Origin: Halonatronum saccharophilum DSM 13868 | GTDB lineage: Bacteria > Bacillota > Halanaerobiia > Halobacteroidales > Halobacteroidaceae | Length of the DNA stretch: 49,005 bases | Assembly (NCBI RefSeq): GCF_000517025.1 | Contig: NZ_KI912092.1 | Coordinates: 39,619 to 88,623 of the forward strand | Direction: 5' to 3' | Part shown: positions 1 to 49,005 of the stretch, one piece after another | Layout: each line of letters opens with the position of its first letter | Numbering within the stretch: the stretch's first letter is position 1 | Program-made: the position numbers and the translations under genes | The notes under the pieces: generated by a model | Seen by the model: the letters and a program-made list of their open reading frames with translations, nothing else | What the model was told of the DNA's origin: nothing | Databases searched by the model: none

Positions 1-30
1 ACACACTTAGATATATAAGGGTGATTAAAA

Positions 31-108
31 TGGGGTGGATAATGGGATTCGAACCCACGACCTCAGGAGCCACAATCCTGCGCTCTAACCAACTGAGCTA
101 CATCCACC
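31..108 (-). tRNA. tRNA-His (GTG)
   Basis: Read on the minus strand this folds as a full cloverleaf. The anticodon loop is TTGTGGC, giving anticodon GTG (His). The first G (108) can act as the encoded G-1 paired with C73, the hallmark of bacterial tRNA-His, and the 3' CCA is encoded (33-31). The T loop TTCGAAT is canonical. It is the last tRNA of the minus-strand array and looks functional. Confidence 0.95.
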
Positions 109-136
109 ACGATATTTAATTAATACTTAATTTAAA

Positions 137-213
137 TGGCATGCCTGGGAGGATTCGAACCTCCGACCTACGGCTTAGAAGGCCGTTGCTCTATCCAGCT
201 GAGCTACAAGCAC
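137..213 (-). tRNA. tRNA-Arg (TCT)
   Basis: Minus-strand cloverleaf with anticodon stem ACGGC/GCCGT and loop CTTCTAA, so anticodon TCT (Arg). D arm, T loop (TTCGAAT) and encoded CCA (139-137) are normal. The acceptor stem is weak: 5' GTGCTTG against 3' CAGGCAT pairs only with wobbles at G1-U72 and U5-G68. It sits next to a decayed tRNA-Gly, so early decay of this copy is possible, but it is probably still foldable. Confidence 0.9.
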
Positions 214-229
214 ACAATAAATTAATGGA

Positions 230-303
230 TATGGGAATCCGGACTAGATCCGGTGACTCCCAGCTCGGAAGGATGGTGCTCTAGCCACCTGAGCTACTCC
301 CGC
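230..303 (-). pseudogene. decayed tRNA-Gly (TCC)
   Basis: Aligns along its length with the tRNA-Gly that begins at 48955, and keeps anticodon TCC. Damage: a mismatch in the anticodon stem (CCATC/GCTGG), a T loop beginning ATC instead of TTC, an A-A mismatch at 49-65, a C2-A71 mismatch and G1-U72 wobble in the acceptor stem, and no properly placed CCA. Most likely a tRNA pseudogene. A specialised non-translational tRNA-Gly is a less likely alternative because the acceptor stem is broken. Confidence 0.8.
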
Positions 304-318
304 GCATTCATTTAATTA

Positions 319-397
319 ATAGTTGATAGTGGATAATTGATAGTAAATAAATAGAAAAATTATAGACTATCAATTTTAAATTATCGATCGTCAACTG
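319..397. repeat. heptamer-array repeat, ATTGATA type, between tRNA-Pro and tRNA-Gly
   Basis: Two inverted arrays of ATTGATA-like words flank an AT-rich centre. About 90% identical, in opposite orientation, to the spacer at 48861-48940 in the other tRNA-Pro/tRNA-Gly block. Belongs to the dispersed repeat family described in the findings. Confidence 0.75.
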
Positions 398-404
398 ATT
401 TTAA

Positions 405-481
405 TGGTAGGAGCAGCAGGATTTGAACCTGCGACCCCCTGGTCCCAAACCAGGTGCGCTACCAAACTGCGCCATGCTCCG
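405..481 (-). tRNA. tRNA-Pro (TGG)
   Basis: Cloverleaf with anticodon loop TTTGGGA (TGG, Pro), T loop TTCAAAT and encoded CCA (407-405). The body is identical to the plus-strand tRNA-Pro at 48777-48853 except for position 72, where G has become T. This turns the terminal acceptor pair C1-G72 into a C-U mismatch. Possibly still functional, but it carries the first sign of the decay that has destroyed its tRNA-Gly neighbour. Confidence 0.9.
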
Positions 482-519
482 ATACTTAATTTATCACTTT
501 TTTCCTAGCGACATCTAAT

Positions 520-548
520 AGTATAACCAAAAAGTATAATAAGGTCAA
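520..548 (-). promoter_or_regulatory. sigma-A-type promoter of the minus-strand tRNA array
   Basis: On the minus strand: -35 TTGACC (548-543), 17-nt spacer, -10 TATACT (525-520), about 40 nt upstream of tRNA-Pro. Unrelated in sequence to the promoter of the duplicate tRNA block at 48707-48735. Confidence 0.75.
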
Positions 549-552
549 AAAC

Positions 553-584
553 AAAAAACCCGCTTAAAGTTGATTAAACGGGTT
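553..584 (-). terminator. rho-independent terminator after the rph-rdgB-phosphoesterase operon
   Basis: Arms 557-567 and 574-584 (AACCCG.TTAA / TTAA.CGGGTT, one mismatch). On the minus strand a T-rich tract follows. It lies 50 nt past the phosphoesterase stop and directly before the tRNA promoter, insulating the two units. Confidence 0.8.
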
Positions 585-635
585 TATCTTTTAATAACTC
601 ATTTTTTATATCAAAAACTACCTTTTTTAATATTA

Positions 636-1121
636 TTAAAAATCACAATGCTTATACTTTATCCCCTCATTATTTATCTCAATAACACCATAAGAAGGAG
701 GCCAACCATCCCGAGGTAAACTTATACTTCCAGGATTAAAAAAAATAACTCCATCCTCTTTTTGAGCATAACGACAATGAGTATGACCAAAGATAACAAT
801 ATCAGCCTCTACCTCTTTTGCTCTATAATATAACCTATCTATCCCATACTTAATATTATATTTATGACCATGCGTCAGAAGAATTACCTTCCCTCCTACT
901 TCAAAGACTAACTCTTCACTATAAGTACTATTAAAATCACAGTTACCCCTTACTGCTAAAACCTTAAAATCACCTTTTCTACTTTGAACTTCCTTTAAAT
1001 CACCTACTACATCACCAGCATACAGAAGATAATCAACTCCTTTTAAATCCTTTACGACCTTAGCCATCCTTTCTCCTCTTCCGTGGGCATCACTAAATAC
1101 AGCTAATTTCATCTTAATCAT
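636..1121 (-). CDS. YfcE/MJ0936-type metallophosphoesterase
   Basis: A 161-aa calcineurin-like phosphoesterase of the small YfcE/YsnB/MJ0936 group, which hydrolyse phosphodiesters with two metal ions; the cellular substrate is unknown. Metal-binding signatures are all present: D11-x-H13, GD 36-37, GNCD 59-62, THGH 83-86 and GHTH 112-115. Length is typical and there is no signal peptide, so it is cytoplasmic. It is the third gene of the conserved Firmicute order rph-rdgB-phosphoesterase and overlaps the rdgB stop by 8 nt, suggesting translational coupling. An AAGG ribosome site lies 5 nt before the chosen ATG; the ATG three codons later is possible. Confidence 0.9.
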   Translation of the reverse strand: MIKMKLAVFSDAHGRGERMAKVVKDLKGVDYLLYAGDVVGDLKEVQSRKGDFKVLAVRGNCDFNSTYSEELVFEVGGKVILLTHGHKYNIKYGIDRLYYRAKEVEADIVIFGHTHCRYAQKEDGVIFFNPGSISLPRDGWPPSYGVIEINNEGIKYKHCDF

Positions 1122-1710
1122 CCAAACCTTTTCTTAAGAATTCTTTTAACTCAACTAAGGCGTTGGCCCTGTGACTTATCTCATTCTTAATTTCAGCTCC
1201 AATTTGAGCAAAGGTCCTCTCATATCCTTTGGGTATAAAAAGTGGATCATAGCCAAAACCTTCTTCCCCTTTTTCTTCAAAGCCTATACTTCCATAACAT
1301 CTTCCTTCAAAAATTTCCTCTCTACCATCAGTAAATACTAGAGCTATAGAGGAGATAAAGTAGGCTGATCTCTCCTCTACGGGAACTCCTTTCAATAATT
1401 CAAGTAATTTCTTATTATTTTCTTTATCAGTTGCTCCTTCACCAGCAAAGCGTGCAGAATATACTCCCGGCTTTCCATCTAGTACATCTACAACCAAACC
1501 AGAGTCATCAGCTAAAGTGGGCATCTTTGTATATTCACAAATCTCTCTAGCCTTCTTTAGGGCATTTCCTTTAAACTCTTTACTATCTTCAACAACCTCT
1601 GGTATATCTCCTATATCTAGCTTAGATATGAGATCTATATTATTACCCTTTAAAATCTTCTTCATTTCTTCTATCTTATGTAAATTTCCTGTTGCTAAAA
1701 AAAACTTCAT
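1114..1710 (-). CDS. rdgB: XTP/dITP diphosphatase (RdgB/HAM1)
   Basis: A 198-aa house-cleaning nucleotide pyrophosphatase that hydrolyses XTP, ITP and dITP to monophosphates so that deaminated purines are not incorporated. Family motifs are clear: TGN at 7-9, ADDSG at 67-71, FGYDP at 152-156 and SHRA at 179-182. Length is normal for the family. It starts 2 nt after the rph stop and overlaps the downstream phosphoesterase gene, so the three form one operon. Confidence 0.96.
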   Translation of the reverse strand: MKFFLATGNLHKIEEMKKILKGNNIDLISKLDIGDIPEVVEDSKEFKGNALKKAREICEYTKMPTLADDSGLVVDVLDGKPGVYSARFAGEGATDKENNKKLLELLKGVPVEERSAYFISSIALVFTDGREEIFEGRCYGSIGFEEKGEEGFGYDPLFIPKGYERTFAQIGAEIKNEISHRANALVELKEFLRKGLDD

Positions 1711-1712
1711 AC

Positions 1713-2459
1713 CTATTCCTCCTCAACCAACTTCACTTTATCACCTAAAGCATCCTTTTGAAGATCAACTAACTCTTTAATCCCTTTATGGGCCAACCCT
1801 ACTAACTCAAAGAGGTTATCTTTTGAAAATGGACTTTCTTCTCCTGTACCTTGAACTTCAATCACTCCACCCTTACCAGTCATAACCATATTCATATCTA
1901 CTTTGGCATTAGAATCTTCACCATAGCAAAGATCTAACAACAATTCATCATCAACAATCCCTACACTTACTGCTGCTACAAATTCATTTACTGGAACCTT
2001 CTTAATCATCCCTTTATCTAACATATGAGACAGTGCATCAATCAAAGCGACAAATGCTCCAGTAATTGAAGCTGTTCTAGTACCACCATCTGCTTGAATA
2101 ACATCACAATCAATCCAAATTGTTCTCTCGCCAAGAGCTTTTAAATCAACAACAGAACGAAGAGCTCTCCCAATTAGCCTTTGTATCTCTTGGGTCCGAC
2201 CACTAAGCTTACCTTTTGCTGCTTCTCTAATATTCCTATTTTGAGTTGCCCTAGGTAACATTGAGTATTCAGCAGTCAACCATCCTTTACCTTGACCACG
2301 TAAAAAATAAGGAACTCTATCTTCTACTGAAGCATTACAGATAACCTTTGTTGAACCTGCTTCAATCAAAACAGAGCCTTCTGCATATTCTGTATAATTT
2401 CTAGTTATCTTTATATCACGCAACTGATCTTTACTTTCTCTTCCATCTACTCTTATCAT
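1713..2459 (-). CDS. rph: ribonuclease PH
   Basis: A 248-aa phosphorolytic 3'-5' exoribonuclease that trims tRNA 3' ends using inorganic phosphate. It begins with the family hallmark RVDGR, has [19 protein letters not shown] at 54-72, and carries the phosphate-binding region [15 protein letters not shown] around 116-130. GGGAGAG lies 8 nt before the ATG. First gene of the rph-rdgB-phosphoesterase operon. A composite repeat (2486-2630) occupies the upstream gap, so its promoter must lie in or beside that repeat. Confidence 0.97.
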
Positions 2460-2485
2460 TATAATATCTCTCCCTTATAAATTCT

Positions 2486-2630
2486 TATAGTAATATAGTT
2501 AACTAGCTACTTGCTACTAGTTACTTGCTATTGGCCAAACCTCCACCATTAAAGTAGGGTTTAATGTTACTTAGCTAAAAGCCAACAGCTAGAGGCTAGC
2601 AGCTAATAAAGCTATGGTTTATTACTATTA
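2486..2630. repeat. composite interspersed repeat (TACTTGC / GGCTAGC word type)
   Basis: Left end TAGTAATATAGTT, then heptamers such as TACTTGC; right part holds heptamers such as GGCTAGC, then AATAAAGC and the closing TTTATTACTATT. Occupies most of the 216-nt gap between the fumarase beta gene and rph. A divergent member of the family: the core is less recognisable than in other copies. Confidence 0.65.
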
Positions 2631-2675
2631 TTCTTTCAATAAAACAAAATAATTATCCTCTTTATCCTAAACCTC

Positions 2676-3215
2676 TTAGACAGCCTCTCTATTATATAGG
2701 TTATTCCCTTTACTGTCTATTACACAAATTAAAGGTAAATTATCAACCTTTAATTTTCTTACTGCTTCTGTTCCTAAATCTTTATAGGCTATCACTTCAG
2801 CCTCTTTGATTGATTTGGCTATTAAAGCAGCAGCACCACCAATAGCAGCTAAATAAACTGCTCCTTCTTCTTTCATTGTATCTATAACCTCTTGGTTTCT
2901 AGCACCTTTACCAATCATAATCTTTAACCCTTCTTTTAATAATCGTGGAGCAAAGGGATCCATTCGATAACTGGTCGTTGGCCCGGCAGAACCAATGACT
3001 TGCCCAGGTTTTGCTGGACACGGGCCAACATAATAAATCCCTTGGCCCTCAAGCTTAAAAGGTAACTCTTCACCTTTATCCAAAGCTTCGATCATTCTCT
3101 TATGAGCAGCATCCCTACCAGTATAGATTATCCCAGATAATAATATTCTATCTCCTGCTCTTAACTCCCTAACCTCTTCTGTACTAAGAGGAGTAGTCAC
3201 TCTAATCTCTCCCAC
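2676..3215 (-). CDS. class I fumarate hydratase, beta (C-terminal) subunit
   Basis: A 179-aa protein matching the C-terminal domain of iron-sulfur fumarases and tartrate dehydratases, here a separate polypeptide as in many anaerobes. It carries GSAGPTTSYRMDPFAP at 75-90 and GKG at 102-104, the swivelling-domain regions that close the active site. The alpha subunit lies just upstream, so together they should form a heteromeric [4Fe-4S] fumarase interconverting fumarate and malate. The start is GTG with GGGAGG upstream. A repeat separates the two subunit genes. L-tartrate dehydratase is the alternative activity, but no tartrate genes are nearby. Confidence 0.9.
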   Translation of the reverse strand: MGEIRVTTPLSTEEVRELRAGDRILLSGIIYTGRDAAHKRMIEALDKGEELPFKLEGQGIYYVGPCPAKPGQVIGSAGPTTSYRMDPFAPRLLKEGLKIMIGKGARNQEVIDTMKEEGAVYLAAIGGAAALIAKSIKEAEVIAYKDLGTEAVRKLKVDNLPLICVIDSKGNNLYNREAV

Positions 3216-3237
3216 TTAAATACCTCCCTTTTATTTC

Positions 3238-3324
3238 AATTGATAATTGATAGTGGACAATTGATAGTTAAAAGGCTTAAAATAATTTTACTCTTTTAAC
3301 TATCGATTATCAATTCTCAACTAT
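3238..3324. repeat. heptamer-array repeat, ATTGATA type, between fumarase genes
   Basis: Inverted arrays (TTGATAATTGATAGT on the left, ACTATCGATTATCAATT on the right) around an AT-rich core. It fills the 115-nt gap between two genes that are expected to be co-transcribed, so it is probably transcribed and able to fold as a long hairpin. Confidence 0.75.
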
Positions 3325-3330
3325 GAATTC

Positions 3331-4176
3331 TTATAAAACGATTTCCTTATGCCTTGCCACATGGCAATTAATATTAACCACTACTGGCAGGCCAGCTATA
3401 TGGGTTGGGAATGTTTCAATATTAACAGCTAAAGCAGTAGTAATTCCACCTAACCCTTGTGGTCCAATATCCAAAGCATTAACCTCTTCTAAAAGTTTTT
3501 CTTCTAACTCCTTAAATTTATCATCATTATTATGTACTCCTATTGGTCTAAGTAATGACTTTTTAGCCAAAAGTGCCGCCTTTTCTACAGTTCCACCAAT
3601 CCCTACCCCAACTACAATAGGAGGGCAAGGGTTTGGCCCAGCCTCTTTTACAACCTTTAGTACAAATTCTTTTAGACCACCTACTCCATCAGTAGGTCGC
3701 ATCATCTTTAATTGGGACATATTCTCACTGCCAAAACCCTTAGGTGCTACATTAATCTTTAGCTTATCCCCAGGAACTATCTCAGTATGAATTATAGCAG
3801 GAGTATTGTCTTCAGTATTTTTTCGATCTATTAAAGGATCCTTTACAACAGACTTTCTTAAATAGCCCCTCTCATAACCTTCTCTAACCCCTTTATTTAT
3901 AGCTTTATATAAATCCCCTCCAACAACCCTTACATCTTGTCCTAATTCCAAAAAGACAACTGCTATTCCAGTATCCTGACAGATTGGAACCTCATCCCGC
4001 TTAGCAATCTTAGCATTTTCAAGAAGTATCTTTAATACCTCCTTTGCTACAGGATTATCTTCCCTTTCATAACCCCTCTTGTATTCCTTTATTATATCAT
4101 CACCTAAATTATAGTTCGCATCAATACAGAGCTTAGCAACTTCATTACTAATATCTTCAACCCTTATCTCTCTCAT
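3331..4176 (-). CDS. class I fumarate hydratase, alpha (N-terminal) subunit
   Basis: A 281-aa protein of the iron-sulfur fumarase N-terminal family. The three cysteines expected to hold the labile [4Fe-4S] cluster are visible: C66 in PICQDTG, C184 in GPNPCPP and C271 in NINCHVARH. It pairs with the beta subunit encoded directly downstream. Oxygen-sensitive class I fumarase fits an obligate anaerobe. GGAGG sits 6 nt before the ATG. Tartrate dehydratase alpha is the alternative. Confidence 0.92.
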   Translation of the reverse strand: MREIRVEDISNEVAKLCIDANYNLGDDIIKEYKRGYEREDNPVAKEVLKILLENAKIAKRDEVPICQDTGIAVVFLELGQDVRVVGGDLYKAINKGVREGYERGYLRKSVVKDPLIDRKNTEDNTPAIIHTEIVPGDKLKINVAPKGFGSENMSQLKMMRPTDGVGGLKEFVLKVVKEAGPNPCPPIVVGVGIGGTVEKAALLAKKSLLRPIGVHNNDDKFKELEEKLLEEVNALDIGPQGLGGITTALAVNIETFPTHIAGLPVVVNINCHVARHKEIVL

Positions 4177-4304
4177 AAAATCCTCCTTTGAATTACCCCT
4201 ACGCCTTCAATAAAATAATAAGATATTTAAGCTAAACCTCTATACTTATTATTTGCCCAAAATTTAAAGAAATCCTTTATTATAATCGATCATTATAGAT
4301 TTTA

Positions 4305-5045
4305 TCAAATATTATATACCCCATTAATATTGGCTAATTCAACATCAACTTCTCCATTTTCTATTTCTTTATCAATATCTGATTTTTTATAATATGAGCC
4401 CAAATGTGATAGCAGTAATTTATTTACTTTAGCCTTTTTAGCAAAGTTTATAGAATCTTTAACTGTCATATGACCCATCTTCCTCTTATCCTTATCTCTT
4501 TCTAATAAACTAGCTTCAGCTATCAATAAATCTGACTCTCTAACAAAACCTATTAACCCCTCATCCCAGCCTGTATCTGCAGTATAAGAGAGGGACTTGT
4601 CTTCTTTAAGCGCTTTCATAGCATAACACTCTTTAGGGTGGTTACTCCTCTTAAAAGAAAAATTCAAATCACCAAAATTTAATTTAGTATTTTCATCTAT
4701 CTGATTTAAATAATATTCTTCCTTCACCTTAGATCTAAGATAATCTAATTCTCTTCCCTCATCAAATGGAAGGTACACTGCCAATGCTTCTTTTCGTTTG
4801 CCTCTTTTTATGTCTAACATTATAGCATAATGAAGTGGCAAGAGGTCTAAAAAATGATCCTCGTGTAGATGGGAGATGATAATAGCAGTTATTTTATGAT
4901 AAGGTATAACTTTATTTAATCTTTCTAAAGTACCAGGGCCAACATCTATTAAGATATTCTGACCTCCATCTTGTAAAAGATAACTAGAACACCCTCCATC
5001 CTTAGTAGGAAAAGGGGAACGATTTCCTAAAACAGTTAACTTCAT
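4305..5045 (-). CDS. MBL-fold metallohydrolase (RNase Z-like subgroup)
   Basis: A 246-aa metallo-beta-lactamase-fold hydrolase. The metal motif HLHEDH is at 59-64, preceded by IDVGPGT near 33-39; D158 (YTADTG) and the late HLGSYY histidine complete a dinuclear zinc site. The opening (MKLTVLGNRSPFP) and length resemble stand-alone RNase Z-like or phosphodiesterase-like proteins rather than beta-lactamases. No signal peptide, so cytoplasmic. It appears to be a single-gene unit; 129 nt separate it from the fumarase alpha gene. Substrate cannot be stated. Confidence 0.85.
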   Translation of the reverse strand: MKLTVLGNRSPFPTKDGGCSSYLLQDGGQNILIDVGPGTLERLNKVIPYHKITAIIISHLHEDHFLDLLPLHYAIMLDIKRGKRKEALAVYLPFDEGRELDYLRSKVKEEYYLNQIDENTKLNFGDLNFSFKRSNHPKECYAMKALKEDKSLSYTADTGWDEGLIGFVRESDLLIAEASLLERDKDKRKMGHMTVKDSINFAKKAKVNKLLLSHLGSYYKKSDIDKEIENGEVDVELANINGVYNI

Positions 5046-5110
5046 TTTATACTCCTCCTTCTTTAAATTTCATTATTTAACATAACCTTCTTAGCTAAAT
5101 TTTATTGCTA

Positions 5111-5156
5111 TTAAAAAGGTTTGCTTCAATTTTAAAATTGAAGCAAACCTTTTTAA
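5111..5156. terminator. 46-nt perfect palindromic terminator
   Basis: A perfect inverted repeat centred at 5133/5134 whose outer ends are TTAAAAAGG and CCTTTTTAA. It begins 7 nt after the stop of the beta-barrel-like gene, so it terminates that transcript; by symmetry it can act on both strands. There is no spacer at the centre. Confidence 0.85.
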
Positions 5157-5163
5157 TAACCTT

Positions 5164-5985
5164 CTAAAAGCCAAAGCTAAACTTAGCTGTTATGGTAGGA
5201 CCCGAAAAGTTCTCAACTAGATCATCAACTTTAGTTCCAAAAATTTCAGCTTCCCCACTTAAATTATAAGTCAACAAATAGCCTGCTCCTAACTCAACTC
5301 CTGTAAACCCACCCAGTTTATAATATAAATCTACCCTAGGTTCAAAGAGAATAAAGCTACTCTCAAGGATACTACCAGCAGGATGATTAATAACATCTTC
5401 TGCATTATCAACCCTTCTATGACGCATCTCTAGCTTAGTACTACCTCCTCCAAGTAAAGCTCCAAAGGCGATATCTGTTCTTTTAGTAGCAAATAAGCCT
5501 TTTTGGTACAAAAACCCACCATAATTAATCTCTAAAGCAGCTCTTTTTTCTCCATCACTTGAAGAAAGCTTACCGCTTAAACCATAACCTCCAATTCGGC
5601 TCCCCTCTCTTGAGCCAATAACTCCACCACCACCAAATAAAATCATATCCTCACTTAAAGCTTTAAATTTAGCATCATCTCCAGTTAATACTTCATTTAA
5701 AGAGCTTAAATCCAACCTCAATAAACCAAGCATTGGACCACCATTGGCCCTGAAATTATCAAAGACAAATTCTAATTCAAAATTTTCATCAGAGTCTGCT
5801 AAAAATTCTTCCCCACCAACTCTGATTACCTTCCCCGACTCTTTATTATTAACTTTATCATCTTCATTAAACTCTATAACCTTTACATATTCATTGGCTT
5901 CATTGGCCCAAACATCTTCTCCACTAAAACTTAGTACTATTAGCATTGATAACACAATAAATAAAACTACTATCTTTTTCTCCAT
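5164..5985 (-). CDS. secreted beta-barrel-like protein, unknown function
   Basis: A 273-aa protein starting with a clear Sec signal peptide (MEKK, then about 20 hydrophobic residues, cleavage probably after VWA). The mature part has many alternating strands and a terminal aromatic (KFSFGF), as in outer-membrane beta-barrels; a glycine-rich block (GGGGVIGSREGSRIGGYG) is near 125-142. I do not recognise a family. The ATG at 5985 is chosen over the TTG directly before it because a G-run ribosome site is 4-5 nt upstream. It follows a decayed adhesin-like gene in the same direction and probably shares its promoter at 6329-6357. Confidence 0.75.
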   Translation of the reverse strand: MEKKIVVLFIVLSMLIVLSFSGEDVWANEANEYVKVIEFNEDDKVNNKESGKVIRVGGEEFLADSDENFELEFVFDNFRANGGPMLGLLRLDLSSLNEVLTGDDAKFKALSEDMILFGGGGVIGSREGSRIGGYGLSGKLSSSDGEKRAALEINYGGFLYQKGLFATKRTDIAFGALLGGGSTKLEMRHRRVDNAEDVINHPAGSILESSFILFEPRVDLYYKLGGFTGVELGAGYLLTYNLSGEAEIFGTKVDDLVENFSGPTITAKFSFGF

Positions 5986-6066
5986 CAAACCCCCCCTTTT
6001 TTACCTATTAATTTCTCTTTACAAGATAATTCCCTATATAAAAATATAACTTTTTCTGCCTCCTAA

Positions 6067-6295
6067 TCATTTACCTGAAATATCAATATTACCTGTAGAA
6101 GCCTCTATACTTAAATTTGCTTTACCTTCTCCTATAAAACTATCTAACTCTTTCTCCTCAAATTTATAAGCTTTTAACTCTAACCCGTTAAGGTTTAAAT
6201 TGCCTGTATTTGTCTTAGCCCTTAATCTAAGAGATGGATCATAAAGCCTAAGGCTTATAAGAATATAAAAACCAATAAAATAATTTTTTATACAC
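6067..6295 (-). pseudogene. remnant of a DUF4097-like adhesin gene
   Basis: A normal promoter (6329-6357) and GGGAGGAG ribosome site (6308-6301) lead to a GTG at 6295. That frame gives MYKKLFYWFLYSYKP and stops. In another frame an open stretch ends with RAKTNTGNLNLNGLELKAYK and SIEASTGNIDISGK before TGA at 6069-6067; the repeated TNTGN/ASTGN pattern is typical of the C-terminus of DUF4097 putative adhesins. I read this as a gene that lost its middle and shifted frame. Family assignment is by pattern only. Confidence 0.55.
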
Positions 6296-6328
6296 TCTAT
6301 CTCCTCCCTAAGTTTCTTACTTACTTTA

Positions 6329-6357
6329 ATATTAATTTCAATTACTTATATTGTCAA
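6329..6357 (-). promoter_or_regulatory. promoter for the adhesin remnant and barrel protein
   Basis: Minus strand: -35 TTGACA (6357-6352), 17-nt spacer, -10 TAATAT (6334-6329), followed by a strong ribosome site at 6308-6301. It now mainly serves the secreted protein at 5164-5985. Confidence 0.6.
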
Positions 6358-6408
6358 CCTTTTTCTAAAGTTATCTACAACTTTCAAAAAAAGCATATTT
6401 TCTTAACA

Positions 6409-6441
6409 ATAAAAAAAGAGTATCGCAATTGCGATACTCTT
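6409..6441 (-). terminator. terminator of the TAXI-TRAP operon
   Basis: Perfect 26-nt palindrome at 6416-6441 (arms AAGAGTATCGCAA / TTGCGATACTCTT) followed on the minus strand by a T-run. It starts 7 nt past the TRAP permease stop. Confidence 0.9.
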
Positions 6442-6447
6442 AATAGC

Positions 6448-8442
6448 TTATATCCCTTCTTCAACTAAAGATCCTATATTATCACTTTCGCTTTTTTGCA
6501 TAAAGTAAATAGAAGCTAAAATTACAACACCTATAATATCACTTCTCCAATCAGGAATTAAAAGAGTTAAAGCACTAACTAGCAATAACATCCTTTCTAC
6601 ACCTGTAGTCTTTCTCTTAAAATAACCTAAAATACCTCCTGATAAAGCAACTATACTAAAAATCGAAGTCCCAACTATCGTAATTATAGATAAAAAATTT
6701 GGCCCTGCTGCAGAAGCAGAATCAAGACCCTCAATAAATGCTGGGTCAATTAATAGTAATTGTGGTGAATAAGCAAAAGCAAAAGGAACCACAAAACCAG
6801 CTGCAGCAAGCTTAATGGCTGTTATACCAGTTTTAAAAGGATTAGCTTCTGCAATTCCAGCTCCAGCATAAGCAGCTAAAGCAGCTGGTGGAGTAAGATC
6901 TGCTACAACACCAAAATAAAGTACAAATAAGTGAGCAGCAAGTACAGGAACCCCAAGCTCTACTAAAGCAGGTGCTGCCATAGAAGCTAAAACAATATAA
7001 GTAGCTGTTGTAGGCAAACCTTTACCCAATATAGTACAAGCTATCATAGTATAGAATAGGGCTAAGAACAAACTTCCACCGGCTAAACTCACTGTAAGAG
7101 TTGCTAACTGTAATCCTAATCCCGTTAATGTAGTAACACCAACAATGAATCCAACGCAAGCACAAGCAATTGCTACACCTAGTGCACTTCTAGCTCCTTT
7201 TTCAAGAACATCTAAAAGCTCCTTAAAGGACATTCTTGTATCCTTTTTCCAGAAGCTTAAAAGATAAGCTAAAACTATACCTACAAAAGCTGCCCTTAAA
7301 GGAGTATACCCTCTAAACAGATAATAAAATATAGTCACTAATGGTATAGCCATATGACCTCTTCTTTTTAAGACATCCTTTACTTTAGGAATTCTCTCCT
7401 TAGGCATAGGTTGTAAGCCTAATCTTTTAGCCTCAAAGTGAACCATAAAACCAACAGCTAAATAATAAAGCAAAGCTGGTAAGATAGCCGCTTTAGCAAT
7501 TGCAACATAAGGAACTCCAACAAATTCAGCCATAATAAAAGCTGCTGCTCCCATTATCGGAGGCATAATTTGTCCTCCTGTAGAAGCCGCTGCCTCTACT
7601 GCTGCAGCAAAATGAGGTTTATACCCTATACTTTTCATCAAAGGAATAGTAAAGGAACCCGTAGTTACAGTATTACCTACAGAACTTCCCGATATAGAAC
7701 CCATTAACCCACTAGATAAAACAGCCGCCTTAGCAGGTCCACCAGCAGTTTTTCCAGTCAAAGCCATAGCTAAATCTATAAACAACTCCCCAAGACCTGT
7801 CTTCTCAGCAAAAGAACCCAACAAAAGAAATAAAAATACAAAGGTAGCTGATACACCTAAAGGTATACCAAATATACCCTGATCCGTAAAATACATATGA
7901 CTTCCGATTCTACTTAGTGAATAACCTCGATGAGCCAACATCCCTGGCATATGCGGGCCAAAGTAAGCATAGCCCAAGAAGATAACTGAAATTGCAGGAA
8001 GTTCCCATCCTACTACCCTTCTTGTAGCTTCTAAGACCAATAAAATTGCTAGAATTGACATTGTCCTATCCAAAGTAGTGTAGACTCCTGCTCGTCCAAC
8101 CAATGCTTCGTAATTGACAACTAGATACATAGAAATAACAAAACCTAAAAAAGCAAGTACTACATCAAGATAAAAAACCTTCTTACTATCCTTATACTTC
8201 TCACTTGTAGGATAAAGTAAGAATATCAATACTAAAACAAAAGCTAAATGGACAGCCTTCTGTTTTAAATCAAGTAAAACTCCAAAACCTGCAGTATATA
8301 AATGAAATAAAGACATAGCAGCTGCAATAATCGTAACAGCAATTGCCATTCTTCCTTTAAATTTTCTAAATCTACTTGTAGGATCGAAGGTTTCTAATAA
8401 CTCCTTAGCCTTCTTATCCTTCTTATTATTTAACATCTTCAT
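6448..8442 (-). CDS. TRAP transporter fused permease, TAXI type (DctQM-like)
   Basis: A 664-aa integral membrane protein in which the small (4-TM) and large (about 12-TM) TRAP permease parts are one chain, as usual for TAXI-type TRAP systems. Very hydrophobic throughout; helix-breaking glycine-rich stretches such as SSGLMGSISGSSVGNTVTTG near 243-262 and TGLGLQLATLTVSLAGGS near 440 are characteristic of the DctM part. It drives solute uptake with an ion gradient, taking substrate from the lipoprotein encoded at 9010-9960. Its ATG overlaps the DUF1850 stop by 4 nt. The substrate is unknown; dicarboxylates or amino acids are plausible. Confidence 0.93.
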   Translation of the reverse strand: MKMLNNKKDKKAKELLETFDPTSRFRKFKGRMAIAVTIIAAAMSLFHLYTAGFGVLLDLKQKAVHLAFVLVLIFLLYPTSEKYKDSKKVFYLDVVLAFLGFVISMYLVVNYEALVGRAGVYTTLDRTMSILAILLVLEATRRVVGWELPAISVIFLGYAYFGPHMPGMLAHRGYSLSRIGSHMYFTDQGIFGIPLGVSATFVFLFLLLGSFAEKTGLGELFIDLAMALTGKTAGGPAKAAVLSSGLMGSISGSSVGNTVTTGSFTIPLMKSIGYKPHFAAAVEAAASTGGQIMPPIMGAAAFIMAEFVGVPYVAIAKAAILPALLYYLAVGFMVHFEAKRLGLQPMPKERIPKVKDVLKRRGHMAIPLVTIFYYLFRGYTPLRAAFVGIVLAYLLSFWKKDTRMSFKELLDVLEKGARSALGVAIACACVGFIVGVTTLTGLGLQLATLTVSLAGGSLFLALFYTMIACTILGKGLPTTATYIVLASMAAPALVELGVPVLAAHLFVLYFGVVADLTPPAALAAYAGAGIAEANPFKTGITAIKLAAAGFVVPFAFAYSPQLLLIDPAFIEGLDSASAAGPNFLSIITIVGTSIFSIVALSGGILGYFKRKTTGVERMLLLVSALTLLIPDWRSDIIGVVILASIYFMQKSESDNIGSLVEEGI

Positions 8443-8936
8443 AATAAATCTACCCCCAATCTTAGTCTATCAAAGAAACTAAAGCTACTAACTTTAATTT
8501 CAACAACCCCCTTAACCTTTTCGTATAAATGGTATTCCTTACTATTAAAGACCAGCTTATGCTTAGCATAATTTCCTACCCTTAAAGGAATAAGACCTAT
8601 TACCTTATTGATATCTCTAACTTTAAGGAAGCCTTCCTCTAATAAGTACTCACCTGGTAAATCATCTTCTGAAAAGGGCAATCCAGCTCCATAACTTTGA
8701 TAATCGGTACCATACAAGATCAACTTACACCCATCAACTTTAAAATACTCTAATACAGGAGTTAGATGAACTGAATGGGTATATCGGATAATAAATTTAC
8801 TACCATCATAAACTTTTGAGTTCCATATTATATCTCCACTCTCAAGCTCTCTAACTATCAAGAAAGTTTCATTAAAACCTAATAATATACCAGCTAGTAA
8901 AAAAATAATTAATATAATTAATAAATATAACTTCAT
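8439..8936 (-). CDS. DUF1850 protein, TAXI-TRAP accessory
   Basis: A 165-aa protein with an N-terminal hydrophobic segment (LYLLIILIIFLLAGILLGF) and a body matching the DUF1850 pattern: FIIRYTHSVHLTPV near 49-62 and YGAGLPFSEDD near 83-93. DUF1850 genes habitually sit between the TAXI binding protein and the fused permease, as here; the role is unknown. Its own ribosome site is weak: the GGGGGG run is far from the ATG and separated from it by a hairpin (8948-8970), so expression may be limited by design. Confidence 0.82.
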   Translation of the reverse strand: MKLYLLIILIIFLLAGILLGFNETFLIVRELESGDIIWNSKVYDGSKFIIRYTHSVHLTPVLEYFKVDGCKLILYGTDYQSYGAGLPFSEDDLPGEYLLEEGFLKVRDINKVIGLIPLRVGNYAKHKLVFNSKEYHLYEKVKGVVEIKVSSFSFFDRLRLGVDLL

Positions 8937-8947
8937 AAAATTGATAA

Positions 8948-8970
8948 CCGGACATTATAAAAATGCCCGG
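8948..8970 (-). promoter_or_regulatory. intercistronic hairpin after the binding-protein gene
   Basis: Imperfect stem CCGG.CAT / ATG.CCGG around a 7-nt loop, between the TAXI binding-protein gene and DUF1850. Such hairpins often protect the upstream message end or let part of the transcripts stop, giving more binding protein than permease. There is no strong T-run, so processing or stabilisation is the better guess. Confidence 0.5.
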
Positions 8971-9009
8971 CATCCCCCCTTCAAAAATCAGAGATAACTT
9001 TTAATAAAC

Positions 9010-9960
9010 TTAATTAACTTCATCAAAATACCTTTGAGCACCTGGATGCATAGGTACTGTCATTCCATCTTGAGCAGTATCAATTGTTATATCGTTGGCC
9101 CTATTATGAGCTCTAATTAACCTATCTCTATTCTCAAAGATTACCTTAGTAATATCATAGACTACATCATCTGATAATTCTTCTTGAACAACCAAAGTGG
9201 CTTGTAAAGCAACAGTACTTACTGCTTCATCTTGACCACGATAAGTCCCAGCTGGCACCTCAACACCAGTCAAGAAAGGGTACTCACTATTTAAAGCATC
9301 TATTTGGTCTTGACTCATACTTAATAATCCTATATCTTGTGTAGCTGCAACATCCATAACAGCTGAAGTTGGAATACCTGCAGTTATAAAAGCTGCATCT
9401 ATTTGACGATCTGATAACCTTCCAGCTGCTTCTGCAAATGAAAGATAATCTTGTCTAATATCATCATAAGTAATACCAAAAGCGTTTAAGATTTGTTGTG
9501 CATTAGCTTCAGCCCCGCTTCCAGGAGCACCTACAGCAATCCTCTTACCTCTTAAGTCATCTATAGTCTCAATCCCAGCACCCCTTCTAACAACAATCTG
9601 AATAACTTCAGGATAAAGAGTTGCAATACCTCTAATATTTTCAACTCGATTGTCTTCAAATTGTCTCTCTCCATTATATGCATAATTTGCAATATCATTT
9701 TGAATTATAGCCAACTCAACCTCTTCATTCATAATTAGCCTAGAGTTCTCAACAGAAGCACCAGTAGATTGGGCAGAAGTATTTACACCATCAACCTCAT
9801 TATTTATAACCTCTGCTATAGCTCCTCCAAGAGGATAATAAACTCCAGCTGTCCCCCCTGTGGCAATTGATATAAACTCTTCATTTGCTGAACAGCCTAC
9901 TAAAAATAGCGAAACTGACAATAAAATTGCTATAACTACTCTCTTCTTATTAAACTTCAT
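9010..9960 (-). CDS. TAXI-family TRAP solute-binding lipoprotein
   Basis: A 316-aa extracytoplasmic binding protein. The N-terminus is a lipoprotein signal: basic start, hydrophobic run and lipobox LVGC, so the mature protein is anchored by a lipidated cysteine. The mature start FISIATGGTAGVYYPLGGAIA is the TAXI-family hallmark, and GAPGSGAEANAQQIL is the second conserved loop. It should capture the substrate for the fused permease downstream. The ATG at 9960 is chosen because AAGGGAG is 9 nt upstream and the signal peptide then begins correctly; an in-frame TTG seven codons earlier overlaps that ribosome site. A sigma-A promoter lies about 230 nt upstream. Confidence 0.95.
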   Translation of the reverse strand: MKFNKKRVVIAILLSVSLFLVGCSANEEFISIATGGTAGVYYPLGGAIAEVINNEVDGVNTSAQSTGASVENSRLIMNEEVELAIIQNDIANYAYNGERQFEDNRVENIRGIATLYPEVIQIVVRRGAGIETIDDLRGKRIAVGAPGSGAEANAQQILNAFGITYDDIRQDYLSFAEAAGRLSDRQIDAAFITAGIPTSAVMDVAATQDIGLLSMSQDQIDALNSEYPFLTGVEVPAGTYRGQDEAVSTVALQATLVVQEELSDDVVYDITKVIFENRDRLIRAHNRANDITIDTAQDGMTVPMHPGAQRYFDEVN

Positions 9961-10006
9961 AATACCATTCTCCCTTCTCAATTATTTATTATATTATTTA
10001 AAATTT

Positions 10007-10039
10007 ATAGTAGATGGCGGTTGGCCCACCATCTACTAT
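10007..10039 (-). promoter_or_regulatory. leader hairpin upstream of the TAXI operon
   Basis: An 11-bp perfect stem (ATAGTAGATGG / CCATCTACTAT) with an 11-nt loop containing the dispersed motif TTGGCCC, near the 3' end of the untranslated leader, about 45 nt before the start codon. On the minus strand it is followed by an AT-rich but not T-only tract. It could be an attenuator or stabilising element. Confidence 0.5.
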
Positions 10040-10432
10040 AAGAGATAACTCTATTATTTAGATCTCCTTATTTAAAAAGTTTTTCTTTTGGCTATGTAAG
10101 AAATTCAAATGAAGCCTAGATTACTTTTATGAGTAATTTAGAAAATTATAAATAAGTATATACAGAACTATCTTTTATTGGTTAGGAATTCGCTGATACA
10201 ATTATATACTACCTAACAAACAATGTCAAGTATTTATTTTTCATCTTTAACCTCTTTAAACTTCACCCCCTAAGATTAACATAGGTATGTTATATCACCT
10301 TGAATTATCGAAAGACTAATACTTAATAACTCACATCAACAGAGAAATTTAAATTTAAATGTGAAATCAGCAAACTAAATTAATTATTGCCAACTTAGCT
10401 TACTGATCCTCTATTCTAAAGCTTATCAACTT
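10040..10432. other. gene-free stretch: leader and promoter of the TAXI operon
   Basis: No coding region seen on either strand. It holds the promoter at 10201-10229 and most of the TAXI leader. The part from 10230 to 10432 is AT-rich downstream sequence of aroE with no clear terminator or repeat. Confidence 0.5.
10201..10229 (-). promoter_or_regulatory. strong sigma-A promoter of the TAXI-TRAP operon
   Basis: Minus strand: consensus -35 TTGACA (10229-10224), exactly 17 nt, consensus -10 TATAAT (10206-10201). An inverted pair TTAGG/CCTAA (about 10216 and 10181) brackets the -10 and start site and may be an operator. The transcript would have a leader of about 230 nt. Confidence 0.8.
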
Positions 10433-11305
10433 CTAAGAAAATAATCCCCTCTCTAAAGCCTTTCTCATAACCTTAACTGGAGCCTTTTCTCCTGTCCAAA
10501 TTTCAAAGGCGATTGCTCCTTGATAAAGAAGCATACCTAAACCACTAACACCCTTGGCTCCTACTTTTTTTGCTTCTTTTAATAATACAGTCTCCTTAGG
10601 ATTATAAACCAGATCGTAAATTACCTGGTTAGAATTTAAAGACTCACTACTTAAGATAGGGGATACATCAACCTTTGGAAACATACCTATCGGTGTTGCA
10701 TCAACAATTAAATCGACCCCAGCAGCTATTTCCTTAATAGAAGCTACTGACTCAACCTTTAGAGCCCCTAACTTAGACTTAACATCAGAAGCCAAATCAT
10801 CTGCTACTTTAATATCAAGATCATTGATGAAGATCTCCTTAGCACCTTCTAATCCTAATTGAAAGGCTACTGCCCTTGAAGCACCACCTGCTCCGATTAT
10901 TAATACAGATTTTCCCTTTGGATCAAACTCTCCCTCTTCTCTAAGAGATCTAATAAAACCCCGACCATCTGTATTATGCCCTATCAATTCCCCACCTTTA
11001 TTCTGGATGGTATTAACAGCCCCAATCAACTTAGCCTCTTCTGATAATCTATCTAAGTAAGGTGTTACTTGCTCTTTATGCGGTATAGTAACATTAACAC
11101 CACTCATCCCTAACCCTTTAATTCCACAAACAGCTTCCTTAACGTTATCTACTTCCACCTCATAAGGTAAGTAAATATAATCAAGCCCTAGTTCCTTAAA
11201 TGCAGCATTGTGCATTGCCGGTGATAAAGAATGTTCTACTGGATATCCAAATAACCCTGTCACCTTCACCTTCGATAAATCTAACTCTAATTTAGTCTCC
11301 TCCAT
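10433..11305 (-). CDS. aroE: shikimate dehydrogenase
   Basis: A 290-aa NADP-dependent enzyme reducing 3-dehydroshikimate to shikimate in aromatic amino-acid synthesis. The substrate domain carries YPVEHSLSPAMHNAAF (21-36), catalytic K77 in NVTIPHKE and D113 in NTDGRGF; the Rossmann loop GAGGAS is at 138-143. YDLVYNP and GLGMLLYQGAIAFEIWTG complete the family signature. Length is normal. AGGAGGAGA precedes the ATG. No other shikimate gene is adjacent, and about 80 nt separate it from the permease gene upstream. Confidence 0.96.
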   Translation of the reverse strand: MEETKLELDLSKVKVTGLFGYPVEHSLSPAMHNAAFKELGLDYIYLPYEVEVDNVKEAVCGIKGLGMSGVNVTIPHKEQVTPYLDRLSEEAKLIGAVNTIQNKGGELIGHNTDGRGFIRSLREEGEFDPKGKSVLIIGAGGASRAVAFQLGLEGAKEIFINDLDIKVADDLASDVKSKLGALKVESVASIKEIAAGVDLIVDATPIGMFPKVDVSPILSSESLNSNQVIYDLVYNPKETVLLKEAKKVGAKGVSGLGMLLYQGAIAFEIWTGEKAPVKVMRKALERGLFS

Positions 11306-11385
11306 ACTCTTCTCCTCCTTTAAAGTTCAGTTAATAGAGAATATTTAATAAATTAAATCAGAAAATTAAAATTCTTTATTTTGTA

Positions 11386-12294
11386 CTATTTATTCTCTAC
11401 TGTCTGTAATTTATTAATTATTAAGCTCTCCTTAAACCTAATTTGGGCCAACACCATGCCTAAAACAATCAACCCACCTCCAAAGTAAGCTCTCGGTGAG
11501 ATTAATTCTCCTAAAATAGCATAAGAGAATACACTCCCAAAGACAGGCTCTAAGGAAAAGATGATGGCTGCCTTAGCCGGTGTCGTCTTTTCTTGGGCCT
11601 TATTTTGAATAAGCAAGGCTATTGCCGTAGCAAAGAGTCCCATATAGAGAATGTTAGCCCAAAGCAAAGAACTATTTATTGATACAACCCCCCCTCTAAA
11701 CACTGCTAAAACCCCACTTAATAAAGCAACAACCCCTATCTGAATAAGGGCCAACAATATGGCATCATTAAACTTTACATATTTGTCAACAAATAATATA
11801 TGCAAAGCAAAGGATAAGGCACATAAAAAGATCAAAAGATCTCCATAGTTTAAACTAGCTACACCATCAAAACTTAAAAGAAATAACCCTCCAGTAGCAA
11901 AAATAACTCCAAAGCAAGTGGAAAGAGACAACTTTTTCTTAAAAAAGATAGCTCCTAGAAAAGGTACTAAAACCACTGATAAACCTGTTATAAATCCCGC
12001 CTTAGAGGCAGTAGTATACCTTAATCCACTAACCTGCAAAGCAAACCCTAAAAATAGAACAACACCTAAGTTGGTCCCGGATTTAAGTATATTAACATCA
12101 ATCTTCTTTAACCTATTAAAGAAGAGAAGTAAGAGGATAAAAAAAGCCAGCCCAAATCTTAAAGTCAAAAAATAAAAAGGTCCAACATCATCAAAGGCCC
12201 CCTTCATTAAAGCAAAGGTACTACCCCAAATACTAACTACAAATAATAAAGCCAAATCAGATCTCAACTTACTATTAAAAAATCCATCTAGCAT
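11386..12294 (-). CDS. DMT-superfamily (EamA) permease
   Basis: A 302-aa protein of about ten hydrophobic segments forming two EamA repeats (WGSTFALMKGA in the first, FSLEPVFGSVFSYAILGE in the second). This family exports or imports small metabolites, often amino acids; the substrate cannot be read from sequence. Its ATG overlaps the stop region of the upstream gate-domain gene, so the three genes 13218-11386 form an operon. Confidence 0.9.
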   Translation of the reverse strand: MLDGFFNSKLRSDLALLFVVSIWGSTFALMKGAFDDVGPFYFLTLRFGLAFFILLLLFFNRLKKIDVNILKSGTNLGVVLFLGFALQVSGLRYTTASKAGFITGLSVVLVPFLGAIFFKKKLSLSTCFGVIFATGGLFLLSFDGVASLNYGDLLIFLCALSFALHILFVDKYVKFNDAILLALIQIGVVALLSGVLAVFRGGVVSINSSLLWANILYMGLFATAIALLIQNKAQEKTTPAKAAIIFSLEPVFGSVFSYAILGELISPRAYFGGGLIVLGMVLAQIRFKESLIINKLQTVENK

Positions 12295-12782
12295 CCTTTA
12301 CCTCCCTGACAAAGATCTACTTCTTCTAACCCATTATTAATTATACTTCCTCTAGTATACCTAGCATAAACTAAAGTAACTATAAGAGCCAAAAGCATTC
12401 TTACTGTCAGTATAATAAACCAATTACCACCAATTGCTATAAATAATAAAGTATCTTCAATTACAGCATGACAGATCGCTAAGAACACTCCTACAATCAT
12501 AAGTTCTCTTGAAGATAGTTTGTCTTCATCTACAATCTTTAATAAAACTCCTGCACCATAAGTCAGACCAAATATCTGAGCAACTACCAAAGGTAGTCCA
12601 GCCTCTTTAGGAAGATCAAAGTGCTTGACAAAGGGAGTAAATAATTTCGATATCCTATCTAGTATACCTAAATCTTCTGCTAACTCTACACTTATTAAAA
12701 GAGGAAAGATAATTATTGCTATTCCTGTTAACATATCAAACCCACCAACGAAGACCTCTTCAAAAAATAGACCCCATTCCAT
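12288..12782 (-). CDS. nucleoside-recognition (Gate) domain membrane protein, second of a pair
   Basis: A 164-aa membrane protein with four or five hydrophobic segments and the Gate/nucleoside-recognition pattern (GILDRISKLFTPFVKHFDLP, then AQIFGLTYGAGVLLK). Related in design to the paired SpmA/SpmB and YjiH-type proteins, where each protein is one gate half. Its partner is encoded 22 nt upstream. The short C-terminal tail ends CQGGKGC, with two cysteines. The transported compound is unknown. Confidence 0.75.
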   Translation of the reverse strand: MEWGLFFEEVFVGGFDMLTGIAIIIFPLLISVELAEDLGILDRISKLFTPFVKHFDLPKEAGLPLVVAQIFGLTYGAGVLLKIVDEDKLSSRELMIVGVFLAICHAVIEDTLLFIAIGGNWFIILTVRMLLALIVTLVYARYTRGSIINNGLEEVDLCQGGKGC

Positions 12783-12804
12783 AAAACTTCAACTCCTTGT
12801 AATC

Positions 12805-13218
12805 TTATAATATTAAATTTAATAAAACACCAGCAAATAAAGAAGCAGCTAACCTCAATATAGTTAGAGGAACTACTTTAACTCTCATCTTCTTCATTAC
12901 TGCACCTTCAATGATTAAACTATGGGCCAACCCCAACATCGCCCCTAAAATAGTAACTTCCTTCAACCCTAAATCCAAACCAACAATTACAGCTATTGCA
13001 CCATAGATATTTAGAAGATACCCTGTCAACAGGGCCAAAACAGCCTCTCCTGGAAGACCAACTATCCTCATTAAAGGACTAAAGAAACCGGCTAAATAAT
13101 TTATTACACCTGTATACTTTAAAAAGGTTACCACTATGTAAACAGGAATGATTATCTTCACAAGCTCTAAATAGGTGAAAAATGCTTTCCTTCCACCTCT
13201 TTTAATAGCATTTATCAT
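12805..13218 (-). CDS. nucleoside-recognition (Gate) domain membrane protein, first of a pair
   Basis: A 137-aa membrane protein with three or four hydrophobic segments and the gate pattern YLAGFFSPLMRIVGLPGEAVLA. Together with the next gene it makes up a split, two-subunit gate module like SpmA/SpmB, though shorter. The ATG at 13218 is preferred to the in-frame TTG three codons earlier because GGGGA is then correctly spaced. First gene of a three-gene operon with the second gate protein and the EamA permease. Confidence 0.75.
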   Translation of the reverse strand: MINAIKRGGRKAFFTYLELVKIIIPVYIVVTFLKYTGVINYLAGFFSPLMRIVGLPGEAVLALLTGYLLNIYGAIAVIVGLDLGLKEVTILGAMLGLAHSLIIEGAVMKKMRVKVVPLTILRLAASLFAGVLLNLIL

Positions 13219-13297
13219 TTTATTCAATCCCCTTTCAAAGTTACTTATCTTATTATTTTATAATATAGAATTCTAGGTGTAAAGAGATATAATAATT

Positions 13298-13406
13298 AAG
13301 TGTCAGTAGTCTGTGTCAGTGCCAGTGAAATTCAAAACCTAATAAACCTATAGTTCTTAAGGTTTTACTGACACTGACTACTGACACAAACACTAGTAAT
13401 AAAGTT
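13298..13406. repeat. composite interspersed repeat (GTCAGT / ACTGAC word type)
   Basis: Array of GTCAGT-like words, core (CAAAACCT ... GTTCTTAAGGTTTTA), inverted array ACTGACACTGACTACTGACAC, then the terminal TAGTAATAAAG. A well-preserved family member with a different array word from the ATTGATA copies. Confidence 0.8.
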
Positions 13407-13421
13407 AATATCTAAAAAGAA

Positions 13422-13445
13422 AAATGATGGCCTAGGCCATCATTT
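13422..13445 (-). terminator. palindromic terminator overlapping the barrel-gene stop
   Basis: Perfect 24-nt palindrome (AAATGATGGCCT / AGGCCATCATTT) that includes the first bases of the stop codon region of the gene at 13444-14175; T-rich sequence follows on the minus strand. Confidence 0.75.
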
Positions 13446-14175
13446 AAAATCTAGTCTCAACACCGAAGAATAAACCCTCTGTGCTTCTATTGATATTTGT
13501 TAAATCTGTTAAAGTGGTTCCATTAACCTCGATGGGAATACTAGAAAAACTTGTACTTTGTATAGAACCTTGGCTTTTTCTATAACCGATGTTGGCCCTT
13601 AAATCATCAGCAACCCTAAAGGAGAGACCAGCCTGCAAAGAATAACTTTCATCACCTCTAAAATTCCCTAAATCACCTACTTCTATATTAGGAGAAGAGA
13701 TATTATAATCATTTAATAGACCATACTTATAATTTGCAAATAAGCCAATATGCCTTGTCAAGTTATGTTCAACCTCTCCAATTAAGTTAACACTTTGCTC
13801 TTGAATATCAAATAAACCTTGTCCAAATATATCAGTAGAAAATAGAGATTGATTAACTCCAGCCCCTAAACTCAACTTACTCCTATCATTTTCAATAAAA
13901 TTCCTTATCAAAGACAAGTCAGTATTCTTTAAGTCAGAATTTATATACCCCCTATTATCACCAAAGGCATAGCTTCCTTGCAAAGTAAATCCTTTATTTA
14001 GATTTACCCTACCATTCACCTCTCTAAGACCTAAATCGCCTTCTAAACCACCACTGAGATTTTGTTGAGAGTTAAAGTAATTAAAACCCATTCCAAAACG
14101 ATCTCCTGCATAAAGATTAGTAGAACCTACTAAAACCATTATTACTGTCAAAATTACTGCCCATCTTGCTTTCAT
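13444..14175 (-). CDS. secreted beta-barrel-like protein, unknown function
   Basis: A 243-aa protein with a signal peptide (MKARWAVILTVIMVLVGSTN, cleavage after LYA). The mature part is built of short alternating strands and turns with repeated aromatic/glycine patterns (GFTLQGSYAFGDNRGY, GLFANYKYGLL, LRANIGYR) and ends in F (FFGVETRF), a typical C-terminal strand of outer-membrane beta-barrels. No catalytic motif seen. It supports an outer membrane in this organism. A single-gene unit with its own terminator. Confidence 0.75.
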   Translation of the reverse strand: MKARWAVILTVIMVLVGSTNLYAGDRFGMGFNYFNSQQNLSGGLEGDLGLREVNGRVNLNKGFTLQGSYAFGDNRGYINSDLKNTDLSLIRNFIENDRSKLSLGAGVNQSLFSTDIFGQGLFDIQEQSVNLIGEVEHNLTRHIGLFANYKYGLLNDYNISSPNIEVGDLGNFRGDESYSLQAGLSFRVADDLRANIGYRKSQGSIQSTSFSSIPIEVNGTTLTDLTNINRSTEGLFFGVETRF

Positions 14176-14273
14176 CTTTGCACCCTTTCTAATTATAGAC
14201 TTATATTATTAATTTTATCGCAAAACCCTTCTAATGAAAAGATGTAAATATTAGAAATAAAGTCAAATACTCA

Positions 14274-14345
14274 AAGCTCGCGATAACTCTAGTTATCACG
14301 AGGTTTTTACTGACACTCCCAATAAAGCTACGCTTTATTACTATA
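14274..14345. repeat. short composite repeat with TAATAAAGC hairpin end
   Basis: Contains a CGCGATAACT/AGTTATCACG hairpin, a GGTTTTTACTGACACT fragment of the family core and array, and the closing AATAAAGCTACGCTTTATT palindrome. It sits 11 nt past the flavodoxin stop, so it is in that operon's 3' end. Confidence 0.65.
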
Positions 14346-14356
14346 ATCCTTCACTT

Positions 14357-14839
14357 TTATACCGATATAAATTCCTCTGCAAAACTCTTGATATTCTCTT
14401 CATTAATCTCAGACTTGCTCTCATTTACCTTTGCCATCATCTTGATAACCAACTTAAATAGGAAGTTCATCTTCTTAAAATCATACTCATAACCAAAATA
14501 GCCCTTTGCATCTACTTTATCCACTAATTCATCTTCAAAAACGGTTACTAACTGCTCATCTGCCCTCTCTACATCTCCACAACAGAGAAATAATCCTAGT
14601 CTCTTCTCTAATAAGGCACCCATATTCTCTTCACAGAACTTCTTAACCCGCCTTTGAATATTTCCTGCGTAGATTGAACCACCAATAGCTACAGCTTCAT
14701 AATCATCTAAGTTCAAACTCTTTAAATCGTCCTTCTTCAGATTAAATAACTGAGCATCTTCTCCTATAAATTCCGCCAACCTCTTTGCTGCCTTCTCTGT
14801 AGCACCATACCTCGTTCCATAAGCAATTAATGTTTTCAT
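14357..14839 (-). CDS. flavodoxin-domain protein (HemG/protoporphyrinogen-oxidase-like)
   Basis: A 160-aa single-domain flavodoxin. The FMN phosphate loop is TRYGATE at about 9-15, GGSIYAGNIQRRVKKF near 54-69 is the second flavin loop, and LFLCCGD near 84-90 the third. The order and loops resemble the menaquinone-dependent HemG group, but no haem genes are nearby; in this setting an electron carrier is more likely. It is the last gene of the TetR-led cassette, 44 nt after the secreted-protein gene. Confidence 0.8.
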   Translation of the reverse strand: MKTLIAYGTRYGATEKAAKRLAEFIGEDAQLFNLKKDDLKSLNLDDYEAVAIGGSIYAGNIQRRVKKFCEENMGALLEKRLGLFLCCGDVERADEQLVTVFEDELVDKVDAKGYFGYEYDFKKMNFLFKLVIKMMAKVNESKSEINEENIKSFAEEFISV

Positions 14840-14883
14840 CTATATTCCTCCTTTTATTATTAGTGCTAGTAAGGAAATAATCT

Positions 14884-16038
14884 TCATTCTTTTATCTCCC
14901 ACTTTGAGTTCATTGTAACTTGGTCACCTTCTAAGTTGATTCTCGCAGTCCAGTTATAAGGCTTGGGCCAATCCTTGAAGAAGTCTGAACCAAAGAAGTA
15001 TATGAACCTAAGCTCCCATTTGCTTATCTTAGGCTTCCATCCACCACTAGGATTAATCTCTATTAATACTTCTTCTCCAACTCTATCTATCTGGTAGTCA
15101 CCACTTATACTCCCTGCTTTCTCTCTACTTGTTGATACAAGAAACTTACCGCTTATGATAACCCCGTCCTTTAAGGCTATTATATCTGGTATAGCAGGTG
15201 AAAAATCAATCCTTAACTGGTGTTCTCCTTGGCTAATACTCATTCCTTCAATCTCATAATAGCCGTTATTCTCTCTAATACTATAACGAACATCCTCATC
15301 CCAAACCTCTCCATCAGTCCTTGGCCCTAAAGGTGATAATGACCCTTCATAATCCGCATTCCATTCTACTAAAAAAGGATCTGATGAGTAACGTGTAAAG
15401 TAACACCTTGACCAATCCAAAAAGAAAGGAAGATTTTCAACCTCTTGCTTCTTTCCAGCAATCTTTATTATACTTTCTGTCCCTGCACGCCTGACAAAAT
15501 AAAAATCATATAAGAAGTAAAGTGGCAAATAAGAAGGGTTTTCTGAGCTTCCCCCTACCGGGGCCAACAAATCAAATGGTTTAATAACTTTATCACCCTT
15601 CTCTTTTATCCTTGCCTCAACCTCTCTTCCCTTCTTATCTTCAAAAGAAAAGTAAAGGTCAACTCCCTTTGAATTAATCTCAAATTTAAAGTCTTCCATA
15701 TCTCTCTCCAAAAAATTAGCCAATCCCTTGCCAGCAACATCAAGGTTGTCCACAGAAAGCATACTAGGCTGTTGATAAACATCAACAAAGCCATCATTAC
15801 GCCAAGCTATTATCCTCAACTTACCATCTATTATCTGAGGTTCAAGGCCTGAATAGATTTGATCTGACCCTTCTTCGAAATTTATTAATAACAGCTTATC
15901 CATAGAGCTAAACTCTAAGTTAAAGGGAGAAAAGATAACTCCACTAGGCTCTTTATCATAAATACTTTGGCCCGCTTTAACTTTAGCTGAGAATATAAAC
16001 ATTAAAAGCAATATAATTAAAAATGATACTCTATTCAT
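14884..16038 (-). CDS. secreted protein of unknown family in a flavin-linked cassette
   Basis: A 384-aa protein with a Sec signal peptide (MNRVSFLIILLLMFIFSAKV, cleavage after VKA). The mature part is rich in beta-strand and aromatic residues (NPSYLPLYFLYDFYFVRR, FFLDWSRCYFTRYSSDPFLV), has no membrane segment beyond the signal, and resembles a two-part lipocalin-like fold in its rhythm. I do not recognise the family and assign no activity. It stands between an FMN-lipoprotein gene and a flavodoxin gene (gaps 64 and 44 nt), so a role outside the membrane linked to flavin electron transfer is a guess from context. Confidence 0.7.
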   Translation of the reverse strand: MNRVSFLIILLLMFIFSAKVKAGQSIYDKEPSGVIFSPFNLEFSSMDKLLLINFEEGSDQIYSGLEPQIIDGKLRIIAWRNDGFVDVYQQPSMLSVDNLDVAGKGLANFLERDMEDFKFEINSKGVDLYFSFEDKKGREVEARIKEKGDKVIKPFDLLAPVGGSSENPSYLPLYFLYDFYFVRRAGTESIIKIAGKKQEVENLPFFLDWSRCYFTRYSSDPFLVEWNADYEGSLSPLGPRTDGEVWDEDVRYSIRENNGYYEIEGMSISQGEHQLRIDFSPAIPDIIALKDGVIISGKFLVSTSREKAGSISGDYQIDRVGEEVLIEINPSGGWKPKISKWELRFIYFFGSDFFKDWPKPYNWTARINLEGDQVTMNSKWEIKE

Positions 16039-16102
16039 CCATATTACCCCTTTACTATTCTAGATTATTAATCTACATTTAAAATAATCTCTCCATTAGA
16101 TA

Positions 16103-16501
16103 TTACTTCTCGACTATTCCATTTCTAAGAGAATTTTCAGTTGCTTTTAATATAGTCTTACTGCTTATTGTAGCTCCACTAATTACATCAACTTCTACTG
16201 TCTGCTCTGCTAAAACATCTTCAGTAATTGCTTCTGCCTTACTTCCTCTCCAATTCTCATGACTTAAAATCTCAACATCCTCAATTTGATGGTCTCTAAC
16301 TTCTACTGCTACTACTACCACTACTTCTCCAGCAGTATGCTCACCTTTATATCTCCCATCCTGCACCTGACTTAAATCAACATCTTCAATGTGGGTATCT
16401 GCTAAAATCCCTTCTACATCTACATCTATACAGCCAACTAAAAGACCAGCCAACATAATTCCCATTAATAAAATAAATCCTTTTTTTCTGATTTTTGTCA
16501 T
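16103..16501 (-). CDS. FMN-binding-domain lipoprotein
   Basis: A 132-aa protein. The N-terminus is a lipoprotein signal with lipobox LVGC (C24). The rest is one FMN-binding domain as in RnfG/NqrC: YKGEHTAGEVVVVVAVEV, then the flavinylation motif SGATISSK near 110-117, where the threonine would carry FMN through a phosphoester bond. It should be a membrane-anchored extracytoplasmic electron carrier. No ApbE flavin transferase gene is seen in this window, so one elsewhere is needed. Part of the TetR-led cassette. Confidence 0.88.
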   Translation of the reverse strand: MTKIRKKGFILLMGIMLAGLLVGCIDVDVEGILADTHIEDVDLSQVQDGRYKGEHTAGEVVVVVAVEVRDHQIEDVEILSHENWRGSKAEAITEDVLAEQTVEVDVISGATISSKTILKATENSLRNGIVEK

Positions 16502-16547
16502 AATTTATCTCTCCTTTTTGTTTTTATTTCCTAACTTTATCTAACTC

Positions 16548-17369
16548 TCAATAAACATCTTTGACTGATTTCATACTCTTTAATAAATAAACTAAAAAGA
16601 AAGTACCTCCTACCCAAATCAAAAGATAAAAAGGCATCAAAGGATCTAAGCCTTCCGAAATAGAAGTGAATACCATAGCGATTAAAGCCAATCCATAAGT
16701 ACTCATTTTAAATAACATAATAGCTGATAATATAAAACCCCATGCGTTAGCCTTTAATAATAAAACTGCACTTAATATCATAGTCGGTAAGAGTATTGAT
16801 AAGTCAATAGCAAAAATTATACTAGTTCGCCATTCATAATTAATAATATGCTCAGGCAACTGCCCAGTACTAATAAAGTTAATTATTTGAATAAAATTTA
16901 CAACAATTAATGATCCAGCAATAAAAAACATAAAACCACCTATCCATTTAACAGGTAGATTCTCATTAAATCTTTGGCTAATTTCTTGAACATCAACCTT
17001 TATTAAAGCAAAAATAATAGCATAAATTGATGCTGAAACTAATACTACATAAAGTAAGAAAAAGTTGTTAAATGCACAGGCAAATAAATAAAACATATAA
17101 TTATAAAACATATAAAACAAACTACTTAACCAAAGTAACTGTCCTTTATATGAGCCTTTCATTGTAAAAAAAAGTGCCCCTATCATTAAAGGAATCACAA
17201 CCACCAATGTTACTAGATCATTACCCAAGCCAACACTTTGACTGTAGGCATTATCTTGATAGAGATCTTCCATAAAAATTCCACCTACTGATGTTATAAT
17301 CGCCAAGACAATAATAATAATAGATAAAATAAAAGAAACCTTAAATTTACTTTTTAACATGTTATCCAC
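16548..17369 (-). CDS. polytopic membrane protein, unknown family
   Basis: A 273-aa protein with seven or eight hydrophobic segments spread over its length (for example near 10-30, 52-68, 75-112, 143-168, 186-206, 210-232 and 243-263). No recognised signature. The start is GTG with a G-run 10 nt upstream. It lies directly after the TetR gene (38 nt) and before the FMN-lipoprotein gene (46 nt), so it may hand electrons to, or move something for, the lipoprotein; that is inference from position only. Confidence 0.75.
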   Translation of the reverse strand: MDNMLKSKFKVSFILSIIIIVLAIITSVGGIFMEDLYQDNAYSQSVGLGNDLVTLVVVIPLMIGALFFTMKGSYKGQLLWLSSLFYMFYNYMFYLFACAFNNFFLLYVVLVSASIYAIIFALIKVDVQEISQRFNENLPVKWIGGFMFFIAGSLIVVNFIQIINFISTGQLPEHIINYEWRTSIIFAIDLSILLPTMILSAVLLLKANAWGFILSAIMLFKMSTYGLALIAMVFTSISEGLDPLMPFYLLIWVGGTFFLVYLLKSMKSVKDVY

Positions 17370-17407
17370 CGTTCTATTTCCCCCTTATACATAATTTTTT
17401 TCATAAT

Positions 17408-17998
17408 TTAATTTTTTAGTAAATACTCAACCTCCCTTATTATCTTTTCTATCACATCTTCTCCTGTCATTTTAATACCTCTTCCTTTGATAAAGAATAA
17501 TAGATTTCCATGAATAGAGTTAGCTATTAACCCTAATAAAATATCTACCTCTTCTTTACTTATTCCCTTTTCTTTAGCATACTCTTCTAAATTTCTTGCT
17601 GATGATTTTACCACCTCTGGCAAATAATCTTCTGCTATAATCTCTTTTGGGGGAATACCCAAATCCTCAAGAAATAATAATTGATATATCTTAGGATTTT
17701 CAATAAAAAATTGTGCATATACCTTAGCTAAATTAATTGACTTCTCTTTTGGAGTACTGTACTTTTTCATCTCTTTTAATAACTCTTTTTTACAATCATC
17801 AAAAAAATCCACCACACAATAAAATAACAATTGGTTTAAATCTGTAAAATAATTATATAAGGTTCCTGGGGCATAACCTGCAAGATGAGCTACCTTCTTT
17901 ACGGTTAAATTTCCAACCCCTTCTTCTTTAACAATCTGCTTAGCCGCCTCAATGAAATACCCCCTCATCCGCTGCTGCTGAATTTCTTTTCTATCCAT
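17408..17998 (-). CDS. TetR-family transcriptional regulator
   Basis: A 196-aa regulator. The N-terminal helix-turn-helix is typical: RGYFIEAAKQIVKEEGVGNL, then VKKVAHLAGYAPGTLYNYF. The ligand domain is unassignable. The ATG at 17998 is chosen because AAGGAG is 9 nt upstream; reading further upstream would run into a repeat (18056-18188). It is the first gene of a cassette with membrane protein, FMN-lipoprotein, secreted protein and flavodoxin. A perfect 7-bp inverted repeat just after the likely start site (18205-18223) is a good candidate for autoregulation. Confidence 0.9.
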   Translation of the reverse strand: MDRKEIQQQRMRGYFIEAAKQIVKEEGVGNLTVKKVAHLAGYAPGTLYNYFTDLNQLLFYCVVDFFDDCKKELLKEMKKYSTPKEKSINLAKVYAQFFIENPKIYQLLFLEDLGIPPKEIIAEDYLPEVVKSSARNLEEYAKEKGISKEEVDILLGLIANSIHGNLLFFIKGRGIKMTGEDVIEKIIREVEYLLKN

Positions 17999-18055
17999 TG
18001 ATTCCATCTCCTTATCTTTACTAAGTAATTTATATGTTGGTTTGAAGTTGAATTG

Positions 18056-18188
18056 TATAGTAATATAGTTACAGTTGATAATTGTCAATTGATAATTGAT
18101 AGTTAAAACCTTAAAAACCAAAGTTCTTGTAAGGTTTTGACCTTAACTATCAATTATCAATTTGAAAAGTGCAACTTTATTACTATTA
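18056..18188. repeat. full-length composite repeat (ATTGATA word type) in the TetR leader
   Basis: Complete structure: TATAGTAATATAGTT end, array of ATAATTG/TCAATTG words, core TTAAAACCTTAAAAACC ... GTAAGGTTTTGACCTTAA, inverted array ACTATCAATTATCAATT, then GTGCAACTTTATTACTATTA. It lies between the promoter and the start of the TetR gene, so it must be transcribed as part of the leader. Confidence 0.85.
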
Positions 18189-18204
18189 AACCACATCATA
18201 AATC

Positions 18205-18223
18205 GCATTCACCTTTTGAATGC
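18205..18223. promoter_or_regulatory. candidate TetR operator
   Basis: Perfect inverted repeat GCATTCA-N5-TGAATGC placed a few bases after the expected transcription start of the promoter at 18237-18265. Size and position fit a TetR operator. Binding is inferred. Confidence 0.5.
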
Positions 18224-18236
18224 TGTTCATAATATA

Positions 18237-18265
18237 AATATACTTCATTAAACTTGTTTTGTCAA
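18237..18265 (-). promoter_or_regulatory. promoter of the TetR-flavin cassette
   Basis: Minus strand: -35 TTGACA (18265-18260), 17-nt spacer, -10 TATATT (18242-18237). Confidence 0.75.
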
Positions 18266-18290
18266 TACTTTCGGTAAAATATACCCAAAT

Positions 18291-18330
18291 AAATAGAGTA
18301 TGTTAACTTTAAAGTTAACATACTCTATTT
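18291..18330. terminator. 40-nt perfect palindromic terminator after the DUF368 gene
   Basis: Perfect inverted repeat centred at 18310/18311 with outer ends AAATAGAGTATG and CATACTCTATTT. It begins 8 nt after the stop of the DUF368 gene and insulates the TetR promoter. Confidence 0.85.
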
Positions 18331-18337
18331 AAAGATT

Positions 18338-19111
18338 TTAAATTTCTCCAAGTATCCTATTCTTATCCAATCTCCAAATAATAAATCCCCCAAGAACAAA
18401 GCCTATAATCTCTAATAATCCAAGGCTATCAGGAAGAACACTCCTCATAGAACCCAATATTAAACCTGTTAAGAAAGCCATTACTGGAGAATTATATCTA
18501 TTTAATAGATAGGAAAGGGTCCATGAAAAGATTAACAACCCAACTCCCACTCCAAAACCAAATACTAATAAGACAATTATATTCAATGTACTAATAGCCT
18601 CTAATACCCCTTGATAAAGACCTAGCATAATCAACAATGTTCCCCCACTAACTCCTGGAAGAATCATTGCTATACTCCCTATAGTTCCACCAAAGAAGAA
18701 TCGGGCCAAGGATATATCACTAGTTAAAACAACTGTATCTATATCAATTGAATAAAAATAAGTAAATATTAATCCTACTATAGCAAGGAAAATAGACTTG
18801 AAATTAAAATTTTCCACCTGATCTGCCGTTATCTTACTAGAAGCAAAGATAAGACCTAAAAGAAGGGCCAACATAAAACCCCTAAGATTACTCTCTAATA
18901 AACCAATAATCAATTTAGAGCTTACCCCTACCCCAATGACTGCACCGATACCAATAGGTATGAGCATTCTTAAATTAAGGTTTTTAATACTGTTTATCAA
19001 TCTCTCATAAATCCTTAAAATCAAAGCTACAGTACCCCCACTAACCCCAGGTAAGGTATTGGCCATACCAATAGGGATACCTTTAATTAAATACTCCCAA
19101 AATCCCTTCAT
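18338..19111 (-). CDS. DUF368 membrane protein (PopT-like undecaprenyl-phosphate translocase)
   Basis: A 257-aa polytopic protein with the DUF368 signature repeated in both halves: NTLPGVSGGTVALILRIYE near 18-36 and MILPGVSGGTLLIMLGLY near 147-164. This internal duplication is the inverted-repeat fold of the family. DUF368 proteins (PopT) have been shown to recycle the lipid carrier undecaprenyl phosphate across the cytoplasmic membrane for cell-wall synthesis. Length and motifs fit. AAAGGAGG precedes the ATG. Single-gene unit between repeats. Confidence 0.9.
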   Translation of the reverse strand: MKGFWEYLIKGIPIGMANTLPGVSGGTVALILRIYERLINSIKNLNLRMLIPIGIGAVIGVGVSSKLIIGLLESNLRGFMLALLLGLIFASSKITADQVENFNFKSIFLAIVGLIFTYFYSIDIDTVVLTSDISLARFFFGGTIGSIAMILPGVSGGTLLIMLGLYQGVLEAISTLNIIVLLVFGFGVGVGLLIFSWTLSYLLNRYNSPVMAFLTGLILGSMRSVLPDSLGLLEIIGFVLGGFIIWRLDKNRILGEI

Positions 19112-19135
19112 ACTACCTCCTTTTATAGTTTACAG

Positions 19136-19258
19136 TTTAAAATTGACAATTGATAGTTAAAAAACTTAAAATCAAAAACTTATAACCTTTAGTTTCTATA
19201 TTTTAATCTTTATATTTTTGATCTTAACTATCAATTGTCAACTATCAATTTTCAATTG
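19136..19258. repeat. heptamer-array repeat (ATTGATA type) overlapping a gene end
   Basis: Left array TTGACAATTGATAGTT, long AT-rich core with CCTTTAGTTTC, right array ACTATCAATTGTCAACTATC. The right arm runs into the last codons of the beta-helix gene and supplies its stop codon. Confidence 0.8.
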
Positions 19259-20212
19259 CTCGTTATACTTTGTTTGCAAAAACTTAAGCAACTTCTTTTC
19301 AGCCTTATATTCATCTACTGGCTTAGCAGGTGACCCAATTACTGTAACTTTAGGTGCAACCTCTCTTCCATAAGGAACTGTAGATCCCGAACCTACTGTC
19401 GCTTCATCGCCTATGGTTGCAGTATGTACTACAGAATTAGATCCAATCATAACCTTAGACCCAATCTTACCACCGACAATAGCTCCACTACCGATAAAAC
19501 TTCCAGAGTTTATAACAGTAGATATAACTAATCTATCTTCAGCACTCTCTAGAGTAGCCTTCTTCCTACCTACATTGAATATCCTAGCCATCGGGCCAAT
19601 TCTAATATTATCCTTAATATCTACATTGCTCTCAATATTAGCTGCTGTACCAATGGAAACATCATTACCAATATTAACGTTGGCCCTGATAGTGACATTC
19701 TCTTCAATGGTAACATTATCACCTATCTTTACATTATTACCTATGATAGCACCAGTTCCTATATGACAATTATCACCAATCTCAGTCTGCCCTCTAACAA
19801 CTACGCCACTACCTATAAAGGTTCCTTCTCCAATACTAACCTCTTCTTGTAAAATAGCATTTCCTACCACCCTACTAAAAGAACCTATAGAAACACCATC
19901 ATATAACTCAGCCATAGAACTTACACTAGCTTTAGATGCTAAATCTATATCCCTTACCTGTTGATATTCTCTAGGATTTTCATACTCTAAAACTGGGAGA
20001 ACAGTAATTGCTGGATCAAGGCTACTCTCTTTTATCAAAGATAGAACCTCTTCCTTATTTTGACTTGGAATAATAGTAGAAAACTCTACCTTACGACCAT
20101 CACTCTGTCGAACAACTTTAACAGAATAATCAATCTTATGATAGTTAAATATCTGACGCAAACGATAACTTATTGTTCCCCTTATTGTAGCAACTATTTG
20201 ACAATAATCCAT
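19238..20212 (-). CDS. left-handed beta-helix (hexapeptide-repeat) protein
   Basis: A 324-aa cytoplasmic protein. After about 85 residues of alpha/beta sequence comes a long run of hexapeptide repeats (IGEGTFIGSGVVVRG, IGDNCHIGTGAIIG and more) to about residue 275, giving roughly 12-14 rungs. This fold occurs in acyltransferases, sugar-nucleotide acetyltransferases and gamma-carbonic anhydrases; no histidine triad is seen, so acyltransferase-like is likelier, substrate unknown. The ATG at 20212 has TGGAG 7-8 nt upstream; reading 15 codons further starts inside a repeat. The last residues (QLKIDS) and stop are encoded by the repeat at 19136-19258. Confidence 0.8.
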   Translation of the reverse strand: MDYCQIVATIRGTISYRLRQIFNYHKIDYSVKVVRQSDGRKVEFSTIIPSQNKEEVLSLIKESSLDPAITVLPVLEYENPREYQQVRDIDLASKASVSSMAELYDGVSIGSFSRVVGNAILQEEVSIGEGTFIGSGVVVRGQTEIGDNCHIGTGAIIGNNVKIGDNVTIEENVTIRANVNIGNDVSIGTAANIESNVDIKDNIRIGPMARIFNVGRKKATLESAEDRLVISTVINSGSFIGSGAIVGGKIGSKVMIGSNSVVHTATIGDEATVGSGSTVPYGREVAPKVTVIGSPAKPVDEYKAEKKLLKFLQTKYNEQLKIDS

Positions 20213-20242
20213 ATCTTCACTCCATTCCAAGAAAGCAAATTT

Positions 20243-20370
20243 ATAAGAATAAAGCATAGCTTTATTCTTATAGAATCAGGAACCTGGAATCTAGAATCAG
20301 TAAAATTATTTTTAAATCTTTTACCCTTTATGATCTTACTGATTGCCTATTCCTGATTCCAGACTACTAA
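20243..20370. repeat. composite repeat (GGAATCT / CTGATTC word type)
   Basis: Palindrome ATAAGAATAAAG/CTTTATTCTTAT at 20243-20271, then GAATCAGGAACCTGGAATCT, an AT-rich core, and inverted words ACTGATTGCCTATTCCTGATT. It fills the gap between the PgpA-family gene and the beta-helix gene. Confidence 0.7.
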
Positions 20371-20372
20371 AC

Positions 20373-20876
20373 TTATGATACCTCTTTTTCTTCCTTCATC
20401 TTTGCTTCTTTTTCATTTCGCTTTTGGTGAGCAATTCTAGCCGAAGCTGCTGAAGCAATACCAGCTACTAAGTCATCTAAGAAGGTATTAACCTTGTCAT
20501 GGTTTGTATCTAACTTTTCCATTATCCCAAACTTGTTCTTATCTAAATACCCAAAACTGGTAAACCCAATGGTTCCATATATGTTAGCAATAGCTAAAGC
20601 CAAGCTCTCATCTACACCATATAAAGGTTCATCAGATTTAATTATACTGGACAAAGGTTCCTCTATATGTCCTTTTTCAGTAAGTTTATCTAAAGCTATC
20701 CCTGTTAACAGGGTATATTGTACCTCTCTTTTTTCTAATACTTTATGAACTGATTCTAAACATTCATCAATACTTAAATTTTCACTATAAGGTTTTTGTA
20801 GAGTGTATACTATATCTGCTACTGCCTTTAATTTAACTCCTCTTTCCTCTAAACGTTCAATTATTATATCTTTCAT
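20373..20876 (-). CDS. phosphatidylglycerophosphatase A family protein (YutG-like)
   Basis: A 167-aa protein of the PgpA/YutG family. Central motif YGTIGFTSFGYLDKNKFGIM near 104-123 and the acidic stretch NTFLDDLVAGIASAASARI near 134-152 match soluble Firmicute members, which lack the membrane helices of E. coli PgpA. Proposed activity is dephosphorylation of a phospholipid precursor, but the physiological role of this subgroup is uncertain. The tail is rich in Lys and Glu (EKEAKMKEEKEVS). GGAGGGGG precedes the ATG. Confidence 0.85.
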   Translation of the reverse strand: MKDIIIERLEERGVKLKAVADIVYTLQKPYSENLSIDECLESVHKVLEKREVQYTLLTGIALDKLTEKGHIEEPLSSIIKSDEPLYGVDESLALAIANIYGTIGFTSFGYLDKNKFGIMEKLDTNHDKVNTFLDDLVAGIASAASARIAHQKRNEKEAKMKEEKEVS

Positions 20877-21075
20877 AAATCCCCCTCCTATAAAATTAAT
20901 TTTTAAAAAAACATTGAATTGTATATTTATTATATTAAATATAACTATATAGGAATCTAGTTCTAATGTACAATCTATATATAAGTTCTAAATAATATCT
21001 AATCATATATTTTCACTTATTAATTGTACATTAAAAATAGTACTATATCTCTATTATATATTATATGCTAGCCCA

Positions 21076-24000
21076 TTATAAAGAGTGCCTTATGCTAATT
21101 GTGTTAAGTTCTTCCTTTAATAAAGGGGTCCACTTTATATTATACTTAGAATCTAACTTTATACTTATCCTCTGATCATTAATTAGCAAATGAAGATAAA
21201 CTCTTCTTTGACCAGAGTTGTTTAATAATATATTCTTTAACTCCTTAATATCAATATCACTATTACTTCCAAACTGTAAATGTAATGGCTTTAGATCACT
21301 CTTAACCCTAAGTTCAGTATTTAAATCACCTATTTTTTGAGCAATTATCTTTCTTTCATCATCTACTCTGCCCTCAACCATAATAGTATTACCTTCCAAA
21401 AGTAAATGACTATACTTATTATAATGAGTAGGAAATACTACAACCTCAAATTCACCAACCTCATCTTCAAGAGTTAAAAAAGCCATAGCTTTATTACTTT
21501 TAGTTATTATTTCGCGATTAAAGCTAATTAATCCTCCTATTAAAACATTATCCTTCTTTCCCTTAAGCTCTTTACTACTTATACTCCTCTTTTCTTTTAT
21601 CATAGGTAAGTCCTCATCCAAAGGATGTCCAGATAGATAAAAACCAAGAACATCCTTCTCTTGGGCCAACAACCTTTTAGGTTCAAACTCTTTAATTGGA
21701 GGTATCTCTATCTCTTGAGCAATAAATTCTTGCTCATCTTCAAAGAGATCAAAGAAGCTTCTTTGACCATTACCCTGCTCCTTTTGAATTCGTTGGCCCT
21801 CTTCAAATAAACCCGATAACATATCTAACATCTGAGAGCGATGAAGATTTAAAGAATCCATAGCCCCTGCTTTAATCAAGCTTTCAATCACCCTTTGATT
21901 AACCTTAGATAGATTTACTCGATAGCAAAAGTCCTTTAAATCTTTAAACTTCTCCTTCTCTCTAGCTTCAATTATAGCTTCAATAGCTTTTTGGCCCGCA
22001 TTCTTTACTGCCTCTAAACCAAAACGAATATTTCCACCTTCCACCTTAAAGTTAACTCCACTAGAGTTGACATCAGGTGGGAGAATCTTAATTCCTACTC
22101 TTTTAGATTCATTGATATACTCGCCTACCTTATCACTATTACCAATCACACTACCCATTAAGGCTGCCATAAACTGAACAGGATAGTGAGCCTTTAAATA
22201 AGCTGTCCAATAAGAGACATATCCATAAGCAGCACTATGAGCCTTATTAAAGCCATAACCACTAAAATACTCAATCAATTCAAAGAGTTCATTGGCCAAC
22301 TCTTTAGAATAACCTCTATTAAGAGCACCTTCAACCTTTTCATTACCATTTATAAATATCTCCCGATGCTTCTTCATAACCTCTGTCTTCTTCTTACCCA
22401 TTGCCCTTCTTAATATATCTGCTTCACCTAAAGAATACCCAGCCACCTTCTGAACTATCTGCATAACCTGTTCTTGATAGAGGATTACTCCATAGGTCGG
22501 CTCTAATATCTCCTTCAAATCTGGATGAAGGTATTCAATCTCCTTCTCCCCATGACGCCTAGCAATAAAATCATCTACCATCCCACTTCCCAAAGGCCCT
22601 GGCCTATAAAGGGCCAACAAAGAGATTATATCTTCTATCTCTTCTGGTTTTAATTTAGCAATCAAGCGGCGCATCCCGTCACTCTCTAACTGAAAAACAC
22701 CTAAGCTATCACCAGAACTTAACAATTGATAGGTATCTTGATCATCTAAAGGGACACTTGCTAAGTCTACATCTTCTCCTCGATTTTCTTTTATCAAAGC
22801 TAAAGCCTTATTAATTACAGTTAAGGTTCTTAAACCTAAAAAGTCCATCTTTAAAAGTCCTAAAGCCTCTAAATCTCCCATTGGATATTGGGTAGTTACC
22901 TCACCCTTATTCGAGTATAAAGGAGTATAATCTGTAATTTCTCCTTTGGTAATAACAACACCAGCAGCATGAGTAGATGCATGACGGGCCAACCCCTCAA
23001 GCTTCTTAGAATAATCAATTATCTCTTTGGCTTCATAATCAGATTTATATAAATTCTGTAATTCCTCAGACTCTTCCATAGCCCTTTCTAAGGTTATCCC
23101 TAAAGAGTTAGGAATGGCCTTAGCCACCTTATCAGTCTTCCCATAACTTACACCTAAAGCCCTTCCTACATCACGCACTGCTGCCTTAGCTGCCATGGTT
23201 CCAAAGGTTATTATCTGTGCTACCCTATCTTGACCATACTTCTTAACTACATAATCTATTACCTCATCACGCCGCTCATAACAAAAATCAATATCAATAT
23301 CAGGCATTGATATCCGAGCTGGATTTAAGAACCGCTCAAAGAGGAGATTATGCTTTAAAGGGTCAATTTCAGTTATATCCAAAAGATACGAGACTATACT
23401 AGACGCCGCACTTCCCCGACCCGGGCCAACGATAATACTATTATCCTTAGCATATCTAATAAAATCTCTAACAATTAAGAAGTAAGCTGGATATCCCATC
23501 TGATTAATTACTCCAAGCTCATATTCGATTCTATCCTTTATCTCATCAGTCAATTGACCATACTTCTCCTCTACCCCTTTATAAACAAGTTTCTTCAAGT
23601 AAGACTCTAAGGTCTCCTCTTGAGGTACGTCATAATGTGGTAAGAGGGTCTGATCAAAATCTAAATCTACATTACACCTTTTAGCAATCTTTAAGGTATT
23701 CTCTAAAGCCTCTGGATAGTCATTAAATATCTCTCCCATCTCTTGAGGAGATTTAAAGTAAAATTGATCATTAGGAAATTTCATCCTCTCAGTATCCTTC
23801 ACCTCTTTACCTGTCTGAATGCACAAGAGAAGATCATGGGCTTTAGCATCATCTTCATCTAAATAATGGACATCATTAGTCGCTACTAAAGGTATATCTA
23901 ACTCTTGACTTAATTGGACTAAACCTTTATTGACAATATGTTGTTCTGCTAATCCATGGTCTTGTAACTCCAAGAAGAAATTACCTTTAGCAAATATACT

Positions 24001-24483
24001 TTCATACTCTAATGCTATATCTTTAGCTCGATCTGATTGTCCATTATTGATCGAAGTCGCTACTTCCCCAGCCAAACAGCTACTTAAGCAGATAAGTCCA
24101 TCACTATATTCCCTTAATAACCTCTTATCTACCCTCGGCTTATAGTAGAAACCTTGGAGATAAGCTTTAGAGACCAATTTCAGTAAATTCTTATACCCTT
24201 GATTATTCTGGGCCAACAAAACCAAATGGGCCAACTTCCTTGATCTAGCATCCTTCTTCAAATGATTATCGGCCACATAAACCTCACAGCCAATAATCGG
24301 TTTAACACCTGCTTTTTTCGCCTTTTGATAAAAATCAATGGCACCATACATAACCCCATGGTCAGTAATTGCCACTGCCGGCATCCCATAATCCTTAGCT
24401 TTCTTTACTAAATCATCAGTCCGTACTGCCCCATCTAAAAGGCTATACTCCGTATGTAAATGTAGATGGACAAAATTGCTCAT
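21076..24483 (-). CDS. dnaE: DNA polymerase III subunit alpha (DnaE)
   Basis: A 1135-aa replicative polymerase. Order of domains: N-terminal PHP domain (HLHLHTEYS at about 6-14, ITDHGVMYG near 39), polymerase palm with the catalytic aspartates in MPDIDIDF near 390-400, the fingers region with GRGSAASS near 355, a helix-hairpin-helix and OB domain toward the C-terminus (ITKSNKAMAFLTLEDEVGEF near 990). Length fits DnaE1-type rather than the PolC type, which has an exonuclease insertion. Gene order dnaE-ytrH-ytrI, with the sporulation pair divergent, recalls Bacillus. GGGGGTG precedes the ATG. Confidence 0.97.
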   Translation of the reverse strand: MSNFVHLHLHTEYSLLDGAVRTDDLVKKAKDYGMPAVAITDHGVMYGAIDFYQKAKKAGVKPIIGCEVYVADNHLKKDARSRKLAHLVLLAQNNQGYKNLLKLVSKAYLQGFYYKPRVDKRLLREYSDGLICLSSCLAGEVATSINNGQSDRAKDIALEYESIFAKGNFFLELQDHGLAEQHIVNKGLVQLSQELDIPLVATNDVHYLDEDDAKAHDLLLCIQTGKEVKDTERMKFPNDQFYFKSPQEMGEIFNDYPEALENTLKIAKRCNVDLDFDQTLLPHYDVPQEETLESYLKKLVYKGVEEKYGQLTDEIKDRIEYELGVINQMGYPAYFLIVRDFIRYAKDNSIIVGPGRGSAASSIVSYLLDITEIDPLKHNLLFERFLNPARISMPDIDIDFCYERRDEVIDYVVKKYGQDRVAQIITFGTMAAKAAVRDVGRALGVSYGKTDKVAKAIPNSLGITLERAMEESEELQNLYKSDYEAKEIIDYSKKLEGLARHASTHAAGVVITKGEITDYTPLYSNKGEVTTQYPMGDLEALGLLKMDFLGLRTLTVINKALALIKENRGEDVDLASVPLDDQDTYQLLSSGDSLGVFQLESDGMRRLIAKLKPEEIEDIISLLALYRPGPLGSGMVDDFIARRHGEKEIEYLHPDLKEILEPTYGVILYQEQVMQIVQKVAGYSLGEADILRRAMGKKKTEVMKKHREIFINGNEKVEGALNRGYSKELANELFELIEYFSGYGFNKAHSAAYGYVSYWTAYLKAHYPVQFMAALMGSVIGNSDKVGEYINESKRVGIKILPPDVNSSGVNFKVEGGNIRFGLEAVKNAGQKAIEAIIEAREKEKFKDLKDFCYRVNLSKVNQRVIESLIKAGAMDSLNLHRSQMLDMLSGLFEEGQRIQKEQGNGQRSFFDLFEDEQEFIAQEIEIPPIKEFEPKRLLAQEKDVLGFYLSGHPLDEDLPMIKEKRSISSKELKGKKDNVLIGGLISFNREIITKSNKAMAFLTLEDEVGEFEVVVFPTHYNKYSHLLLEGNTIMVEGRVDDERKIIAQKIGDLNTELRVKSDLKPLHLQFGSNSDIDIKELKNILLNNSGQRRVYLHLLINDQRISIKLDSKYNIKWTPLLKEELNTISIRHSL

Positions 24484-24503
24484 TTGTAATTCACCCCCAA
24501 ACT

Positions 24504-24582
24504 CTTCAGTAACAAGTCATCAGTTAAGAACCTATTAATTTTTTACTCATTATCCAGTGGCACAGAAGTGCCACTTTATTAT
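24504..24582. repeat. partial interspersed repeat upstream of dnaE
   Basis: Fragments of the family (GTAACAAGTCATCAGTTAAG, TTTTTTACTCATTATCCAG) and a GTGGCACAGAAGTGCCAC hairpin followed by TTTATTATTT. A degenerate copy in the dnaE leader region; boundaries are uncertain. Confidence 0.45.
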
Positions 24583-24630
24583 TTCCTTAAACAACCCCTT
24601 TTATCCTCTTTTATCTTATTAAATTAAAGA

Positions 24631-24663
24631 GCATAGTTCAAGAAGGCTTTAAATAAATATAAT
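24631..24663 (+). promoter_or_regulatory. possible sigma-E-type promoter for ytrH-ytrI
   Basis: GCATAGTT (24631-24638) matches the sporulation sigma-E -35 pattern; 17 nt later AATATAAT (24656-24663) matches six of eight -10 positions. In Bacillus ytrH and ytrI belong to the sigma-E regulon, which makes the match credible. Downstream the leader carries a short repeat (24684-24735). Confidence 0.4.
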
Positions 24664-24683
24664 ATGAGGTATCAATTTAAAGA

Positions 24684-24735
24684 TTAAAGGTTTTAAGGTC
24701 TAGCTGATAGCTGAAGACTGATAACTGATAGCTAT
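24684..24735. repeat. half copy of the composite repeat (GCTGATA word type)
   Basis: Core fragment AAAGGTTTTAAGGTCT followed by one array of AGCTGAT-like words; the second arm is missing. Located just before the ytrH ribosome site. Confidence 0.65.
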
Positions 24736-24755
24736 TATGAAAAGGGTGGTTATAG

Positions 24756-25067
24756 ATGGATAGATTAGTTTTGGTCTTTTTTGTTTCTTTAGGAGTAGTT
24801 TTAGGAGGGTCTATACTAGGTAGCTTAGGAGCTACTTTAACCCGCCAATCTCCTATAAAGGTAATGCTTGATGTTTCACAAGATATAAAGTTATGGGCTG
24901 TAGTTACAGCAATTGGAGGGACTTTTTCGAGCCTAAAGATTATCGAAGGAGGAGTCTTTGAAGGTAGGATATTGGTAGTCATAAAGCAGTTACTACTTTT
25001 AATGATAGCTTTTTTAGGTGCACAGCTAGGTATTTGGATACTAACTGTATTAACTGGAGGAAAATGA
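24756..25067 (+). CDS. ytrH: sporulation membrane protein YtrH
   Basis: A 103-aa membrane protein with three hydrophobic segments (about 5-28, 47-62 and 75-98) and the YtrH pattern LGGSILGSLGATLTRQSPIK. In Bacillus it is made in the mother cell and needed for full spore development. It is divergent from dnaE and 1 nt before ytrI, the same neighbourhood as in Bacillus, which supports the assignment and indicates a spore-former. AAAGGGTGG precedes the ATG. Confidence 0.87.
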   Translation: MDRLVLVFFVSLGVVLGGSILGSLGATLTRQSPIKVMLDVSQDIKLWAVVTAIGGTFSSLKIIEGGVFEGRILVVIKQLLLLMIAFLGAQLGIWILTVLTGGK

Positions 25068-25068
25068 G

Positions 25069-25542
25069 ATGACCTTTAAATTTCTCACCTTAACAAAGGA
25101 AGATCTATTAAGAATACTAGCTTCCTTTATCCTTGGTCTAATTATCGGTGCTACAATACTTAACTTATCTATAAGTCCTTACCTAGATGAGCTTATCTAC
25201 CAAAATAAAGAGCTAGAAAGTCAGGTAGAAAGCCAAGAGACCCAACTTAATAATCTCGAAGAATCTCTTGCAGAAGAGAGGAGAAAGGTTATTAGAAGGG
25301 TAGAAGTTCAGCTAGATAGTACCTTAGATAAGCATATTAATCAAGAATTAAAGAAAAGAATCTTAGACCTTCTTAATAGTTTAGTTGGAAGAGATTTAGA
25401 TGATGTTGACGGTAGCCTTCTAGCTCAAACATTAAATAATCGAATAATAATAATTGAGGGTAAAAGTTATAAATTAGATTTAATTTGGATAGTTATCCAA
25501 CCAACCTCTATAGTTAACCTTAAAGTAGAAAAGAAGGATTAG
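25069..25542 (+). CDS. ytrI: sporulation membrane-anchored protein YtrI
   Basis: A 157-aa protein with one N-terminal membrane helix (ILASFILGLIIGATILNLSI), then a coiled coil of heptads (YQNKELESQVESQETQLNNL, continuing to about residue 80) and a small C-terminal domain. This plan and its place behind ytrH fit YtrI. The sequence itself is weakly conserved, so gene context carries much of the weight. It is convergent with the aminotransferase gene across a shared terminator. Confidence 0.75.
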   Translation: MTFKFLTLTKEDLLRILASFILGLIIGATILNLSISPYLDELIYQNKELESQVESQETQLNNLEESLAEERRKVIRRVEVQLDSTLDKHINQELKKRILDLLNSLVGRDLDDVDGSLLAQTLNNRIIIIEGKSYKLDLIWIVIQPTSIVNLKVEKKD

Positions 25543-25560
25543 ATAATCCTAATCCTTCTT
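25531..25560. terminator. bidirectional terminator between ytrI and the aminotransferase gene
   Basis: Perfect 12-bp stem AAGAAGGATTAG / CTAATCCTTCTT with 6-nt loop; T-run on the plus strand, A-run upstream giving a T-run on the minus strand. The 5' arm overlaps the last codons of ytrI. Confidence 0.9.
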
Positions 25561-25570
25561 TTACTTAAAA

Positions 25571-26761
25571 TCAACTATATAATTCAACAAACCCTTTAAT
25601 TCTACTTATTGCTTCTTTTATATCTTCCTCAGAGGTTGCATAAGAAAGCCTAATATAACCTTCCTTACCAAAGGCTGTTCCTGGGACTACAGCCACACCA
25701 ACCTCTTCTAAGATTAGCTCAGCCAAAGTCAGATCATCTTCTACCTTGCGCCCCTTAACTGTCATTCCGAGTAGATCCTTTATATTAACAAACAAATAAA
25801 AGGCTCCTTTAGGCTTATTAGCCTTCATCCCTTCAATATCATTAATAACATCAGTAATAATATCTCTTCTCTTATCAAAGGCCTTTAGCATCTCTTCTGT
25901 TGGCTTCTGAGTTCCAGCAATTGCTGCTAAACTGGCTTTTTGAGCAACAGAATTAGCATTTGAAGTACTGTGACTTTGCAATCTAGCCATAGCCTCAATT
26001 ACCTTTGTTGGCCCTACACCATAACCAATTCTCCAACCAGTCATTGCATAAGCCTTTGATACCCCATCAATAATTACAGTTCTCTTCTTAATCTCTTCAC
26101 CCAAAGAGACTATACTTGTAGCCTTAGCCTCATATGATATCTTTCGATAAATCTCATCAGAGATTACAAAAAGGTCTTCTTCAATAATAACCTGAGCAAT
26201 CTTCTCCAATTCACCTTTAGTATAAACTGATCCAGTTGGATTATTTGGGCTATTAAGTATAAGAACCTTAGTCTTTGGAGTTATAGCCTGCTTTAACTCT
26301 TCTACTGTTAATTTAAAACCATTCTCTTCTAAGGTATCTACTACAACAGGCCTTCCGCCAGCAAATTTAATCTGTTCTGTATAGCTAACCCAATATGGAG
26401 CAGGTAATATTACTTCATCACCTTCTTCTACTAAAGCTAAAATAGCGTTAAACAAAGAGTTTTTGGCCCCACTAGATACTATTACTTGGTCACTACTATA
26501 CTCGACTCCTCTATCCTCTTTTATGCTATCACAGATAGCCTCTCTTAAATCTTTAATCCCTACTGTTGCCGTATAATTAGTAAAGCCCTCTTCTATTGCC
26601 TTAATTGCCGCCTCTTTAACATGGGTTGGTGTTGAAAAGTCAGGTTCCCCAGCACCTAAACTTATGATATCCTCCCCTTCTGCCTTTAAAGCGTTGGCCC
26701 TAGCCGTTATTGCCAAAGTAGGTGAAGTATCAATCTTCTCTACCTTTGCTGCTAATCTCAT
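25571..26761 (-). CDS. pyridoxal-phosphate aspartate aminotransferase (class I, subgroup Ib type)
   Basis: A 396-aa PLP enzyme transferring the amino group between aspartate and 2-oxoglutarate, linking to the TCA intermediates that fumarase makes. The PLP lysine is K236 in DGVSKAYAMTGWRIGYG; SPNNPTG at 171-177 and SDEIY at 201-205 are the other cofactor contacts. The N-terminus (SPTLAITARANALKAEG) matches thermophile and Bacillus AspB. A prephenate or broad-specificity aminotransferase cannot be excluded. GGAGGAAGG precedes the ATG; single-gene unit. Confidence 0.92.
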   Translation of the reverse strand: MRLAAKVEKIDTSPTLAITARANALKAEGEDIISLGAGEPDFSTPTHVKEAAIKAIEEGFTNYTATVGIKDLREAICDSIKEDRGVEYSSDQVIVSSGAKNSLFNAILALVEEGDEVILPAPYWVSYTEQIKFAGGRPVVVDTLEENGFKLTVEELKQAITPKTKVLILNSPNNPTGSVYTKGELEKIAQVIIEEDLFVISDEIYRKISYEAKATSIVSLGEEIKKRTVIIDGVSKAYAMTGWRIGYGVGPTKVIEAMARLQSHSTSNANSVAQKASLAAIAGTQKPTEEMLKAFDKRRDIITDVINDIEGMKANKPKGAFYLFVNIKDLLGMTVKGRKVEDDLTLAELILEEVGVAVVPGTAFGKEGYIRLSYATSEEDIKEAISRIKGFVELYS

Positions 26762-26858
26762 TTTAATTCCTTCCTCCCCTTCTCATTTCTCTTATAAATA
26801 TCAATTACCTATATTTACTATATGTAAGTCACAATGACTTTTTGACAAATAATACAAT

Positions 26859-26880
26859 AAAATGGGCTGACGCCCATTTT
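26859..26880 (-). terminator. hairpin terminator after typA
   Basis: 9-bp stem AAAATGGGC / GCCCATTTT with a 4-nt loop, about 95 nt past the typA stop and beyond the repeat at 26881-26976. Confidence 0.65.
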
Positions 26881-26976
26881 AGCTGTCAGCTATCGGCTAT
26901 CAGCATTCAGCTAAAAGACTTAAGAGCTTTAGTTCTTGATCTTATCTGAGGGCTGACAGCTGATAGCTATTGGCTA
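26881..26976. repeat. full composite repeat (AGCTATC / GCTGATA word type) at the typA stop codon
   Basis: Array AGCTGTCAGCTATCGGCTAT, core AAAAGACTTAAGAGC ... TAGTTCTTGATCTTA, inverted array GGCTGACAGCTGATAGC. On the typA strand the repeat begins at the TAG stop codon itself. Confidence 0.8.
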
Positions 26977-28782
26977 TTTTTTAGACTTAATCCTTTTCTT
27001 CTTATCTAAGATCTTCTTTCTCAACCTTATATTTTCAGGTGTAACCTCTACTAATTCATCAGTAGTTATATATTCTAAAGACTCCTCTAAACTTAATTTG
27101 GTTGCTGGTGTTAATAACATAGCTTCATCTGAAGAAGACGATCTCATATTATCCAGTTTCTTTTGCTTACAGATATTAACATCTAAATCCTGCTCTCTAG
27201 AGTTAGAACCTACAATCATTCCTTCATAAACTTTAGTTCCTGGATCAACAAAGATAGTAGCTCTCTCTTGAGTACCAAAGACACCATAACGAGTTACCTC
27301 ACCTTGGCGATCTGCTACTACAGAACCTGTTCTCCTACTAGAGATATCTCCTTTATACTCATCATAATGAGAGAAGGTTTGATTTAAGATTCCTTCTCCC
27401 TTAGTCTTAGTTAAGAACTCAGATCTAAAACCGATTAATCCTCTAGCTGGAATCTCAAAGGTTAACCTAACTCTAATTTGACTTAAGTGGGTCATATTCT
27501 TCATTTCACCCTTACGCCTACCAAACTCTTCAATAACTGTTCCCATGAACTCTTCAGGAACATCTACAAAAACTTCTTCGATAGGCTCTAACTTCTTACC
27601 ATCTTCTATCTTGATGATAGCTTCTGGCTTTGAAACTTGGAACTCATAGCCTTCTCTTCTCATTGTTTCAATTAAAATAGATAGGTGTAATTCACCTCTA
27701 CCAGAGACCTTAAAGGTATCTGGACTCAACTCTTCAACCCTTAAAGAAACATTCTTCTCTAATTCTTTAAATAATCTATCCTTTAATTGGCGAGAAGTAA
27801 CATAGTCACCTTCTTGACCTGAAAATGGACTATCATTTGTAGTAAAGGTCATAGATACAGTTGGCTCTTCAATCTCAATAAAAGGCAAAGGCTCTGGATT
27901 GTGAACATCAGCAACAGTTTCACCGATATTTATTCCCTCAGTTCCAGCTAGAGCAATTATATCTCCAACCTTAGCTTCCTCTACCTCTTCTTTACCCAAA
28001 CCTTGATAAGTGAAGATCTTAGTTATACTCTTAGTATCAATCTCACCATCTTGTTTGCAAATCCCTACTCTCTCACCTTGTTTTACAACTCCACGATGGA
28101 CCTTACCAATAGCCATTCTTCCTACATAGTCATTATACTCTATTGTAGTAACGACCATCTGTAGTGGCTTATCCAATTCTCCTTGCGGAGCAGGAATATA
28201 CTCCATAATTGATTTAAATAATGGTTCTAGGTTATCATTTTCTTCTTCTAAGTCATCTTGGGCAAAACCTTCCAAAGCAGAAGCATAAATTACAGGAAAT
28301 TCAATCTGCTCTTCACTAGCTCCAAGTTCAATAAATAAATCTAATACCATATCTTCAACTACACTAGGTCTAGCATCTGGACGATCAACCTTATTAATAA
28401 CTACAATTGGAGTTAGATCAAGCTCTAAAGCTTTGGTCAAAACAAATTTAGTTTGTGGCATTGGCCCTTCAAAGGCATCAACGACTAAAAGAACACCATC
28501 AACCATCTTTAAAATTCTTTCCACCTCTCCTCCAAAATCAGCATGACCTGGAGTATCCACAATATTTATTTTAGCATCTTTGTAATTAATAGCTGTATTC
28601 TTTGCTAAAATAGTAATTCCACGTTCTTTTTCTAAATCATTAGCATCCATAATTCTTTCTTCAACCTCTTGTTTAGCGTGAAAAATACCACTCTGCTTTA
28701 ACATCCCATCCACTAAAGTAGTCTTACCATGATCAACGTGAGCAATAATTGCTACATTTCTAATATCATCTCTTATTATCAT
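26974..28782 (-). CDS. typA: ribosome-associated GTPase TypA/BipA
   Basis: A 602-aa translational GTPase that binds the 70S ribosome and helps 50S assembly, especially under cold or stress. G1 is AHVDHGKTT near 15-23, G3 DTPGHADF near 70-77 and G4 NKVD near 128-131; domains II, III, V and the BipA-specific C-terminal domain follow ([24 protein letters not shown]). The ATG at 28782 is chosen because AAGGGGG is 7 nt upstream; an earlier in-frame start would ignore it. The stop codon coincides with the edge of a repeat. Confidence 0.96.
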
Positions 28783-28921
28783 TTCTTCCCCCTTAATATA
28801 AAAAAACATCTATCACTTAGTATATAGTTAAACATAATAATTAATTTTAAGATAAAGTTTTTTCAAATTTATATTTTCTCCAACAAAACTCTAAACTAAT
28901 TACTTAATCTAGCTATAGTTT

Positions 28922-28950
28922 AGATTATAATAGATTAAAGAAAATGTCAA
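28922..28950 (-). promoter_or_regulatory. promoter of typA
   Basis: Minus strand: -35 TTGACA (28950-28945). Two overlapping -10 choices: TAATCT with a 17-nt spacer (28927-28922) or consensus TATAAT with a 15-nt spacer. An inverted repeat TAATCTA/TAGATTA overlaps the -10. The leader is about 135 nt. Confidence 0.6.
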
Positions 28951-28971
28951 TTAGATTTGAATAAAAATCAC

Positions 28972-28994
28972 TTGATTGAAAAAATTTCAATCAA
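28972..28994. other. 10-bp inverted repeat upstream of the typA promoter
   Basis: TTGATTGAAA-N3-TTTCAATCAA, between the terminator of the PHP gene and the typA -35. It may be an operator or a second terminator stem. Confidence 0.4.
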
Positions 28995-28997
28995 AAA

Positions 28998-29035
28998 AGA
29001 TAAGTCTGGGTATATTCTACTACCCAAACTTATCT
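28998..29035 (-). terminator. terminator after the PHP phosphatase gene
   Basis: Arms AGATAAGT.TGGGTA / TACCCA.ACTTATCT with a T-run on the minus strand, 22 nt past the stop. Confidence 0.85.
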
Positions 29036-29057
29036 TGATAATTAGTTTATAAATTCA

Positions 29058-29819
29058 TTATAACTTAACCATTATTCTATTCTTTTCTTTAAAAGTTGCT
29101 ACCTCTTTATATCCGATGTCTAATAGCAACTCCCTTACTTTAGTCAAATTCTCCCCAACCCTTTGAGCATTATGAGCATCAGAACTAGTTGTAACTTTAA
29201 TCCCCAACCCGTAAGCCAACTCTAAAATTTGACGACTTGGATAAAACTCCTTAGCAGGTTTATTCATCCCATTAGTATTTATCTCAATTGTCAAATCTTC
29301 TTGAGCTATAACCTCTAATATAGGAGTTATTATATCACTTATGTCACCTTCTACCTTAAAACCAAAGACTTTGATTAAATCAAGATGACCTAATATATTA
29401 AAGAGTCCAGATTCGGCTGCTCCTTTAACATAGTTAAAGTATTCTTTATATAACTCTTTAATATCCCAATTATCATATTCATCTTTATAATCAGGATGAT
29501 CAAACATCCAATCACCTATATAGTGAATAGAACCTATAACATAGTCTAACTCAAATTGCTTTAAAAATTTTTCAATCTCCTCTTCCTTGCCAGGAGTATA
29601 ATCCATCTCTATACCTTTTTTAACCTGTATATCTGGATATTCTCCTGCCACCTCCTCAATCAGTTTAAAGTTAAAAGATTTGTAATAACGATTATGATCT
29701 GTAAACCCTATCTCCTTTATACCTTTTTCTATTCCAGACTCAAGAAATTCCCTTATATTATCTTTAGTTATTTCTCTATCCATATGACCCAATGGATGAG
29801 TGTGATAATCAACTAACAT
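29058..29819 (-). CDS. PHP-domain phosphatase (histidinol-phosphatase-like)
   Basis: A 253-aa PHP-superfamily metal-dependent phosphoesterase. Metal ligands are visible in YHTHPLGH (4-11), FTDHNRYY near 39-46, the glutamate in KGIEMDYTP near 67-75, GSIHYIGDWMFD near 95-106, GHLDLIK near 143-149 and SSDAHNAQRVGENL near 213-226. This set fits the HisK/YwtE-like group that dephosphorylates histidinol phosphate, but no his genes are nearby, so the substrate is open. It starts about 11 nt after the YjbQ stop, forming a two-gene operon. Confidence 0.85.
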   Translation of the reverse strand: MLVDYHTHPLGHMDREITKDNIREFLESGIEKGIKEIGFTDHNRYYKSFNFKLIEEVAGEYPDIQVKKGIEMDYTPGKEEEIEKFLKQFELDYVIGSIHYIGDWMFDHPDYKDEYDNWDIKELYKEYFNYVKGAAESGLFNILGHLDLIKVFGFKVEGDISDIITPILEVIAQEDLTIEINTNGMNKPAKEFYPSRQILELAYGLGIKVTTSSDAHNAQRVGENLTKVRELLLDIGYKEVATFKEKNRIMVKL

Positions 29820-29830
29820 ATAAATACCTC

Positions 29831-30229
29831 CTAGCCTTCCATCAATTTCACTTGAACCTTTCTGATTCTTGGCCCATCAAATTCAGCTAAATAAATCCCC
29901 TGCCAAATTCCTAATAATAAGTTACCACCTTTAATAATTATATGTTCACTATTTCCAAACAGACTAGCCTTAAGGTGTGCTGCAGAATTACCCTCTAAAT
30001 GTTTGTAATTGTCATCCCAAGGGATTAGATCATCTAATTTATTTAATATATCAGTCTTAACAGTAGGATCAGCATTTTCATTTATAGTTATAGTTGCCGT
30101 TGTATGCGGAATAAAAACAATACAGCTTCCACCCCTTATATTAGATTCATTAACTATTTTTTGTACTTTAGAACTAATATCTATCAACTCAGAATGATTC
30201 TTTGTCTTTACTTGAAATTCTACAAACAT
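29831..30229 (-). CDS. YjbQ/UPF0047 family protein
   Basis: A 132-aa protein with the family patterns FIPHTTATITINENADP near 40-56, LEGNSAAHLKASLFG near 77-91 and LGIWQGIYLAEFDGP near 105-119. The fold is a small beta-barrel assembling as a trimer; some members have secondary thiamine-phosphate synthase activity, real role unknown. The ATG at 30229 has GGAG 8 nt upstream and is preferred to the GTG three codons earlier. It is followed directly by the PHP phosphatase gene. Confidence 0.87.
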   Translation of the reverse strand: MFVEFQVKTKNHSELIDISSKVQKIVNESNIRGGSCIVFIPHTTATITINENADPTVKTDILNKLDDLIPWDDNYKHLEGNSAAHLKASLFGNSEHIIIKGGNLLLGIWQGIYLAEFDGPRIRKVQVKLMEG

Positions 30230-30296
30230 TTTTACCACTCCACATAATACTATATTTATATATTAATTCTAACTTTAATCAGTAATTCCTTCTTAT

Positions 30297-30321
30297 AACC
30301 AGAATTAATTTAATTCTAGTT
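30297..30321 (-). terminator. hairpin after the 23-residue ORF
   Basis: 12-bp stem (AACYAGAATTAA type, one G-U pair in the minus-strand RNA) with a 1-nt centre, 5 nt after the small ORF stop. No good T-run follows, so it may stabilise rather than terminate. Confidence 0.45.
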
Positions 30322-30325
30322 ATCT

Positions 30326-30397
30326 CTAACTTTTTCTGATTATAATTAAAGTCGCCAATAATGCTCCAACAAATAATACTATACCTAAATAAACCAT
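30326..30397 (-). CDS. 23-residue single-pass membrane peptide
   Basis: The ORF encodes MVYLGIVLFVGALLATLIII followed by RKS: one hydrophobic helix with a basic C-terminus. It has a strong, well-spaced ribosome site (GGAGGG, 5 nt before ATG) and a hairpin straight after the stop. These features together suggest a real small protein. It sits between the hydrogenase operon (63 nt before it on the same strand) and the YjbQ gene. I recognise no family; possible roles include a membrane-complex stabiliser or toxin-like peptide, neither shown. Confidence 0.55.
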   Translation of the reverse strand: MVYLGIVLFVGALLATLIIIRKS

Positions 30398-30427
30398 ATT
30401 TACCCTCCGTTAGTTTTTTTAAGTGAC

Positions 30428-30466
30428 ACTTAATAGTAATAAAGCTCCGCTTTATTACTATTAAGT
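30428..30466. repeat. solo terminal hairpin of the repeat family at the hydA stop codon
   Basis: Near-perfect 39-nt palindrome: arm ACTTAATAGTAATAAAGC, 3-nt loop, inverted arm. It begins at the hydA stop (TAATAG...). It is the TAGTAATAAAGC end module alone, without arrays or core. Confidence 0.8.
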
Positions 30467-32287
30467 CTGCTCTCCTTGCCTACAATGTGGTAAAGCCCCA
30501 TCATTACACTCTTTACTTCCATGTAATCTATCTCTTGTATATAACATCCTATCAGTATACCCAGTATGGAGAAGCTTTTGGGCTTTCTCGCTATGGGGTT
30601 CACCTAAGAAGCTTTCATATAATCTATGAATGTGTGGATTATTGTGTGCCTTACGATGTTCTTTTTGACGATCGGCTTCAAATAACCCCTCTGCTCTTTT
30701 TAGATAATGTTGGCCCATCTTAGTCCAACGATCATAACCAGAATAAACAGGTTGACCACCTCCACCAACACATCCTCCATTGGGACAGGCCATTACTTCT
30801 ATAAAGTCATACTCTTCTTCACCAGTCTTTATCTTTTCTATTAACCTTCTTGCATTTCCTGTACCTCTAGCAACAGCAGCTCTAATGACTCTACCATCGC
30901 CTAAATCAATCTCTCCATCCTTAAAGTCCTCTCCTCTTATCTGCCTTAGTTCTATATCCTCTAATTCTTCTCCTGTCAACTTTTCATAAACTGTTCTTAA
31001 AGTCGCTTCACAAACTCCACCTGTAGATCCAAAAATAACACCTGCTCCTGAAGCATGACCCATAGGCTCATCATAATCTTCTTCGGGAACTTTATTGAGA
31101 TCTAACCCAGCTTCTCTAATCATCTCACCTAACTCCCTAGTTGTAAGATTAACATTTACATCTCTATCTTGACCGCTATCATTCATCTCTTCTCGTCCTG
31201 CCTCATACTTTTTAGCTACACAGGGCATTACCGAAACAGAGAATATGTCTTTAGGATCAACCCCAGACTGCTCTGCATAATAAGTCTTAACAAGGGCTCC
31301 AAAGACCTGCTGAGGAGATTTGCAAGATGATAAGTTTGGAATCAATTCAGGGTAAAAGCTTTCACAGAATTTAACCCAGCCTGGACAACATGAAGTGAAT
31401 TGAGGTAAATCTCCTCCATTCTCTAACCTCTCAATCAACTCTGTTCCCTCTTCCATAACAACAACATCAGCTCCAAAACAATCGTCAAAGACCTTATCAA
31501 AACCTAACCTCTTTAGAGCACCTACTAACCTTCCGGTTACTAACTCTCCTGGCTCCATACCAAACATCTCTCCTATAGTAACCCTAATTGCAGGAGCAGT
31601 CTGAATTATAACATGCTTATCTGGATCCCTTAAAGCCCTCCAAACTTGCTCTTTATCGTCCTTCCCGTGCAAAGCGCCTGTAGGGCAGACTAAGATACAT
31701 TGACCACAAGCTATGCAAGGTGTATCTAAAAGACTATCATTAAAAGCAGGACCAGCAACAACTGGAAATCCCCTCTCTAAAACATCATAAATATGTACTT
31801 CTTGAACTTCACTACAAACACTTATACACCTTCGACAAGCAATACACTTACTAGGTTCTCTTACCACTGCTGGAGATAGGTCATCTATTGGATATTCATT
31901 CTTCTCCCCCTGAAATTTTATCTGTCTAATATTGAACTGATCAGCTAAACTTTGCAGCTCACAATTTAAGTTTGCTGCACAAGTTAAACAATCAAAGGGA
32001 TGATCTGATAGCAAAAGTTCTAATACAGTCTTTCTTGCCCTTAATACCTCTGGTGTATTGGTCTTAACCTTTATCCCTTCTTTGGCTTTATACTTACAAG
32101 CAGGTTGTAACCCTACTTCCCCTTCTATCTCTACAACACAGACTCTACACCCTGCCGGCTCATTTACCCCCTCTAAATAACAGAGAGTTGGTATATCTAC
32201 ATTTATCTTTCTTGCCGCATCTAATATGTTGGCCCCTTCTTTTACTTGAACTTTCTCTCCATCTATAGTCACAGTTATCTCACTCAT
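30461..32287 (-). CDS. hydA: [FeFe] hydrogenase catalytic subunit HydA (electron-bifurcating, trimeric)
   Basis: A 608-aa hydrogenase making H2 jointly from NADH and reduced ferredoxin. N-terminal 2Fe-2S domain with C36, C47, C50 and C64; His-Cys3 cluster (H96, C100, C103, C109); two [4Fe-4S] sites (C148-C158 and C191-C201). H-cluster motifs are complete: TSCCPGW 298-304, MPCVAKK 354-360 and ACPNGGCVGGGG 500-511. The C-terminal tail is long and His-rich. Genes for the NuoF- and NuoE-like partners precede it, so this is the group A HydABC type. Maturases (HydEFG) are not in the window. Confidence 0.96.
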   Translation of the reverse strand: MSEITVTIDGEKVQVKEGANILDAARKINVDIPTLCYLEGVNEPAGCRVCVVEIEGEVGLQPACKYKAKEGIKVKTNTPEVLRARKTVLELLLSDHPFDCLTCAANLNCELQSLADQFNIRQIKFQGEKNEYPIDDLSPAVVREPSKCIACRRCISVCSEVQEVHIYDVLERGFPVVAGPAFNDSLLDTPCIACGQCILVCPTGALHGKDDKEQVWRALRDPDKHVIIQTAPAIRVTIGEMFGMEPGELVTGRLVGALKRLGFDKVFDDCFGADVVVMEEGTELIERLENGGDLPQFTSCCPGWVKFCESFYPELIPNLSSCKSPQQVFGALVKTYYAEQSGVDPKDIFSVSVMPCVAKKYEAGREEMNDSGQDRDVNVNLTTRELGEMIREAGLDLNKVPEEDYDEPMGHASGAGVIFGSTGGVCEATLRTVYEKLTGEELEDIELRQIRGEDFKDGEIDLGDGRVIRAAVARGTGNARRLIEKIKTGEEEYDFIEVMACPNGGCVGGGGQPVYSGYDRWTKMGQHYLKRAEGLFEADRQKEHRKAHNNPHIHRLYESFLGEPHSEKAQKLLHTGYTDRMLYTRDRLHGSKECNDGALPHCRQGEQT

Positions 32288-32306
32288 TTACTTCCCTCCT
32301 TAATCT

Positions 32307-34106
32307 CTATGCCTTATGAATTGCATCAAAAGGACACTTCTTAGCGCAAACTCCACAATCTATACATATCTCCGGATCTATCTTATACACTTCTCCTCGC
32401 TGACCACTTATAGCATCAACAGGACATACCGGCTCACAGACACCACAAGCCCTACATTCATCTGGCTCTATTATCCATTTAGATAGACCTTCACATACAC
32501 CTGTTGGACATTTTTTCTCCTTAACATGGGCCAAGTACTCATCTTCAAAACGTTCTATTGTACTTAAAACTGGATTAGGGGCAGATTTGCACAATCCACA
32601 AAGGGCTGTCTTCTTAATATTCTCTGCTAACTCCTTTAAGACCCCTAGATCGGCAACATCTCCTTTACCTTCTGTAATCTTATTTAAAATCTCTAACATC
32701 CTCTTTGTTCCTATTCTTCCTGGTGCACACTTACCACAGGCCTCATCTTGGGTAAAGTCGAGATAAAAACGGGATACATCGACCATACAGCTATCCTCGT
32801 CTAAGATTATCAAACCACCTGAACCCATCATAGAATCAGCATCCAATAAGGAATCGTACTCTAAAGTGATATCTAAATCTTCTTCAGTTAAGCACCCTCC
32901 TGATGGACCTCCTGTCTGAGCTGCTTTAAACTCCTTCCCTTTTGGTATTCCACCACCTAGATTAAAGACTACATCTCTTAGGGTTGTTCCCATAGGAACC
33001 TCAATTAAACCTGTATTATTAATATCCCCTGCCAGAGCAAAGACTTTAGTACCTGTGCTATCTTTAGTCCCTATCTTGGAATACCATTTTCCACCTTCAT
33101 TTATTATTATTGGTATATTAGCAAGGGTTTCAACATTATTAATCAAAGTTGGCTTTCCATACAACCCACCCTGAGCTGGATATGGGGGTTTAGGCTGGGG
33201 ATCTCCTCGATATCCCTCAACTGAAGTGATTAACGCTGTCTCCTCTCCACAAACAAAGGCGCCTGCTCCAATTCTAATTTCTAAATCAAAGTTGAACCCA
33301 CTTCCTAATATATTCTTACCTAAAACACCCTCTCTTCTAGCATCCTCAAGGGCGGCCTCTGTTCTATCTATAGCTAATGGATACTCGGCCCTAGCATATA
33401 TATAACCTTTTTGGGCTCCAATAGCATATGCTCCAATAACCATCCCCTCGATCACACTATGGGGATCCCCCTCTAAGATACTTCTATCCATAAAGGCTCC
33501 TGGGTCTCCTTCATCAGCATTACAGATAACATATTTAGATTCCCCATCAACCTTAGATGTTATCTCCCATTTAACTCCAGTTGGAAATCCACCTCCACCT
33601 CTACCCCTTAACTTAGATCTTTTGACCTCATTAATTACATCTTCAGACGACATCTCCTTTAATACCTTATTTAATGCCTTATACCCTCCCCTATACCGGT
33701 AATCTTCTATACTCAATGGGTCTATAGTCCCACAGTTTCTTAAAGCGATTCTTTGTTGATATTTATAAAAGTCCATATCTTCATGTTTCGCAATCTTTTC
33801 TCCAGTTTTAGGGTCTACATAAAGAAAATCTTCTATAACTTTTCCATCAACTAAATGTTCTTTTACAATCCTTTGAGCATCCTCTTCTTTTAACTGGCAA
33901 TAAAAGACCCCTTCCTTACTACCATTAGGATAGATAACTACAATTGGCCCTTGTTCGCAAAATCCAAAGCATCCTGGCTGAATAACCCTGGTCTTCTTCC
34001 TTAAGTCGTACTCTTCTATGTACATTAACAAGTTCTTATATATTTTTGGCCCACCAGAGGAATTACAACTCGTCCCCCCACAGACTAAAATCTCTGTCGT
34101 TCCCAT
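32307..34106 (-). CDS. hydB: NuoF-like subunit HydB of the bifurcating hydrogenase
   Basis: A 599-aa flavoprotein that oxidises or reduces NAD and is the likely bifurcation site. N-terminal 2Fe-2S thioredoxin-like domain (CGGTSCNSSGG near 9-19, PGCFGFCEQGP near 44-54); the NADH/FMN part has LRGRGGGGFPTGVKW near 165-179 and GAGAFVCGEETALITS near 278-293; [4Fe-4S] region CGKCAPGRIG near 458; C-terminal double ferredoxin CRACGVCEPVC and CIDCGVCAKKC. Lies between hydC and hydA with short gaps (about 20 nt each). Confidence 0.95.
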   Translation of the reverse strand: MGTTEILVCGGTSCNSSGGPKIYKNLLMYIEEYDLRKKTRVIQPGCFGFCEQGPIVVIYPNGSKEGVFYCQLKEEDAQRIVKEHLVDGKVIEDFLYVDPKTGEKIAKHEDMDFYKYQQRIALRNCGTIDPLSIEDYRYRGGYKALNKVLKEMSSEDVINEVKRSKLRGRGGGGFPTGVKWEITSKVDGESKYVICNADEGDPGAFMDRSILEGDPHSVIEGMVIGAYAIGAQKGYIYARAEYPLAIDRTEAALEDARREGVLGKNILGSGFNFDLEIRIGAGAFVCGEETALITSVEGYRGDPQPKPPYPAQGGLYGKPTLINNVETLANIPIIINEGGKWYSKIGTKDSTGTKVFALAGDINNTGLIEVPMGTTLRDVVFNLGGGIPKGKEFKAAQTGGPSGGCLTEEDLDITLEYDSLLDADSMMGSGGLIILDEDSCMVDVSRFYLDFTQDEACGKCAPGRIGTKRMLEILNKITEGKGDVADLGVLKELAENIKKTALCGLCKSAPNPVLSTIERFEDEYLAHVKEKKCPTGVCEGLSKWIIEPDECRACGVCEPVCPVDAISGQRGEVYKIDPEICIDCGVCAKKCPFDAIHKA

Positions 34107-34127
34107 TATACCTACACCCCTTTCTCT

Positions 34128-34628
34128 TTACTCGTATTTTGCTAAAATTTCTGGCAAATCATCTACATCTATTCTTCCATATACATCACCATTAATAACT
34201 ACTACTGGAGCCATACCACAAGCTCCTATACACCTTGTTCCTTCTAGTGTAAACTTCTTATCTTCAGTAGTTTGGCCCGGCTCTATATCTAATTCTTTAC
34301 TCAATTTATCTAAGATATCCTTACTCCCTCTTACATAGCAAGCCGTTCCCATACAAACCTCAATCGTATATTTTCCTTTAGGAGTTGTTGTAAACAAGGA
34401 ATAAAAACTAACAACACTATGTATTTGACTTAAGGGAAGTCCCATCTCCTCTGCTATGGTAATCTGTATATCTCTAGATAAGTGACCATAGATATTCTGA
34501 ACTTCGTGCAAGAAATCTATTAAGTTATATTTTTCATTATTCTTCTCTTCTAATAACTTTTTAAAATGTTCTTTCTTCTTAATCTCCACTAACTTTTCTT
34601 TATTGATTTCTTCTATAGATTGGCCCAT
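34128..34628 (-). CDS. hydC: NuoE-like subunit HydC of the bifurcating hydrogenase
   Basis: A 166-aa thioredoxin-fold protein with one 2Fe-2S cluster, cysteines in CMGTACYVRG near 92-101 and CIGACGMAP near 132-140. It passes electrons within the HydABC complex. First gene of the operon, with AAGGAGGG before the ATG. The 247-nt upstream gap has two hairpins (34712-34743 and 34764-34806) but no promoter I can read with confidence. Confidence 0.93.
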   Translation of the reverse strand: MGQSIEEINKEKLVEIKKKEHFKKLLEEKNNEKYNLIDFLHEVQNIYGHLSRDIQITIAEEMGLPLSQIHSVVSFYSLFTTTPKGKYTIEVCMGTACYVRGSKDILDKLSKELDIEPGQTTEDKKFTLEGTRCIGACGMAPVVVINGDVYGRIDVDDLPEILAKYE

Positions 34629-34711
34629 TTCAATCCCTCCTTTATTCTTTAGATTCTCTTCTGTCTTTTAAAGATATTATTAGTTGAAACTTATCTTTTT
34701 ATTCTCTAAAC

Positions 34712-34743
34712 AAAAAAGTTGCCCTAAATAGGCCAACTTTTTT
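34712..34743 (-). terminator. terminator or attenuator upstream of hydC
   Basis: Stem AAAAAAGTTG.CC / GG.CAACTTTTTT with one bulged base; T-run on the minus strand. It ends the unit at 35218 and beyond, or, if the hydC promoter lies upstream of it, could attenuate hydrogenase expression. Confidence 0.65.
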
Positions 34744-34763
34744 GCACTATAAATATTGAATAT

Positions 34764-34806
34764 CACTAGCGTTGCATTGTTAGAAAATAACAATGCAACG
34801 CTAGTG
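34764..34806. other. perfect 19-bp inverted repeat upstream of hydC
   Basis: Arm CACTAGCGTTGCATTGTTA, 5-nt spacer GAAAA, then its exact complement. It is less AT-rich than the surroundings and unlike the repeat family elsewhere in the window. No T-run follows. Function unknown. Confidence 0.7.
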
Positions 34807-34875
34807 TGTCTATATTAAAAAATAACTTTAATCAGCATCAATAATTTAATATTAAAATAGATTTGTTCTCTAGGT

Positions 34876-35193
34876 TCACTCAATAAGTTCCTTACTCTTT
34901 TCTGCAATAAGTTCAGGATAATCAAGATGAATATAGTGACCAGCATCTAATATGAAATATTCTCCAGCAGTTGCTTTGGCATAAGAAACCAAACTTTCCT
35001 CCCATAATTCATCTTCATTCTCATTAGAGATGAAGATATGAAAAGGAAGATCAGTTTTTCCACTATCGAACACAGTCTTAGCATTAGTTTTTACCATATT
35101 TAATTCTTCTTTCATATTACTTGTTTGAACACGACGATAAAATATTGTTCTAGCTACTTTAGCTTCCTCTTCTGTTAAATGCCCCTTTTTCAT
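34876..35193 (-). pseudogene. C-terminal fragment of an alpha/beta hydrolase
   Basis: A 105-aa ORF with a ribosome site (GGGGGG, 7 nt before ATG). It ends AGHYIHLDYPELIAEKSKELI, the usual C-terminus of an alpha/beta-hydrolase with the catalytic histidine, and FHIFISNENEDELWEESL matches the preceding strand and acid-residue region. The nucleophile elbow (G-x-S-x-G) and the first two thirds of the fold are missing, so hydrolase activity is not possible. Most likely a remnant left by a deletion; the proximity (24 nt) to the upstream barrel gene fits a deletion joint. Confidence 0.65.
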
Positions 35194-35217
35194 CTCTTAT
35201 CCCCCCTAATTATTATT

Positions 35218-36129
35218 TTAATAACTATTAACTATATTAAACTTAAATCTATGCTCTCCCTTATTATCTATAAAATACTTATAACGAAAATCCACTGGTC
35301 CCATTTCATATGATAATCCAATTCCTACAGTAGCATTTAAACTCAAATCATCAATACCTTCATCCTCAGCCAAAATATCACCAATATTAATTGAAGTAAC
35401 TAAGTCCATCATTTCAATTCCAAAAATCCCACTTTGAGAAAAAGAATCAAACCTTCTTTCCAACCTAAGATTTATACGCTTTGTTCCTTCTTTGTCTTGA
35501 GAATGACCAATCAAATAATGTTCCAACTCATAGTAAGGCTTTAGCTTATCTGAACCTTTAATATATCCTAATTCGGGGATGATTGTATAATTGCCTAGTT
35601 TTATAGGTAACTTCAAATTAGAAATATAATAAATATCATCACCATCAGTTTGACCAGAGCTAATATCTAAAAAAAGATGAACTTCTTTACCCCAACTATA
35701 ATATAACTCCCTTCGGTAATTACAATTAAAATAAATAGTCTCTATCTCTTCACCTTCATCTTTAACTTCTCCATTAAAAATAGCTAAATTTAAATTTTCT
35801 CCCAAAGCTCTTTGATAATTTAAATTAACTTTAGCCCCTTCTTCAGAAATGTAGCCTGGAAGGTTATAATTATACCAATTATTATATTTGGCATCTAAGC
35901 TAAGTTGAGGATTAATTTGATATTTAGTACCTAAATTATAATGCATTTCTTCTGTCTCAAAACCATATCCCAAACCAGCATAAAGTGCCCACTCTTCTAA
36001 ATGATAATCTCCTTTAATTCCAATTATTCCTTCAAAAGGAAATATTGGGTTGAAGCCTAAAGATGCCTTAGCCGGTGAAACAAGTAATATATTGATCATT
36101 AATACTAAAAATATAATTGATTTTTTCAT
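35218..36129 (-). CDS. secreted beta-barrel-like protein, unknown function
   Basis: A 303-aa protein with a signal peptide (MKKSIIFLVLMINILLVSPA, cleavage after AKA). The mature part is a chain of amphipathic strands with aromatic girdles (LYAGLGYGFETEEMHYNLG, DFRYKYFIDNKGEHRFKF), typical of outer-membrane barrels of roughly 14-18 strands. No family recognised. Third in direction after the LolA-like and porin-like genes (gap 59 nt), suggesting a shared envelope function. Confidence 0.75.
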   Translation of the reverse strand: MKKSIIFLVLMINILLVSPAKASLGFNPIFPFEGIIGIKGDYHLEEWALYAGLGYGFETEEMHYNLGTKYQINPQLSLDAKYNNWYNYNLPGYISEEGAKVNLNYQRALGENLNLAIFNGEVKDEGEEIETIYFNCNYRRELYYSWGKEVHLFLDISSGQTDGDDIYYISNLKLPIKLGNYTIIPELGYIKGSDKLKPYYELEHYLIGHSQDKEGTKRINLRLERRFDSFSQSGIFGIEMMDLVTSINIGDILAEDEGIDDLSLNATVGIGLSYEMGPVDFRYKYFIDNKGEHRFKFNIVNSY

Positions 36130-36188
36130 CTTTTATCACCCGTTCTTGTTATATAGTGTGGATGTGAGTAAAATCAAGACCATTAAAA

Positions 36189-37154
36189 TCAAAATAAATC
36201 TACTATCATCTTAAACTTAACCTCCCAACCATCGAAACTATCAATAAAATCATTAAGATTAACTACTTCCAAGTTAGGAGTAAAATCATCCAATCCTAAA
36301 TAAGATAAATTCAAGCTTCGCTGTTGGCCAGAATCATCTAAACTAACAGTATATGCCAAATTCCAACTCCAATCATTTGAAGTATTATTATTTCTTAACG
36401 ACAAAAACAAAAAATCATCATCTTCACGATAATACTCTCCAATAATCAATTTATTCTCTGTATAATAACTAGCCCCTAATAAAAACTTTTCTTTAAAATC
36501 ATCCTCTTCTAAATGATAATTAAGATTAAAGCTAGAATAAAAGAGTAAATCATTTAAAAAATCCTTAGAATAATCTACTCCTAAATTAAGTTCTTCTAAA
36601 TCATCTTCTAAATAAGAAAGTACTAAACCATAATCACTTGTATATAATAATCTTTCCAGCTTAAACCAGCCACTAGATAAACTCTCATTGTCTTGATCCA
36701 TAGCTAATCCAAAGTCTAAATCATAACCTCTATAAAAGAAATTTGCTTCTGTTCCTAAATAAATCTCATCATCTTCTAAAGGGTAAGTTGGAGAAGAGCT
36801 AAATCCTTCACTCCAGCCCCAATCTTTTTTTCCTACTTCTAAAAAAGTTGGCCCTAAAAAAGTACTTACCGTAGCTTGTTCTATCTGGGTTGAAAACTCA
36901 CTTCCATCTAAATTCAAATCTAATCTATATTGATAATCCCCTAAAAGTCCCCAAACACCCAAATTTAGTTTAGAAGTATTAGCAATCATATCTATATCCT
37001 CTAATTGACCAGTTGATTGATTTATTCTTTCTCCCCTAATATAACTAAATTCATTGGCCAACTCACCACTTATCTCAACTGCTCTAACCTCAACTGATAG
37101 ACAAAATAACATTAGTAAAATAACCAAGGAAAAGTTCATCTTAAACCTCTTCAT
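36189..37154 (-). CDS. porin-like secreted beta-barrel protein
   Basis: A 321-aa protein with a signal peptide (cleavage after VRA). The mature start EISGELANEFSYIRGERIN and the many short alternating strands (LGVWGLLGDYQYRLDLNL, NWSWNLAYTVSL region) look like a DUF1302-type or porin-like outer-membrane barrel. The ATG at 37154 is chosen because AGGTG is 6-7 nt upstream; a GTG three codons earlier is the alternative. It starts 19 nt after the LolA-like gene, so both are co-transcribed. Confidence 0.75.
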   Translation of the reverse strand: MKRFKMNFSLVILLMLFCLSVEVRAVEISGELANEFSYIRGERINQSTGQLEDIDMIANTSKLNLGVWGLLGDYQYRLDLNLDGSEFSTQIEQATVSTFLGPTFLEVGKKDWGWSEGFSSSPTYPLEDDEIYLGTEANFFYRGYDLDFGLAMDQDNESLSSGWFKLERLLYTSDYGLVLSYLEDDLEELNLGVDYSKDFLNDLLFYSSFNLNYHLEEDDFKEKFLLGASYYTENKLIIGEYYREDDDFLFLSLRNNNTSNDWSWNLAYTVSLDDSGQQRSLNLSYLGLDDFTPNLEVVNLNDFIDSFDGWEVKFKMIVDLF

Positions 37155-37173
37155 CTTTATCACCTGCCTTTGA

Positions 37174-37935
37174 TTACAATTGGTTCAAAATCAATTCTAT
37201 ATCCCCCATCCGATTAGATTGAAATAGCCTACTAGGCAAATCTTTTTCTACAATATCTATATATCTAAGCTCAGTTTTACGATCTCTATTTTGTAATAAA
37301 TCCTCAATTATTAAATCAGCAATCCTATGACCATTAACGTCTCGATATTCTTGATAACTTACCTTTCTAAGTTGAGTTCCTCCTGAATCCTTTAAGATTA
37401 CAGCCTTAAAATAACCATCATTAGTAATTCTAACCTTGGCCCGCTGATAGACCATAGCTCTTTCATTAGCTTTAAGCTCTAAAATATAATCTTTATCTTC
37501 TCTACTTACACCTTTAATTCCATAATCATTATAATAATCAAGTCCTACAGTTTCACCAATTCCAGCATCTCCAAATAGTCTTTGATTAGCCGAAACTCTA
37601 ATTGGTCTTCTCAGTCCGTCTTGATACATCCAAGTATTATAACCGACTACTAAATACCTTTGATCCCTTAATCTTTCAGGGCCAACAAAGGTAGCCAACT
37701 GCTTCTCTCCAGCTTGATAAAGATAAACCTTTAAATGTGCTCTATCTTCTTCTCCATCTTCCCGAACAATATTTTCTATTTCTAAGATATAAGAACACGT
37801 AAAATTACCTCTATTATAAGCTAACTCTAACAAATCTTCTGCTTCTTTTAAACTAATTGCTTCTATAGGAACAGATACAAAAACCACTAATAACAATACA
37901 ATTAACCCTTTTTCAATCCAATTTTTATTTATCAT
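37174..37935 (-). CDS. LolA-like outer-membrane lipoprotein-sorting protein
   Basis: A 253-aa protein with a signal peptide (cleavage after IEA). The mature domain matches the LolA-like family: YNTWMYQDGLRRPIRVSANQ near 100-118, then a long strand run and VSYQEYRDVNGHRIADLI near 204-221, a hydrophobic-lined half barrel that carries lipids or lipid tails. Such proteins in diderm bacteria ferry lipoproteins or lipids toward the outer membrane. Neighbours are a FtsX/LolD-type ABC transporter upstream and two barrel proteins downstream, a consistent envelope-transport set. Confidence 0.87.
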   Translation of the reverse strand: MINKNWIEKGLIVLLLVVFVSVPIEAISLKEAEDLLELAYNRGNFTCSYILEIENIVREDGEEDRAHLKVYLYQAGEKQLATFVGPERLRDQRYLVVGYNTWMYQDGLRRPIRVSANQRLFGDAGIGETVGLDYYNDYGIKGVSREDKDYILELKANERAMVYQRAKVRITNDGYFKAVILKDSGGTQLRKVSYQEYRDVNGHRIADLIIEDLLQNRDRKTELRYIDIVEKDLPSRLFQSNRMGDIELILNQL

Positions 37936-37982
37936 ATACTTCCCTCCCGATTTATTTTAATTTATATATCCCTACTAAATAT

Positions 37983-39614
37983 TCATCTTTTAGCCAAATA
38001 CTCAGGATAGTAGTTAGAAAAGAAGCCAGTAAACTTTAAACCTAAGATAATCAATAAATAAAGCAAGGGGGAGAGGTTCATATAACCATAACTCTTTAAA
38101 GCTATTACTACTAGCACCTGTATAAAAAATATTCCAACCCAAAATAGAGTTATTATATTATTAGTTCTAATGAATATAGGATTTTTCTCCATAGCTTTAG
38201 GATAATCATACTTTGAATATTCACTAGTTAAAGGCTTATTAATAAAAACTGAAGTTAACCAAATTGCTGCAATTGAAAAGTGATTGAGTTCAATTCCAAT
38301 ATTCTTTATATCTACATATCCAAGAAGCCCTATGATAGATAGAATAGAAAAGTAAAGAAGGTTAGATCTCTCAAAATAACTAACCTCATACTTATTCCTC
38401 TTTAAAAAAACTATAACTAAGCTGACCAAAAGAGGGAGTACAATTCCTAAAAAGAGGCTTCGCTCTATGAAGATCCAAGAAAATATCCAAGGTATAAAGG
38501 ATAGGTTCATCGCTTTTATCCCTGTTAGAAAAGAACTCTCTTTAGCTTCTATAGAAATATCAGAAGTATCAAAATCATCATCATCTCCAGAACCAAAGAA
38601 GTTATCCAGCTCCATCATCAACTTAAAGTCTCCCTCAACCTTATAAAGTCCATCCATCATAGCCTTGGCCCCATCTAGCCGACCATCAGATATCTCCCGC
38701 CAAACCTCTGTAGTTGTGACTACCTTAGTTCTAAAGTCTCCACTCTTTCCTTTCTTCAACTCACAACTTCGATCTTTAATAATAAAGTGATTAACTTCTT
38801 GAGTATCGGTAAACTCAAATTCTAAGATACATTCTAAGTCACCAGCACCTTTAGGGTTGAAAGTATGTTTCATCAAATTTAAGAGATGATATCCTTGCTC
38901 TGATTTGTATTTGTTTTCTTCTTTCTCATCATACCTTGAATTTGCCATATCTAAAAAATCATCCATAGGTACAAGGGGCTTCTTCAAAGTCTGCTTTATC
39001 TCATCACTAAAAGAAGCTTCTTTAACAAACTCTCGACCACTTTGGCGAACTGCTTCTAAATACCAAGCTATTCTCCTCTCTAAAGCTTTAACTGAGAGCA
39101 GCTCTCCCATTACAGTTAAGATTCTCTCATCTATAGAAGCAACCTTATTAAACTCTTCTATTAAAACCTCAAAGTTATGATCTTCAGGAAAACCAGCGGT
39201 AGAAATTAATACTTCTTTCTTCTCCTTTACTTCATACCTTCCTGGATGACCATAAACACCATCACAATCAACTATCTCTGGTTTAGCCAAAGGAAGTGTT
39301 CTTTCGATAAACCTCTTAGTTAAAGATGTCATCCCATAATGGTAAAGAGGTGTTGCCCAGATAATCATATCTGACTTTAACAACTTAGGAATTAATTCAT
39401 CCATACTATCTCTAAAGATACACTTTCCAGGAGTCTTCTCCCAACAAGAAAAACAACCTGTACATCCATTAATTTCTTTATCTTTCAATTCCACATAATC
39501 TATCTTAAAATCTGAAATTTCATCCTTAACCCCTAAGATGAAGTTATCTACCAACTTTGCCGTATTTCCTTTCTTACCTTTAGGGCTTCCATTTAAAATT
39601 AATATTTTCTCCAT
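37983..39614 (-). CDS. fusion of iron-sulfur flavodoxin, SCP2 domain and membrane domain
   Basis: A 543-aa three-part protein. Residues 1-200: NAD(P)H-dependent FMN reductase/flavodoxin fold (ILNGSPKGKKGNTAKL) with the cysteine motif C-x2-C-x2-C-x7-C (CTGCFSCWEKTPGKC), as in iron-sulfur flavoproteins. About 240-345: SCP2 sterol-carrier-like domain (WREISDGRLDGAKAMMDG, then YKVEGDFKLMMELD), which binds a lipid-like molecule. About 365-540: five or six membrane helices. The ATG at 39614 has GAGG 7 nt upstream. The combination suggests a membrane-bound reductase for a lipophilic substrate; the substrate is unknown. It lies between ABC permease and LolA-like genes. Confidence 0.8.
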   Translation of the reverse strand: MEKILILNGSPKGKKGNTAKLVDNFILGVKDEISDFKIDYVELKDKEINGCTGCFSCWEKTPGKCIFRDSMDELIPKLLKSDMIIWATPLYHYGMTSLTKRFIERTLPLAKPEIVDCDGVYGHPGRYEVKEKKEVLISTAGFPEDHNFEVLIEEFNKVASIDERILTVMGELLSVKALERRIAWYLEAVRQSGREFVKEASFSDEIKQTLKKPLVPMDDFLDMANSRYDEKEENKYKSEQGYHLLNLMKHTFNPKGAGDLECILEFEFTDTQEVNHFIIKDRSCELKKGKSGDFRTKVVTTTEVWREISDGRLDGAKAMMDGLYKVEGDFKLMMELDNFFGSGDDDDFDTSDISIEAKESSFLTGIKAMNLSFIPWIFSWIFIERSLFLGIVLPLLVSLVIVFLKRNKYEVSYFERSNLLYFSILSIIGLLGYVDIKNIGIELNHFSIAAIWLTSVFINKPLTSEYSKYDYPKAMEKNPIFIRTNNIITLFWVGIFFIQVLVVIALKSYGYMNLSPLLYLLIILGLKFTGFFSNYYPEYLAKR

Positions 39615-39694
39615 TTTCACACCTCTCTATATTTTTATTTGTTAAACTAAATTAATATATAGTGACAAAATTTAATTATCAACTCTAAACCCAT

Positions 39695-40891
39695 CTAAAC
39701 ATACCTTAAGGTCTCAACAACATTTAACCTCGCTGCTTTGAATGCAGGATAAAGAGCCGATAATCCAGTTGAAATCAAAACTAAAAAGAAAGGAATAATC
39801 CCATTTTTAACTGCCATATTAATAGCAAAAGGAACCTCTTGGCTTGCATCTGGAGGTAGATAGGTTAGATTTGCCCCATTAATCCAACTTCCTAGACCAA
39901 ATCCACAAATAATTCCAAGCAACCCTCCAATAACCCCTAAAATCAAAGCCTCTTGAAATAACTGGGAAAAGACCTGACTACGTCTAGTACCTATAGCCCT
40001 AATAGTCCCAATCTCATTCATCCGTTCAAAAAAGGACATAGACATAATCTCTAAAATACTAAAGAAGACTAAAACAAAGATTATAACCGCTAAAAATAAG
40101 AATACCATATCGTAAAGTCCTTTAATCTGATAATAAGCTTCTGCTAAATCTAGCCAACTTTTAACCTCAACACTTAAACCTGCTTCTTCAAAATCTTTTT
40201 CTAAGTTATTTACTATTTCTTCAAGTTGAGCATTCTCATTTAAAGTAACCTTAAATTTATCTACGCCATCTACATTTAAAATCTCTTGAGCAAAGCCAAT
40301 TGGTATTATTACAAAATTATTATCTGCCATACTAGAACCAGTCGAAAAGCCTCCAGTTACCTTTAAACTTCGAGCACTATAAGCACCTTGGGGAGTAGTA
40401 GTCATAATCGAAACCCACTCATCAATATCTACATTTAGTTGTTTTTTAACCCCACTTCCTAATAAAATCCTAGCTCGATCACCAAAAAATAGATTAGTTC
40501 CTGATTCAATCATTATTGATGACTCACTATCCAGCTCAATCCCCTCACCAAAGACAGGAATACTATTGTCTTCTGTTCCTAAGATTCCAGTAAGTCCAAG
40601 AGTAGGAGTATAATCTCTAATATCTTCTTCTCCACTAAATATCTCTTCAATCTTTACTATATCATCTCGACTTAATAATCTCCGCTTACTATCTTCAAGA
40701 TCCCAAAATCCTTCTTTAGCTACCTGAAAATAACCATTACGAGCAACTTCCATCCACTTTAAACCTTGGTAGGTATCCTCTACATAACCTATAGCTAAAA
40801 ATAAAAAGGTAGTACTGATTACGATAATAATTAAACTTAATAATGTCCGCCGTTTATTTCTTAAGATATTTCTTAATGCTATCTTAAACAC
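39695..40891 (-). CDS. FtsX/MacB-type ABC transporter permease (LolC/E-like)
   Basis: A 398-aa permease with the MacB/LolCE plan: one N-terminal helix (TLLSLIIIVISTTFLFLAIG), a large extracytoplasmic domain (about 50-260), then three C-terminal helices with FERMNEIGTIRAIGTRRSQVF and the ending YPAFKAARLNVVETLRYV. Such permeases do not move solutes through but pull lipoproteins or peptides out of the membrane. It overlaps the ATPase gene by 8 nt. With the LolA-like protein next door, lipoprotein or lipid extraction toward the outer membrane is the best guess. Confidence 0.92.
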   Translation of the reverse strand: MFKIALRNILRNKRRTLLSLIIIVISTTFLFLAIGYVEDTYQGLKWMEVARNGYFQVAKEGFWDLEDSKRRLLSRDDIVKIEEIFSGEEDIRDYTPTLGLTGILGTEDNSIPVFGEGIELDSESSIMIESGTNLFFGDRARILLGSGVKKQLNVDIDEWVSIMTTTPQGAYSARSLKVTGGFSTGSSMADNNFVIIPIGFAQEILNVDGVDKFKVTLNENAQLEEIVNNLEKDFEEAGLSVEVKSWLDLAEAYYQIKGLYDMVFLFLAVIIFVLVFFSILEIMSMSFFERMNEIGTIRAIGTRRSQVFSQLFQEALILGVIGGLLGIICGFGLGSWINGANLTYLPPDASQEVPFAINMAVKNGIIPFFLVLISTGLSALYPAFKAARLNVVETLRYV

Positions 40892-41570
40892 CTATTCCCA
40901 CCTCCTTTAATACCCCATCTTGAATCTTGAGCAATCGTTTAGCATAATCATTAATAGCCAAATCGTGGGTTACAACTATAAAAGCTACTTCTTTAGTTTG
41001 ATTTAAATCAAGCATCAATTTAATAATCCCTTTACCAGTCTTGGTATCTAAGCTTGCTGTAGGCTCATCTGCTAAAACTACTTTAGGATCTGTTACAAGT
41101 GCCCTAGCAATTGCCACCCGCTGCTTTTGACCACCTGACAGTTGTGAAGGAAGATTATCCTTTACCTCCTCTAAACCTACCTGTTTTAAAATCTTATCTA
41201 CCCTCTTTTTCCTCTCTGATTTATTTACTTTCTGTAACAACAAGGGATATTCAACATTCTCCCAAGCACTTAGGACTGGTATTAATTCAAAACTTTGAAA
41301 TACTAGACCAACCTTATCCCGTCTAAGTAAAGTATTCTCTTTATCACTTAAACTACTTAAAGCTAAACCATTGATATATAGCTCTCCCTTAGTAGCCTTG
41401 TCAATTCCTGCTAATAAATTAAGTAAAGTAGTCTTCCCACTACCAGAAGGGCCATTAATCACTACAAAGTCTCCTGCCTCAATAGTCAAATTAGCCTCTT
41501 TTAAGGCTATAATTTCTTCTACCTGACTAAGATAAGATTTGCTTACTCCTTCAGCTTTAATAATTGACAT
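40884..41570 (-). CDS. LolD/MacB-type ABC transporter ATP-binding protein
   Basis: A 228-aa ATPase with Walker A GPSGSGKTTLL near 41-51, Q-loop VFQSFELIPVLSAWENVEYP, signature LSGGQKQRVAIARAL near 141, Walker B VVLADEPTASLD near 163-174 and H-loop VTHD. The sequence belongs to the LolD/FtsE/MacB class and pairs with the downstream permease. The ATG at 41570 has GGAGGG 7 nt upstream; an in-frame TTG two codons earlier is the alternative. It overlaps the TPR-protein gene by 14 nt. Confidence 0.94.
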   Translation of the reverse strand: MSIIKAEGVSKSYLSQVEEIIALKEANLTIEAGDFVVINGPSGSGKTTLLNLLAGIDKATKGELYINGLALSSLSDKENTLLRRDKVGLVFQSFELIPVLSAWENVEYPLLLQKVNKSERKKRVDKILKQVGLEEVKDNLPSQLSGGQKQRVAIARALVTDPKVVLADEPTASLDTKTGKGIIKLMLDLNQTKEVAFIVVTHDLAINDYAKRLLKIQDGVLKEVGIGV

Positions 41571-42345
41571 AGTCAATCCCTCCCTCTAGTTCAGCTTTGG
41601 CCCATAGACTATTAGGGTAAATTTCTAGTGCCTTATTAAAGTACTCTTCTGCCTTAGTTATATCTCCTTCTTCTCGCATAATAACCCCTAACCAAATATA
41701 AGAGATAAAATTATCATGCTTATCATCACTAGCTAAGGCCCTATTTAAGCTTCTAATTGCTTTATTTCTATCTCCTCCACCAATCTCAGGCGCAAAGTAA
41801 TAATAGTTCCCTAGCGAATTTAAAGCCCTATAATTACTGCTATCCATACTTACAGCCCTTTGTAGTAACCTTAAAGACGTTGGCCCGTATTGCATCACAT
41901 ACATATTACCCCTATAATTAAATTGTCTCATATATGAGTCTGCTAATAAAGAATGAGCCTGCGAGCTAGCCTCCTCTCTTAAAGCTTTTTCTGCCAGCCC
42001 TTCAGCCTTTTGAAAGCCAATGGCTGCCCTTCTATTTTCTCCTATCGCTTCATTTATTTCAGCTAATAAAAACTCTGTTCTCCCTTGCCAATAATAACTT
42101 TCATATTTATTATTAACCTCTGTAAAAACCTCTTTACTCTCCTCTAAAAGTGAAATTGCCCTATTAATATTTTCTTTTTGCTCCTTTTCCGTCTCACCCT
42201 TTGGATTATAATATAAGCTCCTAGCCTCTAAATATAGTTCTTCACCTTCATTTAAATTACTTTGAGCATCAACCTGCAAATTAATTAAAGTAAGCATTAG
42301 TAAACAGATTAAAATAGAAAATGATAAAGATTTATTTTTCTTCAT
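41557..42345 (-). CDS. secreted TPR-repeat protein
   Basis: A 262-aa protein with a signal peptide (SLSFSILICLLMLTLINLQV, cleavage after VDA). The mature part is helical and contains tetratricopeptide repeats, clearest at ALNSLGNYYYFAPEIGGGDR and WLGVIMREEGDITKAEEYFN near 217-236. TPR proteins are scaffolds for protein complexes. First gene of the ABC-LolA-barrel unit, overlapping the ATPase gene, so it probably works with that transporter on the outer side of the inner membrane. Confidence 0.8.
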   Translation of the reverse strand: MKKNKSLSFSILICLLMLTLINLQVDAQSNLNEGEELYLEARSLYYNPKGETEKEQKENINRAISLLEESKEVFTEVNNKYESYYWQGRTEFLLAEINEAIGENRRAAIGFQKAEGLAEKALREEASSQAHSLLADSYMRQFNYRGNMYVMQYGPTSLRLLQRAVSMDSSNYRALNSLGNYYYFAPEIGGGDRNKAIRSLNRALASDDKHDNFISYIWLGVIMREEGDITKAEEYFNKALEIYPNSLWAKAELEGGIDYVNY

Positions 42346-42441
42346 TACTTTTATTCCTCCTTTATTTCTCTTTCTTACTTTAATTGTACTTTATTCTAAG
42401 AAAGCAATCATCTAGCTAAAGGAGTAATTTAAAATAAAAAA

Positions 42442-42463
42442 AGCAGGAGATTTATCTCCTACT
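42442..42463 (-). terminator. terminator after the two-component operon
   Basis: 10-bp stem (AGTAGGAGAT / ATCTCCTGCT on the minus strand, one G-U) with 2-nt centre and T-run. It separates the sensor kinase gene from the TPR-ABC unit. Nearly the same stem as the terminator at 44268-44295. Confidence 0.85.
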
Positions 42464-42488
42464 AAAGTATGAAAATCTATTCTATATT

Positions 42489-43547
42489 TTAAATAATAAC
42501 CTTAATAATGGTTCCCTCACCCAATTTTGAATTTATCTCAAACTTACCAGTTACCTCTTCTACCCTTTCTTCTACACCTTTTAAACCAAGATGACCTGCT
42601 TTATTCTTTAGCTGCTCAATATCAAAACCTTGCCCATTATCTTTAATCATTAATTTAGCAGATTCTGGTCTTAAAATAATTAGATTTATATTTACCTTAG
42701 TTGCTTTAGCATGTTTTATCACATTATTTAAAGATTCTTGAATTATTCTATATAAAGCCAATTTTACTTTATAACTTAGTAACTGCTCATCTCCTTTAAG
42801 AGAAGGTTTAATATCAAGATTATACCTTCCACGGTATAGATTAATTAAATCCTCAACAGCCACAAAAAAATCCTTATCTTCTAAATTATTTGGTCTTAAT
42901 TCATAAATCATAAGCCGCATCTCAGTCTGAACTTCCTCAACCATCTCTTTTGATAACTTTATCACCTCTTTAGACTTTTTAATATCTATATCTAAAAATC
43001 CCTCTAGAGTATTTAACTGTAGGTTAATCCCAAATAGGTTCTGAGATACAGAATCATGCAATTCTCGAGCTATTCTATTTCGCTCTTCTAAGACAGCTAG
43101 TTTCTTATTTTCTTTCTCTAATCGAAGGGCTTCCTCCTGTTTATCTAATGCATAATAAAAAACAGAAATCATAACAGAAATAACTCCAACACCTAAACTA
43201 ATATAAAATGTATAAGGACCAGATATAAAATCAGAAACAAAAATACTAAAAACTTTAACTACCAAATTATAAGTTACTACACTAACAAAAAAACTATTTA
43301 TTATATGTAAAAATAAATTATTACGATAACAATAAATATATTCATTCAATAAAAGAGGCGTTATATTATTTATAACAAAGATGGAGTAACCTACTATACT
43401 TCCAAAAATAAGGTTGTTTAGTAATAATTTAAAATTGAAACCATTATAGGGATAGAAGGTGAAAAAATAAAACATTGTAACTCCAATCCCTATCAATATC
43501 GCCTGCTTAATCTCTCCAACTAAAATCTCTTTAATCTTATCCTTCAT
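42489..43547 (-). CDS. sensor histidine kinase, DesK/NarX type (HisKA_3)
   Basis: A 352-aa kinase. Four or five membrane helices in residues 10-133 with little extracytoplasmic sequence suggest sensing of the membrane itself. Then a coiled-coil linker, the HisKA_3 dimerisation domain with phospho-accepting H164 in RIARELHDSVSQN, and the ATPase domain ending GHLGLKGVEERVEEVTGKF. The partner regulator gene is 4 nt upstream. LiaS- or DesK-like envelope or lipid-state sensing would suit the adjacent envelope-transport genes. Confidence 0.92.
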   Translation of the reverse strand: MKDKIKEILVGEIKQAILIGIGVTMFYFFTFYPYNGFNFKLLLNNLIFGSIVGYSIFVINNITPLLLNEYIYCYRNNLFLHIINSFFVSVVTYNLVVKVFSIFVSDFISGPYTFYISLGVGVISVMISVFYYALDKQEEALRLEKENKKLAVLEERNRIARELHDSVSQNLFGINLQLNTLEGFLDIDIKKSKEVIKLSKEMVEEVQTEMRLMIYELRPNNLEDKDFFVAVEDLINLYRGRYNLDIKPSLKGDEQLLSYKVKLALYRIIQESLNNVIKHAKATKVNINLIILRPESAKLMIKDNGQGFDIEQLKNKAGHLGLKGVEERVEEVTGKFEINSKLGEGTIIKVII

Positions 43548-43551
43548 AGGA

Positions 43552-44181
43552 TCACCTTTTCACTAAGTTATTATCAATAGCTTTAATTACAGCTTGAGTC
43601 CTATCATTAACATCTAATTTCTTTAAAATGTTGCTAACATGGGTTTTGACTGTTCGAGTTGATATATACAATTCTTCACCAACCTCTTTATTACTCTTCC
43701 CTTTAACTAAGCAAGCTAAGACATCTTCCTCCCTTGTAGTTAAAGGCTCTATACTAAGGTCTTTGCCAGTTGCTCTTTTCATTATCTTTTTAGCTATTCT
43801 TGGGTGTAAGACTGGCTCACCTTTACTTGCAGCGAAAATTGCTTCAACCAGCTTTTGAGGAGGGGAGTCCTTCATCAAATAACTCAATGCCCCAGCATCG
43901 ATAGCTGCTATTATCTCTTCATCCTTACTAAAGCTAGAGAGGATAATTACTTCAGTACCTATACCCTCTTTCTTAATCTGGGCTGTTATCTCTATCCCAC
44001 TAATATCACCCAAATGAAGATCAACAGTCGCAACATCTGGCTTTAACCGTTTAATCTCTTCGATAGCTTCTCTTCCGCTTTGGGATACTCCGATCACCTC
44101 TATATTATCTTGGGTAGAAAGATAACTCTCCAGCCCTTGTAAAACAAAAGGATGGTCATCAACTAAGAATACTTTAATCAT
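43552..44181 (-). CDS. NarL/LuxR-type response regulator
   Basis: A 209-aa regulator. Receiver domain with acidic DD 8-9, phospho-accepting D54 (VATVDLHLGD) and K104. C-terminal LuxR helix-turn-helix: LTTREEDVLACLVKGKSNKE near 145-164, then ISTRTVKTHVSNILKKLDV. Gene order regulator then kinase with 4-nt spacing indicates one operon. Likely targets are the downstream TPR-ABC-LolA-barrel genes, by proximity only. Confidence 0.93.
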   Translation of the reverse strand: MIKVFLVDDHPFVLQGLESYLSTQDNIEVIGVSQSGREAIEEIKRLKPDVATVDLHLGDISGIEITAQIKKEGIGTEVIILSSFSKDEEIIAAIDAGALSYLMKDSPPQKLVEAIFAASKGEPVLHPRIAKKIMKRATGKDLSIEPLTTREEDVLACLVKGKSNKEVGEELYISTRTVKTHVSNILKKLDVNDRTQAVIKAIDNNLVKR

Positions 44182-44267
44182 ATTAACCCCTACTTTCTTA
44201 ATCTTTACTTACATTATACAACTAACATCAATAATAGTCCTCTACTTTTAGTCTAATTTTGATATAA

Positions 44268-44295
44268 AAAAGTAGGAGATTAATCTCCTACTTTA
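44268..44295 (-). terminator. terminator after the AI-2E-family gene
   Basis: Stem AGTAGGAGAT / ATCTCCTACT with 2-nt centre (plus flanking A/T pairs) and a T-run on the minus strand, 22 nt past the stop. Confidence 0.9.
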
Positions 44296-44317
44296 GTACT
44301 AGGTTTTCAAATATCAT

Positions 44318-45385
44318 CTAGCAATTATCATTTGCTTTTTCATCAAAACACATAACCCTAATAACACCTCTTACTGAAGCATAAAATGGAACTGCAAACA
44401 AAGCACCCAAGACCCCAAACAATAAAGTTGCAATCAATATTATTATAATAATTATTACTGGATGTATATCAAGTTTACCTCCTTGCAAGATAGGCCTTAC
44501 TACATTTCCTTCAAATTGTTGAACAATTAACATAAGAATAGCTACTTTAATTACCATGTCTAGACTAGTAGTTAAAGCTATAAAAAATGCAGGTAAGGTT
44601 CCAATTGCTGGCCCTAAAAAAGGAATTACTGATGCCACCGCCAACATAATTGATAAACCAATAGCATTAGGAACCCCAATGATCAAGTATCCTCCAAACA
44701 TAATACAACCAGAAATAACACCAACTAAAAGTTGACTTGGAATATATATTCCAAATATTAAATCAATAGTAGATAATATTTCTTTAGCCTTTTCTTTATA
44801 CTTTAATGGAGTAATTTCCATAACTTTATTAGCAAACTTTTCATCATCTTTCAAAAAATAAACCGTTAGAAATGGTATTAATAACATTATTACAGCAAAT
44901 TGAGTAAGGGAAGCAAATGCACCAAAGAAGTCATATTCACTGACTCTTCTTACCCCCTCTTGAACAAAAGCAGTAATCCTTTCTCCTAAATCAAACTCAC
45001 CTAAAAAGCCCAACTCTTCTATTTGACTAAACCCTTGATTTATCACACTTTCACTTACCTCATAATTGGAGAGAAAACGTATCAACCTTCTCATCTCGGT
45101 ATATATTATACTCCCTCCAAAATAGGTAATAAAAGCAATTAACAATATCATTCCAATAAATGTTAATAATATGGAAAACCCTTTGTTTTTTATCCATCTC
45201 TGCAAAAATCTAACAACAGGTCGGAGCATATAATAAAAGAATGCAGCCATTAACATTGGGATACCTACTAAATAGATTATACTCTTTATATTATCTAAAA
45301 GATTTGGTATTTGAAGGCTTAAGAAGATAATAATTAAGATCATTATTATCCCACTCGCTATTCGAAAGAATCTATTACTAAACAT
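44318..45385 (-). CDS. AI-2E family transporter
   Basis: A 355-aa membrane protein with about eight helices: two N-terminal pairs, a middle soluble part (about 110-190), and a C-terminal bundle with the family patterns IPSQLLVGVISGCIMFGGYL, IPFLGPAIGTLPAFFIALT and QQFEGNVVRPILQGGKLDIH. Members include exporters of autoinducer-2-like molecules and sodium/proton antiporters; the substrate is open. The ATG at 45385 has GGAGG 7 nt upstream; a longer reading frame is not supported. Single-gene unit. Confidence 0.88.
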   Translation of the reverse strand: MFSNRFFRIASGIIMILIIIFLSLQIPNLLDNIKSIIYLVGIPMLMAAFFYYMLRPVVRFLQRWIKNKGFSILLTFIGMILLIAFITYFGGSIIYTEMRRLIRFLSNYEVSESVINQGFSQIEELGFLGEFDLGERITAFVQEGVRRVSEYDFFGAFASLTQFAVIMLLIPFLTVYFLKDDEKFANKVMEITPLKYKEKAKEILSTIDLIFGIYIPSQLLVGVISGCIMFGGYLIIGVPNAIGLSIMLAVASVIPFLGPAIGTLPAFFIALTTSLDMVIKVAILMLIVQQFEGNVVRPILQGGKLDIHPVIIIIIILIATLLFGVLGALFAVPFYASVRGVIRVMCFDEKANDNC

Positions 45386-45523
45386 ATTTGCACCTCCGTT
45401 GATTTTTAAGATAAAAAACATCAGTAATCTTATAAGTAATTTTGATAATTATTTTATAAAGAAGATTATCCTTGCACTTGAAAATATTATATCACACATA
45501 TTATTTAAGTTCTACTCTGCATA

Positions 45524-45692
45524 TTATAGTAATATAGTTGCACTTTGTGCAACTGGTAATCAGTGATGAGTGAAGAGTAATCAACAAGGTCAAAACCTAA
45601 GAATAAAGGGTTTCTGGGCTTTTAAGGTTTTACTCATTACCCATTACTGATTACTCTTCACTAGTAATAAAGCTTTGCTTTATTACTATTAA
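45524..45692. repeat. longest composite repeat (AGTAATC / ACTCATT word type) at the uvsE stop
   Basis: Complete structure of about 165 nt: TATAGTAATATAGTTGCAC end; heptamers GTAATCAGTGATGAGTGAAG; core TCAAAACCTAAGAAT ... CTTTTAAGGTTTTA; inverted heptamers ACTCATTACCCATTACTG; closing TAGTAATAAAGC/GCTTTATTACTA hairpin, which begins at the uvsE stop codon on the minus strand. Confidence 0.85.
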
Positions 45693-46603
45693 CTCTCAAC
45701 CTTTATCTCTTCTCGCAATTTCAAAAGTGCTTTATCTTTATTCTTACATTCTAACATAATATCGAAATCTTTATCTGTTAAGCTCTTTAATAGATCTATA
45801 TATTCTAAAAAATCATCCTTCTCTATATTATCAGCGTGACTGGCATATTTTTTTTCACTTTTAGGAGAGGAAAAATGAAGTTTAGGCTTTTCATCACCCC
45901 AAGTAGCGAAGATACGTGGAATAAGCTCTTTTAAATCTTCATCTTCTTGATGATTACAGTTAAAATGATGAATATCAAAGACCATAGGAATTCCTAAATC
46001 CTCTGCTATCTCTAAAACCTCTGTTGTATTATAGGTAGTATCATCATTTTCAATAATTAATCTACCTTTAATATCTTCAGATAACCTAGCAAAATTACTC
46101 TTAAACTTCTCTATAGCCTTCTCTTTATTTCCATAAGCTCCTCCAATATGGAGGACCATTTTATGAGTTCTATCTAAACCCATACCAATTAGTAATTTAG
46201 AATGGTATTCTAGATCATCTATAGCCCTGCTTACAATATCCTCTCTATTACTATTTAATACGGTATACTGTCCGGGGTGGGTACTAGTTCTCATACCATT
46301 CTTTTTAACATAATTACCAACCTCTAATAGATCTTTTTTTAAATCTAAGATATAGTCCCAACCCTCCATTATCGGATGAGTTGCTAGGGGAACAATATTT
46401 GAAGAAAAACGGTAAAAATTTATATTATGAGCTTTATTGAACTTTAAAATTCGTAGGGTGTTAGCTAGGTTCTTCTTTGCTATGGTCTTTAGTCTTATAC
46501 GTTGGCCCTCAGAGGATAATTTCTTTAATGAATTTAATGTTATCCTGTGATTTGGAGAAGCATCTTTCAAACTCATATTTACACAAGCATATCCTAATTC
46601 CAT
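45689..46603 (-). CDS. uvsE: UV DNA damage endonuclease
   Basis: A 304-aa TIM-barrel nuclease of the UvdE/UvsE family, which nicks DNA 5' of UV photoproducts. Family signatures: ELGYACVNMSL at 2-12, FYRFSSNIVPLATHP near 64-78, TSTHPGQYTVLNSN near 106-119, IENDDTTYN near 180-188, FDIHHFNCNH near 204-213 and LHFSSPK near 239-245, supplying the metal ligands. Cytoplasmic. The stop codon coincides with the edge of a composite repeat. An independent unit next to perR. Confidence 0.93.
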   Translation of the reverse strand: MELGYACVNMSLKDASPNHRITLNSLKKLSSEGQRIRLKTIAKKNLANTLRILKFNKAHNINFYRFSSNIVPLATHPIMEGWDYILDLKKDLLEVGNYVKKNGMRTSTHPGQYTVLNSNREDIVSRAIDDLEYHSKLLIGMGLDRTHKMVLHIGGAYGNKEKAIEKFKSNFARLSEDIKGRLIIENDDTTYNTTEVLEIAEDLGIPMVFDIHHFNCNHQEDEDLKELIPRIFATWGDEKPKLHFSSPKSEKKYASHADNIEKDDFLEYIDLLKSLTDKDFDIMLECKNKDKALLKLREEIKVES

Positions 46604-46636
46604 AACTTTATTCCTCCTTGCAATAATATAAAAAAG

Positions 46637-46656
46637 ACCTCCTAGATTTAGGAGGT
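46637..46656 (-). terminator. terminator after perR
   Basis: 8-bp stem ACCTCCTA / TAGGAGGT with 4-nt loop and T-run on the minus strand, about 25 nt past the perR stop. Confidence 0.8.
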
Positions 46657-46681
46657 TGAAAGTTGTTAATATGTTTAGTAT

Positions 46682-47068
46682 TTACTTACACTCTTTACAA
46701 TAACCAAAAAATTCACAGCGATGATATTTTACGTCTCCTTCAATTGCCATGTTTACTTTTTTATCCATATCTAAATCAACCTCAAAATCAACATCTTGAA
46801 CTAATCCACACTCTAAGCAAGTAAAGTGATAGTGATTCTCTGTATTTGCATCAAAACGGCTATAACTGCTACCATAACTCAATTCAATAATCTCTCCCAT
46901 TTCTCGTAAAACATTAAGGTTACGATAAATAGTTCCCAGACTAATGTTTGGAATTTCTTTCTTTACTTGGTCATATATCCAATCAGCAGTGGGATGAGAT
47001 TTTGTAGCTTTTAAAACTTCTAATATCTTTTTTCTCTGTTTTGTCATTCTTCTTGTTGTCTTTTTCAT
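46682..47068 (-). CDS. perR: peroxide-sensing Fur-family repressor PerR
   Basis: A 128-aa Fur-family regulator. All PerR landmarks of Bacillus subtilis are present with a constant offset of 12: regulatory-metal ligands H25, D73, H79, H81 and D92 (matching H37, D85, H91, H93, D104), and the structural zinc cysteines C84, C87, C124 and C127. Peroxide oxidises the iron-bound histidines and releases DNA. The N-terminus is about 12 residues shorter than Bacillus PerR. It has its own consensus promoter with a Per-box-like sequence over the -10, implying autoregulation. Divergent from ldh. Confidence 0.9.
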   Translation of the reverse strand: MKKTTRRMTKQRKKILEVLKATKSHPTADWIYDQVKKEIPNISLGTIYRNLNVLREMGEIIELSYGSSYSRFDANTENHYHFTCLECGLVQDVDFEVDLDMDKKVNMAIEGDVKYHRCEFFGYCKECK

Positions 47069-47107
47069 CTTCTCACCCCTTTCGTTATCATATTATATAT
47101 CAGCTTA

Positions 47108-47136
47108 ATTATAACAATTATCGACTTTTGTGTCAA
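47108..47136 (-). promoter_or_regulatory. perR promoter with overlapping Per-box-like site
   Basis: Minus strand: -35 TTGACA (47136-47131), 17 nt, -10 TATAAT (47113-47108). The sequence TTATAACAATTATCG (47109-47123, plus strand) matches 11 of 14 fixed Per-box positions and covers the -10. Confidence 0.75.
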
Positions 47137-47148
47137 TTAAAAAGAGGA

Positions 47149-47162
47149 ATAATAATTATTAT
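47149..47162. promoter_or_regulatory. AT-rich palindrome between perR and ldh
   Basis: ATAATAATTATTAT, a perfect 14-nt palindrome of Fur/PerR-like composition, between the perR -35 and ldh. It could be a second operator, possibly also for ldh. Confidence 0.4.
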
Positions 47163-47235
47163 CGTCAATATATTAATATATAAGAAATTACTTTTTAGAC
47201 AATACTATTAATAGAACTTCAAAGGAGGAAAAATA

Positions 47236-48195
47236 ATGAAATGCTATAGAGAGAATGACCCAAATAAGATAGCTATTATCGGTGCTGGTGGAGTCGGTGC
47301 TACTACTGCTTATGCTCTAATGGTTCAAGGCATCGCTTCACAAATTGCTTTAATTGATATTAACAAAGATAAAGCAGAAGGAGAAGCAATGGATCTAAAT
47401 CATGGTTCTTCTTTTATAAAGCCAGCAGAAGTATATGCAGGAGACTATTCTGATTGTAAGGGAGCTAATGTTATAATCATAACTGCTGGGGCCAACCAAA
47501 AACCCGACGAAACTAGGTTAGATCTAGTTAAGAAGAATACTGAGATCTTCAAAGAGATGATTCCAGAGATTATGAAGTATAATGATAATGCTATTATTTT
47601 AGTAGTTAGCAATCCAGTTGATATCTTAACTTATGTAACATTAAAATTATCGGGATTACCTAAAAATAAGGTTATCGGTTCTGGAACTGTATTGGATAGT
47701 TCACGATTTAGATCACTAATAAGTAGAAACTGTGAAGTAGCAGCAAGCAATGTTCATGGTTATATTATTGGAGAACATGGAGATAGTGAGGTTCCAGTCT
47801 GGAGTCTAACCAATATTGCTGGAACCTCTTTAGATAACTATTGTCCTGTCTGTAACTACAACTGCGGAAATGAGGATAGAAAAGAGATTGCCCATAAGGT
47901 AAAGACCTCTGCTTATCAGATAATTGAAAAGAAAGGGTCTACCTTTTATGCAGTTGCCTTAGCTGTAGCTAGAATTGTAAGATCAATATTAAGAGACGAA
48001 AACTCTATATTAACTGTCTCTAGCCTAATGGAAGGACAGTATGGAGTGGAAGATATCTGCTTAAGCTTGCCAACAATAGTTAATAGTTCAGGAATAAAAC
48101 GGGTACTAGAGCTGCCATTAGATCCTGAAGAGGAGTCTGGTTTTATTAATTCAGCAAATACTTTAAAAGAAACTACTAAAAAATTAACTTTATAA
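47236..48195 (+). CDS. ldh: L-lactate dehydrogenase
   Basis: A 319-aa NAD-dependent enzyme reducing pyruvate to L-lactate. NAD loop GAGGVGATTAYAL near 17-29; the substrate-specificity residue is Q in AGANQKPDETRLDL (lactate, not malate, which would have R); catalytic region GEHGDSEVPVWS near 178-189. An insertion with three cysteines (CPVCNYNCG near 202-210) recalls the cysteine cluster known in some thermophile LDHs. Divergent from perR. AAAGGAGG precedes the ATG. I could not find a clear promoter. Confidence 0.95.
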   Translation: MKCYRENDPNKIAIIGAGGVGATTAYALMVQGIASQIALIDINKDKAEGEAMDLNHGSSFIKPAEVYAGDYSDCKGANVIIITAGANQKPDETRLDLVKKNTEIFKEMIPEIMKYNDNAIILVVSNPVDILTYVTLKLSGLPKNKVIGSGTVLDSSRFRSLISRNCEVAASNVHGYIIGEHGDSEVPVWSLTNIAGTSLDNYCPVCNYNCGNEDRKEIAHKVKTSAYQIIEKKGSTFYAVALAVARIVRSILRDENSILTVSSLMEGQYGVEDICLSLPTIVNSSGIKRVLELPLDPEEESGFINSANTLKETTKKLTL

Positions 48196-48254
48196 AGGAG
48201 AATTATAATTAATCTAGAATATTAAAAAGTGTTATTAAAGGGGGTGATTTTACA

Positions 48255-48476
48255 ATGAAAGAACGTGTAAAAGAAATTTTAGATAAGGTTAGACCATCTC
48301 TACAAGCTGATGGTGGTGATGTTGAGCTTATAGATGTTACAGAAGATGGTATAGTAAAGGTACAGCTTAAAGGTGCTTGTGCTGGATGCCCTATGTCACA
48401 AATGACTTTAAAGATGGGAATTGAAAAGAACCTAAAGGAAGCTATTCCTGAAGTAAAGGAAGTTCAATCTGTATAG
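48255..48476 (+). CDS. NifU C-terminal-domain iron-sulfur scaffold (Nfu)
   Basis: A 73-aa single-domain Nfu protein. RPSLQADGGDVELIDV near 13-28 and the cluster-binding CAGC (C42, C45) are the family marks. It carries [4Fe-4S] clusters to targets, fitting a cell rich in iron-sulfur enzymes (HydABC, fumarase). GGGGGTG precedes the ATG. The stop codon TAG is the first base triplet of a composite repeat. About 60 nt after ldh, so co-transcription is possible. Confidence 0.9.
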   Translation: MKERVKEILDKVRPSLQADGGDVELIDVTEDGIVKVQLKGACAGCPMSQMTLKMGIEKNLKEAIPEVKEVQSV

Positions 48477-48566
48477 TAATAAAGCAAAGCTTTATTACTA
48501 GTGTCAGTGTTAGTGTCAGTTAGGGTTTAAGTTCTTGAATTTACTGATACAGACACTGACACTATT
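48472..48566. repeat. composite repeat (AGTGTC / ACTGAC word type) at the nfu stop codon
   Basis: Starts at the TAG stop of nfu with TAGTAATAAAGC and its inverted partner, then hexamers GTGTCAGTGTTAGTGTC, core fragment TTTAAGTTCTTGAA, and inverted hexamers ACTGATACAGACACTG. Confidence 0.8.
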
Positions 48567-48641
48567 TTTTATATACATCGCAACTCTTATAATAAATTCC
48601 TAAAAAAGCTTAAATAAATAAGGCTATTGTTTGAAATTTAA

Positions 48642-48670
48642 TTGACAATGACAATCATTAATGATACATT
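48642..48670 (+). promoter_or_regulatory. orphan promoter with Fur-box-like sequence
   Basis: -35 TTGACA (48642-48647), 17 nt, -10 TACATT (48665-48670). The spacer reads TGACAATCATTAATG, matching 11 of 15 Fur-box positions. No gene starts before the tRNA promoter 37 nt on. Confidence 0.5.
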
Positions 48671-48706
48671 TTTGTTAGCAAGATAAAATATTGTATAAAT
48701 TTTTTC

Positions 48707-48735
48707 TTGACATCTCCGATTAAATTATCTATAAT
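48707..48735 (+). promoter_or_regulatory. consensus promoter of the plus-strand tRNA array
   Basis: -35 TTGACA (48707-48712), 17 nt, -10 TATAAT (48730-48735), 41 nt before tRNA-Pro. Confidence 0.9.
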
Positions 48736-48776
48736 AATATTTGTCGCGTTTAAAGTGACGTCTCCATTAATCTTAT

Positions 48777-48853
48777 CGGAGCATGGCGCAGTTTGGTAGC
48801 GCACCTGGTTTGGGACCAGGGGGTCGCAGGTTCAAATCCTGCTGCTCCGACCA
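48777..48853 (+). tRNA. tRNA-Pro (TGG)
   Basis: Intact cloverleaf, anticodon TGG, canonical C1-G72, encoded CCA (48851-48853). Paralogue of the copy at 405-481, which carries a mismatch at position 72. Confidence 0.95.
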
Positions 48854-48860
48854 TTAAAAT

Positions 48861-48940
48861 CAGTTGACAATTGATAATTGAAAATTGATAGTCTAAAATT
48901 TTTCAAGTTTTTAACTATCAATTATCCACTATCAACTATT
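48861..48940. repeat. heptamer-array repeat between tRNA-Pro and tRNA-Gly
   Basis: Arrays CAGTTGACAATTGATAATTG and TAACTATCAATTATCCAC around an AT-rich core. Inverted copy of 319-397. Confidence 0.75.
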
Positions 48941-48954
48941 AATTAAATGAATGT

Positions 48955-49005
48955 GCGGGAGTAGCTCAGTTGGCTAGAGCACCAGCCTTCCAAGCTGGGT
49001 GTCGC
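48955..49005 (+). tRNA. tRNA-Gly (TCC), cut by the window edge
   Basis: Starts GCGGGAGTAGCTCAGTTGGC; anticodon stem CCAGC/GCTGG is intact with loop CTTCCAA (TCC, Gly). The T arm and acceptor 3' strand lie beyond the window. Intact counterpart of the decayed copy at 230-303. Confidence 0.92.

Follow-up and report, generated by a model that had tools for sequence, protein, structure and literature searches.

A modular gene cluster of Halonatronum saccharophilum linking a TetR regulator and flavin proteins to two protein families absent from Pfam and NCBIfam

The 49,005-nt stretch of the Halonatronum saccharophilum DSM 13868 genome analysed here (the window) contains on its minus strand, at 14357–17998, a cluster of five genes that is real and modular and is not described in the libraries searched. 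Counted from the promoter the order is a TetR-family regulator, a membrane protein (MEM), an FMN_bind lipoprotein (FMNB), a protein of 384 residues (SEC) and a flavodoxin (FLD) (Table 1). Our preferred reading, held tentatively and falling somewhat short of probable, is that of a composite cassette under TetR control, in which a core of TetR, the eight-helix MEM and the HemG-like FLD would carry an insert of flavinylated FMNB and double-barrel SEC, and which would act on a lipophilic compound. The main interest lies in the pair of MEM and flavodoxin, common to Bacillota and haloarchaea, and two families without a Pfam or NCBIfam entry gain a testable context.

Table 1. Features of the cluster and its upstream flank, with positions in the window.
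Feature	Position	Strand	Evidence
FLD, HemG-like short flavodoxin (Flavodoxin_5)	14357..14839	-	Pfam Flavodoxin_5, 2.6e-25
SEC, two-domain all-beta protein, 384 aa	14884..16038	-	N-terminal signal sequence; AF2 model
FMNB, single-domain FMN_bind lipoprotein	16103..16501	-	Pfam FMN_bind, 8e-10
MEM, undescribed membrane protein, 273 aa	16548..17369	-	GTG start; hydropathy, conservation
TetR-family regulator, 196 aa	17408..17998	-	Pfam TetR_N, 4.8e-8
Dispersed MITE-like hairpin repeat in the 5' leader	18085..18178	-	BLAST matches in own genome; inverted arms
Candidate TetR operator GCATTCA-AAAGG-TGAATGC	18205..18223	.	Exact 7-bp palindrome directly downstream of the -10
Sigma-70-like promoter TTGACA-N17-TATATT	18237..18265	-	Consensus scan, 11/12 matches, best of the region
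Perfect inverted repeat of 21 bp, probably terminating the gene upstream	18290..18331	.	Repeat search, arms 100% complementary

A sequence-only reading had described five closely spaced genes on one strand behind a consensus promoter and an operator candidate, and this layout is confirmed by the coordinates, with intergenic gaps of 38, 46, 64 and 44 nt, and by the presence of both control elements. The palindrome is unique at 0–1 mismatches in the 2.88-Mb genome, all other copies having at least two, and at three mismatches there are 57 sites in the genome against 39 for a reversed-pattern control, which is so close to the control that the candidate operator should be a local site and not part of a regulon. 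The regulator scores 33.1 bits with TetR_N (PF00440, cut-off 24) and likely starts at 17998, with AAGGAG 9 nt upstream, while ORF calling also offers a longer version with a TTG start. The earlier claim of an operon controlled by TetR is supported, as a prediction. The regulator also matches the TetR subfamily that adjoins MEM elsewhere (1.8e-15). In the composite cassette the inducer would be the lipophilic compound itself, which would release TetR from the palindrome lying over the start site.

FLD matches Flavodoxin_5 (PF12724) over residues 4–144 with 89.9 bits, against a gathering score of 27. The family includes HemG, the menaquinone-dependent protoporphyrinogen IX dehydrogenase, and FLD matches the HemG model and has kept the flavodoxin P-loop. 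It differs from HemG in scoring far below the cut-off of the NCBIfam equivalog NF008316 (38.1 bits, 1.3e-9, cut-off 142), in having no adjoining heme genes and in being linked to an undescribed membrane protein. By analogy with HemG and menaquinone, FLD might serve as a cytoplasmic two-electron flavin partner of MEM, which in turn would handle either a quinone or the lipophilic compound within the membrane.

The link between MEM and flavodoxin recurs in four other Bacillota genomes, in the orders TetR-MEM-FLD (L099), TetR-FLD-MEM (L102), TetR-MEM-DUF6544-FLD (L109) and FLD-EFR1-MEM (L105), and two further loci have TetR-MEM-DUF6544 (L110) and TetR-MEM (L098). In each of these four genomes the top Flavodoxin_5 match is the flavodoxin linked to MEM. 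Four linkages among the 32 other Bacillota genomes with MEM correspond to a binomial chance of about 2e-5, a rough figure based on about 2.3 Flavodoxin_5 genes per genome with a chance below 1% each, and assuming about 3000 genes and independence. In about 28 of the 32 genomes MEM has no Flavodoxin_5 neighbour, and this we count against the composite cassette. On haloarchaeal megaplasmids a flavodoxin gene immediately precedes MEM in Halorussus limi, Haloplanus sp. GX21, Salarchaeum sp. JOR-1 and Halostella pelagica, with a 4-nt overlap of the two genes in all but the first, and hemG adjoins MEM in Haloterrigena salifodinae and lies three genes apart from it in H. turkmenica. Scored against the HemG cut-off of 142, one MEM-linked haloarchaeal flavodoxin passes with 147.7 bits (L134) and another reaches 133.5 bits (L133). 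The recurrence in Bacillota and the haloarchaeal pairs count in favour of the composite cassette. It is also possible, although on balance we would not assert it, that MEM and a HemG-like flavodoxin form an unnamed two-gene membrane redox module of Bacillota and haloarchaea with variable inserts, DUF6544 in one case and FMNB with SEC in another, the insert protein of the window having been moved outside the cytoplasm. As the flavodoxin is a recurring partner, an interaction test is straightforward. No mention of DUF6544, DUF6920 or the EFR1 ferrodoxin was found in the literature searched.

MEM itself has about eight transmembrane helices by hydropathy, in agreement with the seven or eight described earlier, and residues G30, D51 and D189 are invariant in an alignment of 26 members. 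The earlier statement that the membrane and the secreted protein match no recognised family also stands for the databases searched, MEM having no match in Pfam, NCBIfam or PDB sequences, either as a single sequence or as an aligned family, and the same being true for SEC. No His or Cys column is conserved among the 26 MEM members, so that no set of ligands for heme or Fe-S is present. MEM as a membrane cytochrome of the DUF4405/MsrQ type, as described for flavinylation systems (PMC11334425), was ruled out for lack of a conserved heme-ligating His. An AF2 model from the single sequence had a pLDDT of 53, too low for a structure search, and an internal repeat is weak (P 0.017).

The FMN_bind match of FMNB reaches 39.7 bits (PF04205, cut-off 22), and the lipobox LLVG|C and the motif DVISGATISSK, containing the flavinylation-type SGATISS, can be read from the sequence, bearing out the earlier description of an FMN lipoprotein with SGATISSK. 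The genome has one ApbE (PF02424, 1.5e-94), encoded on another contig than the cluster, and since the SGAT-x-S motif and an ApbE are both at hand, flavinylation of FMNB is feasible; ApbE is also counted in favour of the composite cassette. In known systems, FMN_bind lipoproteins accompanied by ApbE deliver electrons to reductases outside the cytoplasm (PMC8238504, PMC11334425). FMNB resembles these systems (Rnf/Nqr, EET, flavin reductases) in its one FMN_bind domain, the SGATxS motif and the genomic ApbE; it differs in that apbE lies outside the cluster and that neither a cytochrome, DUF4405 or Rnf/Nqr nor a reductase accompanies it there as a partner.

SEC begins with an ATG preceded by AAAGGGG. 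The structure prediction proposed earlier gave a confident fold, an AF2 model from 21 sequences with two all-beta domains (pLDDT 88, pTM 0.84), but no significant match in the PDB, Foldseek returning nothing at E<=0.001. With VIA-align the top of the list is AttH (2ich, Z 6.5, 133 residues, 6.1 A), followed by kievitone hydratase (7a0t, Z 5.8) and acetoacetate decarboxylases (Z 5.4), all for the N domain only, and a Z of about 6, as for the first two, is in the range that the tool itself flags as noise and is not significant alone. AttH, kievitone hydratase and CrtC (PF07143 and PF17186) consist of two lipocalin-like barrels, SEC is predicted as two beta domains, and the cavity of CrtC fold proteins binds isoprenoids. 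Relatives of SEC are found at most two genes away from FAD desaturases of the CrtI/CrtD family in Clostridia (L039, L040) and Halanaerobiaceae (L027/L051). Since AttH and kievitone hydratase head the list and relatives adjoin desaturases, a CrtC-like fold is plausible, and in the composite cassette SEC would be a double-barrel ligand-binding protein, probably of the CrtC/AttH fold; both observations are counted for the composite cassette.

An assignment of SEC to CrtC itself was not accepted. None of the 21 members has a Pfam match to CrtC or Lipocalin_9 (PF07143/PF17186), and the SEC profile scored 27 against one CrtC sequence (L112) with a null maximum of 22, a signal below significance that weakened with a fuller CrtC profile and disappeared with larger ones. 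The catalytic residues of RgCrtC are D268, W283 and W285 (PMC12402844), and the motif WxDxxW of the CrtC homologues would correspond to its D268; no pair of W is conserved at the aligned segment in the 21 SEC members. The lack of this motif, the non-significant profile, the empty Foldseek search and the Z values in the noise range are all counted against the composite cassette. Profile comparisons of SEC with acetoacetate decarboxylase and DUF6544 gave no signal, as did DUF2071, for which the reading frame used may be wrong, and no internal repeat was found in SEC.

That SEC is secreted, as claimed earlier, would apply to the window copy, which has a predicted signal sequence; the 20 other aligned members have neither a signal peptide nor a hydrophobic N-terminus. 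Since among the aligned members the signal sequence is confined to the window copy, where a good ribosome site lies ahead of it, export of SEC looks like a local innovation. In the composite cassette SEC, having gained the signal peptide here, would form an extracytoplasmic arm together with FMNB, which would bind the compound and redox-modify it on the outer face. If true, this would be a case of a cytoplasmic protein family relocated next to a flavin lipoprotein outside the cytoplasm.

The adjacency of FMNB and SEC recurs in a Clostridiales MAG (L044), where an FMN_bind protein 42% identical to FMNB is encoded immediately upstream of SEC. Other neighbours of SEC are an EFR1 flavodoxin-ferredoxin in L040 and a Flavodoxin_5 protein in L024. 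EFR1 clusters (NF038196) are thus found beside TetR or flavodoxin genes both at this SEC locus and at the MEM locus L105, while FLD differs from them in having no ferredoxin domain. Partner families common to SEC and MEM loci are a CPBP protease, a CubicO-type hydrolase, a membrane protein of 130 residues, a MarR-like regulator and flavodoxin. Both the L044 pair and the shared partners are points in favour of the composite cassette.

The same neighbours can be read as those of a chemical-stress or detoxification cassette without any link to quinones, where TetR would sense a toxic hydrophobic compound, MEM would export or sequester it, FLD and FMNB would reduce it and SEC would bind it. TetR and MarR regulators adjoin MEM at many loci, its neighbours make up a loose accessory pool with CubicO hydrolases, alpha/beta hydrolases, CPBP proteases and ABC transporters among them, and the distribution of MEM is patchy and plasmid-borne in haloarchaea, all of which would fit. 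We nevertheless regard this reading as rather unlikely, since MEM is unlike any transporter family in Pfam or NCBIfam and the identification of its haloarchaeal partner as HemG suggests quinone-linked chemistry.

Among 59 genomes of the same class, apparently Halanaerobiia, SEC was found in five and MEM in ten, the own genome counted, and both together in the own genome alone; neither occurs in any other genome of the same order among those searched. SEC was located at 23 named loci in Clostridia and Bacilli and on none of the viral contigs or plasmids searched, whereas 33 of 398 Bacillota genomes carry MEM, which occurs on haloarchaeal plasmids as well. As the two genes are scattered and were found together only in the window, the five-gene order is not conserved, and it was found nowhere else in the genomes and loci searched. 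The absence of the gene order in relatives, named earlier as a ground for refutation, holds for the five genes as a unit and for the order, while the sub-modules MEM-FLD and FMNB-SEC recur. The confinement of the order, and of SEC with MEM, to the window is counted against the composite cassette. That the order is not conserved is also counted for an operon of convenience, in which independent accessory genes share one promoter and the recurring neighbours reflect only a shared mobile accessory pool, as are the highly variable surroundings of SEC and MEM and the missing flavodoxin neighbour of most MEM genes. This is clearly unlikely, however, because the MEM-FLD adjacency, found in two domains of life and with overlapping genes in haloarchaea, exceeds chance, and the FMNB-SEC adjacency recurs too.

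Least likely of all is a linear electron chain from cytoplasmic FLD through MEM to FMNB and on to SEC as terminal reductase or acceptor, which would be a possible special case of the composite view and could draw on the shared operon of flavodoxin and FMNB and on the reductase-feeding lipoproteins cited above, but which finds no support in the sequences of MEM, where the missing His and Cys leave the earlier proposal of electron transfer through the membrane protein without a basis, or of SEC, where no recognisable redox cofactor site or motif was found and the unexported relatives speak against a secreted electron partner, and FLD and FMNB occur together at no other locus among those examined.

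A marginal set of PADLOC matches was at chance level, and an Rfam search of the region gave zero matches. The GC content of the cassette, 32.8% against 34.1% for the window, does not indicate a recent transfer. The leader of about 200 nt between the operator and tetR was considered as a dedicated regulatory leader, which was rejected because it contains a dispersed genomic repeat, with 56 BLAST matches in both orientations in the own genome, the best others being 83–89% identical. Upstream of the promoter, the perfect inverted repeat probably terminates the preceding gene and marks the upstream border of the operon.

The gene product encoded downstream of the cassette fits a diderm envelope, and the translocase-like gene at the other end stops short of the inverted repeat.

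Features flanking the cassette and in its leader (window positions)
Feature	Position	Location	Basis
Outer-membrane beta-barrel protein	13444-14175	downstream of cassette	OMP_b-brl, 7.1e-7
Dispersed MITE-like hairpin repeat	18085-18178	between operator and tetR	dozens of matches genome-wide
Undecaprenyl-phosphate translocase-like protein	18338-19111	directly upstream of cassette	VCA0040-like, 6.9e-47

Relatives of the eight-helix membrane protein (MEM) on haloarchaeal megaplasmids (loci L131-L135 and L141) adjoin a HemG-like flavodoxin; frequent further neighbours are CPBP proteases, an MFS transporter and a polymer-forming cytoskeletal protein. The MEM match L031, on a GC-rich 4.6-kb contig (G003:C64) with a transposase-like gene in a MAG of the same class, is probably haloarchaeal contamination and should be left out of the class tally. 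Four MEM loci (L109, L110, L029 and L106) contain a DUF6544/DUF6920 protein of unknown function, the gene of which separates MEM from the flavodoxin in one of them. In one genus, the short MEM subtype (L034, L035 and L037) adjoins a pair of genes for flavodoxin-fold, FMN-reductase-like proteins as well as an AAC(3)-like gene, assigned by eye only.

As to the 384-residue, two-domain all-beta protein (SEC), a CrtI/CrtD-like FAD desaturase is repeatedly encoded close to it (L024, L026, L027 and L039), and the Halanaerobiaceae loci with this desaturase also have a CubicO-type hydrolase and a CPBP protease. One genome, G355, contains three SEC paralogues (L090-L092), one of which is split by a frameshift.

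Follow-up and report, generated by a model that had tools for sequence, protein, structure and literature searches.

A LolD-FtsX Transport Unit with Two Predicted Outer-Membrane Barrels in Halonatronum saccharophilum May Export Lipophilic Molecules

A unit of nine minus-strand genes in Halonatronum saccharophilum DSM 13868 resembles a Lol route in its apparent function and yet, judged from its sequence, does not qualify as one, because its carrier is not a PF03548 protein, its permease lacks the LolC Hook and no lipobox protein that could be a LolB was found among its genes. On balance, and with modest confidence, we favor the view that the unit is a membrane-state-controlled exporter that moves a lipophilic or amphiphilic molecule across the envelope and is not a lipoprotein sorter. 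The host is a halophilic bacterium with two membranes and a genome of 2.88 Mb. The DNA analyzed, referred to as the window, is a stretch of 49,005 nucleotides (GCF_000517025.1, NZ_KI912092.1, 39,619 to 88,623), and all coordinates refer to it. The genes at 35218-44181 had the positions, strand and families given in a first-pass annotation, as judged by Pfam matches and, for the barrels, by AlphaFold2 models:

43552..44181, minus strand: response regulator with a receiver and a LuxR/NarL-type HTH, leading the regulator operon (PF00072, Response_reg, 90 bits; PF00196)
42489..43547, minus strand: histidine kinase with 4 transmembrane stretches and no exported sensor domain (HisKA_3, 67 bits; Pfam and hydropathy)
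41557..42345, minus strand: exported TPR protein with a signal peptide and no lipobox (TPR_16, 43 bits)
40884..41576, minus strand: LolD/MacB-type ATPase (PF00005, ABC_tran, 128 bits; TIGR02211, LolD, 233 bits, cut-off 307.75)
39695..40891, minus strand: FtsX/type VII permease with 4 transmembrane stretches and a periplasmic domain (FtsX, 63 bits)
37983..39620, minus strand: FMN_red-SCP2-membrane domain fusion, accessory (FMN_red, 57 bits; SCP2, 34 bits)
37174..37935, minus strand: LolA_like periplasmic carrier with no lipobox (PF17131, 62.4 bits, cut-off 30)
36189..37163, minus strand: omp2, predicted 18-strand outer-membrane barrel distantly related to DUF1302 barrels (predicted structure and profile comparison)
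35218..36129, minus strand: omp1, predicted POTRA-less Omp85-type outer-membrane barrel (predicted structure)

The intergenic gaps from the TPR gene to omp1 ranged from -20 to 74 bases. A gap of 143 bases lies between the kinase and TPR genes, and hence the regulator and transport genes look like two transcription units rather than one. The sensor had been described as nearly all membrane, in agreement with its hydropathy profile; partial likeness of the kinase to MctS, LiaS and NarQ was detected with NCBIfam-type profiles, in all cases below cut-off. The unit also does not correspond to MacAB-TolC, as membrane-fusion protein and TolC families were absent from the Pfam matches of the ten genes scanned.

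The core order TPR, LolD, FtsX, LolA_like, omp2 and omp1 was repeated, with some losses, in 11 distinct Bacillota units, most of which are adjoined by a two-component system. This count treats loci L031 and L056 (∼97.5 to 97.9% DNA identity) as one unit and leaves out three distant Elusimicrobia loci (L057 to L059; 25% identity). As the order recurs in distant Bacillota, a chance assembly of the genes was ruled out. Co-conservation across diderm Firmicutes, proposed as a check in the first-pass annotation, was observed for gene order but did not extend to generality, since a close ortholog of the window carrier was present in only 2 of the 13 genomes of the host's order; a unit general to that order was rejected on this basis. 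The TPR protein was an imperfect marker, with 3 of 10 TPR-positive genomes (G004, G114 and G260) having no unit at that place.

Neither omp1 nor omp2 had a Pfam match above cut-off. The AlphaFold2 model of omp2 (13-sequence alignment; pLDDT 85.2) contained a signal helix and 18 strands, and that of omp1 (7-sequence alignment; pLDDT 86.8) contained a signal helix and ∼16 strands. In fold searches, OprD/AlgE-type channels were the best solved matches to omp2 among those listed (Z ∼23) and Omp85 proteins made up all of the best 50 matches listed for omp1 (Z 17 to 21); families outside the matches listed may also fit. These models make omp2 a predicted OprD/AlgE-type 18-strand barrel and omp1 a predicted POTRA-less Omp85-type barrel. 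A Pfam Omp85 match was detected in three of the seven omp1 family members, the window omp1 having none. Of 16 genomes tested, 14 had POTRA matches. The other two belonged to Dehalococcoidia, and in these two small genomes, whose completeness is unstated, neither a carrier nor a barrel was detected at FtsX loci.

Profile comparisons with hhalign detected no kinship between omp1 and omp2 (1.3%). A 97.6% probability of kinship was obtained between omp2 and barrels linked to RND engines. Direct comparison of omp2 with the barrel of the C6 cluster gave only 73.5%, so that kinship with this type runs through the RND-linked barrels, which scored 99.7% against it. In a genome search, DUF1302 was above cut-off in only 2 of 13 host-order genomes and never at the window omp2. 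The gene in the barrel position of an E. coli plasmid cluster was suggestive, with 85% to omp2 and 94% to RND-linked barrels, and that of Vibrio scored 11% and 66%, respectively. The Rahnella gene in this position was not supported as an omp2 relative (2 to 5%; 2.1% to omp2).

The family profile of the carrier had 3buu as its best solved relative (110 bits). PF17131 was present in 13/13 genomes of the host's order, and PF03548 in 0/13 above cut-off, with two weak matches below it; the window carrier itself matched PF17131 and not PF03548. When all 31 short PF17131 genes of these genomes were placed, a barrel gene adjoined 29 (barrel criteria that 7 of 99 control ORFs of like length also passed), an ABC or RND engine was near 30, and the engine was of the RND type for 20. 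The linked barrels included two RND-linked ones above the Pfam cut-off for DUF1302 (L025 and L131) and one above that for Omp85 (L147), and the one RND protein scanned (L139) was above the cut-off for MMPL. Ten regulators near such modules, chosen by eye, were TetR or MarR. The family is not confined to organisms with an outer membrane, a control search having matched three archaea.

The first-pass annotation had proposed a lipoprotein or lipid route to the outer membrane. ABC extraction, a LolA-fold carrier, two barrels and a two-component pair that senses the membrane were retained from this proposal. Lipoprotein cargo was not supported, given a carrier outside PF03548, the absence of the Hook, scores below the equivalog level and a permease that lies apart from LolC/E. 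A true, LolDF-like lipoprotein route, in which FtsX-LolD would extract the cargo, LolA_like would ferry it and a barrel would replace LolB, is accordingly graded as unlikely. LolD and lolCE were the best NCBIfam names for the ATPase and permease, but the respective scores of 233 and 85.2 bits fell below the equivalog cut-offs of 307.75 and 362.45. Among solved structures, LolE, LolF and LolC matched the permease profile best; the window permease was nevertheless split from E. coli LolC/E in an FtsX permease tree of 23 rows (split support 100/99), in which Borrelia, the host's own C8, L039b and E. coli LolC form long branches of unsure placement. Similarly, homologues of LolA, LolC/E, LolD and Lnt have been reported for Halanaerobiales (PMC5007114, in the portion drawn on), but PF03548 was missing from the genomes searched, as given above. 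The Hook of E. coli LolC, at aa 167-179, is described as recruiting LolA (PMC10865981). By sequence alignment only, this segment was 6 residues shorter in the window permease and in the C6 permease pair of the same genome, and a conserved TTxDGAYNA-type loop occupies its place in the window permease. The pairing of the same carrier family with RND engines also argues against this route, as RND engines are not known to move lipoproteins.

The permeases of Rahnella and E. coli plasmid clusters, in which a PF17131 gene is also present, fell with the window permease on one side of this split. These clusters contain a ketosynthase-like gene and a malonyltransferase or enoyl-CoA hydratase gene. The tree includes only two gammaproteobacterial LolC/E rows and thus cannot settle gammaproteobacterial transfer. 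A classical lolB had been noted as not visible, and none of the exported proteins encoded by the unit had a lipobox, which suggests that no LolB is among them; according to a review, many genuine Lol systems lack LolB (PMC11784454). Overall, the unit has in common with LolCDE-LolA-LolB a type VII ABC, a LolD-like ATPase and a LolA-fold carrier directed toward the outer membrane and differs in the lack of Hook and PF03548, in having no LolB among the genes of the unit, in its dedicated barrels and in having a single permease gene.

The closest published system was Borrelia BBJ23-BBJ29 on lp38, which, as far as the sections drawn on describe it, shares TPR proteins, a POTRA-less Omp85 (a result of its authors), a LolD-like ATPase, a single FtsX/MacB permease and a LolA-like carrier; a non-polar ligand is proposed there as cargo, with lipoproteins still allowed (PMC13078400). 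Profiles of the window families matched the Borrelia permease with 202 bits, the TPR protein BBJ23 with 72 bits and the LolA-like protein with 22 bits, and hence the permease and TPR protein are homologous between the two systems; the predicted fold of omp1 is also a POTRA-less Omp85 barrel. No PF17131 match was found in BBJ28 and no sequence likeness between BBJ25 and omp1 (hhalign, 1.1%). BBJ29 was not accepted as a proven homologue of omp2 (16 bits by HMM versus 0.3% by hhalign). The window unit has in addition a clear 18-strand barrel and an adjacent two-component system. AmeABCD of Castellaniella defragrans, composed of DUF1302, DUF1329 and RND proteins and reported to raise tolerance to apolar monoterpenes, likewise combines an inner-membrane engine, a LolA-superfamily carrier and a barrel in one cassette (PMC6394551). 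It differs in its RND (HAE3) engine, the window engine being an FtsX ABC, in a DUF1329 carrier instead of PF17131 and in AmeC instead of a TPR protein, and no Omp85 is named in the text drawn on. For YbbAP-TesA the partner is a hydrolase, and neither a carrier nor a barrel is mentioned in the part of the report used (PMC12646458).

LolA and LolCDE homologues were described in Halanaerobiales in a 2016 study (PMC5007114), and a 2024 review presented this group as unique among diderm Terrabacteria in having a Lol pathway (PMC11784454). Our results suggest that the Lol label may have been given to another carrier family, one that comes with its own barrel, in which case the picture of the origin of lipoprotein trafficking would change. 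More tentatively, Halanaerobiales could be devoid of a lipoprotein Lol pathway, their 'Lol' genes being exporters in which a carrier and its dedicated barrel can be driven by different engines (an ABC with two permeases or with one, or an RND protein); the window unit would be a membrane-stress-controlled form, with omp1 as lipid inserter and common ancestry with BBJ23-29. Our results also connect the unexplained Borrelia cluster with free-living bacteria in which a candidate operator is present, so that harmless organisms could be used to look for the cargo.

In the favored exporter reading, the LolD-FtsX complex would extract a lipid, lipid-like metabolite or toxic hydrophobe from the inner membrane, and the PF17131 carrier would dock on the family-specific permease loop and shield the cargo across the periplasm, assisted by the TPR protein. 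The barrel omp2 would be a channel-type receiver of the cargo, and omp1 would open laterally to insert or release it. The state of the membrane may be detected by the intramembrane kinase, and the regulator would act via a palindrome before both operons. Counted in favor of an exporter were the 11 units, the PF17131-barrel-engine linkage, AmeABCD, the Rahnella and E. coli plasmid clusters, the POTRA pattern including Dehalococcoidia, the TetR/MarR neighbours and the rarity and spacing of the palindromes. Counted against it were the DUF1329 carrier and RND engine of AmeABCD, the lack of an Omp85 Pfam match in the window omp1, archaeal PF17131, the rarity of DUF1302 in the order, the dissimilarity of the Rahnella barrel-position gene to omp2 and the palindromes being terminator-like and absent at some units. 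Also weighing against an exporter are the lack of a linked biosynthetic gene at the window unit and the lipoprotein cargo still allowed by the authors of the BBJ23-29 work.

A separate secretion function of the TPR protein and Omp85 barrel is improbable; the two would then act as a Slam-like or two-partner-like pair on proteins or surface lipoproteins, and their linkage to an efflux ABC would be incidental. In G114, a 9.6-kb contig has a TPR gene beside an omp1-like gene and neither ABC nor carrier, but the TPR and omp1 genes, where present, share a gene row with the ABC, carrier and omp2 in 7 of the 10 units long enough to judge, and in the window the gaps are at most 74 bases. One omp1 relative matched ShlB/FhaC, and TPR_Slam gave a weak match, below cut-off, to the E. 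coli plasmid TPR; the unit nevertheless has no gene for a secreted partner.

The FMN_red-SCP2 fusion gene lies inside the transport operon, 74 and 47 bases away from its neighbours. Orenia has a different FMN_red protein at the same place, in which no SCP2 domain was found, and in G075 an 83-residue FMN_red start (23.3 bits; cut-off 24) is present just after omp1 at the contig end. An FMN_red gene of any kind was beside only 3 of the 11 units, and 34 other Bacillota genomes contained relatives of the fusion, 4 of which aligned over 540 or more of the 545 residues; none of the 34 was among the 6 further genomes in which LolA_like matched strongly. The fusion was therefore rejected as a core component, the linked flavodoxin-SCP2 redox step proposed at first appears weak, and an integral role for this membrane protein in reducing a lipophilic cargo (quinone or terpenoid) before export is very improbable.

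Two copies of a palindrome, each followed by a T-tract and situated just after a stop codon, were detected upstream of the regulator and transport operons:

44272..44291, no strand assigned: palindrome GTAGGAGATTAATCTCCTAC, 91 bases upstream of the regulator start; candidate operator, also terminator-like
44213..44218, minus strand: putative -10 TATAAT, read from the sequence, centre 66 bases from the palindrome centre
42443..42462, no strand assigned: second copy of the palindrome, minus strand GTAGGAGATAAATCTCCTGC, 98 bases upstream of the TPR start; also terminator-like
42383..42388, minus strand: putative -10 TACAAT, read from the sequence, centre 67 bases from the palindrome centre

The T-tracts and their location allow the palindromes to be read also as intrinsic terminators. 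Both -10 boxes are to be viewed with caution, as a promoter scan of the region was uninformative (43 sites versus 43.0 expected). The palindrome core occurs at two places in the 2.88-Mb genome, with one further single-strand match with 1 mismatch, and none was seen at the units of Orenia, L048 and L056. A loose pattern, TAGGAGN{4,8}CTCCT, had 2 to 17 matches in the 7 of 8 genomes with any, versus 5 to 20 for a reversed control, and is thus so common by chance that only both-strand sites or the longer core are informative. By our reading of the matches, the 8 genomes have six both-strand sites, of which three were away from unit genes (one in G404 and two in G320) and three precede unit genes (G000, G404 and G405). 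Among the fetched loci, those of G075 and G032 had a second type of palindrome, CTCCTCC..GGAGGAG.

Nine genes on the minus strand form the unit, given here in order of transcription:

44181-43552, minus strand, response regulator (RR), first
43547-42489, minus strand, histidine kinase (HK), second
42345-41557, minus strand, TPR protein, third
41576-40884, minus strand, LolD-like ATPase, fourth
40891-39695, minus strand, FtsX permease, fifth
39620-37983, minus strand, FMN_red-SCP2-membrane fusion, sixth
37935-37174, minus strand, LolA_like carrier (PF17131), seventh
37163-36189, minus strand, predicted outer-membrane barrel omp2, eighth
36129-35218, minus strand, predicted outer-membrane barrel omp1, ninth and last

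The RR and HK genes are 4 bases apart, and the gaps from the TPR gene through omp1 are, in order, -20, -8, 74, 47, 10 and 59 bases. Because these gaps are short and that between the HK and TPR genes is 143 bases, the unit is likely to comprise two operons. The palindrome GTAGGAGATWWATCTCCTRC sits 91 and 98 bases upstream of the two operons; putative -10 boxes, chosen by eye, lie 66 and 67 bases from its centers. A genome-wide search for its 16-base core with at most one mismatch detected the two operon sites and one single-strand match (C5:485204), and the reversed control gave 0 and 1. Such sites were found in 7 of 10 units examined, the set being the Bacillota units counted below apart from L046. 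A AAAAGTAGGAG..CTCCTACTTTT palindrome precedes the RR gene in L041 and L049, a similar one precedes the TPR gene in L042 and the TPR remnant and ATPase gene in L044, and genomes G032 and G075 have CTCCTCC..GGAGGAG, with no T-tract, before both the kinase/regulator gene and the TPR gene; no such site was present in the Orenia unit, L048 or L056. Among 169 loci, many of them overlapping, the first palindrome pattern was detected in L041, L044, L049, L152 and L157; of these, L157 corresponds to the site in the window. At sites without a following T-tract the operator reading is the better one, and a terminator is a possible reading of the window palindrome. Downstream of omp1, a short ORF (34876-35193) had no Pfam match over the cut-off; it resembles an alpha/beta hydrolase C terminus and may be what is left of a gene. 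A 19-pair stem with a 5-base loop (34764-34806), between the unit and hydrogenase-like genes, is longer than that of any other terminator-like site in this region.

Conservation of the unit was examined in 398 genomes of the phylum. The carrier was matched at an E value of 1e-6 or better in 14 genomes and at 1e-28 or better in 7 of these, the window's genome counted; the TPR protein was matched at 1e-8 in 10, and all 7 genomes with a strong carrier match fell within these 10. A scan with the permease alignment detected 20 loci: 10 Bacillota units, 5 from Bipolaricaulota or uncultured lineages, 2 from Dehalococcoidia and 3 distant ones from Elusimicrobia. Eleven distinct Bacillota units were counted (the window, L031/L056, L040 to L046, L048 and L049), L031 and L056 being treated as one since their DNA was 97.5 to 97.9% identical. 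FtsX, LolD, the carrier and omp2 were present in all 11, with tblastn required for LolD in L031, L044 and L056 and for the carrier in L046. The TPR gene was found in 9 of 11 (absent from Orenia L045 and reduced to 30 residues in L044) and omp1 in 7 of 10 (absent from L042, L045 and L049; L044 stops short of this position). Next to 9 of 11 was a gene for a kinase or regulator, with a kinase only beside L040 and L046, the latter at a contig end. Some MAG genes were split, namely, the L049 kinase and ATPase. The counts for FtsX and the carrier are circular, because one or the other of these genes served to pick the loci and several units contributed to each profile; co-conservation is tested by the TPR protein, barrels and regulators. 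One of the genomes, G012, is of the same family as the window's, and Orenia is placed by NCBI in the Halobacteroidaceae, Halanaerobiales.

Among the Bipolaricaulota and uncultured loci, the permease was kept with the TPR gene in L047 and L050, with the carrier in L051 (an omp1-like gene lying ∼4 kb further), with both in L055 and with neither in L054. The Dehalococcoidia loci had no carrier and no barrel and consisted of the following:

L052:5476-8647, LolD-FtsX-FtsX, related to the window permease
L053:3-2937, LolD-FtsX-FtsX, related to the window permease

Of 16 genomes tested, the 11 that have a Bacillota unit and the 3 from Bipolaricaulota, 14 in total, had POTRA (PF07244) matches, and the 2 from Dehalococcoidia had none. 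This pattern is support and not proof, because the model also matched one archaeon in the control set and both Dehalococcoidia have small genomes (1.2 to 1.4 Mb). A TPR and omp1-like gene pair was observed in G114 (L167:498-2368), on a 9.6-kb contig without ABC or carrier genes.

An FMN_red gene was present in only 3 of the 11 Bacillota units. The fusion was matched in 35 of the 398 genomes at 1e-20, the window's genome counted; 4 of the other matches span at least 540 of 545 residues, 5 are in two pieces and 25 cover the flavin part only. No relatives were detected in this search in the other 6 genomes that match the carrier strongly, and from these distributions the fusion looks like a recent neighbor of the unit.

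The predicted structure of omp2 (13-sequence alignment; pLDDT, 85.2) has a signal helix and 18 strands, and its best solved matches were OprD/Occ porins and the alginate exporter AlgE (Z, 21 to 23). For the omp1 model (7 sequences; pLDDT, 86.8), all 50 matches listed were Omp85 proteins (Sam50, TamA and BamA; Z, 17 to 21). Pfam Omp85 was matched by 3 of 7 omp1 family members (best, 3.9e-6) and ShlB by one, with no Pfam Omp85 match for the window's own omp1. Since omp1 has 303 residues and the modeled barrel starts at about residue 23, the protein would have no space for POTRA domains.

The first-pass annotation had read these genes as a lipoprotein or lipid route to the outer membrane; as judged by sequence, the unit would not be a Lol system. 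PF03548 was over the cut-off in none of 13 genomes, and one of two sub-cut-off matches was in a broken frame. PMC10865981 describes the Hook, residues 167 to 179, as required by E. coli LolC. In an alignment, the window permease reads TTTPQGAYSARS at this position and is 6 residues shorter; T166, G169, A170 and Y171 are invariant in 8 aligned unit permeases. In a tree, the window permease grouped with Borrelia, plasmid, Vibrio, Bipolaricaulota, Dehalococcoidia and Bacillota permeases (23 of 36 rows; split support, 100/99), with E. coli LolC/E and the pairs from C6, a separate two-permease ABC cluster of the same genome (L023), on the opposite side. Next to E. coli LolC/E, the C6 pairs made up a group of their own (94/88). 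The C6 cluster, also without a Hook and with a barrel adjoining its carrier, is taken to correspond to the 'Lol' cluster in PMC5007114. The tree lends no support to the transfer idea for Halanaerobial Lol genes as it is put in PMC11784454 but, with an E. coli reference of two rows, is compatible with such a transfer. Elsewhere in the genome (C8, L027:6853-10064), a LolD-like ATPase and an FtsX permease are encoded together with a separate 423-residue protein whose N terminus has a hydrophobic stretch, a trio that looks like a MacAB-type pump.

The wider PF17131 family was examined in 13 genomes drawn as the order, a GTDB cut that may be narrower than NCBI's Halanaerobiales. Of 43 matches, 12 sit in open frames of 739 to 825 residues, found in 12 of the 13 genomes. 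In the two long frames scanned, an extended TPR array is fused with a LolA_like-type domain (27.3 and 30.4 bits; cut-off, 30); if all 12 are such fusions, cooperation between TPR protein and carrier would gain support. An exported 774-residue protein of this type is encoded in C5 (L149:1480-3804) and also at L150:1510-3834. The remaining 31 genes comprised 20 beside RND, 10 beside FtsX and 1 without an engine (L148), and a barrel gene follows 29 of them. Sequence-free criteria (signal, 250 to 560 residues, aromatic last residue and no further membrane helix) identified 27 of these 29 barrels, compared with 7 of 99 control ORFs of like length from the same loci. Barrel profiles were matched by 27, of which 20 were members of those profiles and 7 were not; the L146 and L147 barrels were accepted on the criteria alone, the latter matching Pfam Omp85 at 47.6 bits (cut-off, 24). 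In profile comparisons, omp2 matched RND-linked barrels at 97.6% and the latter matched the C6 type at 99.7%, with omp1 as a negative giving 0.5 to 6.4%. These neighborhood counts and profile links indicated that the LolA_like carrier and barrel are a pair that is combined with an ABC engine in some modules and an RND engine in others. The exceptions, L144 and L145 (two genomes of one genus, g4), have a two-permease ABC and carrier without an adjoining barrel gene and are a natural test of barrel dependence. The DUF1302 cut-off was reached by the L025 and L131 barrels; a genome search detected DUF1302 in 10 of 13 genomes at an E value of 0.01, over the cut-off in 2, and did not detect the window's omp2. 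PF17131 also matched E. coli, Thermus, Deinobacterium and three archaea in a control set, over the cut-off in 4 of 6, a result that speaks against tying the family strictly to outer membranes.

Hints of cargo come from relatives, and none of them points to a particular cargo for the window unit. Ten regulators near the order's modules, chosen by eye and the only ones scanned, were TetR (7) or MarR (3). The AmeABCD cassette (RND, DUF1329 and DUF1302) was shown by deletion to mediate apolar monoterpene tolerance, according to PMC6394551; its RND engine and DUF1329 carrier differ from the FtsX ABC and PF17131 carrier of the window unit. Borrelia BBJ23-29 is presented as a possible exporter of non-polar ligands in PMC13078400; its LolA-like protein, unlike the window carrier, has no PF17131 match. 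Plasmids from Rahnella and E. coli (L153 and L154) each encode an ATPase, a permease on the window permease's side of the tree and a PF17131 carrier (121 and 122 bits), followed by a gene of 453 and 399 residues, respectively. Both clusters further contain a gene for a ketosynthase-like protein together with one for a malonyltransferase or enoyl-CoA hydratase, and these modules are possibly exporters of a lipid or polyketide.
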